A stretch of DNA of 64,000 nt from Pseudoxanthomonas winnipegensis (GTDB lineage Bacteria > Pseudomonadota > Gammaproteobacteria > Xanthomonadales > Xanthomonadaceae). Shown one piece after another: positions 1-64,000 of this stretch. How positions within the stretch are numbered: position 1 is the first letter of the stretch; each line of letters begins with the position of its first letter. Both the position numbers and the translations under genes were made by a program. The stretch lies in assembly GCF_004283755.1 (NCBI RefSeq), contig NZ_SHMH01000003.1:310001-374000 (forward strand). The letters run 5' to 3'. The notes beneath the pieces were generated by a model, which searched no databases, was not told where the DNA came from, and was given only the letters and a program-made list of their open reading frames with translations.

Positions 1-903
1 ACGCCAAGCTTCTACGTCAGCCCAGCCAAGGGCTTTGCGCACTGCTTTGGATGCGGTGCGCACCACGATGCCATCGGCTTCCTGATGGCGTACGAAAGCC
101 TGTCCTTCCCCCAGGCGTGCGGGCGATTGGGCAACCGCGAGTTCGCGCCAGCGCGGGGCATCGCGCCCCCCGAGTCGACGGCCGCAAAGCCAGCGGCGGG
201 AATGTGGCGGCCGGTGCTGCCGGTGCCGGCCGGCATCCCGGATCTGTTCCGCGATGACAGCGGCTGGACAGTGCCGCTGTGGAACCCGAAACGGGACAAG
301 TGGTCGCGCTTCAAGCCCACGCGCGCCGATGCCTATCGGCATCACGACGGCCGGTTGCTGGGCTACGTGCTGCGCTGCGAGTTCGACGACGGCAAGATCA
401 CGCCTACGGTGACGTGGTGCGTGGGGCCCGATGGCGCGCAGACTTGGTGCATCAACCACTTCCCCAAGCCACGGCCGCTGTGCGGCCTTGATGAGCTGGC
501 AACGCGGCCTGACGCGCCGGTACTGCTAAGCGAGGGCGAGAAATGTCGCGCGGCCTGCGCTGGCGCGCTGCCGATGTACGTCAGCGTGACCTGGCCGGGC
601 GGTGGCAAGGGGGTGTCCTACGTGGACTGGAGTCCACTGGCTGGGCGCGATGTCGTGCTGTGGCCCGACGCCGATGAGCCCGGGCAGCAGGCGATGTTCG
701 GCTGGCGGGACGTGCCCGGGCATTTCCACATGGGCGTTGCGCAGTACCTGCACCGCATCGGCGTCAAGTCGATGCGGGCCATCGACACCGAGGGCCAGCC
801 GAAAGGCTGGGATATCGCGGACGCGATCGATGAAGGGTGGACGCCCAAGCAGTTGGCCAGCTGGGCGGCGACGCGCGTCCAGCAGATCGAGGTTGGAGCA
901 TGA
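1..903 (+). CDS. Phage DnaG-type primase, 5' end outside window
   Basis: The frame is open from the first base, so the start is upstream; 300 residues are visible. The first of them carry the second half of a CHC2 zinc finger (HCFGCGAHHD, visible residues 14-23), the DNA-reading module of DnaG primases. A toprim-like part follows, with the metal-binding Glu in LLSEGEK and an Asp-x-Asp pair in WPDADEPG. The protein would lay RNA primers for phage replication. It ends in an ATGA overlap with a VapE-type helicase gene, so the two are probably co-translated as a primase-helicase pair. The motif assignment is direct; the exact primase family cannot be settled without the missing N terminus. Confidence 0.85.
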   Translation, partial: TPSFYVSPAKGFAHCFGCGAHHDAIGFLMAYESLSFPQACGRLGNREFAPARGIAPPESTAAKPAAGMWRPVLPVPAGIPDLFRDDSGWTVPLWNPKRDKWSRFKPTRADAYRHHDGRLLGYVLRCEFDDGKITPTVTWCVGPDGAQTWCINHFPKPRPLCGLDELATRPDAPVLLSEGEKCRAACAGALPMYVSVTWPGGGKGVSYVDWSPLAGRDVVLWPDADEPGQQAMFGWRDVPGHFHMGVAQYLHRIGVKSMRAIDTEGQPKGWDIADAIDEGWTPKQLASWAATRVQQIEVGA

Positions 904-2303
904 GCAAGCAGGGGAAGTTGCGCGTGGTCGACGGTGGCGCTTCGCCTCCGCCTGACAGCGAGAGCTGGAAGGAGCAGTTGACGTTCAACCGTGACGGCAA
1001 CGTCGAGGGCACGCTGCACAACCTGATCCTGATCTTCGACAACGACAAGCGCCTGGCGAAGCTTTGGTGGCTCAACGACAGCAGCAACCAGATCGAGCTG
1101 ACGCGAGACCCACCGTGGAGCGGTGGCAAGCGGACCGAGTTCATCGACTCGGACGCCTACGAACTGGCAGCGTGGCTGCAGCACCCGAAGAACTACAACG
1201 CCAAATGCAGCGACGAGGCTGTTCTAAAAAGCGTCATCGCGGTGGCGCGCCGCTATCGGAGGCACCCAATTCGCGATTACCTCCATTCACTGGTTTGGGA
1301 TGGACAGCCACGCGTCGAGGCGATGCTTGTGGAGATGTTCGGCGCCGCAGACACGACCTACAGCAGGCGCGCAGCGCAATGCTTCGCGGTCAGCGCGGTG
1401 GCCCGCATCCTGTGGGAGGACCCCAAGCAGCCTCACGTCGGCGCGCAGGTGGATTTCATGCTGGTACTGGAAGGCGAGCAGGGAAAGCGCAAGTCCAGCA
1501 GCCTGCGCGCGATCTTCGGCAGTGAGTGGTTTGTCGAAACCAGCGAATCACCCAGCGGCAAAGACTTCTATCAGGTGATCCAAGGCGCTTGGGGCGTCGA
1601 GATCGGCGAGATGGACAGCTTCAGCAAAGGTGATGTGACCAGCGTCAAGACAGCTATCACCCGACGTGTCGACAAGTTTCGTGCGCCCTATGAGCGCGTT
1701 CCGCGAAGCTACCGGCGCGAGTGCGTTTTCGCGGGCACCACGAACGAGCATCAGTACCTGCGCGACCCGACTGGCGGCCGGCGCTTCCTGCCGGTGCGCA
1801 CTGATGGCGAGGCGCGCATCGAGGCGATCAAAGCGGCGCGGGATCAGCTGTGGGCCGAGGCGGTGCAGATGTTCCTCGCTGGCTTCGAGTGGTGGCTGCT
1901 GCCAGAGGACGCAGCCGAGCAACAGGCCGCGCGGTACGTGGGCGACAGCTGGGAGGGCAGGGTAGAGCGATGGGTCGACGTACGCAGCGACCCGGGCAAG
2001 TATCCAGACAGGGTGCCGGTGACCACCATGAGGCCTGGCGCAGCCGGGGACGAGGTGCTGACCTGGTGCACCACCGACGAGGTGTTGGTGCATGCCATCG
2101 GGCTTGACCCCGGTAAGCACGGCAAGCCCGAACAGATGCGGGTGGCCAACATTCTCAAGACCTTGGGATGGGAGACCGTGCGACGTAGGTGGCCGGACGG
2201 CGGGCGCGAGCCCAGGTGGTTTCGCGTGGGCTTCGACGTGGATGGGTGGATGAGTGAGTCCAAGCGCAAGCAGTTGGAGGCGGTCGATGACGTGCCCTTC
2301 TGA
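900..2303 (+). CDS. VapE-family (virulence-associated E) phage helicase/ATPase
   Basis: The 467-residue protein has a P-loop GEQGKRKSS (residues 192-200) and a Walker-B-like VEIGEMDSF, the layout of the VapE/DUF3987 family of superfamily 3-like phage replication ATPases. A WxGxPR segment near residue 137 and the FAGTTNEHQYLRDPTGGRRF stretch are also typical of that family. It probably unwinds DNA next to the upstream primase. The ATG at 900 overlaps the primase stop (ATGA) and is preferred over an in-frame codon at 837, which lies inside the primase gene. The family call is solid; the helicase role is inferred from family knowledge and from the neighbour. Confidence 0.85.
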   Translation: MSKQGKLRVVDGGASPPPDSESWKEQLTFNRDGNVEGTLHNLILIFDNDKRLAKLWWLNDSSNQIELTRDPPWSGGKRTEFIDSDAYELAAWLQHPKNYNAKCSDEAVLKSVIAVARRYRRHPIRDYLHSLVWDGQPRVEAMLVEMFGAADTTYSRRAAQCFAVSAVARILWEDPKQPHVGAQVDFMLVLEGEQGKRKSSSLRAIFGSEWFVETSESPSGKDFYQVIQGAWGVEIGEMDSFSKGDVTSVKTAITRRVDKFRAPYERVPRSYRRECVFAGTTNEHQYLRDPTGGRRFLPVRTDGEARIEAIKAARDQLWAEAVQMFLAGFEWWLLPEDAAEQQAARYVGDSWEGRVERWVDVRSDPGKYPDRVPVTTMRPGAAGDEVLTWCTTDEVLVHAIGLDPGKHGKPEQMRVANILKTLGWETVRRRWPDGGREPRWFRVGFDVDGWMSESKRKQLEAVDDVPF

Positions 2304-2321
2304 CCGCTGGCCTCCGGTGCT

Positions 2322-2549
2322 GTCCAGACCGTCCAGACCGTCCAAACCTGCTGTCCAGACCTTCAGCCAAGCATGGCGGGCCTGTCCACACCGTCCAGAC
2401 CTTTCGCGCGCGCACATGGGAATCTGCAACTCAACACATTTAAAGAATTCCTCAAAAAGGTGTGGACAGAGTGGACAGAGTGGACAGCCAAGTAGCGGCG
2501 CGCGTTCCAGCTGTCCACACCTCGCCCCTGGGGTCCGGACGGTGTGGAC
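2322..2549 (+). repeat. 9-bp iteron-like array in two orientations around an AT-rich core
   Basis: GTCCAGACC-type units sit at 2322, 2331, 2340, 2353, 2384 (GTCCACACC) and 2393, several of them exactly 9 bp apart. After an AT-rich stretch (about 2430-2458) the same motif appears in inverse form as GGTGTGGAC/AGAGTGGAC at 2459, 2468 and 2477, again 9 bp apart. A further facing pair lies at 2513-2521 and 2541-2549. The array follows directly on the primase and helicase genes. Directly repeated iterons flanking an AT-rich core are how initiator-dependent origins look, so an origin of phage replication is a reasonable inference. No open frame with coding character crosses it. Confidence 0.7.
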
Positions 2550-2666
2550 GACCCGATCTCACCTCATGTTTCACGGGAATCGTGGAACTTTCGGGTCCTC
2601 CCAGCGGGGTGCCCGGCTGCGGGTAATTCGGACCCCATTTTTCGTGCATCTTCGGTTCTGCCGTTT

Positions 2667-2682
2667 GGTTCCGCGTGGAACA
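2667..2682 (+). promoter_or_regulatory. parS-like palindrome
   Basis: GGTTCCGCGTGGAACA matches the Pseudomonas-type chromosomal parS sequence TGTTCCACGTGGAACA at 14 of 16 positions. A looser half-site, TGTTTCACG, begins near 2567. It lies 12 bp before the start of the small terminase gene, so it could instead be an operator or part of a packaging site. Confidence 0.35.
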
Positions 2683-2693
2683 TTGGGGGCGCT

Positions 2694-3266
2694 GTGAGTT
2701 CCGAAGCGACCATGACCGTTGCCGAATTCGCCGTCCACCGCGGTTGCAGCGACAGCTACATCCGGCGGATGCGCCGCCAGGGCAAGCTGGTGATGTCGGC
2801 CGACGGTAAGCTGATCCGCGTGGCGGCCAGCGATGCGCTGCTGGATGACGTGACCGACCCGGTGCGCGGCGGCGACCGTTCCGCTGGCGCGGAGGTGCCA
2901 CGCCAGCCGCTGCCCACCTATGCGATACCGCTGGATGCCATCAGCACCCAAGAGGCTGTGCGCCGCGAACGGCTGGCGCGGGCGCGGACGGCCGAGCTGG
3001 AGCTGGGCGAGTTGTCCAAGGAGCTGATCCGGGCCAAGGAGGCCGAGCGCGCCGTTTTCACCCTGGTGCGCCAGGCGCTCAACGCGATGATGGGCATGCC
3101 CAGCCGCTTGCGCGCTACCGTCGCGGCCGAGAGCGATCCGCGCGCCTGCGAGGCGCTGATGGAGGCCGAGGTGAGGCGCATCGCCGACGACATGCGCCGC
3201 GGCGCCCGCACGCTGCTGGAAGACCGGCGCGAAGCTGCCGCTGACGCGGAGGTGGATGCCGCATGA
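2694..3266 (+). CDS. Phage terminase small subunit (Nu1/DUF1441-like)
   Basis: The 190-residue protein starts with a helix-turn-helix of the MerR/Nu1 kind (TVAEFAVHRGCSDSYIRRMRRQ, about residues 8-29) and continues as a charged helical region with many Arg and Glu, the usual make-up of small terminase subunits that recognise the packaging site. The GTG at 2694 is chosen because GGGGG lies about six bases upstream; an ATG at 2712 is the alternative. It overlaps the large subunit gene by ATGA, and that neighbour is the main reason for the call. The DNA-binding role is inferred from the fold and position. Confidence 0.75.
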   Translation: MSSEATMTVAEFAVHRGCSDSYIRRMRRQGKLVMSADGKLIRVAASDALLDDVTDPVRGGDRSAGAEVPRQPLPTYAIPLDAISTQEAVRRERLARARTAELELGELSKELIRAKEAERAVFTLVRQALNAMMGMPSRLRATVAAESDPRACEALMEAEVRRIADDMRRGARTLLEDRREAAADAEVDAA

Positions 3267-5335
3267 GCCTGGACACGGTCATCTACGACGTCGATCTGGC
3301 CGAGGCACGCGAAGTGGTCGCCAGCGCGTGGGAGCGGGGCTGGCAGCTTCCCCCGCGCATGACCGTCAGCCAGTGGGCCGACACCTACCGGATCATCGCC
3401 AAGGGCGCGGGTGCAGAGCCCGGCCCCTGGCGCACCGCGCGCAACCCCATCCTGCGCGAGATCATGGATTGCCTGTCCGATCACTCGCCGGTGCGTGTGG
3501 TGGACTTCATGAAGTCCGCCCAAATCGGCGCCACTGAGATCGGCATCAACTGGACCTGTTACGTCATCGACCGCGGCGCGGACTCCATGATCGTGGCCCA
3601 GCCGGTGAAAGACCTGGCGCGCAGCTGGGCGGCGTCCAAGTTCGACCCTGCGGTGATGGAGATGCCGGGCCTGCTGTCCAAGCTCGATACCGACAACACC
3701 CTGGAGAAGCGCTATCCCGGCGGCACCATGTGGGTGATCTGGGCCAACTCGTCCAAGCAGCTGCGCCAGCGCACCGCGCGTTACATCTTCGAGGACGAGG
3801 TGGACGAGTATCCGCGCGACGTGGGTGGTCAGGGGCCGGCCGACCAGCAGCTGGAGGCACGCGCCATGTCCTACGGCGATCGCGCCAAGCTCTACCGGGC
3901 CTGCACGCCCACCATCGCCGGTGCCAGCGCGATTGAGACCGGACACGCGGCAGGGGACATGTGCGTCTACGTGGTCCAGTGCCCACACTGCGGCGCCGAG
4001 CAGACGCTGGACGAAGAGCGGCTGCAGCCCAACGGCACCTTCGCCTGCGCGGCCCACGGCTGTGTGATCGAGGAGCATCACAAGGACACGATGCTGCCCG
4101 AGCGCGGCTACGGCGGGACCGCCTACTGGAAGCCGACCAACCCCAACGCGGACCCGTTCCACCGCAGCTTCCACGCCTGGGCCGCCTACGCACCGCTGGG
4201 CCTGGGCCTGAGCTGGAAGGACATCGCCGACAAGCGCGCCGAGGCGCAGCGCGACCCTGCCAAGATGCCGGGCTTCCGCAACCTGGTGCTGGGCCTGCCG
4301 CACGAGGGCGAGCGCAGCCGCCAGGACGCCGACGTCGTTGCCGGCCTGGCCGAGCCCGGCGTGCACCGCGGCCACGTGCCTCGCGGCGGCCTGGTGCTGA
4401 CTGCGGGCGTCGACTTCGGCCACGACCGCGCCGAGGTCCAGATCATCGCCACCGGTCGCGGCCAGCGCCGCTGGGTGGTCGATTACCTCGTGGTGGACCT
4501 GGACCCAACGCGACTAGAGACCTACGTCACGCTGGACGAGGTGCTGCTGGGCACCTGGAAGAGCTGCGCGGGCGTGGACATGGCCATCACCGCCGTCGCG
4601 GTGGACGGCGGCAACTGGACAGAGACCGTCGCCCAGTTCGTCAAGGCCAAGGTCGCCACCAGCGGTGGCGTGCGCGCCATCGAGACCCGCAGCGGCTTCC
4701 AGATGCAGACCGTCTACCTGGTGCGCGGCCGCGCTGAGCGGCGCAGCGAGCGCGCCGTCTACCGGCCGTCCAAGACCGAAGTAGGGCAGGGCGAGAAGAC
4801 GCTGGCCCGCAGCGTCGGCGTGTGGGGCGTCGGCGGCTCGGTGCTCAAGACCATGGTGTACGGCTGGCTGACGGCGGCCGTGGCCGCCCGTGCCGCGGCC
4901 AGCGAGGCGGGCGAGCCCGAAGACTTGGCTACGCGCATGCTCCGCTTCCCGGGCGGTCGTGGCGACGAGGTCCACGACCCGCTCAACCCCGACGTGGGCG
5001 CCATGCCCCCTGGCTACTACAAGGGCCTCACCGTCGAGTTCTACGACGCCGACAGCGGCTACTGGATCCGTCCCAAGGGGGCGGCCAACGAGCCGCTGGA
5101 CACCATCGTCTACGCCATCTGGGCCTCCCTGGCGCCGGCGGTGAAGGCCGACATGGTGCGCGAGTCCCAGTGGGAGGCGCTGGAGGCCCGCTTCCAGCCG
5201 CCAGAGGACCTGTTCAATCCAGCGCCGCAGGCGCTGCCGCCACCGGCCGCTCAAGCCACCCCGCATCCGCCGGTGACTACCTCCGCGCCCCCGCAGCGCA
5301 GCAGTATCGCCACGCGCGACGGGTGGGGCCTGTGA
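3263..5335 (+). CDS. Phage terminase large subunit (GpA family)
   Basis: At 690 residues it has the length and motifs of lambda gpA-type terminases: the early MTVSQWADTYR segment, a Walker-A-like MKSAQIGATE (about residues 83-92), a Walker-B-like YIFEDEVDEYPRD, a zinc-ribbon-like CPHCG segment, and a nuclease part beginning at AGVDFGHDRAEVQ with the likely metal-binding Asp384. It packages DNA into the prohead by ATP hydrolysis and cuts concatemers. The proline- and alanine-rich tail (last 40 residues) is probably flexible. The gene overlaps the next one (GTG at 5332), so packaging and the following regulator are co-translated. Confidence 0.95.
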   Translation: MSLDTVIYDVDLAEAREVVASAWERGWQLPPRMTVSQWADTYRIIAKGAGAEPGPWRTARNPILREIMDCLSDHSPVRVVDFMKSAQIGATEIGINWTCYVIDRGADSMIVAQPVKDLARSWAASKFDPAVMEMPGLLSKLDTDNTLEKRYPGGTMWVIWANSSKQLRQRTARYIFEDEVDEYPRDVGGQGPADQQLEARAMSYGDRAKLYRACTPTIAGASAIETGHAAGDMCVYVVQCPHCGAEQTLDEERLQPNGTFACAAHGCVIEEHHKDTMLPERGYGGTAYWKPTNPNADPFHRSFHAWAAYAPLGLGLSWKDIADKRAEAQRDPAKMPGFRNLVLGLPHEGERSRQDADVVAGLAEPGVHRGHVPRGGLVLTAGVDFGHDRAEVQIIATGRGQRRWVVDYLVVDLDPTRLETYVTLDEVLLGTWKSCAGVDMAITAVAVDGGNWTETVAQFVKAKVATSGGVRAIETRSGFQMQTVYLVRGRAERRSERAVYRPSKTEVGQGEKTLARSVGVWGVGGSVLKTMVYGWLTAAVAARAAASEAGEPEDLATRMLRFPGGRGDEVHDPLNPDVGAMPPGYYKGLTVEFYDADSGYWIRPKGAANEPLDTIVYAIWASLAPAVKADMVRESQWEALEARFQPPEDLFNPAPQALPPPAAQATPHPPVTTSAPPQRSSIATRDGWGL

Positions 5336-5670
5336 GCGCGCCCAAGCGCCGCAGCGTGGGCGCCGACGACCTGCGCGAGCAGATGACCGAAGCGCTGCTG
5401 CGCGATGTCGGCATCAGCGAGCGAATGTCCGCGCCCATCGTCGATGCCGTCATGCGGTGCTTCGCCGGCCAGCAGCCGTATTTCCCCAGTGGAGAGCGGA
5501 CCTACCCGCTGCTGCAGATCCGCGCCGCCCTGCAGTCCGGCCGCACCGTCAAGCAGGTTTGCGACGACTTCCGCATCTCGCGCCGCCAGCTCTACCGCCT
5601 GTTCCCTGGTGGCCTGCCTGCTGCTGAGCGGTGGTGGCGGGATGGCGGCAACGACCCGGCCTGCAAATGA
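5332..5670 (+). CDS. Mor/C-like transcription activator
   Basis: The 112-residue protein resembles the Mu Mor family: a helical dimerisation-like region, then GQQPYFPSGERTYPLLQIRAAL, then a C-terminal helix-turn-helix VKQVCDDFRISRRQLYRLF. Mor and C proteins switch on middle or late transcription by recruiting RNA polymerase. The GTG start overlaps the large terminase stop. A Mor-like activator inside the late gene order of a lambda-like phage is unusual; it may drive the structural genes that begin at 9470. Family membership is judged from motif order only. Confidence 0.65.
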   Translation: MSAPKRRSVGADDLREQMTEALLRDVGISERMSAPIVDAVMRCFAGQQPYFPSGERTYPLLQIRAALQSGRTVKQVCDDFRISRRQLYRLFPGGLPAAERWWRDGGNDPACK

Positions 5671-5752
5671 GAGGACCAACTCAATGATCATCGAACGCAC
5701 CTACAGCGCAGGCACCTTGCGCATCGCAACCCCGGAGGGGAGCGGCGAGCCT

Positions 5753-6067
5753 TCAGTGAGAAGTGTGGCTATGGCCCAGCTTCTTGCCGAGGAAGTCGCG
5801 CAGGGCAGTGACCTGAGCGGGTTCCAATTCAAAGGGGATCCAGCCAAAGCCCTCGTGTCGGAGCCACACGCGGAGGCCGCCATTTGCGCGACTGCGGATG
5901 CGGAATGAGGCGTTTGGCTGCGGCAGAAATTCGCCTTCAGCCGGTGGTTCTGTTGGTACTTCCGGCATCATGCCCGATCGTGCCGCGGCCAGTTCGCTCA
6001 GCAGACCTTCGATCTCGGTTGCGCTGAACTCGCCATCGATCTTGATAGTGGTTTTGGAGGTGGTCAT
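5753..6067 (-). CDS. Hypothetical phage protein
   Basis: No known family is recognised. The 104-residue product starts MTTSKTTIKIDGEFSATEIE, has a helical LLSELAAARSGMMPEVP stretch, a proline-rich linker, and an aromatic C-terminal half (GGLRVWLRHEGFGWIPFELEP) that reads as a small folded domain. Composition is balanced and looks coding. Its start codon overlaps head-to-head with that of the plus-strand gene at 6066, and no clear ribosome binding site precedes it. A competing plus-strand frame of 74 codons (5684-5908), with a fair Shine-Dalgarno, lies antisense to it; the two are unlikely to be both real. Confidence 0.5.
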   Translation of the reverse strand: MTTSKTTIKIDGEFSATEIEGLLSELAAARSGMMPEVPTEPPAEGEFLPQPNASFRIRSRANGGLRVWLRHEGFGWIPFELEPAQVTALRDFLGKKLGHSHTSH

Positions 6068-6254
6068 GGGTAATGTCGTTAAGGGGTTGGCATGGCTTTC
6101 TAGGATGTTGGCTCATGTCCTCGGGGTGCTGGAGCCTTTCCTGGGCTTGGTCATCGGCGTCATCCTTGTGGTGGTGGTCACCCACTGTACCTACGACTGG
6201 CGGCACAGCCACCGGCTGGAATGGCAGGCGCCAATCAAGGTGGTGCCGCGGTGA
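6066..6254 (+). CDS. Small membrane protein
   Basis: The 62-residue product starts at an ATG with a GGAGGT box five bases upstream, the best ribosome binding site in this part of the prophage. One long hydrophobic stretch (about residues 16-42, VLGVLEPFLGLVIGVILVVVV) is a clear membrane segment, followed by a short basic tail. Its stop overlaps the GTG of the next gene (GTGA). The function is not known. Being between terminase and antirepressor genes it could be cargo (superinfection exclusion or an extra holin), but that is only a guess from size and topology. Confidence 0.55.
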   Translation: MGNVVKGLAWLSRMLAHVLGVLEPFLGLVIGVILVVVVTHCTYDWRHSHRLEWQAPIKVVPR

Positions 6255-6445
6255 TCCGTGCGCGCCTGGCGTTGCTGAAGTTCCGGCTGCTGCGCCTGCG
6301 CCTGGGCCTGAAGATCGCCGTGCAGGCGCGCCAGTGCAGACGGCTGGGCATCGAGGAGCCCAAGGCGCTGCGCGAGGATCGGCGGCGCGCGGCATTCGTG
6401 GACCAGTTCTTCGAGCGGAGCAAGCGCTGGAGGCGGGCAGGCTAG
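6251..6445 (+). CDS. Small arginine-rich hypothetical protein
   Basis: A 64-residue, strongly basic product (RARLALLKFRLLRLRLGLK at the start, many Arg later, ending SKRWRRAG). The GTG start is coupled to the membrane-protein gene through GTGA, and the stop interlocks with the stop of the converging minus-strand gene (CTAG, 6442-6445). It may form one amphipathic helix and bind nucleic acid or membrane, but nothing specific is recognised. Confidence 0.45.
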   Translation: MIRARLALLKFRLLRLRLGLKIAVQARQCRRLGIEEPKALREDRRRAAFVDQFFERSKRWRRAG

Positions 6446-6663
6446 CCGCCCAGCAGCGCGCCGAAGATGCCCAGGACGGCGAGGCAGCCGGTCAGTTCGT
6501 TGTCCTTCTTGTGTGCGGCAGCGGCGCCCTTGGGAAACGCTGCTGCCGCCTCGGCCCGGCACTTGTTGACGAACTTGTTGAAATAGCGACCATGCCCGCG
6601 CGATTTGGTGCGGCTGATCAGGTAGGCGAGGTGCTGGCGGTAGTTCTGCTCGTTGTCTTCCAT
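6442..6663 (-). CDS. Small hypothetical protein with C-terminal hydrophobic segment
   Basis: The 73-residue product begins MEDNEQNYRQHLAYLISRTKSRGHGRYFNKFVNKC and ends in a hydrophobic, glycine-rich segment (CLAVLGIFGALLGG). The ATG at 6663 has an AAGGG box at good distance; an in-frame GTG lies six bases further upstream. It is the last of three minus-strand genes (zinc-ribbon protein, lipoprotein, this one) that point against the phage late genes, an arrangement typical of prophage cargo expressed from its own promoter. No family recognised. Confidence 0.6.
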   Translation of the reverse strand: MEDNEQNYRQHLAYLISRTKSRGHGRYFNKFVNKCRAEAAAAFPKGAAAAHKKDNELTGCLAVLGIFGALLGG

Positions 6664-6672
6664 GGGCACCCT

Positions 6673-7113
6673 TTATTTTCCGTTGCACTTATTGCTTCCA
6701 TCCAGCCAGCCGCGGATGCCTTGACTCGTGTAATACACGTACCGGTCACCATTACCTTGGATAACAATGTGAGAGCCTGTGCCGAGCTGGGAGATGGTTA
6801 CAGTCCTTGGAATTTTGCTGTCCGAGTCTGGCTTGGCGCCAGTAACTCCAACGAAATATAGCTCGATGCGCCCTTGTTTTGCCTGCGTGTCCAAGTCCGA
6901 TTGGATGTCGAATCCGTTACCGAATATGCCAATCACTCGATAGCAGGCGCGCATCTGGCGTGCCACTATTCGGTAGGCTTCGTCGTAGGCTACGTGGGAG
7001 TCGAGTTCGACATGCGTTTGCCCTTTGAGATTGGCCGGCACGCTGGCGCAGCTGGCCAGCATCAGAGTTGCCAGCGAGGTGATTGCGTAGCGAATTTGTC
7101 TTCTCCTGGTCAT
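6673..7113 (-). CDS. Prophage-encoded lipoprotein, hypothetical
   Basis: The 146-residue precursor has a basic N terminus, a hydrophobic core and a lipobox with Cys22 (LMLASCAS), so it should be lipidated and held in the outer or inner membrane on the periplasmic side. The mature part contains MRACYRVIGIFGNGFDIQ and GDRYVYYTSQGIRGWLDGSNKC, with paired cysteines that could form disulfides. It lies nine bases upstream of the 73-residue gene and three bases downstream of the zinc-ribbon gene, all on the minus strand, which suggests one small operon. As cargo, a lipoprotein may alter the host surface; that role is inference. Confidence 0.75.
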   Translation of the reverse strand: MTRRRQIRYAITSLATLMLASCASVPANLKGQTHVELDSHVAYDEAYRIVARQMRACYRVIGIFGNGFDIQSDLDTQAKQGRIELYFVGVTGAKPDSDSKIPRTVTISQLGTGSHIVIQGNGDRYVYYTSQGIRGWLDGSNKCNGK

Positions 7114-7116
7114 GGC

Positions 7117-7485
7117 TTACGGGTCTCGCCCGTACTTCTGCTTGAAGTCGGATTCCATTTTTTCGCAGGCCGAGGCAATAAATCTTTTGCTCGCCGGATC
7201 GAGAGACTTCTTTCCGTATTCTTCCCAGCAAACGTCGATCGTCGCGCGATCGTCGGCCTCTGGTCGATGTTGGCTGCTCGCGTATACGATCAAAATCACC
7301 GAGAAGAGAAGCGCGAGGCCACTCAGTACAAGTGCGGCCTTGAGATAGCTGACTCCACCTTCAGGAAGGGGGGCGCGGGCAGCTGCTGCCGAAGGAATCC
7401 GCTCAATGGGAGCGCCGCAGTGCGGGCAAGCGTGAGCAAGGCTGCTGATTTCTTTCCCGCATTCGCGGCACGGCATGAGCGCCAT
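7117..7485 (-). CDS. Zinc-ribbon membrane protein, hypothetical
   Basis: The 122-residue product starts MALMPCRECGKEISSLAHAC and continues PHCGAP, a four-cysteine zinc ribbon (CxxC...CxxC) at the N terminus. A single membrane segment follows (ALVLSGLALLFSVILIVYA, about residues 50-68), then a C-terminal domain with cysteines (DVCWEEYGKKSL...ASACEKMESDFKQKYGR). AGGGGAAGTGAC just upstream supports the ATG at 7485. It leads the minus-strand cargo operon. The topology suggests a cytoplasmic zinc ribbon and a periplasmic tail. Similar proteins occur in many prophages, but their function is unknown. Confidence 0.75.
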   Translation of the reverse strand: MALMPCRECGKEISSLAHACPHCGAPIERIPSAAAARAPLPEGGVSYLKAALVLSGLALLFSVILIVYASSQHRPEADDRATIDVCWEEYGKKSLDPASKRFIASACEKMESDFKQKYGRDP

Positions 7486-7563
7486 GTCACTTCCCCTGTG
7501 ATTTCCCCGGGCCGGATATTGACACAGCGTGGCGCGTGGCGCACATTCCGCGTCGCAGCGGCC

Positions 7564-7770
7564 CAATCCGCTGCCGGGTTTAGCAGCCCGGTACCTGAGG
7601 CGCACCAGCGCCCATCTGCCGATGCCGGCGCTTTTTTCTTGCCGGCAGCCTGCCGGTGGCGCGTGCCAGCCAGTTCCATGGCGGGCGGTGCGCGGAGGCC
7701 GCAAGGCCTGCCGGTCCTCAGGCCGGTCTGCTAACCGCGTACCGTCCGCCACCTCGTTTAGCAGCGGGTG
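7564..7770 (+). ncRNA. C4-like antisense RNA leader (phage immunity control)
   Basis: This 300-base gap is rich in hairpins. CCGGG-TTTAGCAG-CCCGG (7574-7591) shows TTTAGCAG in its loop; GTTTAGCAGC recurs at 7756-7765; CTGCTAAC at 7728-7735 is complementary to TTAGCAG in both. A strong stem with a T run (around 7625-7645) lies between. In phages P1/P7 (C4 RNA) and P4 (CI RNA), a small RNA processed from the leader pairs with such sites and stops expression of the antirepressor downstream. Here a KilA-N antirepressor-like gene follows 470 bases later, in the expected second position. A 101-codon plus-strand frame over the leader (7529-7834) may be only a shadow. Exact RNA ends cannot be seen. 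Confidence 0.6.
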
Positions 7771-7800
7771 TCGGACTCCATCAATCCTGAGGAGCCCACC

Positions 7801-8235
7801 ATGTCCCGTTCTGCCCAGCCGGCCGTGCCGGTGATCGATTCCCTTGTCTCCCAAGCGCTCGGCGCCGCCGCCGCCGCCCGCTTGCCGCCCGATCTGGCCC
7901 GCCGTGTCGCCCTTGCGCTGGCCGCCGCCGCCCAGCCTGCCGCCAATGCCGATCCCTCGCCCTCGGCCGAGGACCTGGATCACTACGCCAGCCGGCGCGG
8001 CTTGGCCTCCAGTCTGACGGGCTTCCTGGACGAGCAGGCCCAGCATGATCGGGAGGCGGACTTCCTGCTCGCCAGCATCGCGCAGGCAATCGATGATGAC
8101 GACGAGCGGGCGCACGCACTCTGCCGCATTGGGATGGGGTGGATCGCCTCCTGCGCGCGGGAGCGCGAGCGCTTCCATCGGGTAATCAGCGCAGCATGCC
8201 AAGTCGTCATGCGCGAGGAGGGCGCGCAGGCATGA
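7801..8235 (+). CDS. Hypothetical phage protein upstream of antirepressor
   Basis: The 144-residue product has an Ala/Pro-rich N-terminal half and a helical C-terminal half (LLASIAQAIDDDDERAHALCRIGMGWIASCARERERFHRVISAAC). GAGGAG eight bases before the ATG at 7801 sets the start. It lies directly behind the C4-like leader and overlaps the KilA-N gene by ATGA. In P1 the gene in this position (icd) is translated together with the antirepressor and inhibits cell division; position alone would suggest a similar coupling role, but no sequence similarity is claimed. Confidence 0.7.
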   Translation: MSRSAQPAVPVIDSLVSQALGAAAAARLPPDLARRVALALAAAAQPAANADPSPSAEDLDHYASRRGLASSLTGFLDEQAQHDREADFLLASIAQAIDDDDERAHALCRIGMGWIASCARERERFHRVISAACQVVMREEGAQA

Positions 8236-9029
8236 GCGCGCTGATCATCGCCAATACCCAGATCCGGCAGGACGCAGCTGGCCGCTTCTGCCTCAATGAC
8301 CTGCATCAGGCCAGCGGCAGCGAGGCTCGTCACCGCCCCAGCCGATGGCTAGAGAACCAGTCAACGGCTGAGCTGATTGAAACCATCGAGGCCGAATATC
8401 CGGCTACCGAAGCCGGAATTCCGGCTTCGGCAGTGGAGACCTTGAATGATGGTTTCGTCAAGGGCACCTATGCCGTCAAGGAGCTGGTCTACGCCTATGC
8501 GATGTGGATCAGCGCCGCCTTCCACCTCCACGTCATCCGCGCCTACGACGCGCTCGTGACGGGGCAGGGCGCCGCGGCCCCGCCGCCGGTCCCGCTGGCC
8601 CCAACCCACCGCGCCGACGTGCTGGTGTCCGCCAGCCGCAGCTTCCAGGCCCTGCTGCGCACGGACCGCGCCCTGCGCATGTCCCATGCCCGTGCGGTGG
8701 CCTCGGCCAACGCCGCCACGCTGCGCGCCACCGGCATCGACCTGGTCGAAGAAATGGCGGCCGAGGATCTCCTGCAGGAGGTCGGCCCCACTGGTCTGCT
8801 TTCCGGGCCGGCCGAGGAGTTCCCCGGCGCCGGCGCGGTGCTGGCCTGGCTGGACGGCCGCGACGGCGTGGCCATGTCCGACATCCTCACCGGCGCCCTC
8901 GGCGTAGACCCCACAGACCGCGCGCAGGCCACCCGTGTCGGCTGCCTGCTCAAGCGCCACGGCTGGCGCGTGGTCGAGCACCGCCGCGGCAGCAAGCGGC
9001 GCCTCTATGTGCGCTCGCAGCGTGAGTGA
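8232..9029 (+). CDS. KilA-N domain protein, antirepressor-like
   Basis: The 265-residue protein opens with a KilA-N domain (residues about 5-110): RFCLNDLHQASGS, RPSRWLENQSTAELI, GTYAVKELVYAYAMWISAAFHLHVIRAYD, a DNA-binding fold found in phage antirepressors. The C-terminal part (last 65 residues, FPGAGAVLAWLDGRDG...RHGWRVVEHRRGSKRRLYV) looks like a winged helix. It is coupled to the preceding gene and lies under the C4-like leader, which fits an antirepressor that must stay silent in the lysogen. The KilA-N assignment is confident; the antirepressor role is inferred from domain and context. Confidence 0.85.
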   Translation: MSALIIANTQIRQDAAGRFCLNDLHQASGSEARHRPSRWLENQSTAELIETIEAEYPATEAGIPASAVETLNDGFVKGTYAVKELVYAYAMWISAAFHLHVIRAYDALVTGQGAAAPPPVPLAPTHRADVLVSASRSFQALLRTDRALRMSHARAVASANAATLRATGIDLVEEMAAEDLLQEVGPTGLLSGPAEEFPGAGAVLAWLDGRDGVAMSDILTGALGVDPTDRAQATRVGCLLKRHGWRVVEHRRGSKRRLYVRSQRE

Positions 9030-9039
9030 GGCTGATCCC

Positions 9040-9303
9040 ATGCCCAGATACACCATCCTCATTACCGAGCTAGATATGGAGAGGCGCTCTGCCAAGGTCC
9101 ATGTTGAGGGATACGTCTTCCGGCGCGTTCGTGCGCTGATTACCGACCCAGCGGTATCCAAGCCTGGCAACGCCTATGCCGTTGCTCTGGCGAACAACAA
9201 GCGGGTCGCTGTGATTGGTAAGCCGCTACTGCGCGCGGGGAGGATTGAGATGCTCCGAATTACCGGTATCTCGCTATCGATCGAACCGGCGTTCACTGCC
9301 TGA
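9040..9303 (+). CDS. Small hypothetical protein
   Basis: No family is recognised in this 87-residue product (MPRYTILITELDMERRSAKVHVEGYVFRR...). It alternates beta-like strands and basic residues and could be a compact beta-rich protein. It starts ten bases after the KilA-N stop and is the last gene before a 166-base gap, so it probably belongs to the regulatory transcript rather than to the head genes. Codon use is less GC-biased than in the structural genes that follow. Confidence 0.6.
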   Translation: MPRYTILITELDMERRSAKVHVEGYVFRRVRALITDPAVSKPGNAYAVALANNKRVAVIGKPLLRAGRIEMLRITGISLSIEPAFTA

Positions 9304-9411
9304 GTGGGGACGACGCAGCATAGAGCCGCGAAAAACCTGCCCCTGAGACAGTTTCATTGAAATCAGGCACAAATTAGTTTTTCGCGCCTTGTAAATCAGT
9401 GACTTGCAAGC

Positions 9412-9450
9412 GGGGTTGTGCCAGCTTTTATTGAAGTTTGGCACAACCCC
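9412..9450 (+). promoter_or_regulatory. 12-bp perfect inverted repeat before head genes
   Basis: GGGGTTGTGCCA (9412-9423) and TGGCACAACCCC (9439-9450) are perfect complements around a 15-base AT-rich spacer. A related GGCACAAA occurs at about 9364. No T run follows, so a plain terminator is unlikely on the plus strand. The site lies 20 bases before gpW, at the start of the structural operon, and would suit an operator or activator site for late transcription. Confidence 0.6.
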
Positions 9451-9469
9451 CTGCGTAACTTAGCTGTCC

Positions 9470-9682
9470 ATGGCAACCGCCCTGGACATGGTCACGCTCT
9501 ACACGAACGCCGAGCAGAAGGTGCTCAGTGGACAGCGCGTGCGCTTCGGCGACCGTGAGCTGACCTACGCCAATCTCCCGGAAATCCGCGCTGGTCGGCA
9601 GGAGTGGGAACGGCGCGCCGCGTTGGAAGCCTCTGCCAGCCGGCCCGGCTGCGCAACCGCCGACTTCGGCGGGGTGACCTGA
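9470..9682 (+). CDS. Head-to-tail joining protein, gpW family
   Basis: The 70-residue product matches lambda gpW in length (68) and pattern: an N-terminal helix, QKVLSGQRVRFGDRELTYANLPEIRAGRQEWERRAA, then a short tail. gpW adds to the portal vertex after packaging and prepares tail attachment. Its stop overlaps the portal ATG (TGATG), reproducing the lambda W-B order. No clear Shine-Dalgarno is visible before the ATG. Confidence 0.85.
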   Translation: MATALDMVTLYTNAEQKVLSGQRVRFGDRELTYANLPEIRAGRQEWERRAALEASASRPGCATADFGGVT

Positions 9683-11220
9683 TGGGCACCGCCGCCACCG
9701 CGCGCCAGCGCCTGCTGGCCCAGCTGCCCGACGACAAGCGCGAGCGCGAGGCCTTTGCCGCCCGTCAGGTGCTGGCCCGCGCGCATGAGGTCACGCGTCC
9801 CTCGCGCAGCCGCAAGCTGGCGCGCGACTGGGGCAGCGGCTCGGCCATCACGGGCATGGACGCCAAGCAGCTGCGCGACCAGGCCCGCCACCTCGAGCGC
9901 GACCTGGACCTGGCCGATAACGCGCTGAACATCCTGGTGCAGAACACCTGCGGCAGCGGCATCGACGTGCTGGCCGCCCCGCGGCAGCCCGGTCGCCCAG
10001 TCGATCGCGGCCTGGCGCGCGACATCGACCACCTGTGGGACGCCTGGTGGGATGCGCCGGAGGTCACCGGCATGCATGACTACGGCCGTGCCCAGCAGCT
10101 GATGGCGCGCAGCTGGTTCCGCGACGGCGAGATGTTCTTCCAGGACCTAGTTGGCCCGGTCAGCACGCTGCCACACGGCACCGAGGTGCCTTACAGCTTC
10201 GAAATGCTCGAAGCGGACATGGTGCCGCTGGATCTCAACGACCCGGCCAGCAACGTGGTGCAGGGCGCGGAGCGCAACGCCTGGGGCCGCGTGGTGGCCT
10301 GGCACGTCTACAAGCAGCACCCCGGCGACATCGGCAGCGCCTACGGCTGGGCCAACGAGACCAAGCGCGTCTCGGCCGACAACATGCGCCAGCTCGCCCT
10401 GGTCAAGCGCCTGCATCAGGTGCGCGGCCTGAGCGTGTTCGCAAGCGCCATGTCGCGCTTCGAGGACATCAAGGACTACGAAGAGTCCGAGCGCATCGCC
10501 GCCAAGGTCGCGGCCAGCATGTGCGCCTACATCAAGAAGGGCACTGACGGCACCCAGTCGCCTCTGGGCACCACCGCTGTCCTGCCGAGCGGGCAGCCCG
10601 TGCGCGAAATGCGCATGACCCCCGGCATGATCTGGGACGACCTGTTGCCCGGTGAAGATGTCGGGATCATCAACTCCAACCGGCCCAACGCCGGCGCAGC
10701 CGAGTGGGTCACCAACCAGTTGCGGCGCGCTGCCGGCGGCATCGGCACCAGCTTCAGCAGCCTGTCGCTGGACTACAACGGCACCTACAGCGCGCAGCGC
10801 CAGGAACTGGTGGAGAAGTGGGGTGGCTACCTCATCTTCGGCGAGCAGTTCATCGCTCAGGCGGTGCGCAAGCAGCGCACGCGCTTCATTGAGGCCGCGC
10901 TGCTCGCCGGCCTGATCAGGATCCCGCGCGGCTGGAGCTTCCAGCATGTCGCCGCTGCCACCTACGTGCGCCCGGTCATGCCGTGGATCGACCCGCTGAA
11001 GGAGGCCACCGCGCGCGGTGAGGCCGAGGACCGCGGCTGGGTCAGCCCGCAGCAGAACACGCTGCAGTACGGCAACAACCCCGAAGAGGTCGCCGCGCAG
11101 CGTCAGGACTGGCAGCAGCGCAATAGCGAACTCGGTCTCAACGCCTCCGCGCCGGCCTCCCCCGAGGCCCGTGCCGACTTCCGCCGCGGTCTGACCGCAC
11201 AACTCCTCACGAGGGACTGA
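9682..11220 (+). CDS. Phage portal protein, lambda gpB family
   Basis: The 512-residue protein carries the conserved lambda-portal features: the basic SRSRKLARDWGSGSAITGMD segment near the N terminus, ARHLERDLDLADNALNILVQNTCGSGIDV, SWFRDGEMFFQDL, and EAERNAWG/YKQHPGD-like stretches, followed by SLSLDYNGTYSAQRQELVEKW. It forms the dodecameric ring through which DNA enters the head and to which the tail is attached. It lies between gpW and the protease-capsid gene as in lambda. The length is close to that of gpB (533). Confidence 0.95.
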   Translation: MGTAATARQRLLAQLPDDKREREAFAARQVLARAHEVTRPSRSRKLARDWGSGSAITGMDAKQLRDQARHLERDLDLADNALNILVQNTCGSGIDVLAAPRQPGRPVDRGLARDIDHLWDAWWDAPEVTGMHDYGRAQQLMARSWFRDGEMFFQDLVGPVSTLPHGTEVPYSFEMLEADMVPLDLNDPASNVVQGAERNAWGRVVAWHVYKQHPGDIGSAYGWANETKRVSADNMRQLALVKRLHQVRGLSVFASAMSRFEDIKDYEESERIAAKVAASMCAYIKKGTDGTQSPLGTTAVLPSGQPVREMRMTPGMIWDDLLPGEDVGIINSNRPNAGAAEWVTNQLRRAAGGIGTSFSSLSLDYNGTYSAQRQELVEKWGGYLIFGEQFIAQAVRKQRTRFIEAALLAGLIRIPRGWSFQHVAAATYVRPVMPWIDPLKEATARGEAEDRGWVSPQQNTLQYGNNPEEVAAQRQDWQQRNSELGLNASAPASPEARADFRRGLTAQLLTRD

Positions 11221-11222
11221 CG

Positions 11223-13520
11223 ATGCTGGCATCGGCCATCGCACGGATCTACACCTCGCTCACCAGCCTGTTGCTGCTGGCCTGGGCGCTCATCGATAGT
11301 GCGTTCGCCGCGCCAGGCCGCGTGCTGCCCCGCGTTCGCGCCGATGCGGGTGGCACGGTGCAGACCGGCTGCCTGCTGCGCCTCACCGCCAAGGCCAATG
11401 ACACGGCCGAGATCATGGTCTATGGCTGCATCGGCGAGAGTCTCTGGGGCGACGGCGTGAGCGCGCGGGAGCTGGCCGAGCAGATCGCCTCCAGCACCGC
11501 GCGCACGCTCAACGTGCGCATCAACAGCGGCGGTGGCGACGCCGCCGATGGCATCGCGATCTACAACGCGCTCAAGGCGCACAGCGGCCGCAAGGTGGTT
11601 TACATCGACGGGCAGGCCTGCTCCATCGCCTCGCTGATCGCCATGGCAGGTGACGAGGTGGTCGCCTACAGCACGTCGATCTTCATGGTGCATGCGCCGC
11701 ACACCATCGCTGCCGGTAACGCCAACGACTTCCAGCAGGTCATCGACTGCCTGGGCACGCACGCCGCTGCCATGCAGGAGGCCTACGTCGCCAAGACCGG
11801 CGATGCCGCCCAGATCCAGACCCTGCTGACCGATGGGCTGGACCACTGGTACACGGCCGCGCAGGCGCTGGAGCTGGGCTTTGTGGACCGCATCGAGACG
11901 CTGGGCCAGGCCAAGGCCGCCAGTGCCGGCGCTGTAGTGGCCATCGGCTCGCTGCTTGAGGCGCTGCCGTCCACGCCCGCCCCGATTTCGGCCTGCCTGC
12001 GCGGCCACATCACCGCGGCGCTGACGCCGCAGACCTTCGCCTCGCTCCCCGAGGTTCACCAGCAGGCCGTCATCGGCCACATCGAGGATCCCACCATGAA
12101 GCAGAAGTACCAGCAGATCATGGCGAATGCGAATGGCGGGACCACCGCCACGACCGCGGCCGCCACCACCACCGCCGCCGCGGCGCCGGCCACGGTGACC
12201 GCCGCCGCCCCGGTCGCCGCTCCGGCTGCTGCGGCGCCGCCCGATGTCCTGGCCGCGCTGCGGACCCGTAACACCGACATCCTGGCCCTGGCCCAGCCGC
12301 ATCTGGGCAACCAGGCCGTGCGCAGCTATGTCGATGGCGTGATCGCCGCGGCCGACCCGGCGGTGACCGCCGACAACGTCGGCCGTCACATCCTGGCGCT
12401 GCTGGCGACCGGCGCCGAGCCGCTGGGCGGCGCCGCCCGCGTGCAGGCCGGCCCCGAGCAGCGGGACCGCACCCGTGCGGCCATGCGCAATGCCATCGAG
12501 GCGCGTTCGGGCACCGCGCAGTACGACGCGGCCAACCCCTACCGCGGCTTCACCCTGGCCGAGTTGGCGCGCGAGTCCCTGGTCCAGGCCGGCGTGACCA
12601 CGGCGGGCATGAGCCGCATGGACATCGTCGGCCTGGCCTTCACCCACAGCACCAGTGATTTTCCGGGTCTGCTGGGCGACACCTCGCGTGCGGCGGTGCT
12701 GCGCGGCTACCAGGAGGCCGAGGAGCAGTTCGACCAGTTCACCCGGGCGGTGAGCGTGCCGGACTTCAAGCCGACCAACCTGGTGGGCCTGGGGGCGTTC
12801 TCTGATCTGCTGATCGTGCCGGAGGGCGGCGAGTACAAGCAGGGCACCTTCAGCGAGCAGTCGCAGGCGATGAAGATCGTCACCTACGGCCGCCTGTTCT
12901 CCATCACCCGCCAGGCGATCATCAACGACGACCTGGGCGTGTTCAACGACGTGCCCCGCAAGATGGGTCAGGCCGCCAAGCGCACCATCGCCAAGGCGGT
13001 GTTCGACCTCATCAACAGCAACCCGGTGCTGGCCGACGGCAACGCGCTGTTCTCCGCGGCCCACGGCAACCTGCTGACGGGCGCGACCATCAGCACCGCG
13101 AGCGTGGACGCCATGCGCGTGGCCATGGCCGGTCAGAAGGATGCCGACGGCCACCGCATCCGCGTGCCGCTGCAGTCGCTGCTGACGCCGATCGCGCTGG
13201 GCGGCCTGGCCCGCATGGTGCGCGCCAGCCAGTACGAGGTGGGCGGCAACAAGAACCTGACCACGCCCAACATCGTGCAGAACACTTTCGAGGTGATCGA
13301 CGACGGCCGCCTGGACGATGCCAGCCCCACCGCCTGGTACGGCACCGCCAACCCGGCCTTCGTGGACGGCATCGTCGTGGGCTACCTGGACGGCAACCAG
13401 ACGCCGTACCTCGAAGAGCAGCAGGGCTTCACCGTCGACGGCGTCGCCTGGAAGGTCCGTCTGGACGCGGCGCCGGCCATCGCCGACTACCGCGGCATCT
13501 ACAAGAACCCCGGCGCGTGA
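11223..13520 (+). CDS. Prohead protease fused to major capsid protein
   Basis: One 765-residue frame joins two head functions. Residues about 60-240 are a ClpP/S49-like prohead protease with RINSGGGDAADG, the nucleophile Ser134 in GQACSIASLIA and His157 in FMVHAPH. An Ala/Thr-rich linker (about 302-340) and a helical, scaffold-like part lead to the capsid domain from about residue 440 (RGFTLAELARESL...) to the end (VDGVAWKVRLDAAPAIADYRGIYKNPGA). Fusions of this kind are known in siphoviruses. An internal in-frame ATG at 12096 (Met292) has GAGGA eight bases upstream, so a protease-free scaffold-capsid product may also be made. The first 30 residues are hydrophobic, odd for a head protein. Confidence 0.9.
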   Translation: MLASAIARIYTSLTSLLLLAWALIDSAFAAPGRVLPRVRADAGGTVQTGCLLRLTAKANDTAEIMVYGCIGESLWGDGVSARELAEQIASSTARTLNVRINSGGGDAADGIAIYNALKAHSGRKVVYIDGQACSIASLIAMAGDEVVAYSTSIFMVHAPHTIAAGNANDFQQVIDCLGTHAAAMQEAYVAKTGDAAQIQTLLTDGLDHWYTAAQALELGFVDRIETLGQAKAASAGAVVAIGSLLEALPSTPAPISACLRGHITAALTPQTFASLPEVHQQAVIGHIEDPTMKQKYQQIMANANGGTTATTAAATTTAAAAPATVTAAAPVAAPAAAAPPDVLAALRTRNTDILALAQPHLGNQAVRSYVDGVIAAADPAVTADNVGRHILALLATGAEPLGGAARVQAGPEQRDRTRAAMRNAIEARSGTAQYDAANPYRGFTLAELARESLVQAGVTTAGMSRMDIVGLAFTHSTSDFPGLLGDTSRAAVLRGYQEAEEQFDQFTRAVSVPDFKPTNLVGLGAFSDLLIVPEGGEYKQGTFSEQSQAMKIVTYGRLFSITRQAIINDDLGVFNDVPRKMGQAAKRTIAKAVFDLINSNPVLADGNALFSAAHGNLLTGATISTASVDAMRVAMAGQKDADGHRIRVPLQSLLTPIALGGLARMVRASQYEVGGNKNLTTPNIVQNTFEVIDDGRLDDASPTAWYGTANPAFVDGIVVGYLDGNQTPYLEEQQGFTVDGVAWKVRLDAAPAIADYRGIYKNPGA

Positions 13521-13528
13521 CGGCGCAG

Positions 13529-13553
13529 GGCGCCCGCTGCACGCGGGCGCCCG
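13529..13553 (+). other. Hairpin between capsid and decoration genes
   Basis: GGGCGCCCGC (13529-13538) and GCGGGCGCCC (13544-13553) form a perfect ten-pair stem with loop TGCAC, nine bases after the capsid stop. No T run follows. It may protect the capsid mRNA 3' end or attenuate transcription. Confidence 0.6.
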
Positions 13554-13603
13554 CACCGGCTGCTGCCTGATTCCCAACCCGTCACGATCTCCGGAGAACC
13601 ATC

Positions 13604-13960
13604 ATGAAGAATCAGTATCAGGACGGCCGCGTCCTGGACATCACCCTGGAGGCGCCCGTCGAGAGCGGCGGCGTCATCACCAAGGGACGCCTGCTGGCCA
13701 TCGCCGTCAGCAAGGGCGCGACCGGCGACACCATCGCCGCGCATGTGGAGGGCGTCTTCGCGCTGCCCAAGCTCAACACCGCCGTGATCAATGTCGGCGA
13801 CCCGGTCACCTGGGACATCAGCCCGGGCCGCGTGATCGTCTCCAGCGCGACCACGGGCGATGTCGAGAACTTCGGCTATGCCGTCCGCGCCGCGGGCAAT
13901 GGCACCACCGAAGTGTTGGTGCGCCTGACGCCGGGTGCCGGAGTGCCCAAGTCGGCCTGA
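13604..13960 (+). CDS. Capsid decoration protein, DUF2190 family
   Basis: The 118-residue product is beta-rich (RVLDITLEAPVESGGVITKGRLLAIAVSKGATGD, HVEGVFALPKLNTAVINVGDPVTWD), the pattern of DUF2190 cement proteins that bind the outside of the shell after expansion. CTCCGGAGAACC before the ATG is a good ribosome binding site. It stands directly behind the capsid gene, where lambda has D/FI functions, and is flanked by a hairpin on each side, which suggests its own mRNA dosage. Confidence 0.8.
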   Translation: MKNQYQDGRVLDITLEAPVESGGVITKGRLLAIAVSKGATGDTIAAHVEGVFALPKLNTAVINVGDPVTWDISPGRVIVSSATTGDVENFGYAVRAAGNGTTEVLVRLTPGAGVPKSA

Positions 13961-13968
13961 TCCACCTC

Positions 13969-13990
13969 GCCCCGCCGTGCGCGGCGGGGC
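13969..13990 (+). terminator. Hairpin after decoration gene, possible weak terminator
   Basis: GCCCCGCCG (13969-13977) and CGGCGGGGC (13982-13990) form a nine-pair stem with loop TGCG, followed by CCTCTTCCC rather than a clean T run. It sits in the 62-base gap before the lysis cassette and may partly separate head from lysis expression. Confidence 0.5.
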
Positions 13991-14022
13991 CCTCTTCCCG
14001 CGTCTGATCGAGTACTGCACGC

Positions 14023-14454
14023 ATGACTGCACCGCGCGGCGTCCGCAACAACAACCCAGGCAACCTCGACCGCAATCCGAACGTGATCTGGCAGGGCGAG
14101 GACCGCAGCGAAGGTGCGCTGGCGCGCGAGAAGCGCTTCTGCGTGTTCCTGACTCCCGAGTATGGCTTCCGGGCGCTTGTGCGCACCCTGGTGACCTACC
14201 AGGACAAGCACAAGCTGCGTACGGTCGATCAGATGATCCGGCGCTGGGCGCCGCCCAGCGAGAACGACACCACGGCGTACGTGCGACAGGTGGCCAGCGC
14301 GCTGGGCGTCGCGCCGGACCGGCCGTTGGACATTCATGCGCCTGAGACCGCGTTCCAGTTCGCCAAGGCGATCGCGCGCCACGAGAACGGGGGCAACTTC
14401 TGGGGCGACCAGGTCATCCGTGACGGCGTGGAGCTGGCGGGGGTGCGCGCGTGA
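14023..14454 (+). CDS. Endolysin-like / virion peptidoglycan hydrolase candidate
   Basis: The 143-residue product belongs to a phage family marked by RGVRNNNPGNLDRN at the N terminus, a PEYGFRALVRTLVTYQ segment and RWAPPSENDTTAYVRQVASALGV. Proteins of this type are annotated as structural proteins or as lytic, peptidoglycan-cutting enzymes. Here it leads a cassette of holin, second membrane protein and spanins, so an endolysin role is the best reading. No signal peptide or anchor is visible, so it would depend on a holin. Catalytic residues cannot be named with confidence. Confidence 0.7.
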   Translation: MTAPRGVRNNNPGNLDRNPNVIWQGEDRSEGALAREKRFCVFLTPEYGFRALVRTLVTYQDKHKLRTVDQMIRRWAPPSENDTTAYVRQVASALGVAPDRPLDIHAPETAFQFAKAIARHENGGNFWGDQVIRDGVELAGVRA

Positions 14455-14915
14455 TGGATGGCGGCATGTCCATCGGCCTCAAGCTCTTCGCCGCGCTGGC
14501 CGCCTCGGCCACCGGCAGCGCCGTGGCTACCGAGGTCATCACGCGAAGCGAGCGGATCATCCTGGGGGTGCCGCAGTCGTGGTTCCTCGCGGCCGTGGTC
14601 GGCGCGCTGATCGGCGTGGTCTTCCTCAAGGACATCGACGCCGGCCGGATCTCGCCGGCGGCCGAGGCGGCACTGGCGGTGCGCTGGTCCACGCTGCTGT
14701 TGCGCGTGGTGATGCTGGGCGGCTTCGTGCTGGCGTTCGCCATGCTGGCCAGCTGGCTGGTGGTGGCGCTGACCGTGCTGGCTCCAGGCATCCGCGAAGC
14801 GGGGGTGGTGTTCAGTGGGCTGAGCGGCGCGGTGATCCGGCCGATGCTGCCGCACTACCTGTCCGGCCTGCAGAAGTTCACCGACCGCTGGGCCGGCAGG
14901 GGAGGGCAGGCGTGA
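14454..14915 (+). CDS. Phage holin
   Basis: The 153-residue protein has at least three membrane segments (LKLFAALAASATGSAVA; WFLAAVVGALIGVVFL; LLLRVVMLGGFVLAFAMLASWLVVALTVLA) and a short charged C terminus, as expected for a holin that opens the inner membrane at the end of the lytic cycle. The ATG at 14454 overlaps the previous stop as TGATG; a GTG three bases earlier is the alternative. Its place between hydrolase and spanin genes supports the call. Confidence 0.75.
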   Translation: MDGGMSIGLKLFAALAASATGSAVATEVITRSERIILGVPQSWFLAAVVGALIGVVFLKDIDAGRISPAAEAALAVRWSTLLLRVVMLGGFVLAFAMLASWLVVALTVLAPGIREAGVVFSGLSGAVIRPMLPHYLSGLQKFTDRWAGRGGQA

Positions 14916-15199
14916 ACAGCATGCCCTACCTGGTCAACCTGGTGTCCACGATGGCCGTGTTCTGCGGCTGCACCTGGAAGCTCGCGCTCTTGCAGGTGGG
15001 CGGCGGCGACCGGCGCCACTACGCCACGGGCGTCCTTTGCGCGCTGTGCTACATGGCCATCGCCTTGGGCATGCTGGGCATCTTCCTGCGCGATCTGGAC
15101 CGCCACAGCTACGTCGCGCCCTGGTACCTGCTGGTCCTGCGCATCGGTCTGACCGTGCTGTTCGTCTACCCGTGGAAGCGCCGGGCGGGTGACGCATGA
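14912..15199 (+). CDS. Second small membrane protein of lysis cassette
   Basis: The 95-residue product has three hydrophobic segments (LVNLVSTMAVFCGCTWKLALL, YATGVLCALCYMAIALGMLGIF, APWYLLVLRIGLTVLFVY) and a basic tail. GGGGAGGG lies just before the GTG at 14912, which overlaps the holin stop (GTGA); its own stop overlaps the Rz-like start (ATGA). It could be a second holin, an antiholin or a holin-like regulator. The role is inferred only from topology and location. Confidence 0.65.
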   Translation: MNSMPYLVNLVSTMAVFCGCTWKLALLQVGGGDRRHYATGVLCALCYMAIALGMLGIFLRDLDRHSYVAPWYLLVLRIGLTVLFVYPWKRRAGDA

Positions 15200-15699
15200 G
15201 CGGCGTGCTGGCGTTCCTCAACGCGGCCGTCGGCCTGGTGTTCGGCTGGGCGGCGGACCTGCTGGGCTGGCTGCGCCGCCCAGGCAACTGGCTGAAGGCC
15301 TGCTGCGCGGTGCTGGCCGTGCTGCTCGCGGTGGCATGCCTGGCCTCGTACCGCCAGGGCCAGCAGATCGTGGTCGTCACTCGCCAGGTCACCCAGTGCC
15401 GCGCCGACGCCAAGGCTGCGGCCGACAAGGCGACCATGGACGCCGCCACGCTGCAGCAGAACTACGACGCGTTGCGCTCGGCCATGGGCACGATCAAGGA
15501 CAACCTGGACGCCGAGGCCGAGAAGATGCGCGCCCTGCAGGCCCGCAACGCCCAGTTGGCGGCGCAGACCGCGTCGGAGAAGGCCAAGGCCGATGCCGGC
15601 GCCAAGTCCTACCGGCAGCAGTACGACCAGCGCCCGCCCGAGTGCATTGCGGCACTCGATGCGATGGCGGCGGCCTGCCCCGCGCTGAGGGGGTATTGA
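15196..15699 (+). CDS. i-spanin, Rz-like
   Basis: The 167-residue product has one N-terminal membrane segment (ACCAVLAVLLAVACLASY, about residues 35-52) and a long periplasmic coiled coil rich in Ala, Gln, Glu and Lys (ADAKAAADKATMDAATLQQNYDAL...), the form of inner-membrane spanins. It ends with cysteines (PPECIAALDAMAAACPALRGY) that could make disulfides. With the lipoprotein encoded next it would fuse inner and outer membranes in the last step of lysis. Overlap with its partner is TGATG rather than the nested Rz/Rz1 form. Confidence 0.75.
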   Translation: MSGVLAFLNAAVGLVFGWAADLLGWLRRPGNWLKACCAVLAVLLAVACLASYRQGQQIVVVTRQVTQCRADAKAAADKATMDAATLQQNYDALRSAMGTIKDNLDAEAEKMRALQARNAQLAAQTASEKAKADAGAKSYRQQYDQRPPECIAALDAMAAACPALRGY

Positions 15700-16046
15700 T
15701 GCGCGCCGTTGCCTTCGCCGCCCGGCGCCTGGCGCGCTATGGCTTTCGGTTCGGTCTGCTGCTCGCGGTGCTGGGTGTCGGCGCATGCGCGCGCAACAAG
15801 GTGCAGCCGGTCCAGCCAGTGCCTGCGCCGATCATCATCCGCGTGCCTGAGGCGCGTTACGTGCCGATCCCGGACGAAATGACCGAGGCCTGCCGCTGGG
15901 TCGCCGACGGCCCGCTGCAAGACGTGCTGGTGGTCGCGCGCGGCCGGCGCCAGTGCCTGGAGCGCTACGAGAGCCAGCTGCGCCAGATTCGCGCTGTGCA
16001 GGGCACGCCGGTGTCTGTGTCTTCCGACCTGGGAGGCAAGCCGTGA
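15699..16046 (+). CDS. o-spanin lipoprotein, Rz1-like
   Basis: The 115-residue precursor has a signal sequence and lipobox with Cys30 (LLAVLGVGACARN), then a proline-rich segment (KVQPVQPVPAPIIIRVP) typical of outer-membrane spanins. The mature part is longer than lambda Rz1 (40) and ends in a helical region with CRWVADGPLQDVLVVARGRRQCLERYESQLRQIRAVQ. The start overlaps the Rz-like stop, so equal amounts of the two partners are expected. Confidence 0.75.
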   Translation: MRAVAFAARRLARYGFRFGLLLAVLGVGACARNKVQPVQPVPAPIIIRVPEARYVPIPDEMTEACRWVADGPLQDVLVVARGRRQCLERYESQLRQIRAVQGTPVSVSSDLGGKP

Positions 16047-16882
16047 GCCTGCTGGTGTTCGACGTGGACGGCAACGGCAGCTGCAGCCGCACGCTGACCG
16101 ATCTCGAGCAGCGCCAGTTGCCCTATGCCCTCATGCAAGCGGTCAACGGCGTGGCGGGCGAGATCAAGTACCAGTGGGATCGGCTCATCCAGTCCCAGTT
16201 GGACGCGCCGGTCAAGCTCACGGTGAATTCCGTCTACCTGCGCAAGGCGCGATACACGCGCGGAGACGATGGCACGCGCGAGGCGGGCGCGGCTGAGGTC
16301 TTCATCCGCGACGAGGCCGCCAAGGGCACGCCGCCTGCGCGCTACCTGATGCCGCAGGTCTTCGGTGGCCTGGGCCACGATCGCGGCATCGACCGGGGGC
16401 TGCGGCGCGCAGGCTGGTTGCGGCCCGGCGAGTTCGCGGTGGCGGTCGCCGACAACACCCTCATGGACAGCCACGGCAACGTGCGCAACGGCGTGGTGCA
16501 GCAGATCTTGTCGCAGCTGGGTGCGCAGTTCGATGCCAATAGCAACGAGGACGCCGACGCCAAGGTCTTCCGTAATCGCCGCGCCCGCGGCAAGTCGCTC
16601 AAGCAGGCGCGCAACCGCCGCTTCTTTGCCGTCAGCCGTCAGGGCAAGGAGGTGGGTACGGTCGGCAACCACACGGCGCACCTGTCGCCCGGCGTTTATG
16701 TGCGCGACGGCAAGCACGACCTGACCAAGGTCTACAACTTCGTGGGCCGCGCGCCGACCTACGCGCCCCGGCTGGACCTGTTCGGCGCTGCTGAGCGCAC
16801 CTGGTTGAAGCTGATGCCGTTCTTCACCGACCGCGAGCTGGACAAGGCCATGGCCGATGCGGCGCGCCGGGGGTGGGCATGA
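16043..16882 (+). CDS. Tail-assembly protein, position of lambda gpZ
   Basis: The 279-residue product is not securely assigned. It begins SLLVFDVDGNGSCSRTLTDLEQRQLPYALMQAVNGVAGEIK, a helical start like that of minor tail Z/tail completion proteins, and later has charged segments and GRAPTYAPRLDLFGAAERTWLKLMPFF. It is coupled on both sides (GTGA with the spanin, ATGA with the next gene) and precedes FII- and U-like genes, as gpZ does in lambda. gpZ-type proteins position DNA at the tail junction before joining. Confidence 0.6.
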   Translation: MSLLVFDVDGNGSCSRTLTDLEQRQLPYALMQAVNGVAGEIKYQWDRLIQSQLDAPVKLTVNSVYLRKARYTRGDDGTREAGAAEVFIRDEAAKGTPPARYLMPQVFGGLGHDRGIDRGLRRAGWLRPGEFAVAVADNTLMDSHGNVRNGVVQQILSQLGAQFDANSNEDADAKVFRNRRARGKSLKQARNRRFFAVSRQGKEVGTVGNHTAHLSPGVYVRDGKHDLTKVYNFVGRAPTYAPRLDLFGAAERTWLKLMPFFTDRELDKAMADAARRGWA

Positions 16883-17226
16883 GCCAGGCCGACTTCCTGC
16901 GCGGGTTTGACGCGATGGCGTTCGGCGCCTTTCAGGCCGCCGGAGTGGGTGATCGCGCGCGCTACACCGCGCCGGGCGCGGTCGCGGGCGTGCCTTGCGA
17001 TGTGCTGGTGGACCGGCAGATGACCGAGTACGGCAACGGCGTGGCCGATGTCGCGGCGTCCCATGTGGTCGTCGGCTTCCAGCGGGCCCAGGTCCAGCCT
17101 GTGCGCCTTGGCGCCCTGGTCCTGTTGCGCGCCGATGGAACAGACGGCGAGGCCTTCCGCCTGGATGCCGAGGTCGAAGGCCTGTCCGACGAGTCGATCG
17201 TGCGCTGGGTGGTGTCTCGTGGCTGA
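16879..17226 (+). CDS. Head-tail joining protein, FII-like
   Basis: The 115-residue product is mainly beta (RARYTAPGAVAGVPCDVLVDRQ, ASHVVVGFQRAQVQPVRLGALVLLRADGTDGEAFRLDAEVEGLSDESIVRWVV), as expected for gpFII-type connector proteins that close the head and receive the tail. The ATG at 16879 overlaps the preceding stop. It is assigned by size, fold-like pattern and place between Z-like and U-like genes; no diagnostic motif is present. Confidence 0.6.
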   Translation: MSQADFLRGFDAMAFGAFQAAGVGDRARYTAPGAVAGVPCDVLVDRQMTEYGNGVADVAASHVVVGFQRAQVQPVRLGALVLLRADGTDGEAFRLDAEVEGLSDESIVRWVVSRG

Positions 17227-17662
17227 CAGTCCTCGCAAGCAGCTCCTGGCGGCCATGAAGGACGTGCTGTCCATCATCACCACCGCCAATGGCTTCAACA
17301 CCGACGCCGGGCTCAATGTCACCACCGAGCCCGCGCAGATCCCCGGCACGCTGACCGAGCCCGTGCTGGCGCTGCTGATCGAGAAGCAGCAACGCCCTGC
17401 TGACGCCGCCGCCGTGGCGCGCACGCGCTTGACCACGCTCATCGTCGCGGTGCGTGTGCCAGCCGACCTGGACGAGGCCCAGGACCGCCTCGATGACGTC
17501 ATCAGCGATGTCGAAGCGGCGATGGACCGGCCGTCGATGGACCGGTTTCCAGTCGGGGTCCAGTGGCCGCGCTACGTCGGCGTCGACTTCGGCCAGCCGC
17601 TCGCCGGCCTGGGCTGGAACGGCGCGCTGATCACTTACCAGACCCACATCCCCATCCGATAA
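17219..17662 (+). CDS. Tail terminator protein, gpU-like
   Basis: The 147-residue product (ADSPRKQLLAAMKDVLSIITTANGFNTDAGLNV..., RTRLTTLIVAVRVPADLDEAQDRLDDVISDVEAAMD) has the helix-strand pattern of gpU-like terminators that stop tail-tube growth. The GTG at 17219 overlaps the previous gene by eight bases. It stands immediately upstream of the tube protein, as U precedes V in lambda. Identification rests mostly on synteny. Confidence 0.65.
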   Translation: MADSPRKQLLAAMKDVLSIITTANGFNTDAGLNVTTEPAQIPGTLTEPVLALLIEKQQRPADAAAVARTRLTTLIVAVRVPADLDEAQDRLDDVISDVEAAMDRPSMDRFPVGVQWPRYVGVDFGQPLAGLGWNGALITYQTHIPIR

Positions 17663-17699
17663 CCCGCCGCCCGAGCGGCTCCTACCCGAGGACATCACA

Positions 17700-18443
17700 A
17701 TGGAAGACTACAGCTACCTGGGCAGCGGCAAACTGCTGGTGCGAGAGTTCGGCTCGGCCGCCCCCTTCGTCGAGGTGGGCAACTGCAGCGCGGTCGCCCT
17801 GACCCCGCAGACCAACTCGATTGTGCTGGCCGACAGCACCCAGCCCGGCGGCGGCACCCGCAACCAGGTCGATCGCGTGACTGGCTGGCAGCTCGCCTAC
17901 ACCTTCACCGATCTCTCGCCCGACAACCTGGCGCGCGCCACGCGCGGCATCGCCTCGGCCATCACCGCTGGCACCGTGACCGATGAGACCGCCGTGGCCT
18001 ACCTCGGCGGCAGCACGCCGCTGCTCAATCCCGCGGCCACCATCACCACCGTCAAGGGCGCCAGCGGCAGCACGACCTACGCCGCCGGCACCGACTACGA
18101 GCTGCGCGACGGCATGCTCTACATCCCGGCCACCAGCAGCATCCCGGCACCGGTGGCCGGTGCGGCCAACGTCAAGGTGACCTACACCAACGTGGCGGGC
18201 CAGCGCGTGGAGGCGCAGACGACCTCGCAGAAGAACTACGAGTTCCTCTTCGCCGGCCTCAATGAGGCCCGCAGTGGCAAGCCGGTCCGCCTGAATGCTT
18301 ACAAGGTCAGCGGCGGCGTGCTGCAGGAGATGGCGCTGATCGGCGACCAGTTCGGCAGCTTCCAGGTGACCGGCGGCCTGCTGGCCGACACCAGCAAGCC
18401 GGCTGGCAAGTCCCAATACTTCAACGCGGTCATCATCGCGTGA
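17700..18443 (+). CDS. Major tail tube protein, gpV-like
   Basis: The 247-residue protein begins MEDYSYLGSGKLLVREFGSAAPFVEVGNCSAVAL, has a domain of alternating strands, and a SGKPVRLNAYKVSGGVLQEMALIGDQFGSFQVTGGLLAD segment that is common in siphovirus tube proteins. It would stack as hexamer rings around the tape measure. A 37-base gap with GAGGACATCACA precedes the ATG, giving it its own ribosome binding site for high yield. The GTG of the chaperone gene overlaps its stop. Confidence 0.85.
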   Translation: MEDYSYLGSGKLLVREFGSAAPFVEVGNCSAVALTPQTNSIVLADSTQPGGGTRNQVDRVTGWQLAYTFTDLSPDNLARATRGIASAITAGTVTDETAVAYLGGSTPLLNPAATITTVKGASGSTTYAAGTDYELRDGMLYIPATSSIPAPVAGAANVKVTYTNVAGQRVEAQTTSQKNYEFLFAGLNEARSGKPVRLNAYKVSGGVLQEMALIGDQFGSFQVTGGLLADTSKPAGKSQYFNAVIIA

Positions 18444-18928
18444 GCGGCCACGACGACGCCGATGTGCTGACCGTGCCGACGCGCACGGTCAGCTTCCGGG
18501 GCAAGGCGCTGGCGCTGGAGCCGCTGAAGCTGCGCCAGATCGGGCCGTTCATCACCGCCGCGCGCACGATCATCGCGCGCGTCTCGGTGGCCGCCGGCCT
18601 GCTGGGCGAGGCGCAGCCGCTCCAGGTGGGGGCGGTGATCCTGGATCTGCTCGAGCAGGACGCAGGATCCCTGGCCGAGGCGCTGTCCATCGCCACCGGA
18701 GAGGACGCGGCGTTCATCGCCGATGGCAGCCTGGACGAGGTCACCGCGTTGGTGGAGGCGGTCGTGGCGGTGAACAAGGATTTTTTCAGCCAGCGCCTGC
18801 CCGCGCTGCTGGCCAAGGCGGCGGTGCCCAAGTCCAGCGCGCCGGCGCAGGCGAGCCCCTCGGTTGGGCCGACCACATCCACTACCTCGTCAGCCGCGGA
18901 TACCGCCTCCCCGACGTCCTCGGCATGA
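18440..18928 (+). CDS. Tail assembly chaperone, gpG-like
   Basis: The 162-residue product has an FRGKALALEPLKLRQIGPFITAARTIIARV segment and a helical C-terminal part, typical of gpG chaperones that hold the tape measure before tube assembly. It is coupled to the tube gene by GTGA. A slippery heptamer T-TTT-TTC at 18781-18787 in the correct frame allows a fraction of ribosomes to move to -1 and make the longer G-T form. Past that site the zero-frame tail is Ser/Thr/Ala-rich and poorly structured. Confidence 0.8.
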   Translation: MSGHDDADVLTVPTRTVSFRGKALALEPLKLRQIGPFITAARTIIARVSVAAGLLGEAQPLQVGAVILDLLEQDAGSLAEALSIATGEDAAFIADGSLDEVTALVEAVVAVNKDFFSQRLPALLAKAAVPKSSAPAQASPSVGPTTSTTSSAADTASPTSSA

Positions 18929-19068
18929 CGCTCGCGCAGCTGCGCGGCTTCACCGCCGCCGCTGCGCGTGACGATCGCCACCGTGAAGCCCGCAGCGCCG
19001 TCGCCACCCGCGTGGCGATGGGTGCCGACAAGAACGACTGGACCAACTACCTCCGGACCCTGCACTGA
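18440..19068 (+). CDS. G-T tail chaperone made by programmed -1 frameshift
   Basis: The product would join 18440-18787 with 18787-19068 (about 209 residues). The -1 frame after the T-TTT-TTC site is open to a stop at 19066-19068 and encodes a convincing T-like domain (EPLGWADHIHYLVSRGYRLPDVLGMTLAQ, later ADKNDWTNYLRTLH) that has no start of its own with a ribosome binding site. The G/G-T frameshift is conserved in long-tailed phages; G-T links the chaperone to the tube protein. The TGA of the T frame overlaps the tape-measure ATG, which further supports its translation. Confidence 0.8.
18781..18787 (+). promoter_or_regulatory. Slippery heptamer for -1 frameshift
   Basis: TTTTTTC in the phase T-TTT-TTC relative to the gpG frame (zero-frame codons GAT TTT TTC) fits the X-XXY-YYZ rule. 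The GC-rich stretch downstream (18790-18850) could fold into a stimulating structure. Confidence 0.8.
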
Positions 19069-21833
19069 TGGCCGACCAGACCGCCAACCTCCGCGTCCGC
19101 ATCAGCGCGGATCTCAACGACATCAAGCAGGGGCTGGGGCTGGTCCAGCGTCAGGTTGAGGCGTTCAAGAAGAGCGCGGCAGCGCCGCTGCCGTCCAAGA
19201 ATCCAATCTCCCAGGTCGGCAAGGATGGGGTGGAGACGTCCAAGGTACTAGCGGCCCTCCAGCCGCAGATCACGGACATCATCACCAGCCTGCAGGGGGG
19301 CATGCCATTCACCACCGTGCTGCTGCAGCAGGGTGGCCAGATCCGGGACATGGCCGGCCAGATGGGCTTCGGCTTCAAGGATGTTGGCAAGGCGCTGCTG
19401 AGCCTGGTGAACCCGTACACCGTAGCGGCCGCGGCGGTGGGTGTCCTGGCGTTGGCTTGGTACAAGGGCGCGCAGGAGCAAACTGCCTATGCCACGGCGC
19501 TAGCCGCGACCGGCAGCGTGGCTGGGGTGACCACGGACCAGATGGTGGCGATGTCTGAAGCGCTGGCGCAAGGAGATCTGACGCAGGCCAAGGCAGCTGA
19601 GTCGCTGGCCGCGGTGGCGGCCAACGGCAAGATCGCGGGTGCCAACTTCCGGCTGGTCGCTGAAGCGGCCGAGGCCATGGAGCACGCCACCGGGCGCGCT
19701 ATTGAGCAGACCGTTGAGGACTTCGCGGCGCTTGCGAAGGATCCTGTTGCAGGCGTGCTCAAGCTCGACGAGAGCATGCATTTCCTGACCGCATCGATCT
19801 ATGAGCAGATCAAGGCACTCGATGACCAGGGCGATCGACAGGAAGCGGCCCGCGTCGCGACGGAGGCTGCTCACGCCGCTGCGATGAAGATCCGTGAGGA
19901 GACCGAGGCCAGCCTTGGCACGCTTCAGCGCGCCTGGAACGGCGTTAAGGGTGCTGCAGCCGCCGCGTGGAGCGCGATGCTCAACGTAGGCCGCGCTGAC
20001 TCTGGCCAGTCCCGCTTCCAGGAGCTGGAAGGTCAAGTCACGAGGATGCAGGCCCTGCTCGAAACAATGGGCCCGAATGATCGCCGCAGTGGCTTGCTGC
20101 AGAACAAGATCGCTTCGTTCAAGGCAGAGATGGCCAAGCTGCAGGACGCCAACATCAAGGCGACCAAGGAGGCCAACCAGAAGATGCAGGCGGCGCAGGC
20201 CAACGAGACCGCCATCAGTCAATCTCAGGAGCTGGAGCAGTACCAGAGTAGGGAGCAGAAGCGCGCCAGCGAGATCGAGAGGGCCATGGGCGCGGCGCGC
20301 CTCGGCATCTTCAACGCGGAAGCCTCAGGCAACAAGGACCTCGCCAAGCGCATCGCGGCCAACCGTGACGCGCTGGTTGCAGGGATCAACAAGAAGTACG
20401 AGAAAAAGGGCGGCGCGTCCGCAATCGCCAATGCAACGCGAAACGCAGGGCTTCAAGGCTTCAAGGACAGCCTGGCGCAGGAGCAGGCCCAGCTCAAGGC
20501 CAGCACGGACGCCTTGAAGGCGCAATACGATGCCCGCGAGATCACCGTGGAGGAGTACTACGCCAAGCTCCGCACGCTGACCCAACAGGGCGTGGATGCC
20601 CAGACTGGCGCGCTCGAGAAGCAGATCGCTTATCTCAAGCAGCAAGCCGTCAGCGGAAAGGACGCGATTGCCGTCAACGAGCAGATAGCACAGCTTGAGT
20701 CGCAGCTCGCCGTTGCGCGCACGAACGGCGCCGCGGCGCAGGCCAATCTGGCCGCGGAAGAAGCCAAGGCGCTCAAGGCGCGCCAGGTCGCCATCGACAG
20801 TTACACCGCCGCGCTGCAGGCCAGCAATGTTGCGCTGGGGCGTCAGTTGCAGACGATGGTCGATAAGGTGGGCATGGGCGACCGCGAGTACGAGATCCAG
20901 CAGCGGATCAATGACGCCTACGCCGACGAGGCGGACAAGCTGCTGGACCTGCAGGCCCAACTCAACGCCAACCAGATCGACCAGGTGCGTTTCGACGCAG
21001 AGCGTGCCGCGCTGCATGAAAAGACCGTAGAGCGCATCGATCTCATCAAGGCGAAGTATGGCGAGCTCGCCGACGCTGAGGCGGACTGGACGAACGGCGC
21101 CCGTGCCGCTTGGGCTAACTATGCCCAAGGCGCTTCCGATCTCGCGTCGCAGGTCGCCAGCGCCACAGGTGATGTGCTGACTTCGCTCGAAGATGTGGTG
21201 GTCTCCGCGGCGTCCCGGTCGAAGGTCTCGTCCAAGGACATGGCCGATTCCATCATCAAGGACCTCGAGCGGATCGCGGCGAAACAGCTGATCCTCGGCC
21301 TTGGCAATCTGGTGGCCGGTTGGTTCGGCAATGCGGCTACGAGCCAGGCCCAGGCGACCGGCAACTACGGCGCCTTCAATCCCAACTCGCTCGACTGGAC
21401 GCGCACCCAGCTGGCCGAAGGTGGGATGCCGCCCGCTCCGGCCAGCTGGTACACGGGCCCCGGCACCAAGTTCCAGCCAGCGGGCATTGTCCATGCCGGC
21501 GAAGGCGTCCTCAGCCAACGCGACGTCGCCGCCATTGGCGGCCCGAGCGGCTTCATGGCCATGCTCGCCAGCATCCGCAGCGCACGGGGCTATGCGGATG
21601 GCGGCTTGGTCGGCGCCAGCGGTGGCGTGAGGATGGTCGGCGGTCGGCGCGACATCAAGGTCGAGCTTGTCAATAACGGTGCGCCGGCGACGGCGCAGGC
21701 CACCATAACGGAGCAACCGGACGGCACCTCGCTGATCAACATTGTGCTCGACGCTGTGGCAGACGACATCGCCAATGGCGGAAAGGTCGGACGCGCTGGC
21801 AAACGTCGCTACGGCTGGAAGGAGCCAGTCTGA
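19068..21833 (+). CDS. Tail tape measure protein, gpH-like
   Basis: At 921 residues it is by far the longest helical protein of the tail cluster. The N terminus (ADQTANLRVRISADLNDIKQGLGLVQRQVEAFKKSAA) and the GMPFTTVLLQQGGQIRDMAGQMG region are typical of lambda-family tape measures. Long coiled stretches rich in Ala, Gln, Lys and Glu occupy about residues 250-650, and a Gly-rich C-terminal part (AEGGMPPAPASWYTGPGTKFQPAGIVHAGEGVLSQRDVAAIGG) is the part usually processed or placed at the tip. Hydrophobic segments near residue 120 may insert into the host membrane. It fixes tail length; by the usual 1.5 angstrom per residue rule the tail would be about 135-140 nm. Confidence 0.9.
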   Translation: MADQTANLRVRISADLNDIKQGLGLVQRQVEAFKKSAAAPLPSKNPISQVGKDGVETSKVLAALQPQITDIITSLQGGMPFTTVLLQQGGQIRDMAGQMGFGFKDVGKALLSLVNPYTVAAAAVGVLALAWYKGAQEQTAYATALAATGSVAGVTTDQMVAMSEALAQGDLTQAKAAESLAAVAANGKIAGANFRLVAEAAEAMEHATGRAIEQTVEDFAALAKDPVAGVLKLDESMHFLTASIYEQIKALDDQGDRQEAARVATEAAHAAAMKIREETEASLGTLQRAWNGVKGAAAAAWSAMLNVGRADSGQSRFQELEGQVTRMQALLETMGPNDRRSGLLQNKIASFKAEMAKLQDANIKATKEANQKMQAAQANETAISQSQELEQYQSREQKRASEIERAMGAARLGIFNAEASGNKDLAKRIAANRDALVAGINKKYEKKGGASAIANATRNAGLQGFKDSLAQEQAQLKASTDALKAQYDAREITVEEYYAKLRTLTQQGVDAQTGALEKQIAYLKQQAVSGKDAIAVNEQIAQLESQLAVARTNGAAAQANLAAEEAKALKARQVAIDSYTAALQASNVALGRQLQTMVDKVGMGDREYEIQQRINDAYADEADKLLDLQAQLNANQIDQVRFDAERAALHEKTVERIDLIKAKYGELADAEADWTNGARAAWANYAQGASDLASQVASATGDVLTSLEDVVVSAASRSKVSSKDMADSIIKDLERIAAKQLILGLGNLVAGWFGNAATSQAQATGNYGAFNPNSLDWTRTQLAEGGMPPAPASWYTGPGTKFQPAGIVHAGEGVLSQRDVAAIGGPSGFMAMLASIRSARGYADGGLVGASGGVRMVGGRRDIKVELVNNGAPATAQATITEQPDGTSLINIVLDAVADDIANGGKVGRAGKRRYGWKEPV

Positions 21834-22189
21834 TGGAAGCATTCCCTGCTTATGCGAAGGTCGTGTTCGACAGCATGCGGCGCAGCTTCGACCCGTCGAT
21901 CCTTCGCACCGACATGGAGCGCGGCTTTCCCAAGCAACGCTTGCTCAACAGCCAAGTGCTCATGAAGGACGCGCTGACGCTGTACTTCTACGACCTGGCC
22001 GACGCACTGGCATTTGAGGATTGGTACTTCGGCCCGCTGGCACGCATCGGATTTTTCACTATGACGCATCCGGTGACGGGGCAGTCGCTGACGTGCAGGT
22101 TTGAGAACGGCAGTATCGGTGAGCTTGCGCCGGGCCAGGCGGAGATCGCGGATTTTCAGCGGTCCGTAGTTGTGGAGTACCTGCGATGA
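21833..22189 (+). CDS. Minor tail protein, gpM-like
   Basis: The 118-residue product matches the lambda gpM pattern: a short helix, an LTLYFYDLADALAFEDWYFGPLARIGFFTMTHPVTGQSLTCRFENGSIGEL stretch, and a strand-rich end (SVVVEYLR). gpM links the tape measure and tube to the tip complex. It overlaps the tape-measure stop and the L-like start (ATGA at both ends). Confidence 0.8.
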   Translation: MEAFPAYAKVVFDSMRRSFDPSILRTDMERGFPKQRLLNSQVLMKDALTLYFYDLADALAFEDWYFGPLARIGFFTMTHPVTGQSLTCRFENGSIGELAPGQAEIADFQRSVVVEYLR

Positions 22190-22653
22190 CCAGCGCTGCT
22201 TTTGTGGAGCAAATCCAGCGCGTCACCGACACCGACGGCATCATCGCCCTGCTGCAGATCACCTGCGACGCCTGGAGTGGCCCGCTGTTGATCGCCAATG
22301 ACACCAAGTCGTGGACCAGCAACGGGTTGGAGTATCTGGGCTTCCAGTTCGGATTCACACTGCTCAATGACGTCGCCGGCGAGACGCCGCGTACCAGCAT
22401 CGTGATCACCAACGTCGGCCGCGGCCTGACCGAAGAGCTGGAGCGGGTCGGTCCCAACGAGCTGGTGATGGCCAAGATGATGCTTGCAAGCCGCGCGGAT
22501 CCGGACAAGATCGAGGAGACATGGGTACTCCCTATGTCGGTCGTCTCGGTGGAGCCTGAGCGCGCCACCGCGCAATGCGGTATGGACTTCCTCATGCGCC
22601 AGCAGGCGATGAACAAGCGCTTCACCCCTGAGTTGACCCCCGGGGTGCACTGA
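22186..22653 (+). CDS. Minor tail protein, gpL-like (DUF1833)
   Basis: The 155-residue product is of the DUF1833 type: SAAFVEQIQRVTDTDGIIALLQITCDAWSGPLLIANDTKSWTSNGLEYLGFQF followed by PRTSIVITNVGRGLTEELER and an end with cysteine (ATAQCGMDFL). In lambda, gpL sits at this place in the tip and may bind an iron-sulfur cluster, but it is longer (232). The order M-L-K-J is kept here. Confidence 0.75.
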   Translation: MTSAAFVEQIQRVTDTDGIIALLQITCDAWSGPLLIANDTKSWTSNGLEYLGFQFGFTLLNDVAGETPRTSIVITNVGRGLTEELERVGPNELVMAKMMLASRADPDKIEETWVLPMSVVSVEPERATAQCGMDFLMRQQAMNKRFTPELTPGVH

Positions 22654-23048
22654 TGCGTGCCTCTGCGCTGGACCCCTTCATCGGGCGTGCCTACGACCCG
22701 GATTCGTTTGACTGCGTGGACCTGGTTCGCGAGGCATCGCTGGCGCTTTTCGGCCGCCACATCGAGTTGCCCGGCGGCCACCCGCGCGGGCTTAAGCGGC
22801 TGCCGATGGTGTCGTCCGTGGCGCGCCAGCTTGCTGTGCCCACCGACACGCCGCGCGACGGCGACCTGGTGCTGATGTTCGACCGTGGGCTGGCCGTGCC
22901 GACCCACGTTGGGCTCTACTTTTGGCTTGCGCATCGGCCTTGGGTGCTGCATGTCGGCGCCGGCGTGCCGTTCAGCACGACGCACGCTGCAGCAGACCTG
23001 CCGAAGTTCGGCGCCAAGATCGAAGGAATCTACACGTGGGCGTCATGA
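22653..23048 (+). CDS. Tail tip NlpC/P60 peptidase, gpK-like
   Basis: The 131-residue product shows NlpC/P60 cysteine-peptidase motifs: the nucleophile Cys21 in DSFDCVDLVREA, His85 in PTHVGLYF and a further His in VLHVGAG. In lambda gpK the peptidase domain is C-terminal to a JAB domain; here only the NlpC/P60 part is present. It probably opens peptidoglycan during DNA entry. The gene is coupled on both sides (TGATG-like and ATGA overlaps). Confidence 0.8.
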   Translation: MRASALDPFIGRAYDPDSFDCVDLVREASLALFGRHIELPGGHPRGLKRLPMVSSVARQLAVPTDTPRDGDLVLMFDRGLAVPTHVGLYFWLAHRPWVLHVGAGVPFSTTHAAADLPKFGAKIEGIYTWAS

Positions 23049-26000
23049 CTCCCCTCGTTGTCACACCGCACCCGATCCTGCTGGATAACCAGCGGAGAGA
23101 ACAGTGGGCCCTCCAGCCCGGCGAAAGCCTGTACGCGTTCCTGCAGCGGCACGTGCCGGACCTGGACGGCAAGCCGTGGCGCGTGACCATCGGCGGCCGC
23201 GAGATCCCTCGGCACATGTGGCACCTGGCCCGGCCGAAGAACGGTCACGTGATTGAGGTGCGCGGCGGCCTGGGCGACAACGCTCTGTACTACATCGCCA
23301 TGGCGGTGCTGATTTACTTCACCGCCGGCGCTGGTGCCACATGGGCCGGTGGCTTGAGTACCGCGCTCGGCGTCAGCACCAGCGTGATCTACAGCGCGGC
23401 ATTCATCGCCGGCTCCATGCTGATCAATGCGGTCCTGGCGCCCAAGCCGCCCAGTGCCAGTGGCGCGGCCTCCAAAGACAGCGTCTACAACATCGGTGCA
23501 GCCCGCAACGCGATGCGGCCCTACGAGCCGTTCGCGCTTGTGTTTGGCGAGGTCCGCAGCACGCCGGATTACCTGGCCCAGCCCTATACCTACTACGAGG
23601 GCAATAAGCAGTACGTGGCAATGCTGTTCCAGCCTGGCCTGAACTGCGAATCGATCGGGCCGCTGTACAACGGCGACGCGCTGCTGAGCAGCTTCGATGG
23701 GGTGTCGACGTGGTACGCCGGATTCCCGGGCATGCCCGAACAGGACATCCCGATCTACAGCAACGTCGACACCATCGACGGAGCGGAGCTGCCCACGACC
23801 AAGGCCTGGGTCCAACGCACGACCAGCGCGAACACGGTGGCGGTGCAGATCAACCTGGAATACATGCTGGGTGGCACCGGCACCAGCGGCAAGGAATACC
23901 AGGTCAGCGAGACGGTCGAGGTGCAATACAGGCCGGTGGGTGCGTCAGCCTGGCAGCCACTGTTGACGCGCACATTCACAAGCAAGGACCAGACCACGGT
24001 CCGTCGCACGACGCTGTCGGCGGACTTGCCGCGCGGCCAGTACGACCTGCAGGCGCGCATCCGCGGCGACGGCAACTACGAGGGCAAGAACCAGCAGACC
24101 AACAAGTTCCAGTGGACCACCCTTGGAAGCGTCCAAGCCGACGATGCCGATTACACGGGCATCCCTCGCATCGGTGTGCGCATCAAGGCTACCGGCCAGC
24201 TCAACGGCTATCCAGACGAAATCCGTGGCGTCGTCCGGGCTGAGCCGTTGCCGATCTGGAATGGCACCACGTGGGCGACCGCAACCGACCGGGCCAGTGG
24301 CCTGTCCAACCCCGGCGCCCAACTGCTCAAGTACGCACGTGGCCACGCGATCGTTAAGGCGGGCAAGACCATCCGCTATGCCGGCCTAGGCCTGACCGAT
24401 GACATGATCGACATCGAAGCCCTCAAGGGCTTCATGCTCCACTGCGCGGCCAATGGCTATACGTACGATTACATCGTCAAGGACGCCAAGTCCCACGACG
24501 AGGTGTGCAACACGATCGCGTTGGCCGGGATGGGCGAGATCAGCTGGGCCGGCGGAAAATTCTCCGTCGTGTGGGCCGGCGCCGACCAGCCCGTCAGCGG
24601 CGTGGTCAACATGGCTACCATCAAGAAGTCTAGCTTCAGGCTCGACTACTCGCTTGTGTCCGCGGCCGACGGCATCGAGTACACCTACTTCGATCGGGAC
24701 ACCTGGTCCAGCCAGACCATCTACGTCAACGCTCCAGGCGTGGAGGTGGCGCTCAATCCGGCCAAGGTATCGGGCGAGGGCGTCACCAGCGCAGTGCACG
24801 CGGCGCGGATGGCCCGGTATCACCTGGCCCAGAGCCTGTACCAATACAAATCGATCAGCTATGACACTGATCTGGAACACATGACCTATAGGCGGATGTC
24901 GGTGCTGCCGCTACAGCATGACATGACCCAGTGGGGTTACGGTGGGCGCCTGACGGCTTCTTCTACCGCGAGCGGTGTCACCAGGCTGTCTCTGGACGAG
25001 GCTGTGCCGCCGCCGGCAGAGGGCAATGCCTACATCGGTGTGCGTGTGCCGGGCGAGCGGGTCTACCGGGTTCTGCAGGTGCGCAGCTTCGGCGCGCAGT
25101 CGCGCGATATCGAGCTGGCCGAACCTTGGCCTGGGGATGCCGCTCTCCCCGGGGTCGAAAAAGAAGCGCATGACTACATCTGGATCTACGACTTCAAGCA
25201 GACCCCGGGCTATCGCGTCCGTGTCACAAGCATCGAGCCTCAGTCGGACCTCAAGGGAGCCAGCATCAGGGTTGTGCCGGAGAGCGATGAGTTCTGGGAT
25301 TATGTGATTGACGGCACGTACCGGAAGCCGGACAACCAGAGTCTGCTGCAGACCAAGCCTACAGCAAGCCACCTGGTGGTGACCGAATCGCTGGTCGTGC
25401 AGGGCGACACCGTCTTCACAGAATTGGTCGCTACCTTCGATGTAAGCGGCCCGGTTGGCGTTACGCGCGCGTACTGTGATACCGATGGCAATGCCGAGTT
25501 GGAGCTGGTCGCAGAGACCACCGGCCGCACGGCGCGCTGGCGCATCCCGGGCGCCGGCACTTATCCGATCACTGTGCGCCCATACAACCTCGATGGTGAG
25601 GCTGGGACTGCCGTCAGCCTGATCTACACAACCCAAGGCGCCGATGCGCCGCCGGTGCTGGTGGACACATTCACGGTCGAAGAGTTGTCGGGAGGCGTTC
25701 GCCGGTACTCTTGGGGCTATAGCGACGACACGATCCAGTCGGCCGACTTCGCCGGCGTGGAGATCCGCTACACCGCCGGGAGCGTCACCGCGCCGGCCTG
25801 GGAGACCATGACGCCGCTCGGAGACACCGGCTACCACGCCGCGGCGTTTGAGGCGGTCCTGCCGGCCTCTGGAACTTGGACGTTTGCCTGCCGCTCGCGC
25901 AACACAAGCGGCACGCTGTCCCCCGATGCCAGGATCGTCACTCAGACGCTCGGCGCGAACCTGGGCGAGCAGCTGGGCGCTATCGGCGACGAAGCCGCCG

Positions 26001-29000
26001 ACGCGAGCCAGAAGGTGACGCAGGAGATCATCGACCGCTTCAACGCCGACGCCGCGGCGATCGCACAGGCCGCGCAGGACGCGACGGACAAGGCCAACGC
26101 CGCGCGCGACGCGGCCATTGCCCACGCGGACGTGATCGGTGCCCAGGTCGCCGACATCATCGGTGCTGATGAGTGGGTGAGCGGCAAGGATTACCCGGCG
26201 GGCGATCTGGTCAAGCACAATGGCACACTGTACCGGGCGCTGCGGGCGAACAACAGCGTCGAGCCCGGCGCGAGCGGCAGCGGCAACGATTGGCAGTCGG
26301 TCGGCAACTACGACTCGCTGGGCGAGGCCGTGGCGGCCAGCATTTCCATGGGTACCGCCAACGCCTCGGCCATCGCCAGCGAGGCCCAGCAACTCGATGC
26401 AGTCCAGGCCCGCATGCCTGCTGGCGCCGGGCAGCTCGCCACCCAGGCGTCAGTACAGGAGGAGGTCAGCGCACGCACTACTGCTGTGCTGAGTGTTGCC
26501 AACAGGACAGCCGCCGTTGAAGCGCGCATGCCCACCGGGACGGACAAGCTCGCGAACGAAGCGCGCGTCGTGGCGGCGGAGACCGCCAGTGCGGGGCGGG
26601 ACACAGCCCTGGGCGAGCGCGTCGATGGTGTTCTCGCCAAGCTGCCCGCTGACGGTGGCCGAGCCGCATCGGAAGCGACGGTGACCGCCTACGACCACGC
26701 CAGCGCGACGCGCGATGAGGCACTCGGTTTGCGCGTGGATGGGGTCACCGCAGCGATGCGGGCGCCTTATGTTGCCGTGCTCGGCTGGGATTTTCAGGGC
26801 ACGCTGTCAGGTTGGCAGACTGCCAACATCTCCACCGCGTTCTTCCCAATCAACGGCGGTGACCACGGCGCCGCTGCTCTGGAGTCGACCAACAACGATC
26901 CTCAGCTGTATCGCATGGATCTCAATTTCAGGGGATCGACGGCTTACATCGTCCGCGCGCTTGTTCGCCGTCGAAACGGATCCGCTCCGTGGGATCTCCG
27001 GTTGTTCTGGGGCACGCCTTCGCACGGGCTGGACGGCAATCATCAGGCAGTCGGCGATCACACCCCGGCGTCTGGTGGTGCGTACGAGGTCGTGACTTGG
27101 GACATGTCAGGCGTCGCCGATTGGCTGGGCAACAACATAACTCAGCTGCGCTTCGATTTTGCTTCAGCAAGCGGTGACATTGCTGACGTTCAGTGGATCT
27201 CCATCGGCACGTATGGATCGTCAACAACTGCGCAGGCCACGAGTCTTTTGCAGTCCCAGGTCGGCGACCCGAACACCGGCCTGGCCGCGAACGCCGCCGC
27301 TATCACCCAGGTGAAAGCGACATCCGCTGGCGGTGGAAATATCTTGCCAAACCCTACCGCGGAGGGCGATCTGACGGGCTGGATCTTCATCGTTAACAAC
27401 TGGAACGCAACGCTCACGCGCAACCTTGCGGCACCGGATTGGGTACCTGGCGGTGGCTCTAACTTTGGCTGGACTGTGGGCGGAACACCCTCAAGCCAAA
27501 GCGTTGTTCGGTCGGCTAGGTTTCCAATCGATAACACCCAGTATTACCAGGCCAGCGTTTATACCGGCGCGCACCGTTGCATGATCAATATGTCGTTGGT
27601 GTTCCTTGACGCCAATGGCAACGGCGTCGATGAGATTTACTCGTCAGTGACCAACAACGCCGAAGCCGCCGGCGGTCGTTCGCTATCTGGGTACAAACGG
27701 CTCTACACCGCGCCGCGCAAACCGCCGGCTAGCGCAGTAGCGGCGACGCTGCAGATTTTTGGTGTCGCGAACGGTGGCAGCGATCCATATGTGTTCCTGA
27801 CGCAGGCGATGGTTGAGGTTGTCACCGCGTCCAAGACTACGCCCTCTAGTTGGTCGCCGAGCAGCCAAGGCGTCGATTCGAAATACGCCTCTGCCACCCA
27901 AGCGCTCAGCGTCAGCCTCAACACCCTGACCGGCCAGTTCAACGCTACGTACACTCTTAGCCTGACAGTGGGAACGCTTGTTTCTGGCTGGCAGTCAGTC
28001 AACAACGGTTCGCGCACGTCTTTCGATGTGCTGGCTGGTTACTTTAACGTGGTGGACCCAGTCGATGCGTCGCACCTGTTGAGCTACAGCGGGGGGAACC
28101 TGACGATCACGGGTGTGATGAAGTCCTCCTTGCTCCAATCGTCTGCGATGGAGATTGGGTCGACTCGCATCCACACCGGGGGCGGGCGTCTTGCGCCGTT
28201 CAGCATCCAAGATGTCTCGTTCTCCAGCATCGACGGTAGCGGGTGGCAGAACTTCACCCAGTCCTGCGATGGCTTCATCGGGCCTGGATACGGCTCCGGA
28301 TATAGCGGGAAGAGGTTTGCTGCACAGCGGATGGATGTCTTCCTGGACGTGCTTTGCGCTGGCAGCCGTAACACAGAGACCCTGGTGCTTGAGGTTCAAT
28401 ACGACGGCGGAGGTTGGACACAGATCACGACGGTCAACATGGATGTAAGCAATAAGGCGATGATCCCACTCTTGCTTCGCTACACCACGCAGGATAGTTG
28501 GAGCACTGTCGCGTTCCGTGCTCGCACGACGCAAGGGAACTCGCAGGCCCTTTCATTGAAGGTGAGCGTTAACAACTACAACCAGTCCAGCAATGCCGCG
28601 GAAAGCAACTCCGGACGCTCCAGGGCTGGCAGCGGCGGAGGGACAACGCCTACGAATCCAACCAACCCTGGGCAGTGCGTCGATTGGGAGACCTCGGTAC
28701 TGCCGGATGGCCGTTACGTGCGCGATCTCCAGGTCGGCGACCTAGTCGAATGCTTCGACGTGGCGACGGGCGAGATCGCCGAGCACCCGCTATTGGCGAT
28801 GGGTGAGGGTGCGGAGGATTGCTTCATTGTCCTGACGCCCAATGGCACAGTGATCCAGTCGCGCTCGACGCCGATGGACATGCGGGATGGGACCGTCTGC
28901 AGGACCGACGACCTAGCGGGCAAGGAGGTCTATGCCCGCGAGGCCGGCTGGGAGGCTTGCCAGACCCACTTCATCGGCCCCAGGCGCGTATGCAAGCCCG

Positions 29001-29086
29001 ACCTGGGCAACCGGATGTTCTTTGCCGGCACAATGGCTACCCGCACGATCGCGACCCACAACATCCAGTACAAGCCGGACCCGTGA
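23045..29086 (+). CDS. Tail tip attachment protein J-like (TipJ) with C-terminal Hint-like domain
   Basis: The 2013-residue protein starts with a beta-grasp gpI-like segment (about 15-80: QPGESLYAFLQRHVPDLDGKPW...) and a membrane-like Gly/Ala stretch (about 85-140), then the J core (YNIGAARNAMRPYEPFALVFGEVRSTPDY). Fibronectin-like segments follow, a coiled coil at about 975-1040, a chitin-binding-like module (EWVSGKDYPAGDLVKHNGTLYRAL, about 1043-1070), three imperfect ARMP repeats, and two jelly-roll-like segments (about 1240-1390 and 1434-1605). The end (Cys1878 to 2013) resembles a hedgehog/intein domain: CVDWETSVLPDGRYVRDLQVGD and a terminal His2005-Asn2006. It determines host binding. ATG 23045 overlaps the K-like stop. 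Confidence 0.9.
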   Translation: MTPLVVTPHPILLDNQRREQWALQPGESLYAFLQRHVPDLDGKPWRVTIGGREIPRHMWHLARPKNGHVIEVRGGLGDNALYYIAMAVLIYFTAGAGATWAGGLSTALGVSTSVIYSAAFIAGSMLINAVLAPKPPSASGAASKDSVYNIGAARNAMRPYEPFALVFGEVRSTPDYLAQPYTYYEGNKQYVAMLFQPGLNCESIGPLYNGDALLSSFDGVSTWYAGFPGMPEQDIPIYSNVDTIDGAELPTTKAWVQRTTSANTVAVQINLEYMLGGTGTSGKEYQVSETVEVQYRPVGASAWQPLLTRTFTSKDQTTVRRTTLSADLPRGQYDLQARIRGDGNYEGKNQQTNKFQWTTLGSVQADDADYTGIPRIGVRIKATGQLNGYPDEIRGVVRAEPLPIWNGTTWATATDRASGLSNPGAQLLKYARGHAIVKAGKTIRYAGLGLTDDMIDIEALKGFMLHCAANGYTYDYIVKDAKSHDEVCNTIALAGMGEISWAGGKFSVVWAGADQPVSGVVNMATIKKSSFRLDYSLVSAADGIEYTYFDRDTWSSQTIYVNAPGVEVALNPAKVSGEGVTSAVHAARMARYHLAQSLYQYKSISYDTDLEHMTYRRMSVLPLQHDMTQWGYGGRLTASSTASGVTRLSLDEAVPPPAEGNAYIGVRVPGERVYRVLQVRSFGAQSRDIELAEPWPGDAALPGVEKEAHDYIWIYDFKQTPGYRVRVTSIEPQSDLKGASIRVVPESDEFWDYVIDGTYRKPDNQSLLQTKPTASHLVVTESLVVQGDTVFTELVATFDVSGPVGVTRAYCDTDGNAELELVAETTGRTARWRIPGAGTYPITVRPYNLDGEAGTAVSLIYTTQGADAPPVLVDTFTVEELSGGVRRYSWGYSDDTIQSADFAGVEIRYTAGSVTAPAWETMTPLGDTGYHAAAFEAVLPASGTWTFACRSRNTSGTLSPDARIVTQTLGANLGEQLGAIGDEAADASQKVTQEIIDRFNADAAAIAQAAQDATDKANAARDAAIAHADVIGAQVADIIGADEWVSGKDYPAGDLVKHNGTLYRALRANNSVEPGASGSGNDWQSVGNYDSLGEAVAASISMGTANASAIASEAQQLDAVQARMPAGAGQLATQASVQEEVSARTTAVLSVANRTAAVEARMPTGTDKLANEARVVAAETASAGRDTALGERVDGVLAKLPADGGRAASEATVTAYDHASATRDEALGLRVDGVTAAMRAPYVAVLGWDFQGTLSGWQTANISTAFFPINGGDHGAAALESTNNDPQLYRMDLNFRGSTAYIVRALVRRRNGSAPWDLRLFWGTPSHGLDGNHQAVGDHTPASGGAYEVVTWDMSGVADWLGNNITQLRFDFASASGDIADVQWISIGTYGSSTTAQATSLLQSQVGDPNTGLAANAAAITQVKATSAGGGNILPNPTAEGDLTGWIFIVNNWNATLTRNLAAPDWVPGGGSNFGWTVGGTPSSQSVVRSARFPIDNTQYYQASVYTGAHRCMINMSLVFLDANGNGVDEIYSSVTNNAEAAGGRSLSGYKRLYTAPRKPPASAVAATLQIFGVANGGSDPYVFLTQAMVEVVTASKTTPSSWSPSSQGVDSKYASATQALSVSLNTLTGQFNATYTLSLTVGTLVSGWQSVNNGSRTSFDVLAGYFNVVDPVDASHLLSYSGGNLTITGVMKSSLLQSSAMEIGSTRIHTGGGRLAPFSIQDVSFSSIDGSGWQNFTQSCDGFIGPGYGSGYSGKRFAAQRMDVFLDVLCAGSRNTETLVLEVQYDGGGWTQITTVNMDVSNKAMIPLLLRYTTQDSWSTVAFRARTTQGNSQALSLKVSVNNYNQSSNAAESNSGRSRAGSGGGTTPTNPTNPGQCVDWETSVLPDGRYVRDLQVGDLVECFDVATGEIAEHPLLAMGEGAEDCFIVLTPNGTVIQSRSTPMDMRDGTVCRTDDLAGKEVYAREAGWEACQTHFIGPRRVCKPDLGNRMFFAGTMATRTIATHNIQYKPDP

Positions 29087-29131
29087 CTGGCCGTCGCAAT
29101 CCGGGAGACCGCCAGCCGGCATCATGCCGGC

Positions 29132-29470
29132 ATGAAGACGAACCCTGGAAAGGCGCAATGGGCAGTTCGCCGAGCGGTCGAATTGGAACGACAGGCTGCC
29201 GAGCTGGCAGGTGAGGCCGGTGGTGAGCAGGTCGCAATGCTCTTGGATCGCGTGGACGGCGGGTGGTTCGCTCGCCTGGAGTGCCAGAAGGGCGGAGTCA
29301 GCGAGCCGTTGGTCACGAGGCGCTGCTCGAGCTACGAGGCCGGCAAGCGCGGGTGCGAGCTGTGGGCAGCCCGGCACGAGGCCAGGCTGCGTGCGGAGGT
29401 GGCGGAGAAGATACGGAACCGCCCTGTGCACAATGGCGCCGGCGGGTGGAGTCGGCCCGGGGAGAAGTGA
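29132..29470 (+). CDS. Hypothetical protein after tail genes
   Basis: The 112-residue product (KTNPGKAQWAVRRAVELERQAAELAGEAGGEQVAMLLDRVDGGWFARLECQKGG...) is rich in Arg, Glu and Ala, probably helical, and has no recognised domain. A GCCGGCATCATGCCGGC palindrome ends one base before its ATG and could hide the ribosome binding site or be an operator. It is the last gene before the terminator at 29577 and is probably the last gene of the prophage late transcript. Confidence 0.55.
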   Translation: MKTNPGKAQWAVRRAVELERQAAELAGEAGGEQVAMLLDRVDGGWFARLECQKGGVSEPLVTRRCSSYEAGKRGCELWAARHEARLRAEVAEKIRNRPVHNGAGGWSRPGEK

Positions 29471-29977
29471 CCGGGTAGCGGCTGGGCATCCCAGAATCTC
29501 CCCAGATTTCCCGGAAACCTCGCAGCGGCGGCCTTATAGATTCCGGCTCCGGGCACCAAGTGGCATGCACAGGTGAAAAGCCCCGAGAGATCGGGGCTTT
29601 GTCGTTTGAGCGCGCGTTGCGAAGGCGATCTCATGCGGTGCGGGCCTGTTCGAGCTTCGTGCGGCGTGGCTGCGCTGTCTCATGATCCGATGTTGACGAT
29701 CGGAGGGCTAGGTTGGCTTGTGTTCCTGGCCTCTGGAGCGCCCCGATGAGCGCGATGCGCTTGTGCTGCCGCCGTATCGCGCGAGCGGCGCCGAGCAACC
29801 GCCGGAAAAGGACGGAAATGCGAGCGTCGAGACGGGTTCGGCTCACCGCGAGCGGCCAGGGCACTTTGTCCGGTGTGCGAAGGAACTGGGTTCCGTCTGC
29901 CGTTGGTGAGGAACTCATCCCCGCAACCCGAAGCCGTTGGCTGCGCCGAATTCCGAGACGGACGTTAGGAGAACGCG
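29471..29977. other. Right prophage border region, no firm gene
   Basis: This 507-base stretch holds a strong hairpin terminator (29577-29600) and then DNA without a convincing gene up to the host-type gene at 29978. A 95-codon minus-strand frame (29631-29918) is open but shows no family and no good ribosome binding site. The attachment site should lie here, but its sister copy is outside the window, so it cannot be placed. Confidence 0.5.
29577..29600 (+). terminator. Intrinsic terminator at end of prophage late genes
   Basis: AAAGCCCCGA (29577-29586) and TCGGGGCTTT (29591-29600) form a perfect ten-pair stem with loop GAGA; the A and T runs in the arms make it work in both directions. Confidence 0.85.
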
Positions 29978-30376
29978 ATGAGCATGAAGACCAGGTTCAA
30001 CGCCATGGCCAAGAAGGCGGCCTACGCCGCGGGCACGCCCTGGGCCTTCGGGACGGCGGCGCTGGCGGTGGTGCTCTGGGGCTGCAGCGGTCCGGTGTTC
30101 GGGTTCAACGACACCTGGCAGCTGGTCATCAATACCAGCACCACGATCATCACCTTTCTGATGGTGTTCCTGATCCAGCACACCCAGAACGCCGATACGG
30201 CGGCGATGCAGATCAAGATCGACGAGCTGATCAATGCGACGCGCGGCGCGAACAATGCCCTGCTGGATCTTGAGGAACTGGACGAGCAGGCGCTGGAAGA
30301 GCTGCGCAAGAAGTACGAGGAGTTGGCCAGAGAGGCGCGGGATCGAATGGGTCGGACCCGCTCGGATACGACCTGA
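29978..30376 (+). CDS. Low-affinity iron permease family membrane protein
   Basis: The 132-residue product has two membrane segments (FGTAALAVVLWGCSGPVFGF and LVINTSTTIITFLMVFLIQHTQN) joined by FNDTWQ, followed by a charged cytoplasmic helix (DTAAMQIKIDELINATRGANNALLDLEELDEQALEELRKKYEELA). This is the pattern of the bacterial PF04120 'iron permease' family; the ISTTIITFLMVFLIQ...QNRD-like signature is clear. Despite the name, iron transport is not shown for short bacterial members. AGGAGAACGCG sets the start. It stands alone and marks the return to host DNA. Confidence 0.85.
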   Translation: MSMKTRFNAMAKKAAYAAGTPWAFGTAALAVVLWGCSGPVFGFNDTWQLVINTSTTIITFLMVFLIQHTQNADTAAMQIKIDELINATRGANNALLDLEELDEQALEELRKKYEELAREARDRMGRTRSDTT

Positions 30377-30665
30377 GCGTCGATGTCTCTTCGAGTGCCT
30401 ATAGCGCCTTGACTAGGTGCGGTGCAATTTTCGCGACGCTGTTAAAAGCAGCTCAGCGTTTCCACTACATTCCCGCGCCAATCCGTAACGCGCCCGGGTC
30501 CAGGGTGGATTCGACCTGCCCCGATGCGCACGATGCCGAACAGGCGTCGTCAACCTTCGGCCTGACCGCGTTCGATACAAGCCGAGATCAGGGACGCGCA
30601 AAGGCGCGCTGGGCAATTCCGCACCGACCGGCGCTCGTTCTGCGCCCTGCATCAGGAGTGACGCC

Positions 30666-30983
30666 ATGATATCCCGCACCGCCGACGACAAGCCCCACAC
30701 CGATCTGAAGAACCCGGACGCCAAGCACGACGAGGCGCTGGAGGAAACCTTTCCGGCAAGCGACCCGATCTCGCCCTTCGTGCCGGCGGTGAGAGACGAG
30801 GGCAACGAGGAACATCGCGACGTCGCCAATGCGCACAGCGACCATGCCAAGGGCCACACGCCGGACAAGGTGCTCAACGACGAAAAGGCGCTGCGCAAAC
30901 ACCGTGACAAGCCGGAGGATCCCAAGCAGTCGCCGGTCGACCCCGAGCATGACTATTCCGACCCCAGCGGGCAGCGTGACTGA
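30666..30983 (+). CDS. Small acidic protein with DEALEETFPASDP motif
   Basis: The 105-residue product is hydrophilic, without hydrophobic core, and contains DEALEETFPASDPIS, a motif of a widespread family of small uncharacterised proteobacterial proteins. The rest is rich in Asp, Lys, His and Glu, and is probably disordered. AGGAGTGACGCC precedes the ATG. Such proteins are often stress-induced, but the function is unknown. A likely terminator follows at 30997. Confidence 0.7.
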   Translation: MISRTADDKPHTDLKNPDAKHDEALEETFPASDPISPFVPAVRDEGNEEHRDVANAHSDHAKGHTPDKVLNDEKALRKHRDKPEDPKQSPVDPEHDYSDPSGQRD

Positions 30984-31306
30984 CCGCGTTTGGTCGAGCC
31001 GCCCGATCAAGGGCGGTTCTTGTGACGCTCCGACGCGATCGCGCCGGGGCGAGGGGAGCCCCACAGTCGACCGCAGTCTTCCCGCAGCGCCGAGCGCCAC
31101 TGCATGTGAAGCGCACACCATCTCGCGCTAGTCTTCTGACGGACCTGTCACCCCGTGACGCGCACGAACACGTGGTCTGAACATCGGCCTCACGCGCCGT
31201 GGCCGGGGATCGGGCGAGGCTAGCGGTCAGCTTCGATTGTCGAACGGGCGGCCACGCCATCCGTCTCGCGTCCGCCATCCCACCCAGCTGGAAGGAACAG
31301 CCAGGC
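30984..31306. other. Gap before paoABC
   Basis: Apart from the terminator at its start, this 323-base stretch shows no gene. A GTCACCCCGTGAC palindrome lies at 31147-31159 and may be an operator for the following operon; no clear -10/-35 pair is seen. Confidence 0.4.
30997..31020 (+). terminator. Probable terminator
   Basis: AGCCGCCC (30997-31004), loop GATCAA and GGGCGGTT (31011-31018) form an eight-pair stem with one G-T pair, followed by CTTGTG. The T run is weak. Confidence 0.6.
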
Positions 31307-31957
31307 ATGAATCCCTCATTCGACGTGAAACTCACGCGCCGCGATCTGCTGATCACCGGCGCCGTCTCGACGGCCGGCGCCGCCTCGGCCAGTCTGCCGT
31401 CCACCGCGCAGGCCATGGCCGCGCCGGCCGCGCCGGAGAAGATCAGCAAGCTGCGGGTCGCCTTCGAGGTTAACGGCAAGCCGGTCACGCTCGAAGTCGA
31501 TACGCGCACCACGCTGCTGGACGCGCTGCGCGAGCATCTCAAGCTGACCGGCACCAAGAAGGGCTGCGACCACGGCCAGTGCGGCGCCTGCACGGCGCTG
31601 GTGGACGGGCGCCGCATCAATACCTGCCTGAGCTTCGCCGTGATGCACGAGGGCAGCAAGGTCACCACCATCGAAGGCCTGGGCCAGCCGGGCAACCTGC
31701 ATCCGATGCAGGCCGCCTTCGTCAAGCACGATGGCTATCAGTGCGGCTATTGCACGCCTGGGCAGATCTGCTCGGCGGTGGCGGTGCTGGACGAGATCAA
31801 GCAGGGCGTGCCCAGCCATGTCACCGGCGATCTTGAGGCCAGGCCCAAGTTCACGGTCGACGAGGTGCGCGAGCGCATGAGCGGCAACATCTGCCGCTGC
31901 GGTGCGTATTCCAACATCGTCGAGGCGATGAGCGACGTGGCGGGAGAGCGCGCATGA
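31307..31957 (+). CDS. paoA: Periplasmic aldehyde oxidoreductase, iron-sulfur subunit PaoA
   Basis: The 216-residue precursor starts with a twin-arginine signal ([18 protein letters not shown], Arg11-Arg12), then a plant-type 2Fe-2S domain ([21 protein letters not shown]) and a helical 2Fe-2S domain (CGYCTPGQ...NICRCGAY). It carries electrons in the PaoABC xanthine-oxidase-family enzyme, which oxidises aldehydes, aromatic ones in E. coli, in the periplasm. Tat export fits a complex folded with its cofactor in the cytoplasm; only this subunit has the signal. The start is set by GGAAGGAAC upstream. It overlaps paoB by ATGA. Confidence 0.9.
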
Positions 31958-32904
31958 AGGCCTTTTCCTACGAGCGTGCTGGATCGGCCAAGGACGCCGC
32001 TGCCGCGCTGCTGAAGACGCCGAACGCCAAGTTCATCGCCGGCGGCACCAACCTGATCGACCTGATGAAGCTGCAGATCGAGACGCCCACCCACCTGGTG
32101 GACGTCAACGGCGTCGGGCTGGATCGCATCGAGGCCACCGACGAAGGCGGCCTGCGCATCGGCGCGCTGGTGCGCAACACGGACCTGGCCGCCGACAAGG
32201 TCGTGCGTCGCGACTACCCGCTGCTGTCGCGCGCCCTGGTGTCCGGCGCCTCGGGCCAGCTGCGCAACAAGGCGACCACGGCCGGCAACCTGCTGCAGCG
32301 CACGCGTTGCCCGTACTTCTACGACACCGCCCAGGCCTGCAACAAGCGCATGCCCGGCAGCGGCTGCGCGGCGATCGAGGGCTTCAACCGGACCCTCGCC
32401 GTCGTTGGCGCCAGCCCGGCCTGCATCGCCACCCACCCCAGCGACATGGCCGTGGCCATGCGCGCGCTGGACGCGACGGTGGAGACCACCAACGCCGAGG
32501 GCAAGACCCGGCGCATTCCGCTGGATCTTCTGTATCGCGCGCCGGGCACCACGCCGCATCTGGAAACCACGCTGGAGCGCGGCGAGTTCATCACCGCCGT
32601 GACCCTGCCCAAGCCGGTCGGCGGCACGCAGGTCTATCACAAGGTGCGCGACCGCGCGTCCTACGCCTTCGCGCTGGTGTCGGTGGCGGCGATCGTGCAG
32701 CGCGACGGAAGCGGCGCGGTGGCGCTGGGTGGTGTGGCGCACAAGCCTTGGCGCAAGCCGGAGGCCGACGCGGCCATGCCGCAGGGGGTCAAGGCCGTGG
32801 TCGATCAGCTGCTGGCCGGTGCCAAGACATCCGAACACAACGCCTTCAAGCTGCCGCTGGTCGAGCGTGCACTGGGCGCGATCCTGGCCGAAGCGAGGGC
32901 CTGA
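31954..32904 (+). CDS. paoB: Aldehyde oxidoreductase, FAD subunit PaoB
   Basis: The 316-residue protein is a CO-dehydrogenase-type flavoprotein: [15 protein letters not shown] near the start binds FAD, and [19 protein letters not shown]...[14 protein letters not shown] supplies the cysteines of the extra 4Fe-4S cluster typical of Pao[18 protein letters not shown] is the conserved C-terminal FAD segment. It passes electrons from PaoA to FAD and then to an acceptor. It lies between the other two subunit genes, two bases before paoC. Confidence 0.9.
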
Positions 32905-32906
32905 GC

Positions 32907-35114
32907 ATGAAATTCGATACCCCCGCCACCACCAATCCGATCGACCAGGGCAAGGTCGTCGGCCGCGCCCAGGACCGCATCGATGGGCCGCTCAAGACTA
33001 CCGGCACCGCGCCTTATGCCTACGAGCATCATGACGTGGCGCCCGGCCAGGTCTATGGCTATCCGGTGTGCGCCACCATCGCCAAGGGCCGCATCCGCTC
33101 GATCGACACCGATGCGGCCAAGGCCGCACCCGGCGTGCTCGGCATCGTCACCGCGGCCAATGCCGGCAAGCTGGGCAAGGGCAAGATGAATACCGCGCAC
33201 CTGCTCGGCGGCCCGGAGATCCAGCACTACCACCAGGCCGTCGCGCTGGTGGTCGCCGAGACCTTCGAGCAGGCGCGCGCCGCCGCGCATCTGATCAAGG
33301 TCGACTACACCCGCAGCGATGGCGCCTTCGACCTGGCCAAGGCCAAGGGCCAGGCGAAGATGCCGAGCGATTCGCAGGACAACAAGGACACCGCGCACGG
33401 CGACTTCGCCGGCGCCTTCGCCAGCGCGCCGGTCAAGCTGGATGCTACCTACACCACGCCCGACCACAGCCACGCGATGATGGAGCCGCACGCCTCCATC
33501 GCGCAGTGGGAAGGCGATCAGCTGACGCTGTGGACGTCCAACCAGATGATCGCCTGGAGCGTGGGCGACGTGGCGCTGACCCTGGGTATTCCCAAGGAGA
33601 AGGTGCGCCTGGTGTCGCCGTATATCGGCGGCGGCTTCGGCGGGAAGCTGTTCGTGCGCTCCGATGCCGTACTGGCGGCGCTGGGCGCCAAGGCGGTGGG
33701 GCGGCCGGTCAAGGTGACCCTGCCGCGGCCGCTGATCATCAACAACACCACCCATCGCCCGGCCACGCTGCAGCGCATCCGCCTGGGTGCCACGCGCGAG
33801 GGCAAGATCACCGCGTTCGGCCACGAGAGCTGGTCGGGCGATCTGGAAGGCGGCCAGCCGGAGACCGCCGTCTCGCAGAGCCAGCTGCTCTACGCGGGCG
33901 AGAACCGCATGACCGCCATGCGCCTGGCCGTGCTCGACCTGCCCGAAGGCAACGCCATGCGCGCCCCGGGCGAGGCCTCGGGGATGATGGCGCTGGAAGT
34001 GGCCATGGACGAGTTGGCCGAGAAGCTGGCCATGGACCCGGTCGAACTGCGCATCGTCAACGACACCCAGGTCGATCCCAACCATCCCGAGCGCCCGTTC
34101 TCGCAGCGGCACATGGTCCAGTGCCTGCGAATGGGCGCGGACAAGTTCGGCTGGAACCAGCGCAGCGCCAAGCCCGGCACCCGCCGCGAGGGGCGCTGGC
34201 TGATCGGCATGGGCATGGCCACCGCCTTCCGCAACAACCTCAACATGAAGTCCGCCGCGCGCGTGCGCCTGGGCGCTGACGGCGTGGTCACGGTGCAGAC
34301 CGACATGACCGACATCGGCACCGGCACCTACACCATCCTCGCCCAGACCGCCGCGGAGATGATGGGCGTGTCGCTGGAGCGGGTGAAGGTGGAGCTGGGC
34401 GATTCGTCCTTCCCGGTCTCGGCCGGTTCGGGCGGGCAGTGGGGCGCCAATAGCTCTACGGCCGGCGTGTACGCGGCCTGCGTCAAGCTGCGCGAGGCCG
34501 TGGCGGGCAAGTTCGGCATGGACGCGAACGGCGCCCGCTTCGAGGACGGCCTGGTCGTGGCCGGCGGCCAGCGCAAGAAGCTGGCCGACGCGGCGGCCGA
34601 TGGCGAACTGGTGGCCGAGGACAAGATGGAATACGGCGATCTGGCCAAGAAGTACCAGCAGTCCACCTTCGGCGGCCACTTCGTCGAAGTCGCGGTGGAC
34701 AGCGCCACCGCCGAGATCCGCATCCGCCGCATGCTCGCGGTGTGTTCGGCCGGCCGCATCCTCAACCCCAAGTCCGCGCGCAGCCAGGTGATCGGCGCGA
34801 TGACCATGGGCGCCGGTGCGGCGCTGATGGAGGAGCTGGTGGTGGACAAGCGCCTGGGTTTCTTCGTCAACCACGATCTGGCCGGCTACGAGGTGCCGGT
34901 GCACGCCGACATCCCGCACCAGGAAGTGATCTTCCTGGAGGAGACCGACCCGATCGTCTCGCCGATGAAGGCTAAAGGCGTGGGCGAGCTGGGCATCTGC
35001 GGCGTGGCCGCGGCGATCGCCAACGCGGTCTACAACGCCACCGGCGTGCGCGTGCGCGACTACCCGGTGACGCTGGACAAGCTGCTCAAGGAGATGCCAG
35101 CGCTGACAGCCTGA
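32907..35114 (+). CDS. paoC: Aldehyde oxidoreductase, molybdenum subunit PaoC
   Basis: The 735-residue protein is the large molybdopterin-binding subunit: VGRAQDRIDGPLKTTGTAPYAYE at the start, GGGFGGK in the cofactor region, MRAPGEASGMMALEVAMDELAEKL, and the catalytic Glu in KGVGELGICGVAAAIANAVYNATG near the C terminus. It hydroxylates aldehydes to acids with water. ATG 32907 is chosen directly behind the paoB stop. The PaoD-type chaperone that loads the cytosine dinucleotide cofactor in E. coli is not next to it and must be elsewhere. Confidence 0.9.
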   Translation: MKFDTPATTNPIDQGKVVGRAQDRIDGPLKTTGTAPYAYEHHDVAPGQVYGYPVCATIAKGRIRSIDTDAAKAAPGVLGIVTAANAGKLGKGKMNTAHLLGGPEIQHYHQAVALVVAETFEQARAAAHLIKVDYTRSDGAFDLAKAKGQAKMPSDSQDNKDTAHGDFAGAFASAPVKLDATYTTPDHSHAMMEPHASIAQWEGDQLTLWTSNQMIAWSVGDVALTLGIPKEKVRLVSPYIGGGFGGKLFVRSDAVLAALGAKAVGRPVKVTLPRPLIINNTTHRPATLQRIRLGATREGKITAFGHESWSGDLEGGQPETAVSQSQLLYAGENRMTAMRLAVLDLPEGNAMRAPGEASGMMALEVAMDELAEKLAMDPVELRIVNDTQVDPNHPERPFSQRHMVQCLRMGADKFGWNQRSAKPGTRREGRWLIGMGMATAFRNNLNMKSAARVRLGADGVVTVQTDMTDIGTGTYTILAQTAAEMMGVSLERVKVELGDSSFPVSAGSGGQWGANSSTAGVYAACVKLREAVAGKFGMDANGARFEDGLVVAGGQRKKLADAAADGELVAEDKMEYGDLAKKYQQSTFGGHFVEVAVDSATAEIRIRRMLAVCSAGRILNPKSARSQVIGAMTMGAGAALMEELVVDKRLGFFVNHDLAGYEVPVHADIPHQEVIFLEETDPIVSPMKAKGVGELGICGVAAAIANAVYNATGVRVRDYPVTLDKLLKEMPALTA

Positions 35115-35548
35115 ACGTCGTGGCCGGGTCGGGCGTTGTCTCGGATCGAACCCCGCCTCGTTGTTCGGTGGAAGCCACGCTTCCGATCACATCGCGACCT
35201 GCTTGTAGAGCGGAGCTTGCTCCGCTGCATTTCGGCCGGATCGACGGAAAGGCCTAGCGGAGCAAGCTCCGCTCTACAGGGTGGGGTCGCTTTAGGCCAA
35301 AAAAAGCCACCGGGCGGCTCGCGCGGGATTGGGTCGGCATTCCGCGAGGACTTGTCGCACTTGGCAGCGCCGCGAACGATGCTGTCCGGCGCGCTGCCAC
35401 ACCCGTCCGGACCGATGCCCCTCTCAGGCAAAGAACCGCTCACGCGCCGCAATCCCCTGCCCGGGAGAGGATCCAGAAAAACGGTTTGACCGATCCGGGA
35501 AGTGCCATTACTATTTGCGCCCCGATCGGCCCCAAGGGCTCGCATCGA
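35115..35548. other. Gap between paoC and tRNA-Val
   Basis: It holds the repeat at 35204-35279 and, just before the tRNA, a likely promoter region (35510-35548, with ACTATTTGCGCCCCGATCGG). No gene is supported. Confidence 0.4.
35204..35279. repeat. Palindromic intergenic repeat, family 1, copy 1
   Basis: TGTAGAGCGGAGCTTGCTCCGCT and its inverse, AGCGGAGCAAGCTCCGCTCTACA, flank a 30-base centre; each arm is itself a hairpin. Copies 2 (44968-45063) and 3 (50418-50494) share the arms. This is a REP-type element of the kind dispersed in Xanthomonadaceae genomes. It lies after paoC and may also end transcription. Confidence 0.85.
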
Positions 35549-35623
35549 GGGCGGTTAGCTCAGCGGTAGAGCATTGCCTTCACACGGCAAGGGTCGCAGG
35601 TTCGATCCCTGCACCGCCCACCA
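35549..35623 (+). tRNA. tRNA-Val (anticodon CAC)
   Basis: GGGCGGT pairs with ACCGCCC in the acceptor stem, followed by discriminator A and an encoded CCA. TAGCTCAGCGGTAGAGC forms the D arm, TTGCC-TTCACAC-GGCAA the anticodon arm with CAC (valine GUG), and GCAGGTTCGATCCCTGC the T arm. A terminator follows at once, so it is transcribed as a single-gene unit. Confidence 0.97.
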
Positions 35624-35630
35624 AGTCTCA

Positions 35631-35661
35631 CGAAAAAGCCGGCTTCGCGCCGGCTTTTTCG
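35631..35661 (+). terminator. Intrinsic terminator after tRNA-Val
   Basis: CGAAAAAGCCGGC and GCCGGCTTTTTCG form a long perfect stem around TTCGC; A and T runs suit termination from both sides, so it can also stop the converging LysR gene. Confidence 0.9.
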
Positions 35662-35714
35662 TGTCCATTGCGCGAAGCCGGCGCAACACCTGCGCCGGCC
35701 CGCCACCTGTCGCC

Positions 35715-36725
35715 TCAGCTCAGCACTTCCTCCAGGATGCGCTTGCCGTCGTGGCGCGCATCGTGCTCGGCGTCCTGTTCCTGCTCGGCCTGCGCCTTCA
35801 TCAGCGGGCAGTGCGCGCTCATGTAGTCGATCTCCAGGTTGAGGCGTTCGAGCAGGAAGTCGACGAAGGCGCGCACCTTGGGCGACTGCACATGGCCGCG
35901 CGGGAAGACCGCGTTGAGCTCGTACTCGCCACCCGTCCAGCCGGCCAGCACGCGCTGGACCAGACCATGCTCGACGAAGGGCTTGACCATCACGTCGGCC
36001 GAAAGCAGCAGACCCTCGCCGCACAGCAGCGCGCCCTTGAGCGCCGACGGATCGTTGGCCACCAGGATCGGATTGATCGCGAACTCCCGCGCGCCGTTGC
36101 CATCGTTCAGCGACCAGCTGTAGCTGTGCCCCTGGCGGTGCTTGGTCATGGCGAAGGTGCGGTGGTACTGCAGATCGTCCGGGTGCAGCGGCTCGCCATG
36201 CCGGGCGATGTAGCTGTTGGCGGCGAACACCTGCGTGTACAGCACGCCCAGCTTGCGTGCGATCAGGTTGGAGTCGGGCAGGTTGCCCAGGCGCAAGGCC
36301 ACATCGACCTCGCCACCGATCAGGTCCATCGGCTCGTTGCTCAGCAGCATCTCCACCCGCACCTCCGGATGGCGCGCATGGAACTCGCCGAGCAGCGGGG
36401 CGATCTTGTCGATGCCGATGGAGTAGGGCGCGGTGACGCGCAGCCAGCCGCGCGGGCCGGCGTGCAGCTGGCCGACGGCGCTCTCGGCCTCGGCCAGTTC
36501 GCGCGCGATGCGCTGGCAGTGTTCGTAGTAGACGTTGCCGGCTTCGGTCAGGCCTAGCTTGCGCGTGGTGCGGTGCAGGAGCTGCGCGCCCAGGCGCGTT
36601 TCCAGCTCCTGCACCTTGCGGCTGACCGTGGTCTTGGGCAGCCGCAGTGCGCTGGCGGCGCCGACGAAGCTGCCCTTCTCGACCACCTTGACGAAGATCA
36701 GGGTGTCGTTGAGATCGTGGGACAT
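35715..36725 (-). CDS. LysR-family transcriptional regulator (divergent from efflux operon)
   Basis: The 336-residue protein has an N-terminal winged helix-turn-helix (DTLIFVKVVEKGSFVGAASALRLPKTTVSRKVQELETRLGAQLLHRTTRKLGLTEAG) and a PBP2-type effector domain of the CrgA/AaeR group (ITAPYSIG-like start, NEPMDLIGGEVDVALRLGNLPDS). The C terminus is about 30 residues longer than usual and ends in an acidic, Gln- and His-rich stretch. AAGGAGGACTCCA is an excellent ribosome binding site for ATG 36725. It is divergent from the SDR-efflux operon and probably controls it, as MexT controls mexEF-oprN, though its subgroup differs. Confidence 0.9.
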   Translation of the reverse strand: MSHDLNDTLIFVKVVEKGSFVGAASALRLPKTTVSRKVQELETRLGAQLLHRTTRKLGLTEAGNVYYEHCQRIARELAEAESAVGQLHAGPRGWLRVTAPYSIGIDKIAPLLGEFHARHPEVRVEMLLSNEPMDLIGGEVDVALRLGNLPDSNLIARKLGVLYTQVFAANSYIARHGEPLHPDDLQYHRTFAMTKHRQGHSYSWSLNDGNGAREFAINPILVANDPSALKGALLCGEGLLLSADVMVKPFVEHGLVQRVLAGWTGGEYELNAVFPRGHVQSPKVRAFVDFLLERLNLEIDYMSAHCPLMKAQAEQEQDAEHDARHDGKRILEEVLS

Positions 36726-37067
36726 TGGAGTCCTCCTTGGCGGGGGAAGAGGGATTGGACCGGGAGCGGGATGATTATTCCCCTAAATCTGGACTAATCA
36801 AGTCCTGCATGCAGGCCTAAGGTGGCGACCTGTCCTGATCACCTGGCCCACCGCCATGTCCCTGCTGACCCGCCTGCGCCGCTTCCTGGCCCCAGAGAAC
36901 CGCCGGAAAATGGAGATTTCACCGGTCTCTACCTTGCTGCGCGCCCGCCAGGACGCGGGTTTCCGCGACTTTGCCCCGAGCCGCCGCAATCAGCTGGGTG
37001 CGGCCCGGGTCACCGGTCGGCTGGGTCGCGATTTCGGGATTATCCCGATGGCGGGAGGAAAACTCCC
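36726..37067. promoter_or_regulatory. Divergent promoter region of LysR gene and efflux operon
   Basis: The 342-base spacer contains an AT-rich patch (GATGATTATTCCCCTAAATC, 36770-36789) and a perfect 12-base palindrome CCTGCATGCAGG (36804-36815), both suitable as LysR binding sites. A 71-codon frame (36856-37071, MSLLTRLRRFLAPENRRKMEI...) ends in an ATGA overlap with the next gene and may be a leader peptide, but its support is weak. Confidence 0.5.
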
Positions 37068-37871
37068 ATGAGTGGGATGATCAAGCCCGTCACCCCGTTG
37101 GCCGCCTCGCTGGTGCTCGGCGCCGATGGCGCGGCCGGTGCCGGCGTGGTCGCCGCGCTGATCGAGGCCGGCAGCCCGGTCGTGGCGGTGGGCGCGCCGG
37201 GCGAGATGATGGACGCGCTGGCCCAGGCCCATGGCGAAGAGCCCGGCCTGCACCTGCTGCGCCAGCCGCTGCCGCTCGACGAGGCGGCCGCCGCCGCGCT
37301 GGCGGAGCAGGTGCGGGCGCATGGCGTGCGCCTGCATGCCGTGTTCGCGCATCTGTTCGCCCCCTCGACCAGCGGGCGCCTGCTGGACCAGCCCGCCGCC
37401 CGCCTGGAGCAGCGCCTGTCGCACGATGTGGTCGCGCACCTGGCGCTGGCGCGCCATCTGCTGCCGCTGCTGCAGGACCAGGACGGCACCCGCCACTACG
37501 TGATCCTGGGCGGGCCGGCCACCGAATGCGGCTGGGCCGGGCACGGCCACGCCTCGATCGGCTCGGCCGCCCTGCACATGCTGGCCAAGGTGCTGCACGA
37601 GGAAGCCGTCCCGCTGGGCGTGCGCGTGCAGCTGCTGGCCGTGGCCCACCCGCTGTCCACGCCGAAGAACCGCGCCCATGCCTGCGCCGGCTGGCCCGAT
37701 GCGCTGAGCGTGGGCCGCAGGGCGGTCGAACTGCTGCGCCCGGCCGCTTCCGGCCGCGTGCGCGCCGTCGTGCCCTTCGATGCGGCGTGGGTGCCGCCGC
37801 CGGTACGCACCCTGTTCGACGCGCTGCCCAGCGCGCCCACCGTCTCTTCGCTTGACCTCAACCGTGGTTGA
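37068..37871 (+). CDS. Degenerate SDR-family protein, first gene of efflux operon
   Basis: The 267-residue product has a Rossmann-like start (SLVLGADGAAGAGVVAALIEAG) and an overall short-chain dehydrogenase layout, but the usual Tyr-x3-Lys site is replaced: the corresponding stretch reads GHASIGSAALHMLAKVLHEE without the Tyr/Lys pair. It is therefore probably not an active dehydrogenase of the classical type and may bind a ligand or nucleotide. GGGAGGAAAACTCCC before ATG 37068 supports the start. It precedes the adaptor gene by 49 bases and is likely co-transcribed with it. Confidence 0.7.
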   Translation: MSGMIKPVTPLAASLVLGADGAAGAGVVAALIEAGSPVVAVGAPGEMMDALAQAHGEEPGLHLLRQPLPLDEAAAAALAEQVRAHGVRLHAVFAHLFAPSTSGRLLDQPAARLEQRLSHDVVAHLALARHLLPLLQDQDGTRHYVILGGPATECGWAGHGHASIGSAALHMLAKVLHEEAVPLGVRVQLLAVAHPLSTPKNRAHACAGWPDALSVGRRAVELLRPAASGRVRAVVPFDAAWVPPPVRTLFDALPSAPTVSSLDLNRG

Positions 37872-37920
37872 GGTCGCAACCTCGCCGCGCCTTTCGTTTT
37901 CCCCACAAAGAGTCTTCGTC

Positions 37921-39132
37921 ATGAATCCTTCCCGCACCGACTCCTTCTTCCGTGCCCGTCGCTTGTCCTCCTTCGCGCTGCTGGCCTTGTCGGTGGCGGT
38001 GATCGCCGGCTGCAACAGCAACGCCGCCGAGACCGCCGCCCCGCCGCCGCCCGCGGTGAGCGCCGCCCCGGTGCTGATCAAGCCCATCCGCCAGTGGGAC
38101 GAATTCAGCGGCCGCATCGAAGCGGTGCAGACCGTGCAGCTGCGTCCGCGCGTGTCCGGCTACATCGAGTCGGTCAACTACCGCGAGGGCGATGAGGTCA
38201 AGGCAGGCACGGTGCTGTTCACCATCGACGCGCGCAGCTACCGCGCCGCGCTGGCCCAGGCCCAGGCCCAGCTGGCCCGCGCGCGCAGCGCCGCCAGCCA
38301 GGCCACCGGCGAGGCCGATCGTGCCCGCAAGCTGGCCGATCAGCAGGCCATGTCCACCGAGCTGTACGAACAGCGCCGCGCCACGTCCAACGAGGCCGCC
38401 GCCGAGGTGCAGGCCGCGCAGGCCGCGGTGGACGCCGCGCGCCTGGACCTGGAATGGACCAAGGTGCGCGCGCCCATCGACGGCCGCGCCGGCCGTGCGC
38501 TGGTCACCGCCGGCAACCTGGTCGGCGCCGGCGATGCGGCCAGCGTGCTGACCACGGTGGTGTCCGACCAGGTGCAGGTGCACTTCGACGCGGACGAGAC
38601 CACCTTCCTGCGCTACGCCGAACTGGCGCGCAAGGGCCAGCGGCCCAGCGGCCGCGAGGGCGGCCTGCCGGTGCAGGTGGCGCTGGTCGGCGAGGACGGC
38701 TATCCGCACGCGGGGCAGGTGGACTTCGTCGACAACCAGCTCTCGCCCGGCACCGGCACCATCCGCGTGCGTGCGCTGATGGACAACGCCGACCGCAGCC
38801 TGGTGCCCGGCCTGTATGCGCGCGTGCGCCTGCCGGGCAGCGGCGAGTTCAAGGCGATGCTGGTCGACGATGCGGCCATCCTCACCGACCAGGACCGCAA
38901 GTACGTCTACGTGGTCGATGCGCAGGGCAAGGCGCAGCGCCGCGACGTGCAGCTCGGCCGCCTGGCCGACGGGCTGCGCATCGTCAACGGCGGTCTGCAG
39001 GCCGGCGACAAGGTCGTGGTCGAGGGCGTGCAGAAGATCTTCATGCCCGGCATGCCGGTGCAGGCCAAGACGGTGGCGATGCAGCCGCCGGCGGCCAAGC
39101 CGGCAGAGCAGCGCACCACCGCGATGAACTAG
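37921..39132 (+). CDS. RND efflux adaptor (membrane fusion protein), MexE-like
   Basis: The 403-residue precursor has a lipobox with Cys31 (LSVAVIAGCNSN). It shows the adaptor domains in order: SGRIEAVQTVQLRPRVSGYIESVNYREGDEVKAG (lipoyl half), a coiled-coil hairpin (about 110-170), EWTKVRAPIDGRAGRALVTAGNLVGAG (second lipoyl half), then beta-barrel and membrane-proximal domains. It links the inner-membrane pump to the outer-membrane channel. The substrate cannot be told from sequence; the MexE resemblance suggests fluoroquinolone- or chloramphenicol-like compounds. Confidence 0.9.
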   Translation: MNPSRTDSFFRARRLSSFALLALSVAVIAGCNSNAAETAAPPPPAVSAAPVLIKPIRQWDEFSGRIEAVQTVQLRPRVSGYIESVNYREGDEVKAGTVLFTIDARSYRAALAQAQAQLARARSAASQATGEADRARKLADQQAMSTELYEQRRATSNEAAAEVQAAQAAVDAARLDLEWTKVRAPIDGRAGRALVTAGNLVGAGDAASVLTTVVSDQVQVHFDADETTFLRYAELARKGQRPSGREGGLPVQVALVGEDGYPHAGQVDFVDNQLSPGTGTIRVRALMDNADRSLVPGLYARVRLPGSGEFKAMLVDDAAILTDQDRKYVYVVDAQGKAQRRDVQLGRLADGLRIVNGGLQAGDKVVVEGVQKIFMPGMPVQAKTVAMQPPAAKPAEQRTTAMN

Positions 39133-39148
39133 CGCGGCCGGGTGGGGT

Positions 39149-39213
39149 GGGAGCCGCCATGGCGGCGATGGGGCTTTACAGGGAAGGCCCATCGCCGCCA
39201 GGACGACTCCCAC
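39149..39213. repeat. Palindromic repeat family 2, copy 1
   Basis: GGGAGCCGCCATGGCGGCGATGGGG...CCATCGCCGCCAGGACGACTCCCA is the same element as at 44903-44964 and 50497-50561, with a degenerate right arm. It lies between the adaptor and pump genes, so it is carried in the operon mRNA and may stabilise the upstream part. Confidence 0.8.
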
Positions 39214-39306
39214 CTCCACCCCACAGGCAGGAATGCAACACGCAATGAAGCCTCGCTCCGGGAAAGGAGCGAGGGCGGCGTCGCTCACTTTCAGGAACAC
39301 CACCCC

Positions 39307-42300
39307 ATGAACATTTCCAGATTCTTCATCGACCGGCCGATCTTCGCCGCCGTGTTGTCCATCGTGATCTTCGCCGCAGGCCTGATCGCGCTGCCGCTGC
39401 TGCCCACCGGCGAATACCCCGAAGTGGTACCTCCGTCGGTGGTGGTGCGCACGGTGTACCCGGGCGCCAATCCCAAGGTCATCGCCGAGACCGTGGCCAC
39501 GCCGCTGGAGGAGCAGATCAACGGCGTCGAGAACATGATGTATCTCAAGTCGGTGGCCGGCTCGGACGGCGTGCTGCAGATGACGGTCACCTTCCGCCCC
39601 GGCACCGACGCCGACGATGCGGCGGTCAAGGTGCAGAACCGCGTGGCCCAGGCCAATGCGCGTCTGCCCGAAGACGTGCGCCGCCAGGGCGTGACGGTGC
39701 AGAAGCAGTCGCCGACCTTCCTGATGGTGGTGCACCTGACCTCGCCCAAGGGCAAGTACGACAGCCTGTACCTGCGCAACTACGCGCGCCTGCACGTCAA
39801 GGACGCGCTGGCGCGCATTCAGGGCGTGGGCGATGCGCAGGTGTTCGGCGGCGGCGATTACGCGATGCGCGCCTGGCTCGATCCCGAGCGCATCGCCGCG
39901 CTGGGCCTGAACGCCAGAGACGTGGTCGGTGCCATGCGCGAGCAGAACGTGCAGGTCTCCGCCGGCCAGCTCGGCGCCGAGCCCATGCCGGGCAGCAAGT
40001 TCCTGACCCTGATCAACGCCCAGGGCCGCCTGCGCACCGAGCAGGAGTTCGGCGACATCGTGCTCAAGACCGGCAGCGACGGCCAGGTGGTGCGCCTGCG
40101 CGACGTGGCGCGGCTGGAGCTGGGCGCCGGCGACTACACGCTGCGCTCGCAGCTGGACGGCAAGAACGCGGTCGGCATCGGCATCTTCCAGGCGCCCGGC
40201 GCCAATGCGCTGCAGATTCGCGATGAGGTCATCGCGACCATGGACGAGCTGACCAAGCAGTTCCCCGAGGACGTCAAGTACGAGGCGGTCTACGACACCA
40301 CGATCTTCGTGCGCGATTCGATCAGCGCGGTGGTGCACACCCTGCTGGAGGCCGTGCTGCTGGTGGTGCTGGTGGTGATCCTGTTCCTGCAGACCTGGCG
40401 CGCCTCGATCATCCCGCTGATCGCCGTGCCGGTGTCGGTGGTGGGCACCTTCGCCGCGCTGTACCTGCTGGGCTTCTCGATCAACACCCTGACCCTGTTC
40501 GGCCTGGTGCTGGCGATCGGCATCGTGGTGGACGATGCGATCGTGGTGGTGGAGAACGTCGAGCGCAACATCGAGGAAGGCCTGACCCCGCTGGCCGCCG
40601 CGCACCAGGCCATGAAGGAGGTCTCCGGGCCGATCATCGCCATCGCGCTGGTGCTGTGCGCGGTGTTCGTGCCGATGGCCTTCCTGTCCGGCGTGACCGG
40701 CCAGTTCTACAAGCAGTTCGCGGTGACCATCGCCATCTCCACGGTGATCTCGGCGATCAACTCGCTGACCCTGTCGCCGGCGCTGGCCGCGCGCCTGCTC
40801 AAGGGCCACGACGCGCCCAAGGACGCGCTGTCGCGCGGCATGGAGCGGGTGTTCGGCCGCTGGGTGTTCCGCCCGTTCAACCACTTCTTCAACCGCAGCT
40901 CGTCGCGCTACCAGGGCACGGTCTCGCGCATCCTGGGCCGCCGCGGCATCGTGTTCGGGATCTACATCGTCCTGCTGCTGGCCACCGGCGTGATGTTCAA
41001 GGCGGTGCCGGCCGGCTTCATCCCGACCCAGGACAAGATGTACCTGATCGCCGGCGTGAAGCTGCCCGAAGGCGCCTCGATCGAGCGCACCGACGCGCTG
41101 CTGCGCAAGGTTTCCGACATCGCCATGCACACCGAGGGCGTGTCGCACTCGATCTCCTTCCCCGGCCTCAACGCGCTGCAGTTCACCAACACGCCCAATA
41201 CCGGCGTGGTGTTCCTGACGCTCAAGCCGTTTGCCGAGCGCCATCGCAGCGCGCTGGAGATCAATGCCGAGATCAACCGCAAGATCTCCTCGCTGGGCGA
41301 GGGCCTGACCTTCTCGATGATGCCGCCGCCGATCCTGGGTCTGGGCAACGGCAACGGCTACCAGATGTTCATCGAGGATCGCGGCAACCTGGGCTACGGC
41401 GCGCTGCAGAACGCGGTCAGCCAGTTCCAGGGCGCGGTGTCGCAGGTGCCGGGCATGAGCTTCCCGATCGGCACCTACCAGGCCAATGTGCCGCAGCTGG
41501 ATGCGCAGGTGGACCGCACCAAGGCCAAGGCCCAGGGCGTGGCGCTGACCGACCTGTTCGACACCTTGCAGACCTATCTGGGTTCGGCCTACGTCAACGA
41601 CTTCAATCAGTTCGGCCGCACCTGGCAGGTGATCGCCCAGGCCGATGCGCCGTACCGCGAGACGGTCGAGGACATCGCCCGCCTCAAGGTGCGCAACGCC
41701 GCTGGGCAGATGGTGCCGGTGGGCTCGATGGTGGACATCAAGCAGACCTACGGCCCCGACCCGGTGCTGCGCTACAACGGCTATCCGGCCGCCGATCTGG
41801 CCGGCGAGGCCGATGCGCGCGTGCTGTCCTCGGCCGAGGCGATGCAGAAGCTGACCGACCTGGCCGCCCAGGTGCTGCCCAACGGCATGCATATCGAATG
41901 GACCGACCTGAGCTACCAGCAGGCCAGCCAGGGCAAGGCGGCGATGGTGGTGTTCCCGCTGGCGGTGATGCTGGCCTTCCTGGTGCTGGCCGCGCTGTAC
42001 GAAAGCTGGACCCTGCCGCTGGCGGTGATCCTGATCGTGCCGATGACGCTGCTGTCCGCGCTGTTCGGCGTGTGGCTCAGCGGCGGCGACAACAACGTGT
42101 TCGTGCAGGTCGGCCTGGTGGTGCTGATGGGCCTGGCGTGCAAGAACGCGATCCTGATCGTCGAATTCGCCCGCGAGCTGGAGCTGGGCGGCAAGGGCAT
42201 CGTCGAATCCGCCCTGGAAGCCTGCCGCCTGCGTCTGCGCCCGATCGTGATGACCTCCATCGCCTTCATCGCCGGCACGGTGCCGCTGGTGTTCTCGCAC

Positions 42301-42489
42301 GGCGCCGGCGCCGAGGTGCGCGCGGCCACGGGCGTGACGGTGTTCGCTGGCATGCTGGGCGTGACCCTGTTCGGCCTGTTCCTGACCCCGGTGTTCTACG
42401 TGGCCCTGCGCAAGCTGTCCGGCCGTCAGCTGGTCCATCACGACGCGGCCCCGGCTCTGGCGCAGACCCATCCGCAAACCGCGCACTGA
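39307..42489 (+). CDS. RND efflux pump, MexF-like inner-membrane transporter
   Basis: The 1060-residue protein starts MNISRFFIDRPIFAAVLSIVI, the signature of HAE1-family transporters, has two large periplasmic loops and twelve membrane segments, and carries the proton-relay motif GIVVDDAIVVVENVER in TM4. Length and motifs agree with AcrB/MexF. It exports drugs by proton antiport. The adaptor is 174 bases upstream, with a repeat between; the ATG is chosen because the family begins exactly at this residue. No strong Shine-Dalgarno is present. Confidence 0.95.
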   Translation: MNISRFFIDRPIFAAVLSIVIFAAGLIALPLLPTGEYPEVVPPSVVVRTVYPGANPKVIAETVATPLEEQINGVENMMYLKSVAGSDGVLQMTVTFRPGTDADDAAVKVQNRVAQANARLPEDVRRQGVTVQKQSPTFLMVVHLTSPKGKYDSLYLRNYARLHVKDALARIQGVGDAQVFGGGDYAMRAWLDPERIAALGLNARDVVGAMREQNVQVSAGQLGAEPMPGSKFLTLINAQGRLRTEQEFGDIVLKTGSDGQVVRLRDVARLELGAGDYTLRSQLDGKNAVGIGIFQAPGANALQIRDEVIATMDELTKQFPEDVKYEAVYDTTIFVRDSISAVVHTLLEAVLLVVLVVILFLQTWRASIIPLIAVPVSVVGTFAALYLLGFSINTLTLFGLVLAIGIVVDDAIVVVENVERNIEEGLTPLAAAHQAMKEVSGPIIAIALVLCAVFVPMAFLSGVTGQFYKQFAVTIAISTVISAINSLTLSPALAARLLKGHDAPKDALSRGMERVFGRWVFRPFNHFFNRSSSRYQGTVSRILGRRGIVFGIYIVLLLATGVMFKAVPAGFIPTQDKMYLIAGVKLPEGASIERTDALLRKVSDIAMHTEGVSHSISFPGLNALQFTNTPNTGVVFLTLKPFAERHRSALEINAEINRKISSLGEGLTFSMMPPPILGLGNGNGYQMFIEDRGNLGYGALQNAVSQFQGAVSQVPGMSFPIGTYQANVPQLDAQVDRTKAKAQGVALTDLFDTLQTYLGSAYVNDFNQFGRTWQVIAQADAPYRETVEDIARLKVRNAAGQMVPVGSMVDIKQTYGPDPVLRYNGYPAADLAGEADARVLSSAEAMQKLTDLAAQVLPNGMHIEWTDLSYQQASQGKAAMVVFPLAVMLAFLVLAALYESWTLPLAVILIVPMTLLSALFGVWLSGGDNNVFVQVGLVVLMGLACKNAILIVEFARELELGGKGIVESALEACRLRLRPIVMTSIAFIAGTVPLVFSHGAGAEVRAATGVTVFAGMLGVTLFGLFLTPVFYVALRKLSGRQLVHHDAAPALAQTHPQTAH

Positions 42490-42528
42490 GCGCGTCCTTC
42501 CTTCTCGTTCCCAACACGGAGCTATGAC

Positions 42529-43275
42529 ATGAACACTTCCAAGAAGATCGCGCTGGTCACCGGCGCCACCCGCGGCATCGGCGCCGAGACCGTGCGCCAG
42601 CTGGCCCAGGCCGGCGTGCACGTGATCCTGGCCGGCCGCAGTCAGCAGGCTGCCGAGCAGGTCGCGCAGACGCTGCAGGCCGAGGGCCTGTCGGTTGAGG
42701 CGCTGCAGCTGGACGTCACCGACACGGCCAGCATCACCGCCGCGGTGCAGGCCGTGCAGGGCCGCCACGGCAAGCTGGACATCCTGATCAACAACGCCGG
42801 CATCGTCGCCGACGAGAGCGACAAGCTGCCCTCCGAGCAGTCGCTGCAGACCTGGCGCAAGACCTTCGACACCAACCTGTTCGGCCTGGTCGAGACCACC
42901 CAGGCGTTCCTGCCGCTGATCAAGGCCGCCGAGGCCGGGCGCATCGTCAACGTGTCCAGCGCGCTGGGCTCGCTGACCCTGCACAGCGACCCGGACTCGT
43001 TCATCTACCACTTCAAGATCCCGGCCTACGACGTGTCCAAGAGCGCGGTCAACGCCTGGACCATCCACCTGGCCTATGAGCTGCGCGACACGCCGGTCAA
43101 GGTCAACACCATCCATCCGGGCTACGTGAAGACCGAGATGAATTACAGCGACGGCGAGCAGCGCGGCGAGATCGACGTGCCGGAAGGCGCAAAGACCAGC
43201 GTGCAGATGGCGCTGATCGGCGCCGACGGCCCGACCGGAAGTTTCACTTACCTGGGACAGGTGCTGCCATGGTGA
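42529..43275 (+). CDS. SDR-family oxidoreductase
   Basis: The 248-residue protein is a complete classical short-chain dehydrogenase: TGATRGIGAETV for the cofactor, NNAGIVADES, the catalytic Ser in VNVSSALGSL, and YDVSKSAVN with the active Tyr and Lys. The Arg after the first glycines suggests NADP. It lies between pump and channel genes and overlaps the channel start by seven bases, so it is part of the operon. It may modify or protect against an aldehyde or quinone-like substrate of the pump, but that is inference. Confidence 0.9.
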   Translation: MNTSKKIALVTGATRGIGAETVRQLAQAGVHVILAGRSQQAAEQVAQTLQAEGLSVEALQLDVTDTASITAAVQAVQGRHGKLDILINNAGIVADESDKLPSEQSLQTWRKTFDTNLFGLVETTQAFLPLIKAAEAGRIVNVSSALGSLTLHSDPDSFIYHFKIPAYDVSKSAVNAWTIHLAYELRDTPVKVNTIHPGYVKTEMNYSDGEQRGEIDVPEGAKTSVQMALIGADGPTGSFTYLGQVLPW

Positions 43276-44762
43276 GGCATGTATTGGGCATCGGCGTCGC
43301 CTCGGCGCTGCTGGCCGCCTGCACGGTCGGGCCGGACTACGTGCGTGCCGATGCGCCGCGCGCGGAGACCTTCGTGCAGGCGCCGGTGACCGCGCAGGTC
43401 GCCGGCAGCGAGAGCACGGCCGAGCGCGAGTTCTGGCGGGCCTTCAACGATCCGCAGCTGTCCTCGCTTGTCGAACGCGCGCTGCTGCAGAACCACGATG
43501 TGCGTATCGCCCTGGCGCGCTACGACCAGGCCCGCGCGCTGTCCCGCGACGCCGGCTACGCGCGGCTGCCGCAGCTGGACGCCAATGCGCAGGCCGAGCG
43601 CGTGCGCAGCAGCGCCGACCAGGCGCCGGGCGTGGATCGCGATGGGCGCGACACGCACAACTACGTCGGCGGGCTGGGCGTGAGCTGGGAGCTGGATCTG
43701 TTCGGCCGCCTGCGGCGCGCCAGCGAAGCCAGCCGCGCCGATGCGCAGGCGGCCTCGGCCGACCTGGCCGCCATGCAGGTGGCCATCGCCGCCAGCGTGG
43801 CGCAGGGCTGGTTCGAACTGCGCGGCCTGCAGTCGCAGCTGGACATCGCCCGCGAGAACGCCGCCACGCAGGAGCGCACGCTCAAGCTGCTGCAGGCGCG
43901 CACGGAGGCCGGCTTCAGCGATGCCTTCGACGTGGACCGCGGCCGCGCACAGCTGGAAGCCACGCTGGCGCGGATTCCCTCGCTGGAAGCGGCCGAGGCC
44001 GTGGCGGCCAACCGCATCGCGGTGCTGGTGGGCGCCACGCCGGAGTCGATGGCCGCCGAGCTGATGACCAGCGGCGCCTTGCCGACCCTGCCGGCGGCGC
44101 CGCTGCCGGGCACGCCGTCGGACCTGCTGCGTCGCCGTCCGGACGTGGCGGCGGCCGAGCGTCGGGTGGCCGCGGCCACCGCGCGCGTCGGCGTGGCCAC
44201 GGCGGATCTGTTCCCGCGCTTCAGCCTGGGGGCCTTGTTCGGCACGCAGGCGCTGGGCAGCGGCGCGTTGTTCACCCGCGACAGCGAGACGCGCGTGCTG
44301 TCACTGGGCCTGGACGGCGGTTTCCTCAACGTGGGCCGCGTGCGTGCGCGCATTGCGGCGGCGAACGCGCAGACCGCGCAGGACCTGGCGGCCTATCAGC
44401 AGACCGTGCTGCGCGCGCTGGAGGACACCGAGAACGCGCTGGTGCGGGTGGATCGCAGCCGGACCGAATCGGCCCATCTGGACCAGGCCGCGCAGGCCGG
44501 CACGCGCGCCGCGCAGGTGGCCCGCCTGCGGCTGGACAACGGCGGGATCGACACGCTGGACATGCTCGAGGCCGAGCGCACGCGCCTGGACAGCCAGGAC
44601 GCGGCGATCCAGGGCCGCGTGCGCAGCGGCGTGGCGATGGTGCAGCTGTACGCTGCGCTGGCCGGCGGCTGGCCCGAGTACGTCGCGGCCGAAAGCCTGC
44701 CGCCGCCGTCGCCGGGCGCGGCGGCGGAGGGGCGGGCGGTGGCGCTGCAGGAGGTGCGGTGA
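43269..44762 (+). CDS. RND outer-membrane factor, OprN/NodT-type lipoprotein
   Basis: The 497-residue precursor has a lipobox with Cys18 (SALLAACTVGPDY), the hallmark CTVGPDY start of NodT-type channels, and two repeated OEP helical domains (LEHNHDVRIALARYDQARAL-like and RRPDVAAAERRVAAATARVGVATADLFPRFSLGA). It forms the trimeric outer-membrane exit duct. Its start overlaps the SDR gene. A hairpin at 44772-44798 follows and probably ends the operon. Confidence 0.92.
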   Translation: MVRHVLGIGVASALLAACTVGPDYVRADAPRAETFVQAPVTAQVAGSESTAEREFWRAFNDPQLSSLVERALLQNHDVRIALARYDQARALSRDAGYARLPQLDANAQAERVRSSADQAPGVDRDGRDTHNYVGGLGVSWELDLFGRLRRASEASRADAQAASADLAAMQVAIAASVAQGWFELRGLQSQLDIARENAATQERTLKLLQARTEAGFSDAFDVDRGRAQLEATLARIPSLEAAEAVAANRIAVLVGATPESMAAELMTSGALPTLPAAPLPGTPSDLLRRRPDVAAAERRVAAATARVGVATADLFPRFSLGALFGTQALGSGALFTRDSETRVLSLGLDGGFLNVGRVRARIAAANAQTAQDLAAYQQTVLRALEDTENALVRVDRSRTESAHLDQAAQAGTRAAQVARLRLDNGGIDTLDMLEAERTRLDSQDAAIQGRVRSGVAMVQLYAALAGGWPEYVAAESLPPPSPGAAAEGRAVALQEVR

Positions 44763-44771
44763 TCGGGCTTT

Positions 44772-44798
44772 GGTGGCGGTGACGAAGTTACCGCCACC
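44772..44798 (+). terminator. Probable terminator of efflux operon
   Basis: GGTGGCGGTGAC (44772-44783) and GTTACCGCCACC (44787-44798) form a twelve-pair stem with one G-T pair and a GAA loop, nine bases after the stop. There is no T run. Confidence 0.6.
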
Positions 44799-44902
44799 GC
44801 ACGGCCTTAAGGCGTTTTGCCTGTTGCGCTAGCGCGCGTGCAGATTTGGAGGCCGAAGCACGCATGCAGGTCCGGAGGCCGAGGAGGGCCCGGCATCATG
44901 AT

Positions 44903-44964
44903 GGAGCCGCCATGGCGGCGAGTGGCTTCATCGGTAGAGCCTCATCGCCGCCATGGCGGCTCCC
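44903..44964. repeat. Palindromic repeat family 2, copy 2
   Basis: GGAGCCGCCATGGCGGCGA and CGCCGCCATGGCGGCTCC face each other across a 20-base centre. It is directly followed by a family 1 copy. Confidence 0.85.
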
Positions 44965-44967
44965 GCG

Positions 44968-45063
44968 TGTAGAGCGGAGCTTGCTCCGCTGGGGCCTTCC
45001 CATGATCCGGCCGAAGAGCAGCGGAGTCCCCAAAAGGGGATTGCCACAAGCTCCGCTCTACAG
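44968..45063. repeat. Palindromic repeat family 1, copy 2
   Basis: The arms TGTAGAGCGGAGC and GCTCCGCTCTACA match copies 1 and 3; the right half is enlarged and altered (GCGGAGTCCCCAAAAGGGG). Confidence 0.85.
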
Positions 45064-45080
45064 GCATGCCGCTGAGATTT

Positions 45081-45100
45081 GAGGAGACAGTTGCTCCCAC
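45081..45100. repeat. 20-base repeat shared with 50378-50397
   Basis: GAGGAGACAGTTGCTCCCAC is an exact inverse copy of the sequence at 50378-50397; both lie next to family 1 repeats. Confidence 0.85.
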
Positions 45101-45329
45101 TACAGCAGAAGGCGCGGAATGGCCGAAACGCGCGGGGCTATCGCCGAGCCGAGAAACGGCGCCTTCCCTTTCGCGCAGCGAAGGGGGAGGTTGGGAGGGG
45201 GTGCTTTTGTTTTTGCTTTTGCCGTTGCCATTGCCGCTGCCCTTACCGCGAAAAGCGAACCTTCCGCTAAACCGCTAGCCGCGACTTCAAGCTCCCCTTG
45301 GCCTGCGGCCAAAGGGAAGGGCAAATCAC

Positions 45330-45929
45330 TCAGCCATGCAGCTTGATCGCGGTCTGCGCCACGCGCTGGCCCTGGTAGCGGGCGCCGTCCAGGTCGATCA
45401 TGGAGGGCTGGCGCGCGCCGTCGCCGCCGGCCAGGGTGGTGGCGCCGTAGGGTGCGCCGCCGGCGACCTCGTCCAGCGTCATCATCTCCTTGAAGCCGTA
45501 GTCCAGGCCCACGACCACCATGCCGAAGTGCAGCAGGTTGGTGATGATCGAGAACAGCGTGGTCTCCTGGCCGCCGTGCTGGGTGGCGGTGGAGGTGAAG
45601 GCCGCGCCGACCTTGCCGTGCAGGGCGCCCTTGGCCCACAGGCCGCCGGCCTGGTCGAGGAAGTTGGCCATCTGCGAGGCCATGCGGCCGAAGCGCGTGC
45701 CCACGCCGATCACGATGGCGTCGTACTGCGCCAGCTCATCGATCCTGGCGATCGGCGCGGCCTGGTCGAGCTTGTAATGCGAGGCCTTGGCCACCTCCTC
45801 GGGCACCAGCTCGGGTACGCGCTTGATGTCCACCTGCGCGCCGGCGCTGCGCGCGCCTTCGGCGACGGCCTGGGCCATCGCTTCGATGTGCCCGTAGGCG
45901 GAGTAGTACAGGACGAGGACCTTGGCCAT
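45330..45929 (-). CDS. wrbA: NAD(P)H:quinone oxidoreductase WrbA
   Basis: The 199-residue flavodoxin-like protein begins [18 protein letters not shown] (FMN phosphate site) and has [48 protein letters not shown], the WrbA signature. It reduces quinones with two electrons, which avoids semiquinone radicals. It is a single gene on the minus strand; the acyl-CoA-binding protein gene lies 62 bases upstream, on the same strand. The length agrees with E. coli WrbA (198). Confidence 0.95.
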
Positions 45930-45991
45930 GGCACGCGACTCGCTTTTTCGAAGGAAGCGCGGACCGTAGCAGGGCCTGGCGTCAGGTCACG

Positions 45992-46276
45992 TCATCGCCG
46001 CGTCGCGCCGCCGGCCTCGTCGAGCAGTTCGCGTACCAGCGTCACATAACGGCGCTGCGCGATCTCCTGCGCGGTGCCGCGCAGGCGCTCCCACGCCTCG
46101 TACTTGGCGCTGCCGACGTAGTCGAAGAAGCCCGGCTTGTTGCCGTGCACATCGCCCTCGGTGCCTTGCTTGTACAGCCCGTACAGGCGCAGCAAGGTGT
46201 CGTTGTCGGGCCGTTCGGGCAGGGTCTGGACGTCCAGCGTGGCCTGTTCGAATTCGGTGGCGGCGATCTGGGCCAT
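45992..46276 (-). CDS. Acyl-CoA-binding protein
   Basis: The 94-residue four-helix protein shows the ACBP motifs LLRLYGLYKQGTEGDVHGNKPGFFDYVGSAKYEAWERLRGTAQEIAQRRYV. It binds long-chain acyl-CoA and buffers the cytoplasmic pool. ATG 46276 is preferred over a TTG fifteen bases upstream, because GGAAC lies at a fair distance and the family starts close to this point. Bacterial ACBPs are patchy in distribution but common in Xanthomonadaceae. Confidence 0.92.
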   Translation of the reverse strand: MAQIAATEFEQATLDVQTLPERPDNDTLLRLYGLYKQGTEGDVHGNKPGFFDYVGSAKYEAWERLRGTAQEIAQRRYVTLVRELLDEAGGATRR

Positions 46277-46360
46277 GGCGCCCGGTTCCAAGGTGGGGAA
46301 CGCGCGATCTGAGCACGCCGGCCCGCGCCGGTCACGTTGCGCTGCACAGCGCCGCGCGCT

Positions 46361-46753
46361 TCAGCGCGGCACGCGGACCATGCGCTGCAGCAGGTGCTCG
46401 ACGATGTTTTCGGGCTGGCTGGTGCGGCCCACGTGGGTAGGCGAGACCTGGACGATGGCGCTGCGCCGGGCGGTGAGGAAGTGGAAGCGCGCGCGCGGCG
46501 GCAGCTGCGCCACCGGGCCGGCGCCCGCATCGCCGCGACACACCGCCACCAGCGCGTCCAGCCAGGCGCGCGTGGTCTCCAGGTCCAGGGCCGGGGCGAA
46601 GGCGCGCAGGCGCGTTTCGTCGATCTCCACCGCGGCCTGCAGCTGGCGCGCACCGGGGCAGGAGACGATCACCCCGACGTTGATGAACTCCTCGCGCTCC
46701 ACCCGCGGCACCACGCGGATGACCGCATAGTCATACGTGTGCAGCGTGGGCAT
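46361..46753 (-). CDS. DUF3037 family protein, partner of HipA-like kinase
   Basis: The 130-residue product starts MPTLHTYDYAVIRVVPRVEREEFINVGVIVSCP, the DUF3037 signature, followed by DLETTRAWLDALVAVCRG and LPPRARFHFLTARRSAIVQVSPTHVGRTSQPE. Its function is unknown. Its start lies 23 bases inside the end of the HipA-like kinase gene, so the two are translated together. This pair is found together in many bacteria, which points to a shared system, possibly toxin-antitoxin-like, though no DNA-binding domain is seen here. Confidence 0.85.
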   Translation of the reverse strand: MPTLHTYDYAVIRVVPRVEREEFINVGVIVSCPGARQLQAAVEIDETRLRAFAPALDLETTRAWLDALVAVCRGDAGAGPVAQLPPRARFHFLTARRSAIVQVSPTHVGRTSQPENIVEHLLQRMVRVPR

Positions 46754-47528
46754 CGATGGCCTCCTGCACGAAGGCGGCGCGCGCGTCGCGGCGCCGCTTG
46801 AGGTAGTCGACATAGGCCTGGCGATGCGCGGCCACGTCCGCGAAGAACGGCTCGCCCTCCAGCCAGGCGTCGGGCACGGCCGCGGCGATGCGCTCGATCA
46901 GCGCATCGGTCAGCCGCGGCGCCAGTTCGGCATCGGCCTGGGCGATCTGGTCGGCGAAGGGCAGCAGCACATGGTCGCGGATCAGCACGAACGGGCGCTC
47001 GCAGGCCTGGCCGGCGTGCTCCCAATCATGGTGGAAGTACAGCGCCGCGCCGTGATCGATCAGCCAGGGCCGGCGATGCCAGACCATCAGGTTGGGATTG
47101 CGCGCGGTGCGGTCGACGTTGCTGATGAAGGCGTCGAACCAGACGATGCGCGAGGCCAGCTGCGCCTCGACCGCCATCGCCGCCGGGTCGTAGTTGAGCG
47201 CGCCGGGCAGGTAGTCCAGGCCCAGGTTGAGGCCTTCGCTGGCGCGGATCAGGTCCTGGATCTCCGGATCGGGCTCGGTGCGGGCGAACTCGCGATCCAG
47301 CTCGACCAGCGCGATCTCGGGCACCGGCAGCTCCAGCGCACGCGCCAGCTCGCCGGCGATCAGCTCGGCGACCAGCGCCTTGGGCCCTTGCCCGGCGCCG
47401 CGGAACTTGAGCACGTACAGCCCGTCGTCGTCGGCCTCCACCACGGCCGGCAGCGAGCCGCCTTCGCGCAGCGGGGTGACGTAGCGCGTGGCCTGGACGG
47501 TCTTCAGTGGCAGGGCGGCGGGCGACAT
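46731..47528 (-). CDS. HipA-like kinase
   Basis: The 265-residue protein has the HipA-type kinase core: LYVLKFRGAGQGPKALVAELIAGELAR (nucleotide-binding Lys and Glu), WFDAFISNVDRTARNPNLM (catalytic Asp and Asn) and WLIDHGAALYFHH (metal-binding Asp). It is much shorter than HipA (440) and lacks the N-terminal lobe. HipA phosphorylates glutamyl-tRNA synthetase and causes persistence; the target of this short type is not known. There is no HipB-like antitoxin gene beside it; the DUF3037 gene takes that position. ATG 47528 is chosen because the conserved part follows closely. Confidence 0.85.
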   Translation of the reverse strand: MSPAALPLKTVQATRYVTPLREGGSLPAVVEADDDGLYVLKFRGAGQGPKALVAELIAGELARALELPVPEIALVELDREFARTEPDPEIQDLIRASEGLNLGLDYLPGALNYDPAAMAVEAQLASRIVWFDAFISNVDRTARNPNLMVWHRRPWLIDHGAALYFHHDWEHAGQACERPFVLIRDHVLLPFADQIAQADAELAPRLTDALIERIAAAVPDAWLEGEPFFADVAAHRQAYVDYLKRRRDARAAFVQEAIDAHAAHV

Positions 47529-47698
47529 GGCCGGCAAGCCTAGCCGATGGACCGCGATTCGGGGGGAAAGCCGCACGCCGCGGCGAGGTCACCGGCCCTG
47601 ACTTTCGGCCCAGAGAAGGCGCGCTAGGCCGGTGCTAGAGTCGGGCGGCTGCGTGGCGTCGCTGCGCGGCAGCGTCCTTTTCGCCCTCGGGGAATGAC

Positions 47699-50179
47699 AT
47701 GCAGCTTCAAGGAAAGTGCTGGTCGACGGCGCTGGCCGCCGGCCTGATCGCCCTCTGCGCCACCGGCCCGGCCCTGGCCGGCTACGACGCGCCGCCCGAA
47801 CACCTGCTCAAGGTGCTCAAGGCGCCGCCGCCGCCTACGCCCAGCGTCGATCCCACCGGCCAGCGCCTGTTGCTGACCACCGCGCAGACCTATCCGTCCA
47901 TCGAGCGCGTCGCGCGGCCGTACTACAAGCTGGCCGGCGTGCGTCTGGAGCCGGCCAACCGCAGCCGCCACGACACCCAGGCCGGCTACGGCATTCCCGC
48001 CTGCGTGGCCGACTTCACCCTGGTGGACATCGCCAGCGGCCAGACGCGCAAGGTCGCGCTGCCCGCCGGCGCCTGCCCGGGCGCGGCGATGTGGTCGCCG
48101 GACGGCACCCAGTTCGCCTTCCAGAACGTCACCCCGACCTCGGTCGAGCTGTGGCTGGGCGATGCGCGCAGCGGCCAGGCCCATCCGGTGCCGGGCGTGG
48201 CGCTCAACCCGATCTTCAACAGCGCCGTGCAGTGGCTGGACGGCAGCAAGACCCTGCTGGTCAAGCGCGTGCCCGCCGGCCAGGGCGCCGCGCCGGTCGA
48301 CGACGGCGCCTCCGGGCCGGACATCCAGCAGTCGCTGGGCGGGCAGGGCGAGAGCAGCACCTACGAGGCGCGCGACACGCTCAAGAGCCCGCTGGACGAA
48401 GCGCGCTTCGTCTACTACGGCACCTCGCAGCTGGCGGTGGTCGATGCCGCCAGCGGCCAGGTGCGCGATGTCGGCGCACCGGCGATCTACGACGACGTCG
48501 ACGGCGCGCCCGATGGCGTGCACGTGCGCACCGAGGCGATCCAGGCGCCGTACTCGCATGCGGTGACCTACCAGCGCTTCGCCCGCGATGTGGCGGTGCT
48601 GTACGTGTCCAGCGGCAAGTCCACGCTGATCGCGCGGCTGCCGCTGGCCGACCGCGTGCCGGTGCACGGCGTGCCCGAAGGCCCGCGCGAGTTCGGCTGG
48701 CGCGCCACCGAGCCGGCCACGCTGCTCTACGCCGAGGCGCTGGACAAGGGCGACTGGAACGTCACCGTGCCGCATCGCGACCGCGTGCTGATGCGCAAGG
48801 CGCCGTTCACCGCCGCGCCGGTGGAAGTCACGCGCACGGCGCAGCGCTTCGCCGGCTATGCCTTCACCGCGCAGCCGGGCGTGTCGTTCCAGTTCGAGTC
48901 CGACGAGAACCGCCACTGGCAGACCACGCGCATCGTGGACATCGACAAGCCGGGCGATCCGGGCCGCGTGCTGTGGGACATGTCCAGCGACGAGCTGTAC
49001 AAGGACCCGGGCATGTTCGTGTACCGGCGCCTGCCCAACGGCGCGGTCGTGGTGCGCCAGGACGGCAACCGCGTGTTCCTGCGCGGGCAGGGCGCCTCGC
49101 CCCAGGGCGACCGGCCGTTCCTGGACCGGCTGGACCTGGATTCGCTGAAGAGCGAGCGCCTGTTCCGCAGCGGCACCGACGACTACGACCAGTTCCTCGG
49201 CTTCACCGCCGCCGCGGGCCAGTTCCTGACCTGGCACCAGTCGCTGATGGATCCGCCCAACGCCTACCTGCGCACGCTGGGCCAGCCGCTGGCCGACGCG
49301 GCCGAAGGGGAGGCGCAGTTCGCCTCGCAGGGCAGCGCGCTGACGCATCTGCCCGACCCGACCCCGGAAGTGCGCCAGATCAAGAAGCGCCTGGTCACCT
49401 ACAAGCGCGCCGACGGGCTGGACCTGTCCTTCACCCTCTACACCCCGCCTGGTTACAAGGAAGGCACGCGCCTGCCGGCGGTGCTGTATGCGTATCCGGC
49501 CGACTTCGCCTCCAGCGCGCAGGCCGGGCAGGTGAGCGGGTCGCAGAACACCTTCACCCGCCTGCCGTACTACCGCCTGCTGCTGCTGGCCGGCTACGCG
49601 ATCATCGACAACGCCAGCTTCCCCATCGTCGGCGATCCCAAGACCGCCTACGACACCTACCTGGAGCAGCTCACCGCCGACGCCAAGGCGGCGGTGGACA
49701 AGGCGGTGGAACTGGGCGTGGTCGACCGCGATCGCATCGGCGTCACCGGCCACAGCCACGGCGCGCTGATGACGGCCAACCTGATCGCGCACACCGATCT
49801 GTTCCGCGCCGGCATGGCCACCAGCGGTTCGTACAACAAGACCTTCACCCCGTTCGGCTTCCAGAACGAGCGCCGCTCGCTGTGGCAGGCGCGCGATGTG
49901 TACCTGAAGGCCTCGCCGTACTTCTACGCCGACAAGATCAAGCTCCCGCTGCTGCTGATGCACGGCGAGGACGACGCCAACCCCGGCACCGAGCCGTTCC
50001 AGTCGATCAAGCTCTACCAGGCCATCCGCGGCAACGGCGGCACCACCCGCCTGGTCATGCTGCCGCACGAACCGCACTGGTACACCGCCCTGGAGTCCAA
50101 CGCCCATGAGGTCTACGAGATGCTCAACTGGTTCGACACCTACGTGAAGCCAGCCAAGCCGGTAAAGCCGGCGAAGTAG
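47699..50179 (+). CDS. Secreted S9-family peptidase, glutamyl-endopeptidase-like
   Basis: The 826-residue precursor has a signal peptide (LAAGLIALCATGPALAG). A beta-propeller-like region fills residues 40-570, and the alpha/beta-hydrolase part contains Ser686 in GHSHGALM, Asp758/759 in HGEDDANP and His792 in PHEPHWY. The GHSHG motif is that of prolyl oligopeptidase relatives active as glutamyl endopeptidases in plants and Xanthomonadaceae. It would cut peptides in the periplasm. It is transcribed alone, with a strong terminator 25 bases after the stop. Confidence 0.88.
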   Translation: MQLQGKCWSTALAAGLIALCATGPALAGYDAPPEHLLKVLKAPPPPTPSVDPTGQRLLLTTAQTYPSIERVARPYYKLAGVRLEPANRSRHDTQAGYGIPACVADFTLVDIASGQTRKVALPAGACPGAAMWSPDGTQFAFQNVTPTSVELWLGDARSGQAHPVPGVALNPIFNSAVQWLDGSKTLLVKRVPAGQGAAPVDDGASGPDIQQSLGGQGESSTYEARDTLKSPLDEARFVYYGTSQLAVVDAASGQVRDVGAPAIYDDVDGAPDGVHVRTEAIQAPYSHAVTYQRFARDVAVLYVSSGKSTLIARLPLADRVPVHGVPEGPREFGWRATEPATLLYAEALDKGDWNVTVPHRDRVLMRKAPFTAAPVEVTRTAQRFAGYAFTAQPGVSFQFESDENRHWQTTRIVDIDKPGDPGRVLWDMSSDELYKDPGMFVYRRLPNGAVVVRQDGNRVFLRGQGASPQGDRPFLDRLDLDSLKSERLFRSGTDDYDQFLGFTAAAGQFLTWHQSLMDPPNAYLRTLGQPLADAAEGEAQFASQGSALTHLPDPTPEVRQIKKRLVTYKRADGLDLSFTLYTPPGYKEGTRLPAVLYAYPADFASSAQAGQVSGSQNTFTRLPYYRLLLLAGYAIIDNASFPIVGDPKTAYDTYLEQLTADAKAAVDKAVELGVVDRDRIGVTGHSHGALMTANLIAHTDLFRAGMATSGSYNKTFTPFGFQNERRSLWQARDVYLKASPYFYADKIKLPLLLMHGEDDANPGTEPFQSIKLYQAIRGNGGTTRLVMLPHEPHWYTALESNAHEVYEMLNWFDTYVKPAKPVKPAK

Positions 50180-50203
50180 GAGGCGGCTTAGGGGGCGTTG
50201 AGA

Positions 50204-50240
50204 CGAAGGCGGCATCGGACGATGCCGCCTTCGTTGTTTT
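50204..50240 (+). terminator. Intrinsic terminator of S9 peptidase gene
   Basis: CGAAGGCGGCATC (50204-50216), loop GGAC and GATGCCGCCTTCG (50221-50233) form a 13-pair stem followed by TTGTTTTTG. Confidence 0.92.
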
Positions 50241-50377
50241 TGCTTCTTGTTGGCGCGCAGGGTGGGTGCACGGACTTCGCCAACCGGCCTCGACCCGGCC
50301 GGGCGCGGCTCCTCGGCTCGGTCCGCCATCCAGGGCCGCCTCTGAGATGGGGTGGATTGACCGCGCTTCATGCTGCG

Positions 50378-50397
50378 GTGGGAGCAACTGTCTCCTC
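50378..50397. repeat. 20-base repeat, inverse of 45081-45100
   Basis: GTGGGAGCAACTGTCTCCTC is the exact reverse complement of 45081-45100 and again precedes a family 1 element. Confidence 0.85.
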
Positions 50398-50417
50398 AAC
50401 TCCAGCAGCCGCACTTC

Positions 50418-50494
50418 TGTAGAGCGGAGCTCGCTCCGCTGCGGCCTTCCCCACGAACCGAACGAAGAGCAGCGGAGCGAGCTCCGCTCTACAG
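50418..50494. repeat. Palindromic repeat family 1, copy 3
   Basis: TGTAGAGCGGAGCTCGCTCCGCT and AGCGGAGCGAGCTCCGCTCTACA flank a 30-base centre; both arms carry the same change (TC for TT in the loop), evidence of compensating change. Confidence 0.88.
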
Positions 50495-50496
50495 AT

Positions 50497-50561
50497 GGGA
50501 GCCGCCATGGCGGCGATGAGGCGCTACCGGGGAAGCCCCACCGCCGCCATGGCGGCTCCCA
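50497..50561. repeat. Palindromic repeat family 2, copy 3
   Basis: GGGAGCCGCCATGGCGGCGA and CCGCCGCCATGGCGGCTCCC face each other; the element begins two bases after family 1 copy 3. Confidence 0.88.
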
Positions 50562-51069
50562 CAGGGATGGGGGGATTCGCAAAGACTGATCGCACCTGCC
50601 GCTGCTACGAACCGTCCAGGCTCTCGCTCTCTGGCTAACCGGCCAGATCAAGACCCCGGCTGATGGATCAGAACGCCTTTCGACTTTCGACCCGAAGCCC
50701 TCTGACGTGATGCGCGCAGCAGCGGGCCGGCGGGCGGGGGCCGCGCCTAGGGAGGCAGGACGCCGAGCGCCCGAGTCAGGGCAGGATGCCCTGACCGAGG
50801 GAAAAGCGGACACCGCCCGCCGGACCGCTGCCCTTCCGAAGCCAAGACGCTCAACTGCAACGCGACCTCAGGATCGCGAGGAGAGCCTGCTTTCGGTGCA
50901 CCGACCGAAAGTCCCTGGGTTCCCGCGTTCGCGGGAACGACGAGAGGGGTGTGTAGGCGGGGCAGATGATCTGACAAGGAAAAAGCAGCCCCCACTCGGG
51001 GGACCACTGCGCCTTTGGAGCCTATGCGCGCAGACGCCGCGATCCCTCGATCAGAAGAGGAGCCTGCGC
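50562..51069. other. Gene-free region with palindromes
   Basis: No gene is supported over 508 bases. Two hairpins stand side by side: CTTTCGGT (50890-50897) with ACCGAAAG (50904-50911), and GTTCCCGCG (50919-50927) with CGCGGGAAC (50930-50938). A TCAGGGCAGGATGCCCTGA palindrome lies near 50775. Confidence 0.55.
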
Positions 51070-52728
51070 TCAGCCATGCTCGTGATGCCGCTTGTTGTCG
51101 TGCGGCGGAGCGGGGCGGCTGCTGGCGTGGTCGTTGCCGTGCTGCGGCGGGCGCGGCATCTGGGCCGGGAACGGCCGTTCGCTCTGGCGGCTCGCCCAGG
51201 CCGGGGGCGGCATGCGCATCGCTTGTTCGGGACGCGGCTCGGCGCGCGGCGGCGCAGGACGCGCATTCTCCCAGTGCGGCATCGGCGCCGGCGCACGCGC
51301 GCTGGCGGCCATGGGCGCGAACGCCGCCGGCGCCTCGTGCCGCGCATGCCGGTCGTCGCGCGGCCCCGGACCGTTCATCGCCGCAGCGCGCGCCATGTCC
51401 ATCCGCGCTGGTTGGGGCGCAGGGGTATTCATCGCGAACGCACGCGGCGCCTGCATGGGCGCATGCGGCGGCGGGTTGCCACGGAACCCCGCCAGATGCT
51501 CGCCTGCGGGAACAGGCGGCATCAGCGCCGCCGGACGCGGCGCGCTGAACCTGGCCGGCAGCGCCTGCGCCATCCCGGACACGGCCGGCGGCGCATGCAC
51601 CGGCTGCCCGGCCTGCCACATGGCGCGATTGAAGTGCGGCATCGCCATGGCCGCCCCGGGCGCAGGCGCACCGAAATGCTGCGGCGCGTTGACCAGCGTG
51701 CCGTTGTTGTTGATCACCGTGGCATGGCCATGCAGGTCGTAGCTGATCTTCTGCACCGTCGTGCGCTGGTTGATGCGCTGGACGACCACCGGCGGCGGCG
51801 CGAAGCGCTGCTGCTGGTAGGCGACATAAGGCGGAATGCCCGGCGGCGCATGCCAGGCCACGCCCCAGGCCTGCCAGCCCCAGGGCGGCGGCGGGGGCGG
51901 CGGCGGACCGCCCCAGCCGCCGTGGAAACTGCTGCCGACCAGCACGCCCAGCCCGAAGGACACCACCCCTGTGGCCAGCAGATCGCCCGTGCTCCAGGCC
52001 GGCGGCGGCCGGTAGCCGTAGACGCGGTGGACGTAGAGCGGCTCGCCGTAGACCACATCCGGGTCGTAGCGCGGCACATAGACCCGCTCGGGCTGGGCCG
52101 GCTCGATGATGATGGTGGTCGCCGGCGCGGGCACGACGGTCGCGACCGCACTGGCCGGGGCGGCCTCACTGCGCACCACGCTGACCCGCTGCTGGGCCGT
52201 GTCGCGCAGATGGCCCGAGGCCTGCGCACGCTGGCGCATCACCTGCACCGCATTGAGCACATCGCCCGGTTCGGCCGCGTAGGCCTGGCCCAGCGCCGTG
52301 GTCCAGGGCAGGTTGCCGGCCAGCTGATCCATCACGTCGGGAAACTGGGTCAGCGCCTTGACGCCCGGGTCCCAGGGCTGCGCGTTGGCGGCCTGCATCC
52401 TGGCCTCCGGCGACAGGCCTGACTGGTCGTGCAGCCACTGGTCGGCCTGGGTGACCTGGACCGGGTAGACCGACGCGGCCAGGGTCTGGGCGACCAGGCG
52501 ATCGGGAAACAGCGCGATCGGCGCGACCAGGCGATACAGATCCTGCGCATCGGGCAGCTGCGCGGCCGCAGCCGGCGCCCCGGCGGGAGGCAGCGCGGCC
52601 TGCGCCGGCGGTGCCGGGGCGGCGGTCTGGGTCTGCGGACAGCCGCTCAGGGTGGCGGCCACCGCAAGCGCCAGCAAGGCGGGGGCGCGCGGCACGCGCG
52701 CGAGGGAGGTAGGACGGACGGCACGCAT
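51070..52728 (-). CDS. DUF3300 family lipoprotein
   Basis: The 552-residue precursor has a signal with lipobox Cys30 (LLALAVAATLSGCPQ). The conserved DUF3300 core covers residues about 60-270: DLYRLVAPIALFPDRLVAQTLAASVYPVQVTQADQWL, WDPGVKALTQFPDVMDQLAGNLPWTTALGQAY and QPERVYVPRYDPDVVYG. After a PPPPPPPP tract the C-terminal half is long, rich in Ala, Pro, His and Met, and probably disordered. The His/Met content could bind metal, but this is not established. The function of the family is unknown. CGGAGCTGCAT supports ATG 52728. Confidence 0.85.
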   Translation of the reverse strand: MRAVRPTSLARVPRAPALLALAVAATLSGCPQTQTAAPAPPAQAALPPAGAPAAAAQLPDAQDLYRLVAPIALFPDRLVAQTLAASVYPVQVTQADQWLHDQSGLSPEARMQAANAQPWDPGVKALTQFPDVMDQLAGNLPWTTALGQAYAAEPGDVLNAVQVMRQRAQASGHLRDTAQQRVSVVRSEAAPASAVATVVPAPATTIIIEPAQPERVYVPRYDPDVVYGEPLYVHRVYGYRPPPAWSTGDLLATGVVSFGLGVLVGSSFHGGWGGPPPPPPPPWGWQAWGVAWHAPPGIPPYVAYQQQRFAPPPVVVQRINQRTTVQKISYDLHGHATVINNNGTLVNAPQHFGAPAPGAAMAMPHFNRAMWQAGQPVHAPPAVSGMAQALPARFSAPRPAALMPPVPAGEHLAGFRGNPPPHAPMQAPRAFAMNTPAPQPARMDMARAAAMNGPGPRDDRHARHEAPAAFAPMAASARAPAPMPHWENARPAPPRAEPRPEQAMRMPPPAWASRQSERPFPAQMPRPPQHGNDHASSRPAPPHDNKRHHEHG

Positions 52729-52864
52729 GATGCAGCTCCGGGCAGGTTGGATCGCGGCGGCGAGCATGGGCCCGCCTAGCTGTCGGCAACCTTTCTGTTT
52801 CCGCGTCCTCCGCCTTGATCTACGAGGGCGTGAAGCGGCGGTTCAGCGCGCTCGGGAGGCCGGG

Positions 52865-53272
52865 TCAGACCGGATCCGCCGCGCCGGGAAGGCGGGCGAT
52901 CACCTTGATCTCGAAGTCGAAACCCGACAGCCAGGTCACGCCCACCGCCGTCCAGGTGGGATAGGGCGGCTGCGGGAAGACCTCGTCCTTGATCGCCAGG
53001 ACCGTCTCAAGCTGGCGCTCGGGATCTGTGTGGAAGGTGGTGACATCGAGCACGTCGTCCAGCCCGCAGCCAGCGGCTTTCAGCGTCGCCTGCAGCTGCG
53101 CGAACGCCTGCCGGACCTGGCCGGCGAAGTCCGGCTCTGGCGAGCCGTCCTCGCGGCTGCCGACCTGTCCGGACACGAACAGCAGCCCACCGCTGCGCAC
53201 GGCCGGTGCGTAGCGGTGCTGCGTGTAGAGCGCCTGCCGGCCTTCGGGGAAGACCACGTCGCGCGTATGCAT
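52865..53272 (-). CDS. RidA/YjgF-family protein
   Basis: The 135-residue product shows the Rid pattern: DVVFPEGRQALYTQHRYAPAVRSGGLLFVSGQVGSRED, FAQLQATLKAAGCGLDDVLDVTTFHTD and PPYPTWTAVGVTWLSGFDFEIKVIARLP. The usual catalytic Arg of RidA (in the last strand, normally xxEIExIA with a preceding Arg) is not seen, so imine deaminase activity is uncertain; it fits one of the Rid1-7 subgroups better than archetypal RidA. It is divergent from a LysR gene 131 bases away that probably controls it. ATG 53272 is preferred; an upstream ATG at 53296 is possible. Confidence 0.85.
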   Translation of the reverse strand: MHTRDVVFPEGRQALYTQHRYAPAVRSGGLLFVSGQVGSREDGSPEPDFAGQVRQAFAQLQATLKAAGCGLDDVLDVTTFHTDPERQLETVLAIKDEVFPQPPYPTWTAVGVTWLSGFDFEIKVIARLPGAADPV

Positions 53273-53403
53273 GTTGTTCGTCTCGGGAGCGGCCATCTGG
53301 GCCGGGAGGAGGCACTCTAGGGGCCGGCCATCGCGCGAAAAACCGGGCGATTGCGGTATCACTATTCGCGCAGCGCAAACAATGCGCGAACGGAGGACGC
53401 AGG

Positions 53404-54366
53404 ATGGACCGACTCGAGGCGATGCGCGTGTTCGCCAGCGTGGTCGAAGCGAGCAGCTTCACCAAGGCGGCGGCCGCGTTGCGCATCAGCAAGACCAGCG
53501 CGACCCAGCTCGTGCAGCAGCTGGAGGCGCACCTGCAGGTCAAGCTGCTCAACCGCACCACGCGCCGGGTCAATCCGACCGCGGACGGGCTGACCTATTA
53601 CGCGCAGGTGGTGCGCGTGCTGGCGGACATCGAAGACGCGGAAGACAGCCTGGCGGCCGCGGCGACGGCGCCGCGTGGCCGCCTGCGCGTGGATGTCCCC
53701 AGCCCCTGGGCGCGCTTCGTGCTGCTGCCGGCGCTGCCGGATTTCCTGGCGCGCTATCCGGACATCCGCTTCGACATCGGCGTCAGCGATCGCGCGGTCG
53801 ATCTGATCGGCGAACAGGTGGACTGCGTGGTGCGCGCGGGCGTGATCACCGATCCCTCGCTCGTCGCGCGGCATGTGGGCGAGCTGGAGATTGGCCTCTA
53901 CGCCGCACCGTCCTATCTGGCGCGCCATGGCACGCCTACCCATCCCGACGCGCTGATCCAGGCGGCGCACCGGGTCGTAGGGTTCCGTTCCCCGCGCACC
54001 GGCAAGGTGCTGGAACTGGCCCTGCACAAGGGCGACGAAGACCTGGTGCCGCGTGTCCGCCCGGCCGTCACCCTGGACGATGGCAATGCCTGCCTGGCCG
54101 CGGGAACCGCCGGGCTCGGCCTGCTCTGTCTGCCGCAGTACATGACCCGCGAGGCGCTGGCCTCGGGCGCACTGGTGCGTCTGCTCGACGACTGGCGGCT
54201 GGAGCCGATGCCGCTCTCGATCGCCTACCGGGCCAACCGCCATCCCAACCTCAAGCTGCGGGCGTTCATCGACTGGGTGGTGGAACTGGTCGACGCGCGC
54301 GACACGAGCGTCGTCCTTCCACGTTGGAGCACGGCGAACATGCCGGATCGGCCCATGTGCCCGTAA
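53404..54366 (+). CDS. LysR-family transcriptional regulator
   Basis: The 320-residue protein starts DRLEAMRVFASVVEASSFTKAAAALRISKTSATQLVQQLEAHLQVKLLNRTTRRVNPTADG, the LysR helix-turn-helix, and continues with a CrgA-type effector domain (GRLRVDVPSPWARFVLLPALPDFLARYPDIRFDIGVSDRAVDLI). GGAGGACGCAGG gives a strong ribosome binding site. It is divergent from the RidA-family gene and lies upstream of the SGNH hydrolase gene; its targets are probably one or both. The C terminus is about 20 residues longer than usual. Confidence 0.9.
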   Translation: MDRLEAMRVFASVVEASSFTKAAAALRISKTSATQLVQQLEAHLQVKLLNRTTRRVNPTADGLTYYAQVVRVLADIEDAEDSLAAAATAPRGRLRVDVPSPWARFVLLPALPDFLARYPDIRFDIGVSDRAVDLIGEQVDCVVRAGVITDPSLVARHVGELEIGLYAAPSYLARHGTPTHPDALIQAAHRVVGFRSPRTGKVLELALHKGDEDLVPRVRPAVTLDDGNACLAAGTAGLGLLCLPQYMTREALASGALVRLLDDWRLEPMPLSIAYRANRHPNLKLRAFIDWVVELVDARDTSVVLPRWSTANMPDRPMCP

Positions 54367-54455
54367 GGCATCTGTCGAACGCGCGAGCGCGTGCAGGCCC
54401 CGCCGTTGTCCGGGCCATACACTGGGCGCGATGCTACGTCCCTGAAGTTGTTCGC

Positions 54456-55622
54456 ATGACCTCGCTTCCCATCACCACACCCGTCGCCGCCGCGCTGCTG
54501 CAGGGCGCGGTCGAGATCTCATCCACCGCGCTGGGCGTGGTGCCGCACCGGCTGCCGGCGTGGGCCCGCGCGCAGTGCGGCGATCCGCAGCTGGCGATGG
54601 CCGAGGCCCAGCCCTCGGGCGTGCGACTGGTGTTCCGCACCCGCGCCACGGCCGTCGCACTGCAGGCCTTGCGCACGCGGCGCGTCTATGCCGGCCTGCC
54701 GGCGCGGCCCGACGGGATCTACGTCCTGATGCTGGGCGAGCAGGTGCTTGCACAGGCGTCGCTGCCCGGCGGTCACACGCTGACGATCGACATGGCCGCC
54801 GGCAGCGCCGTGCGTGAGCACGGCGAGCCGGGTGTGTTGCGTTTCGACGATCTTCCCGAGGGCAACAAGACGCTGACGCTGTGGCTGCCGCACGACGAAG
54901 CGGCCGAGCTGATCGCCCTGCACAGCGATGCGCCGCTGCAGCCCGCCGCCGCGGACACGCGGCGGCGCTGGGTGCATCACGGCAGTTCGATCAGCCACGG
55001 CAGCAATGCCACGGCGCCGCATGCGATCTGGCCGGCGATCGCGGCGGCACGCGGCGGCGTGGCGCTGACCAACCTGGGCTTCGGCGGCAGCGCGCTGCTG
55101 GATCCGTTCGTGGCGCGCACGATCCGCGACCTGCCGGCCGACCTGATCAGCCTCAAGCTCGGCATCAACCTGGTGAACACCGACCTGATGCGCCTGCGTG
55201 CGCTGGGGCCGGCGGTCCATGGCTTTCTCGACACCATCCGCGAGGGCCACCCCGACACGCCGCTGCTGCTGATCTCGCCGATCCTGTGCCCGATGCACGA
55301 GACCACGCCCGGCCCCACGCTGCCCGACGCCGCCGCGCTCGCCCGCGGCGAATGGCGGCTGCTGGCCTCCGGCGATCCGGCCGAGGTCGCGCGCGGCAAG
55401 CTGACCCTGCAGGTGATCCGCCGCACGCTGGCCGACCTGGTCGCCCAGCGCCGCACGCAGGATCCGAACCTGCATTACCTCGATGGCCTGGCCCTGTACG
55501 GGCAGGCCGACGCCGAGGCGCTGCCGCTGCCCGATGGATTGCATCCGGACACGGCCACGCACCAACTGATCGGCGAGCGCTTCGCCGCGCAGGCCTTCGC
55601 CGAAGGCGTGTTCGGCCGCTGA
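54456..55622 (+). CDS. SGNH/GDSL hydrolase with N-terminal beta domain
   Basis: The 388-residue protein has SGNH blocks in order: HHGSSISHGSN (nucleophile Ser), GFGGSAL (block II Gly), KLGINLV (block III Asn) and DGLHPDTATH (Asp and His). The first 160 residues form a beta-rich domain seen in GDSL_2-type acetyl esterases. No signal peptide is visible, so it is probably cytoplasmic. It would remove acetyl or other acyl groups from a sugar or small molecule. The ATG at 54456 is accepted for lack of better; no strong Shine-Dalgarno precedes it. Confidence 0.85.
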   Translation: MTSLPITTPVAAALLQGAVEISSTALGVVPHRLPAWARAQCGDPQLAMAEAQPSGVRLVFRTRATAVALQALRTRRVYAGLPARPDGIYVLMLGEQVLAQASLPGGHTLTIDMAAGSAVREHGEPGVLRFDDLPEGNKTLTLWLPHDEAAELIALHSDAPLQPAAADTRRRWVHHGSSISHGSNATAPHAIWPAIAAARGGVALTNLGFGGSALLDPFVARTIRDLPADLISLKLGINLVNTDLMRLRALGPAVHGFLDTIREGHPDTPLLLISPILCPMHETTPGPTLPDAAALARGEWRLLASGDPAEVARGKLTLQVIRRTLADLVAQRRTQDPNLHYLDGLALYGQADAEALPLPDGLHPDTATHQLIGERFAAQAFAEGVFGR

Positions 55623-55634
55623 GCGGCCTGCGCT

Positions 55635-57776
55635 TCAGTCGAAGCGCAGCCGCAGTCCCGCATAGACGCCGAAGCCTTCGCCCGGCGTCGAGCGCGCCGC
55701 ATCGCCGCCGGCATCGTCGTAGCCCGGCGTGACCGTGGCCGCGTAGTGCCGGTCGCCGAGATTGCGGGCCTCGATCCAGGTCTGCCAGCGCCTGCCCGGC
55801 GCGTCCAGGCCGATGCGCGCGCCGAAGATCACGTGGGCATCGGCCCAGAAGCTGTTGGCGTAATCCACCGCCATCTTCGAGGCGTATTCGGCATTGAGCG
55901 CGGCATAGGCGCCGGAAGGATGGTCGTAGCGCAGCTCGCCCTGGTAGAAGTGCCGCGGCAGGCCGGGCAGGCGGTTGTCGCCGAAGCGCGCGTCGTGGCG
56001 GTAGCGGAAATCGCTGAAGGTATAGGCCTGGCGCAGCGACAGGCGGCCGGCGTCGGCCTGCCACAGCGTGCTGTCCAGCCCGGCCTCCAGGCCACGATGG
56101 CGGGTCGGGCTGGCGTTGGATTCGGCCACCACCAGGTTGGGCACCGGCTGGATCTCCACGCTCAGCAGTTCGTGCCGCACCTGCGCGTCATAGGCGGTCA
56201 GCTCCCAGCGACCCAGCGCACTCTCGCCGCGCGCGCCCAGCTCCAGCGTGGTCGCGGTCTGGTTGCGCAGCGGCACCGGCGTGCTCTGCCGGCCGGTAGC
56301 CGGGCCGCTGCCGGCGGGGAAGTAGAACGGCGAGCCCCAGATCATCGACCACGGGTGCGGCGGTTCCACCGAGCGGCTCAGGTTGCCGAACAGCTGCAGC
56401 TGCGGGCTGGCCTGCCAGGTGAAGCCCAGGCGCGGCGCGCCGTCCCAGTCGTGCGCGGTCAGGCGCCCGCCGCTGGCCGGCCAGGTCACCGCGACCTCGC
56501 GGTTGGTATGCACCGCCGCCAGGCCGGTGATCAGGTGCAGCGCCGGCGTCAGCGCCAGGTCGTTGCCGACATGCAGCACCGCGTCGGTGCCCAGGTGTTC
56601 GAAGCGGCGGGTCAGCGTGCCGGCCGGATACCCGTTGCGGGCGAAGCGCAGGGTCTCGCGCACGTTGGCGTCCAGGTCGTGGGTGACGCGCAGGCCGACG
56701 GTGGTCACGCTGTCGCGGCCGAACAGGCGGTGGCGGTGGGTGTAGTCCAGCGTGGCGCCCAGGTCGCTGTAGTCCAGCTGCTGGCGGTACAGGCTCTCGT
56801 TGAGGTCCATCGGGAAGCGGTGATAGACCAGCCCGGCCTGCAGGGTCGAGGCCTCGTCGATGCGCAGCGCGGTGACGCTGCCGATCCAGGTGCTGCCCGG
56901 CTGCGGGCGGCGCGCGTCGATGGCCAGGTTGGCCGGATTGGCCTGGCGCGGATCGTCGCGCAGCTGCGCGCGGGTCAGGCGGCCGGGCGTGTCGTGCTCG
57001 GTCTCGCGGTAGCGCAGGATCAGGCGCGTGCTGAGGTCCGGGCCGAGCTGCCAGCCGAAGTTGGCCATCGCGCCCTTGCCGCTGCCGCTGGCGTGCGCCT
57101 GATAGCCGTCGGTGCGGCTGTCGACCAGGTTGAGGTAGTAGTCGAAGTCGCCCGCAACGCCGCCCAGGCCCAGGCTGGCATTGCGGTAGCCGAAGCTGCC
57201 GCCTTCGAGCCGCAGCTCGGTGCCGGGCGAATCCAGGCCGCTGCGGCTGACATAGTCGATCGCCCCGCCCAGGGTCAGCGCACCGCGGTCGAAGCCGTTG
57301 GCCCCGCGCAGCACCTCGACCCGGCTCATCCACAGCGGTTCGATCAGCTCATACGGCGTGCCGCCGGAGAAGGTCAGCGGCAGCCCGTCCAGCGAGACCG
57401 ACACGCCCGAGGCGTGCGCGCCCGGCGCGCGGTTGAGGCCCGAGCCGCGGATCGACACCTTGACCCCTTCGTTGCCCGGTGACTGCGCGTAGATCCCGGG
57501 CTGGTAGGCCAGCACGTCGGCGGTGCCGGCCACGCGGCCATCGCCCACCTGCGTCAGGTCGATCACATTGCCCGCGCCGGGGACGCGGGCCAGCGCCTGG
57601 CGCACCTGTTCGAGGGCTTCATTGCGCTTCGCCGCGACCCGCACCGTGTCCAGCGTGGTGGCCTGGTCGGGCGGGGCAGCCTCGGCGTGGGCGGGGAGCG
57701 CCCCCAGGCCGGAGGTGGCGGCGGCGAGCGCGAGGAGGCGGGGAAGGCGGGGGGAGCGCAGCGTGATCTGGGTCAT
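55635..57776 (-). CDS. TonB-dependent outer-membrane receptor, probably zinc-related
   Basis: The 713-residue precursor has a signal peptide (LLALAAATSGLGALPAHAEA), a TonB box (TLDTVRV, about residue 40), a plug domain (VADVLAYQPGIYAQSPGNEGVKVSIRGSGLNRAPGAHASGVSVSLDGLPLTF...VEVLRGANGF) and a beta-barrel ending in ...FGVYAGLRLRFD with terminal aromatic residue. It imports a metal chelate across the outer membrane. It diverges from a ZigA-FolE2 operon with a Zur-like box between, so zinc or a zincophore is the likely cargo. No His-rich loop is obvious. The convergent hydrolase gene ends 12 bases from its stop. Confidence 0.85.
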   Translation of the reverse strand: MTQITLRSPRLPRLLALAAATSGLGALPAHAEAAPPDQATTLDTVRVAAKRNEALEQVRQALARVPGAGNVIDLTQVGDGRVAGTADVLAYQPGIYAQSPGNEGVKVSIRGSGLNRAPGAHASGVSVSLDGLPLTFSGGTPYELIEPLWMSRVEVLRGANGFDRGALTLGGAIDYVSRSGLDSPGTELRLEGGSFGYRNASLGLGGVAGDFDYYLNLVDSRTDGYQAHASGSGKGAMANFGWQLGPDLSTRLILRYRETEHDTPGRLTRAQLRDDPRQANPANLAIDARRPQPGSTWIGSVTALRIDEASTLQAGLVYHRFPMDLNESLYRQQLDYSDLGATLDYTHRHRLFGRDSVTTVGLRVTHDLDANVRETLRFARNGYPAGTLTRRFEHLGTDAVLHVGNDLALTPALHLITGLAAVHTNREVAVTWPASGGRLTAHDWDGAPRLGFTWQASPQLQLFGNLSRSVEPPHPWSMIWGSPFYFPAGSGPATGRQSTPVPLRNQTATTLELGARGESALGRWELTAYDAQVRHELLSVEIQPVPNLVVAESNASPTRHRGLEAGLDSTLWQADAGRLSLRQAYTFSDFRYRHDARFGDNRLPGLPRHFYQGELRYDHPSGAYAALNAEYASKMAVDYANSFWADAHVIFGARIGLDAPGRRWQTWIEARNLGDRHYAATVTPGYDDAGGDAARSTPGEGFGVYAGLRLRFD

Positions 57777-58009
57777 CGAATGGATCGCAAGGAGCAGGGC
57801 GCGCGCCTGCGCCCGGGCGGCGCTGAGGCCGCCGTCGCGCGGGACGGGCAGGGGAGGCGACGGGTCAGCGGCGCCGGACGGGGCGCATCTTTGCTGTGAA
57901 CCTAAATTAAGTCAATCAGGTTGACAGACGCATTGGGCTGCGGAGTCGACTCGCGACCCGGAGCGCTTTGAGCTGCTGCGCCGCTGCCTGCGCGATGCGT
58001 TTCCAGGAT

Positions 58010-58047
58010 TTGAACGCCTTGTCGTAAATGTTATAAAGTAACAAAAT
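58010..58047 (+). promoter_or_regulatory. Zur-box-like operator over a sigma-70 promoter
   Basis: TTGAAC (58010-58015), 16 bases, and TATAAA (58032-58037) form a good promoter for the plus-strand operon. TGTTATAAAGTAACA (58029-58043) covers its -10 element and has the TGTTA-N5-TAACA geometry of gammaproteobacterial Zur boxes (GTTATANTATAAC core). Zinc-bound Zur would block this promoter. The receptor gene on the other side starts 253 bases away and could share it. Confidence 0.75.
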
Positions 58048-58139
58048 GAATTCCGGCCCCCGTCCGGTCTCAGCCCCTTCTCATTCGCCCAAGGGCGCAC
58101 GCCGCTGCGGCGCGCCGGGCTTCCCACCAAGCCATCGCC

Positions 58140-59360
58140 ATGTCGCTCTCCCCCGATTCCCACGCTCCCAAGCTGCCCGTCACGGTGCTGTCCGGCTTCC
58201 TCGGCGCCGGCAAGACGACCCTGCTCAACCACATCCTCAACAACCGCGAAGGCCGGCGCGTGGCGGTGATCGTCAACGACATGTCCGAGGTCAACGTCGA
58301 TGCCGACCTGGTGCGGCAGGGTGGGGCCGAGCTCTCGCGTACCGACGAGAAGCTGGTGGAGATGAGCAACGGCTGCATCTGCTGCACGCTGCGCGAGGAC
58401 CTACTGGTCGAGGTCGACCGCCTGGCGCGCGCCGGCCGCTTCGACCAACTGGTGATCGAATCCACCGGCATCTCCGAGCCGCTGCCGGTGGCCGAGACCT
58501 TCACCTTCGAAGGCGCCGACGGCCGCAGCCTGCGCGAGGTCGCGCGACTGGACACGATGGTCACCGTGGTGGACGCGTTCAATTTCCTGCGCGACTACGG
58601 CTCGCGCGACAGCCTGCAACGGCGCGGCGAATCGCTGGGCGAACAGGACGCGCGGACGGTGGTGGACCTGCTGGTGGAGCAGATCGAGTTCTGCGATGTG
58701 ATCGTGCTCAACAAGCTCGACCTGGTCGATGCCGAGCAGCGCCAGCGGCTGATGGCGATCCTGCGCGGGCTCAACCCGCGCGCGTGGATCGAGCCGGCGC
58801 AGTTCGGCGTGGTGCCGCTGGAACGCGTGCTGGACACCGGCCTGTTCGACTTCGACCAGGCCGCCACCGCGCCGGGCTGGCTCAAGGAGCTGCGCGGCGA
58901 GCACGTGCCGGAAAGCGAGGAATACGGCATCGACAGCTTCGTCTACCGCGCGCGCCGGCCGTTCCACCCGCAGCGCTTCCACGACTGGGTCAACAGCGAA
59001 TGGCCCGGCGTGCTGCGTTCGAAGGGCCACTTCTGGCTGGCCAGCCATCCGACTCTGGCCGGCGAGTGGTCGCAGGCCGGCGCGGTGGCCCGGCACAAGG
59101 CCGCCGGCTACTGGTGGGCGGCCGTACCGCCGGAGCGCTGGCCGGACGATCCGGAGCATGTGCGCACGATCCGCGCGCACTGGGTCGAGGGCGTCGGCGA
59201 TGCGCGCCAGGAGCTGGTGCTGATCGGCATGGACATGGACCGCGACGCCCTGTGCGCGCGCTTCGACGCTTGCCTGCTGACCGATGCGGAGATGGCGCGC
59301 GGCGTCCACGCCTGGCTGCAGTGGCCCAATCCCTTCCAGGGCTGGCCTGCCGCGGACTGA
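58140..59360 (+). CDS. zigA: COG0523/CobW-family zinc GTPase, ZigA-like
   Basis: The 406-residue protein has a Walker [10 protein letters not shown] (residues 19-27), the metal-binding CICC motif (Cys79, Cys81, Cys82), Walker B/ESTGISEP, and the guanine motif NKLD. The C-terminal CobW_C domain carries [13 protein letters not shown] and a WA.HP-like segment ([17 protein letters not shown]). Members induced by zinc starvation, such as ZigA, deliver zinc to key enzymes. The Zur-like promoter upstream and folE2 downstream place it in that group. The symbol is by analogy. Confidence 0.85.
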
Positions 59361-59422
59361 GGTCCTGCCGACACGTCGCTTCGCGCGGCGTGCCCCTTCC
59401 TTCTTCTTCGTTCGTAAGGTCC

Positions 59423-60337
59423 ATGTCGCTGCCGTTGCCCGATGTCTGTCTCGATGAATCGCCGTCCCAGCCGGCGCCGCTGTCCTGGGTCGGCATGAGC
59501 GGCATCGACCTGCCGCTGCGGCTGGACGAATCCGGCTGCCAGCGCCTGCTCGACGCGCGCGTGGACGCGCAGGTCGACCTGCCGGACGCGCGCGCCAAGG
59601 GCATCCACATGTCGCGGCTGCATCGTCAGCTGGACCACCTCGGCGTGGAGGCGCCGCTGAGCCCCGCGCGGGTGCAGGCCCTGCTCAGCGCCATGATCCA
59701 CAGCCATGCCGACTGCGGCAGCCGCCGCGCGCGGGTGCAGCTGGGCCTGGCGCTGCCCGTGCGCCGGCCCGCGCTGCGCACGCCCGGGCTGGCCGGCTGG
59801 AAGACCTATCCGGTGCGGATCGCGGCCAGGCTGGATGGCGGTGGCCTGGCGCTGCGCGTGCAGGTCGCGGTGACGTATTCGTCCACCTGTCCGTGCTCGG
59901 CGGCGCTGGCGCGGGCGGTGGTGGCCGAAGCCTTCCTGCGCGATTTCCAGGCGCGGGCCTCGGTGGATACGCAGGAGGTGACGCGCTGGCTGAGCGCCAA
60001 CGCCAGCCTGGCCACGCCGCACAGCCAGCGCAGCGTGGCGCAGGTGGCCATCGACGTGCCGGCCGAGGCGGCGGGCTTCGGCCTGCTGGCCTTGATCGAC
60101 CGGGTCGAGGCCGCGCTGGGCACGCCGGTGCAGACGGCGGTCAAGCGCGAAGACGAGCAGGCCTTCGCCATCGCCAACGGCGCCAACCTAATGTTCGTCG
60201 AGGATGCGGCGCGGCGCATCCTCGCGGCGCTGGAGGGCCGCTATGCGCGGCCCGGCGTGCAGGTCACCCATGCCGAGAGCCTGCATGCGCACGACGCGGT
60301 GGCCTGGGCCGGCGCGCCGCTGGAGCAGGCGGCATGA
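59423..60337 (+). CDS. folE2: GTP cyclohydrolase I type IB, FolE2
   Basis: The 304-residue protein matches FolE2: PLSWVGMSGIDLPLRL at the start, DLPDARAKGIHMSRLHRQLD, HSHADCGSRRARVQLGLALPVRRPAL, and the catalytic Cys156 in TYSSTCPCSAALARAVV. It makes dihydroneopterin triphosphate for folate like FolE, but works with manganese or iron instead of zinc, and typically replaces FolE when zinc is scarce. It lies 62 bases after zigA and overlaps the second GTPase gene by ATGA, in one operon. Confidence 0.95.
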   Translation: MSLPLPDVCLDESPSQPAPLSWVGMSGIDLPLRLDESGCQRLLDARVDAQVDLPDARAKGIHMSRLHRQLDHLGVEAPLSPARVQALLSAMIHSHADCGSRRARVQLGLALPVRRPALRTPGLAGWKTYPVRIAARLDGGGLALRVQVAVTYSSTCPCSAALARAVVAEAFLRDFQARASVDTQEVTRWLSANASLATPHSQRSVAQVAIDVPAEAAGFGLLALIDRVEAALGTPVQTAVKREDEQAFAIANGANLMFVEDAARRILAALEGRYARPGVQVTHAESLHAHDAVAWAGAPLEQAA

Positions 60338-61470
60338 GCGCGCCGCGCGAGCCGGAGCAGATCCCGGTCACGCTGCTGACCGGTTTCCTGGGCAGCGGCA
60401 AGACCACGCTGCTCAACCAGCTGGTGCGCCAGCCGGAGCTGGCCGACGCGCTGGTGATCGTCAACGAGTTCGGCGAGATGGCGCTGGACCATCTGCTGAT
60501 GGTCCACAGCCGCGAGCAGACCGTGCTGGAGCTGGGCGGCGGCTGCCTGTGCTGCAACGTGCGCACCGACCTGGTGGAGGTGCTGCGCGATGCGCCGTGG
60601 CGCTTCGCGCGCCAGGGGTGGCGCCAGTTCCGGCGCGTGGTCATCGAGACCACCGGCCTGGCCGATCCGGTGCCGATCGTGCACACGCTGCTGGGCCATC
60701 CCGACGTGGCCGGCCGCTATGTGCTGGACGGCGTGGTGACCACCGTCGATCTGGCCACCGCCCAGGCCAGCCTGGACCGGCACGAGGAAGCGGTGCGCCA
60801 GGTGGCCATCGCCGATGTGCTGCTGCTGACCAAGGACGATCTGGTGGAGGACGCGGCGTGTGCGGCGCTGGAGCAGCGCCTGCGCCGCCTCAATCCGGCC
60901 GCGCCGCGCCATCGCGTGCGTCACGGGCAGGTGCCGGCGGCGGCGCTGCTGGGACTGGGCCTGTTCTCGGTCCATGGCAAGCAGCCGGACGTGGTCGCCT
61001 GGTTGAACGAGGAGGCCTATCTGCCGCTGCCGGCCGCGCCGGCCTTCGCCTTCCAGCTGGGCATGCGCCAGCTCGAAGCGCAGGCCGCGGCGCCGGACCC
61101 CAATCGCCACGACGACCATGTGCAGGCCTTCTGCTTCCGCATCGAGGAGCCCATCGCCGAACAGGTGCTGGGCCTGTGGCTGGACACGCTGGTCGGCATG
61201 CTCGGCCCGGCCCTGCTGCGGATCAAGGGCATCGTCCACGTGCAGGGGCAGGCGGGGCCGCTGGTCGTGCATGCGGTCCAGCAGCTGTTCCATCCGGCGC
61301 AGGCCTTGCCGGCCTGGCCCGATGACGATCGCGGCTCGCGCCTGGTGTTCATCACCCGCGACGTGGAGCCGGCGCTGATCACCCAGACCTTCGAGGCGTT
61401 CCGCACCTCGGCGGCGCTGCGTCCGGTGTCCTCGGGCGCCTGGCCGCCACAGGCGCTGGGGCCTGCCTGA
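60334..61470 (+). CDS. Second COG0523/CobW-family GTPase
   Basis: The 378-residue protein has Walker A GFLGSGKTT (residues 17-25), GGGCLCCNV (CxCC metal site), IETTGLADP, and a TKDD guanine-site variant in place of NKxD. The C-terminal CobW_C part has an SVHGKQPDVVAWL and a HVQAFCFRIEEPI segment rich in His and Asp. It differs from the first GTPase enough to serve another client, possibly loading or protecting a different enzyme. It is coupled to folE2 by ATGA, the last gene of the zinc-starvation operon. Confidence 0.88.
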   Translation: MSAPREPEQIPVTLLTGFLGSGKTTLLNQLVRQPELADALVIVNEFGEMALDHLLMVHSREQTVLELGGGCLCCNVRTDLVEVLRDAPWRFARQGWRQFRRVVIETTGLADPVPIVHTLLGHPDVAGRYVLDGVVTTVDLATAQASLDRHEEAVRQVAIADVLLLTKDDLVEDAACAALEQRLRRLNPAAPRHRVRHGQVPAAALLGLGLFSVHGKQPDVVAWLNEEAYLPLPAAPAFAFQLGMRQLEAQAAAPDPNRHDDHVQAFCFRIEEPIAEQVLGLWLDTLVGMLGPALLRIKGIVHVQGQAGPLVVHAVQQLFHPAQALPAWPDDDRGSRLVFITRDVEPALITQTFEAFRTSAALRPVSSGAWPPQALGPA

Positions 61471-61530
61471 CAGGAATGTCGGGTGCCGCAGTGACCAACG
61501 GCACATGGGTTCGCGCGCGGCGCAGGCTAG

Positions 61531-61545
61531 TGTTACTAGATAACA
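61531..61545 (+). promoter_or_regulatory. Second Zur-box-like palindrome, before S46 peptidase
   Basis: TGTTACTAGATAACA has the same TGTTA-N5-TAACA form and spacing as the box at 58029-58043, 17 bases before the peptidase ATG. It overlaps an alternative palindrome, CTAGTGTTACTAG (61527-61539). The position suits a repressor site or part of the promoter. Confidence 0.5.
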
Positions 61546-61562
61546 ATTCGGAAAGGTTTCCC

Positions 61563-63725
61563 ATGCGTCGTCTCCTGCTGTCGGCCGCCATCGCCGCCAC
61601 CTGCATTCCCTCCGCCCTGGCCGTCGAAGGCATGTGGCAGCCGGCCCAGCTGCCCAAGATCGCCGGCGATCTCAAGGCGCACGGGCTCAAGCTCGATCCG
61701 GCCGCGCTGACCGACCTGACCGGTTACCCGATGGGCGCCATCGTCAGCCTGGGCGGCTGCACGGCCTCCTTCGTCAGTCCGCAGGGCCTGGTGGTCACCA
61801 ACCACCACTGCGCCTACGGCGCGCTGCAGTACAACTCCACGCCGCAGAAGAACCTGATCGAGGATGGCTTCCTGGCCAGGAGCGTCGGCGAGGAACTGCC
61901 CGGTTCGCCCGACATGCGCGTGTTCGTCACCGAGGAGATCCGCGACGTCACCAAGGAGATCACCGGCGGGCTGCGCGACGACATGGCGCCGCTGGATCGC
62001 TACAAGGCGATCGAGCAGGCGATCAAGGCGCAGGTCAAGGGCTGCGAACGCGACGGCTACCGCTGCGACGTCTACACCTTCCATGGCGGCTACAGCTACC
62101 AGCTGATCCGCCAGTTGGAGATCAAGGACGTGCGCCTGGTCTACGCGCCGCCGGAGTCGATCGGCAAGTTCGGCGGCGACATCGACAACTGGATGTGGCC
62201 GCGCCACACCGGCGATTTCAGCTACCTGCGCGCCTACGTGTCCAAGGACGGCAAGTCCGCCGAGTATTCCAAGGACAACGTGCCCTACCAGCCCAAGCAC
62301 GTGCTCAAGGTCAATCCGCAGGGCCTGGAGGAGGGCGACTACGTGATGGTGGTCGGCTACCCGGGCCGCACCAACCGCTATCGCCTGGCGCAGGAGGTGC
62401 AGGCGGCCATCGACTGGCAGTACCCGACCCAGATCAAGATCTACCAGGACAGCCTGGCTATCATCGATGCCGCCGCCAAGGCCAACCCCGAGGTGGGGGT
62501 GAAGTACGCCAACACGGTGGCCGGCCTCAACAACTATCTGAAGAACTTCGGCGGCCAGCTCGAAGGCCTGCGCCGTGCCGACGCGGTGGCGGTCAAGCAG
62601 CAGCAGGAGGCACAGCTGGACGCCTGGCTGACCGCGCGCAGGGACGGCGACGCCAAGGCCTTGGCCGGCGACATCGCCCAGCTCAAGCAGGTGCTGGCCG
62701 GCACCGCCGCCACGCGCGAGCGCGACCTGGACCTGAGCCTGCTGCAGCGCTCGGCGCTGTTCTCCACCGGCCTGCGCCTGACCCGCCTGGCCGGTGAGCG
62801 CGCCAAGCCGGACATGGAGCGCGAGCCGGGCTACCAGCAGCGCGACGAGGCGCGCATCGAGGGTGCGCTCAAGCAGATGGACCGCCGCTACGACGCCGGC
62901 GTGGACCAGCAGTTCCTGACCTATGCGCTGCTGCGCTACGTCAAGCTGCCGCAGGCCCAGCGCCTGCCGGCGCTGGACGCCTGGCTGGGTGGGGCGCGCG
63001 ACGAGGCGGCGATCAAGGCCAAGGTGGCCGCGCTGTACGCCGGCAGCAAGCTGGGCGACGGCCAGGCCCGCCTGGCCTACTTCAAGGACGACGCCAAGAC
63101 GCTGGCCGCGCAGGAGGACAGCATGCTCAAGCTGGCTGCGGCCCTGCTGCCGCAGCTGAAGACCCTGGAGGACGAGACCGACACGCGCGATGGCGTGCTG
63201 TCCAAGCTGCGCCCGCGCTACATGCAGGCGATGATCGCCTGGAAGGATTCGCAGAAGCTGCCGGTCTACCCGGATGCCAACAGCTCGCTGCGCGTGACCT
63301 ACGGCAATGTGCAGGGCGTGGCGCCGCGCGATGCGGTGAGCTACGCGCCGTTCACCCACGCCGAGGGCATCGTCGAGAAGGCCACCGGCGAGGTGCCGTT
63401 CAACGCCCCCAAGGCGGAGCTGGACGCGATCAAGGCCAAGGACTTCGGTCCGTATGCCTCGAAGAAGCAGGGCACGCTGCCGGTGGACTTCCTGGCCGAC
63501 CTGGACATCACCGGCGGCAACTCCGGATCGCCGGCGCTGGACGGCAACGGCCAGCTGGTCGGCCTGGCCTTCGATGGCAACTGGGAATCGGTGAGCGGCG
63601 ACTGGCTGTTCAATCCCAAGCTCAACCGCTCCATCCAGGTCGACGTGCGCTACATGCTGTGGGTCATGGACCACCTGGACCACGCCGACAACCTGCTGCA
63701 GGAAATGGGCGTGGGCAAGCGCTGA
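61563..63725 (+). CDS. S46-family dipeptidyl-peptidase, DPP7/DAP BII type
   Basis: The 720-residue precursor has a signal peptide (LLLSAAIAATCIPSALA). The chymotrypsin-like triad is His82 (VTNHHCAYG), Asp218 (RHTGDFSY) and Ser654 (GGNSGSPALDG), close to 86, 224 and 657 of the Pseudoxanthomonas DAP BII enzyme; a helical domain lies between. The residue that sets specificity, Gly in AFDGNWE (about 672), is Gly as in DPP7 rather than the Arg of DPP11, so cleavage after hydrophobic residues is expected. It releases dipeptides in the periplasm for growth on peptides. GGAAAGG precedes the ATG; a terminator follows. Confidence 0.92.
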   Translation: MRRLLLSAAIAATCIPSALAVEGMWQPAQLPKIAGDLKAHGLKLDPAALTDLTGYPMGAIVSLGGCTASFVSPQGLVVTNHHCAYGALQYNSTPQKNLIEDGFLARSVGEELPGSPDMRVFVTEEIRDVTKEITGGLRDDMAPLDRYKAIEQAIKAQVKGCERDGYRCDVYTFHGGYSYQLIRQLEIKDVRLVYAPPESIGKFGGDIDNWMWPRHTGDFSYLRAYVSKDGKSAEYSKDNVPYQPKHVLKVNPQGLEEGDYVMVVGYPGRTNRYRLAQEVQAAIDWQYPTQIKIYQDSLAIIDAAAKANPEVGVKYANTVAGLNNYLKNFGGQLEGLRRADAVAVKQQQEAQLDAWLTARRDGDAKALAGDIAQLKQVLAGTAATRERDLDLSLLQRSALFSTGLRLTRLAGERAKPDMEREPGYQQRDEARIEGALKQMDRRYDAGVDQQFLTYALLRYVKLPQAQRLPALDAWLGGARDEAAIKAKVAALYAGSKLGDGQARLAYFKDDAKTLAAQEDSMLKLAAALLPQLKTLEDETDTRDGVLSKLRPRYMQAMIAWKDSQKLPVYPDANSSLRVTYGNVQGVAPRDAVSYAPFTHAEGIVEKATGEVPFNAPKAELDAIKAKDFGPYASKKQGTLPVDFLADLDITGGNSGSPALDGNGQLVGLAFDGNWESVSGDWLFNPKLNRSIQVDVRYMLWVMDHLDHADNLLQEMGVGKR

Positions 63726-63749
63726 TCCCGCGCATCGCGGTGTAAATGC

Positions 63750-63777
63750 AACGGCCCGGTCGCGAGACCGGGCCGTT
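63750..63777 (+). terminator. Intrinsic terminator after S46 peptidase
   Basis: AACGGCCCGGTC (63750-63761), loop GCGA and GACCGGGCCGTT (63766-63777) form a perfect 12-pair stem followed by GTCGTTT; it may also serve the converging gene. Confidence 0.9.
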
Positions 63778-63812
63778 GTCGTTTCAGGCGGCGCTGGCGG
63801 TTTGCGGCGGCG

Positions 63813-64000
63813 TCAGGGCTGCAGCTCGCTGCGCAGGCCCTCGGCCAGCAGCGCATCGTCCACGTCGCGATACCAGTCCTCCGGGCCGGCGGCCACGGCT
63901 TCGACGTACAGCCCCTGCGCGTCCTGCAGCGGCGGGCGGCGCAGATGGACGATCGACACCCCGCGCGCGTCCAGCGAGAGCAGCACGCGCTGCGCGGTGC
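63813..64000 (-). CDS. Unrecognised protein, N-terminal part outside window
   Basis: Reading in from the right edge on the minus strand gives an open frame of about 61 codons ending at TGA (63815-63813). The visible C terminus reads TAQRVLLSLDARGVSIVHLR, then RPPLQDAQGLYVEAVAAGPEDWYRD, then VDDALLAEGLRSELQP. The mixed strand-helix character and strong GC3 bias look coding. No family is recognised from this piece. Confidence 0.6.
   Translation of the reverse strand, partial: TAQRVLLSLDARGVSIVHLRRPPLQDAQGLYVEAVAAGPEDWYRDVDDALLAEGLRSELQP

Follow-up and report, generated by a model that had tools for sequence, protein, structure and literature searches.

Does a phage tail protein process its own C terminus? 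The question is raised by a tail tip gene in the window, the whole 64,000-nucleotide stretch of DNA analysed here, whose product ends in a region resembling the Hint domains of self-processing proteins.

The C-terminal domain of the tail tip protein

The gene lies downstream of tape measure and minor tail genes. Its J-like product matches PHROG 31, central tail fiber J, with an E-value of 1.3e-147 in a PHROGs scan, and a Pfam scan found FNIII-A_GpJ in it. The features of the gene and its C-terminal end are as follows:

23045..29086, + strand: J-like tail tip (central fibre) gene, 2013 amino acids, carrier of the Hint domain (translation)
28628..28675, + strand: Gly/Thr/Pro linker, GSGGGTTPTNPTNPGQ, with Gln at -1 (translation; model pLDDT)
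28676..29062, + strand: Hint domain, residues 1878-2006
28676..28678, + strand: Cys1878, block A nucleophile position (invariant, 64/64; blastn edges)
28859..28870, + strand: block B Ser1939-Arg-Ser-Thr1942, replacing Thr-x-x-His (Ser invariant, 64/64)
29057..29062, + strand: His2005-Asn2006, block G (invariant, 64/64)
29063..29083, + strand: C-terminal tail IQYKPDP behind Asn (translation; blastn edges)
29072..29074, + strand: Lys2010, the tail lysine at +4 (tail Lys in 31/31, 33/33 and 2/2)

The horseshoe Hint fold is predicted for the C-terminal domain by a structure model, and the best Foldseek match of the predicted domain is BIL2 of Tetrahymena, at 12-13% identity. Residues 1-15 of the predicted structure have a pLDDT below 50, in keeping with a linker, and the C-terminal tail of the window copy also lies below 50. 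Gly-rich stretches precede the Cys in many homologues from both sets described below. The Hint-like end of the tail tip protein observed in the initial annotation is confirmed, the predicted fold being that of a Hint domain. Domain scans in Pfam, NCBIfam and PHROGs gave nothing above weak, scattered matches, and a plasmid collection searched for the domain gave no match. A phmmer match to PDB entry 6xi1 (single sequence, whole-sequence E-value 5e-4) was set aside because its score sums four repeats, the best of which alone has an E-value of 7. The Hint family of these tail proteins is apparently undescribed so far. Where the host is known, most of its members come from Xanthomonadales phages and prophages; the exceptions are G922 and, by its record, the Erwinia phage Ep032.

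A total of 64 full-length copies were aligned, 31 in a first set and 33 in a second. The first set comprised 36 distinct matches, of which five were left out: the fragments L062 and L063, the degenerate second ORF of PhiXhv-16 and that of Ep032, and L058 of G897, which was judged an unrelated frame. The second set was obtained with search patterns inside the domain, which returned 37 ORFs and 33 distinct domains, one of them sharing more than 95% identity with a copy of the first set. The Cys position of L084 in this set was placed by hand, and the block B motif was read by eye in six of the 64 copies (five of the 33 and L030). Two further copies were considered alongside; L066, which lacks the motifs, and L064, which repeats G406, were left out. 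The 64 copies form 40 clusters at 70% identity, 18 at 50% and 8 at 40%; since they are related, the counts given here are not independent. The first set falls into three clusters at 35% single linkage, and the second set is one cluster at 40%.

Conserved and missing reactive residues

The only invariant columns in the 64 full-length copies are Cys1, the block B Ser, a Pro and the His-Asn pair. Mean column identity is 38% (25 rows), the fixed positions being the reaction residues and a few Gly, Pro and Val. Cys1 and His-Asn, both picked out in the initial annotation, are kept in 31/31 copies of the first set and 33/33 of the second. The block B His is absent from every full copy, with Thr (27/31 in the first set) or Ala (4/31) in its place; PMC6333167 calls this the most conserved intein residue. 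At +1, a residue other than Cys, Ser or Thr follows the Asn in 29/31 first-set copies (the others have one Ser and one Thr) and in 33/33 of the second set, and no invariant Asp or His was seen in block F of the alignment.

Because the block B His is missing, the first step of the reaction would need other help. In a His-less DnaB intein, this step is described in PMC6333167 as rescued by bulky -1 residues. The -1 residue is W, F, Y or L in 15/31 first-set copies; a bulky residue is absent from the other 16/31, from 33/33 second-set copies and from the window itself (Gln), and was therefore ruled out as a general substitute for the His.

A Lys lies 1-7 residues behind the Asn in 66/66 full copies, against an expectation of 10-14%. 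It is present in 31/31 first-set copies, where 14% is expected from domain composition and 18-26% of 222 other ORF ends have a Lys; within +1 to +5 in 33/33 second-set copies, where 10% is expected; and in both of the two further copies. First-set tails are uniformly short, with 4-10 residues behind the Asn in 31/31, and some second-set tails are longer, at 22-26 residues and once about 77 (L082); the Lys is also kept where the tail is long. The idea that the Lys simply reflects the ribosome site of the following gene was rejected, as many codons separate the Lys from the stop in L070, L072, L073, L078, L082 and others. The place of the Lys shifts between +1 and +7, which fits a catalytic role less well.

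A cassette on unrelated tail proteins

DNA similarity to loci with unrelated carriers runs from the Cys codon to a point shortly after His-Asn and no further, which indicates that the domain is a mobile cassette ending unrelated tail proteins, often behind a Gly-rich linker. When window positions 27001-30000 were compared with these loci by blastn, all matches fell within 28675-29077; the match to L027 starts at 28676, and the matches to L011 and L025 stop behind Lys-Pro, at 29077. The match to the related carrier L034 also starts at 28676, so such an edge alone may reflect a domain better kept than its surroundings. The J-like protein and the PHROG 376 carrier are unrelated (best blastp E-value 0.89) and belong to different PHROGs, and the PHROG 376 copies of the domain group with the window-type J copies on a phylogenetic tree (100/100). 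The tree labels several fibres 'J', though L022 has no PHROGs family, and only the PHROG 376/J grouping was used. All carriers whose family can be named in PHROGs are tail or structural proteins, and two neighbouring carriers occur in 8/29 loci.

Relatives of the PHROG 376 carrier that lack the Hint domain terminate at the corresponding position in a Gly-rich tail. Presence and absence were compared for this carrier only, because a search of other genomes and phages with the part of J before the domain gave no close relative of J without the domain. A separate ORF encodes the second half of the PHROG 376 carrier, in Hint-less phages too. That the cassette had split the gene was rejected because the Hint-less CP2, Olaya, 10KY502B and SAC share the two-ORF layout; this check covered four Hint-less phages of 11 matching records, with the first ORF translated in three and the second in one. 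Crude ORF picking behind 25 carriers showed no downstream gene that all of them share, a weak negative since the picked ORF is probably in the wrong frame for several (G038, L035).

Proposed processing and its alternatives

The domain shares its first-residue nucleophile, Cys in 64/64, with the Hint superfamily, and has Ser-x-x-Thr or Ser-x-x-Ala at block B in all full-length copies; PMC7765530 and PMC7664689 describe exceptions to block B Thr-x-x-His, and so the fold-level Hint assignment stands. Unlike class 1 inteins (Ssp DnaB, Npu DnaB, gp41-1), it has Cys, Ser or Thr at +1 in only 2/64 copies and lacks the block B His, a homing endonuclease and, in most copies, a long C-extein; it does not split a host protein into halves to be rejoined, the first-set tails being only 4-10 residues. 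The Hedgehog C-terminal (Hog) domain retains the block B motif and is not known to end in His-Asn. In contrast to Hog, no sterol-binding or sterol recognition region lies behind the phage domain, the window copy having only 7 residues after its Asn. Inteins of the Tko CDC21-1 type, full inteins of an archaeal protein, have their substituting Lys inside the intein, whereas the Lys of the phage domain lies behind the Asn. As in the phage domain, their block B His is naturally absent, and a Lys takes over its part according to PMC7765530. The domain resembles A-type BILs, as described in PMC7765530 and PMC7664689, in having a His-Asn end without a +1 nucleophile (Ser or Thr at +1 in 2/64) in variable proteins. 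In sequence, one BIL chain, 2lwy, matched weakly (E-value 0.59). A-type BILs are described on bacterial proteins; the phage domain differs in being carried by a phage tail protein, in lacking the block B His and in keeping a Lys in the tail. With BIL2 of the Tetrahymena thermophila BUBL1 locus (PDB 6y75, 6tmm), the domain shares the Hint fold, Cys1 and the Asn (Asn143 in BIL2), and PMC8616854 reports that BIL2 links its N-flank through an isopeptide bond to a Lys. BIL2, however, has a catalytic His (H69, taken as the block B His) and zinc activation, lies between ubiquitin-like domains of a eukaryote, and has its acceptor Lys in a folded partner rather than a short tail.

The sequences and the model make it fairly likely that the tail-tip end is a Hint domain with autoprocessing activity, from a family whose chemistry has changed. 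Since every full copy found keeps the reactive residues, with a Lys just behind them, the domain probably either releases itself or links the tail to some partner; the self-cleavage or ligation suggested in the initial annotation fits this evidence. That annotation did not include the invariance of the block B Ser, the Lys in the tail or the occurrence of the domain as a cassette on unrelated tail proteins. Cys1878 would attack the preceding bond and take the tail protein as a thioester, with help from Ser1939 and Thr1942, from the tail Lys or from a bulky residue preceding the Cys in the clade to which the window copy belongs. Water or an amine would resolve the thioester, the likeliest amine being that of the Lys shortly after the Asn, giving a BIL2-like isopeptide bond, or else an amine on another molecule. 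Cyclisation of Asn2006 would free the Hint domain, leaving a virion protein that stops at the linker and is free there or coupled to a short Lys peptide or other partner. On the best reading, the tail Lys would either receive the tail protein in an isopeptide bond, as in Tetrahymena BIL2, or replace the block B His. A more tentative possibility is a phage 'lysine-splicing' Hint family, which would, during tail assembly, transfer the C terminus of a tail protein to its own C-extein Lys or to a neighbouring virion or host-surface amine, leaving a branched, isopeptide-linked tip with the Hint domain excised. If so, the neighbouring Hint-tailed genes of some phages would encode covalently joined partners.

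Other readings share part of this evidence. If the first step was lost with the block B His, C-terminal cleavage only would remain, with Asn cyclisation dropping the tail and the Hint domain staying as a structural cap. The invariant His-Asn, the absent His and the short first-set tails agree with this, but it is unlikely, as it leaves the invariant Cys1 and block B Ser, and a constant Lys in a discarded tail, unexplained. A non-catalytic adhesion or folding module, in which the Hint fold is a binding head and Cys, His-Asn and Lys are structural, would suit carriers that are tail proteins, some contacting the host, and a family mostly within one host order; at 38% mean identity, however, it is the reaction residues that are fixed, and relatives of one carrier lack the domain, making this reading rather improbable.

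The spread over unrelated carriers, the grouping of PHROG 376 copies with J copies and the neighbouring carriers would also be expected of a selfish cassette, a self-cutting domain that inserts cost-free at the ends of tail genes and spreads by recombination without benefit to the phage. At about 130-160 residues, however, the domain has no room for a homing endonuclease, and a selfish element need not respect the limit to tail and structural proteins; this origin is quite improbable. The loss of the block B His could mark a dead remnant of an intein, a branch of the initial annotation that is now very improbable, since Cys1 and His-Asn persist in 64/64 copies, which span 18 clusters at 50% identity. 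The full copies differ clearly from those with signs of decay (two G922 fragments and the second ORF in each of PhiXhv-16 and Ep032); the degenerate ORFs of PhiXhv-16 and Ep032 lack the block A Cys, His-Asn and any Lys in the last residues.

To our knowledge, the known assembly path of lambda-like tails includes no autocatalytic processing of the tail-tip protein by a Hint domain, and literature searches found no paper on it. The combination of a kept Cys1 and His-Asn, a lost block B His and a Lys behind the Asn would offer a natural test of inteins without their most conserved residue, and the domain may provide a protein-ligation tool with a lysine acceptor. If active, it would allow the tail to be matured, capped or cross-linked at its tip by a self-contained mechanism common to several phage types.

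The Hint domain of the J-like tail tip protein

The C-terminal 136 residues of the J-like protein, reported by the initial annotation as a Hint-like end, were checked by translation of the gene, and the sequence details were correct: this end starts with Cys1878, finishes ATHN-IQYKPDP, and is preceded by a Gly/Thr/Pro linker. Tape measure and minor tail genes lie upstream of the J gene, and a marginal match to a carbohydrate-binding module lies within it.

23045–29086, + strand: J-like tail tip gene, 2013 residues (PHROG 31, E 1.3e-147; Pfam FNIII-A_GpJ)
26171–26257: CBM_5_12 match, J residues 1043–1071 (26.4 bits; Pfam cut-off 26.2)

No family of Hint or intein-like domains in phage tails was found in the literature searched, which left out most subscription journals; passages in four of the related papers deal with inteins or Hint domains of genes for terminase, reductase, helicase or other products that are not tail tips. 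The word "intein" is absent from the text of the paper on phage DLP6, and the carrier is not named as ORF231 or LUCX_306 in the main texts on phages XacN1 and LucasX. XacN1 virion proteomics are deposited (PXD008065, named in PMC5852040).

Distribution, carriers and mobility of the domain

With the own genome included in the counts, a single-sequence search matched the domain in 7 of 199 relatives' genomes; further collections gave matches in 5 of 398 genomes of the order and 1 of 369 of the class, which was the own genome. A wider model matched 4 of 398 phylum genomes: the own genome, G138, G922, and a hit in G897 that was judged spurious. Five of 227 genomes from another family of the order were matched: G138, G153, G406, G1277, which was new, and G205, where a closer look showed the match to be probably spurious. 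The copy in genome G004 was found through its fibre. Named phages with the domain are LucasX, XacN1, PhiXhv-12/15/16, DLP6 and Erwinia phage Ep032. G922 belongs to another gammaproteobacterial family; its loci L056 and L059–L063 comprise four complete Hint-tailed genes plus two fragments, one fragment having His-Lys in place of His-Asn. The link to Xanthomonadales covers copies of known host, except those of G922 and, going by its record, Ep032, and does not extend to the copies on metagenomic viral contigs. A loosely conserved gene of about 140–170 residues lies downstream of the carrier in G153, G004, G406 and G138.

The carriers are of several kinds. J-type tips carry the domain in the window and at four other loci (L024, L034, L035 and L036), and at L011, L025 and L027 it ends the first ORF of a two-ORF PHROG 376 tail protein, which we take to be nozzle-like and of podovirus type. 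Further carriers are jumbo-phage tail-region proteins and a predicted structural protein of the T4-like DLP6. J is unrelated to the two PHROG 376 halves (best blastp E 0.89), and the Hint domains of the two carrier types share 53–61% identity. When window positions 27001–30000 were compared by blastn with the loci of unrelated carriers, every match lay inside 28675–29077: the L027 match starts with the Cys codon at 28676, while the L011 and L025 matches stop at 29077, after Lys-Pro. The edge at 28676 is no proof on its own, since the match to L034, whose J is related to that of the window, likewise starts there; with unrelated carriers, such an edge does count as proof. PHROG 376 copies also cluster with window-type J copies in the domain tree (100/100). 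Judged by the unrelated carriers, the domain-confined DNA match and the tree grouping, the Hint cassette has moved between unrelated tail genes.

Xanthomonas phages CP2, SAC and Olaya have the same PHROG 376 first ORF with a Gly-rich end and no Hint domain, followed by a second ORF (translated for CP2); isolated phages thus live with the Hint-less version. Its end resembles the leftover that would be expected from cleavage at the Cys. The PHROG 376 protein is split into two ORFs in CP2, Olaya, 10KY502B and SAC (L041–L044), as in the Hint-bearing relatives.

Conservation of the putative reaction residues

The comparison covered a first set, made up of 31 distinct full-length copies out of 36 matches, and a second set, for which 29 further loci gave 33 distinct copies. 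Cys comes first in all copies of both sets (one second-set copy set by hand), and His-Asn is present in 31/31 and HHN in 33/33. The block B His place holds Thr in 27 first-set copies (one read by eye) and Ala in four, and Ala in all 33 second-set copies (five read by eye), where the block B Ser is also constant. In the 64-row joint alignment five columns are invariant (Cys1, block B Ser, Pro, His and Asn), and three Gly columns and one Val column reach at least 90%; the 64 copies form 40 clusters at 70% identity, 18 at 50% and 8 at 40%. Decayed copies differ from these: the second ORFs in PhiXhv-16 and Ep032 have no block A Cys, no His-Asn, and no Lys in the last residues; they are free-standing and lie directly behind a Hint-tailed gene (5372–5842 in both L032 and L033).

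A Lys lies in the tail, the residues after the Asn, in all 31 first-set copies (+4 in 19, +5 in five, +3 in three, +2 in three and +7 in one), against 14% expected from Lys frequency and 18–26% in 222 other ORF ends of the same loci. This feature was seen in the first set and afterwards taken as a prediction for new copies. Both G1277 copies possess it as predicted, as do 33/33 of the second set (+2 in 24, +1 in eight and +5 in one, against 10% expected in five residues), which was fetched by patterns within the domain and not by the tail; here the Lys is present in tails of at least 20 residues too. Viral contigs of 171–350 kb (L070, L072, L073, L078 and L083) have Cys-rich C-exteins of 22–26 residues behind His-Asn-x-Lys, and L082 has about 77 residues there.

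A proposed reaction and its possible use

One candidate substitute for the block B His is a large residue before Cys1: in a DnaB intein with this His removed, the first step is regained when the −1 side chain is large (Friedel et al., PMC6333167). Position −1 is W, F, Y or L in 15/31 first-set copies, all from the window's clade or G922, and is aromatic in 14/31 against 10/341 at the other 11 linker places. However, this position is Gln in the window and G, C, A, S or R throughout the second set, which rules out a bulky −1 residue as a general answer.

For BIL domains, which are without a +1 nucleophile, the products are mostly cleaved ones (PMC7664689, PMC7765530); BIL2 forms an isopeptide bond between its N-flank and a Lys (PMC8616854), and Tko CDC21-1 has Lys in place of the block B His (PMC7765530). 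While the sequence and the predicted fold are shown, every step of the reaction is inferred from these precedents: the likeliest path would be formation of a thioester at Cys1878, its attack by water or an amine, with Lys2010 as the first candidate, and cyclisation of Asn2006. Another Hint-tailed protein of PhiXhv-16 (313 residues; L040 3503–4444), behind whose gene lies one for a 2OG-Fe(II) oxygenase, has Thr at +1, a residue that would permit conventional splicing. In DLP6, an unannotated ORF with a Hint end (L030 1–1655) extends past the first base of the linear record, and the ends of the record may interrupt the gene.

For the phage, the candidate gains would be trimming of the tip, branching of its end, or covalent attachment to a neighbour. 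Eight of the 29 second-set loci (L068, L069, L070, L072, L073, L075, L077 and L083), some of them near-duplicates, contain a pair of adjacent genes that both terminate in a Hint domain; such pairs are only suggestive, but would suit cross-linking.
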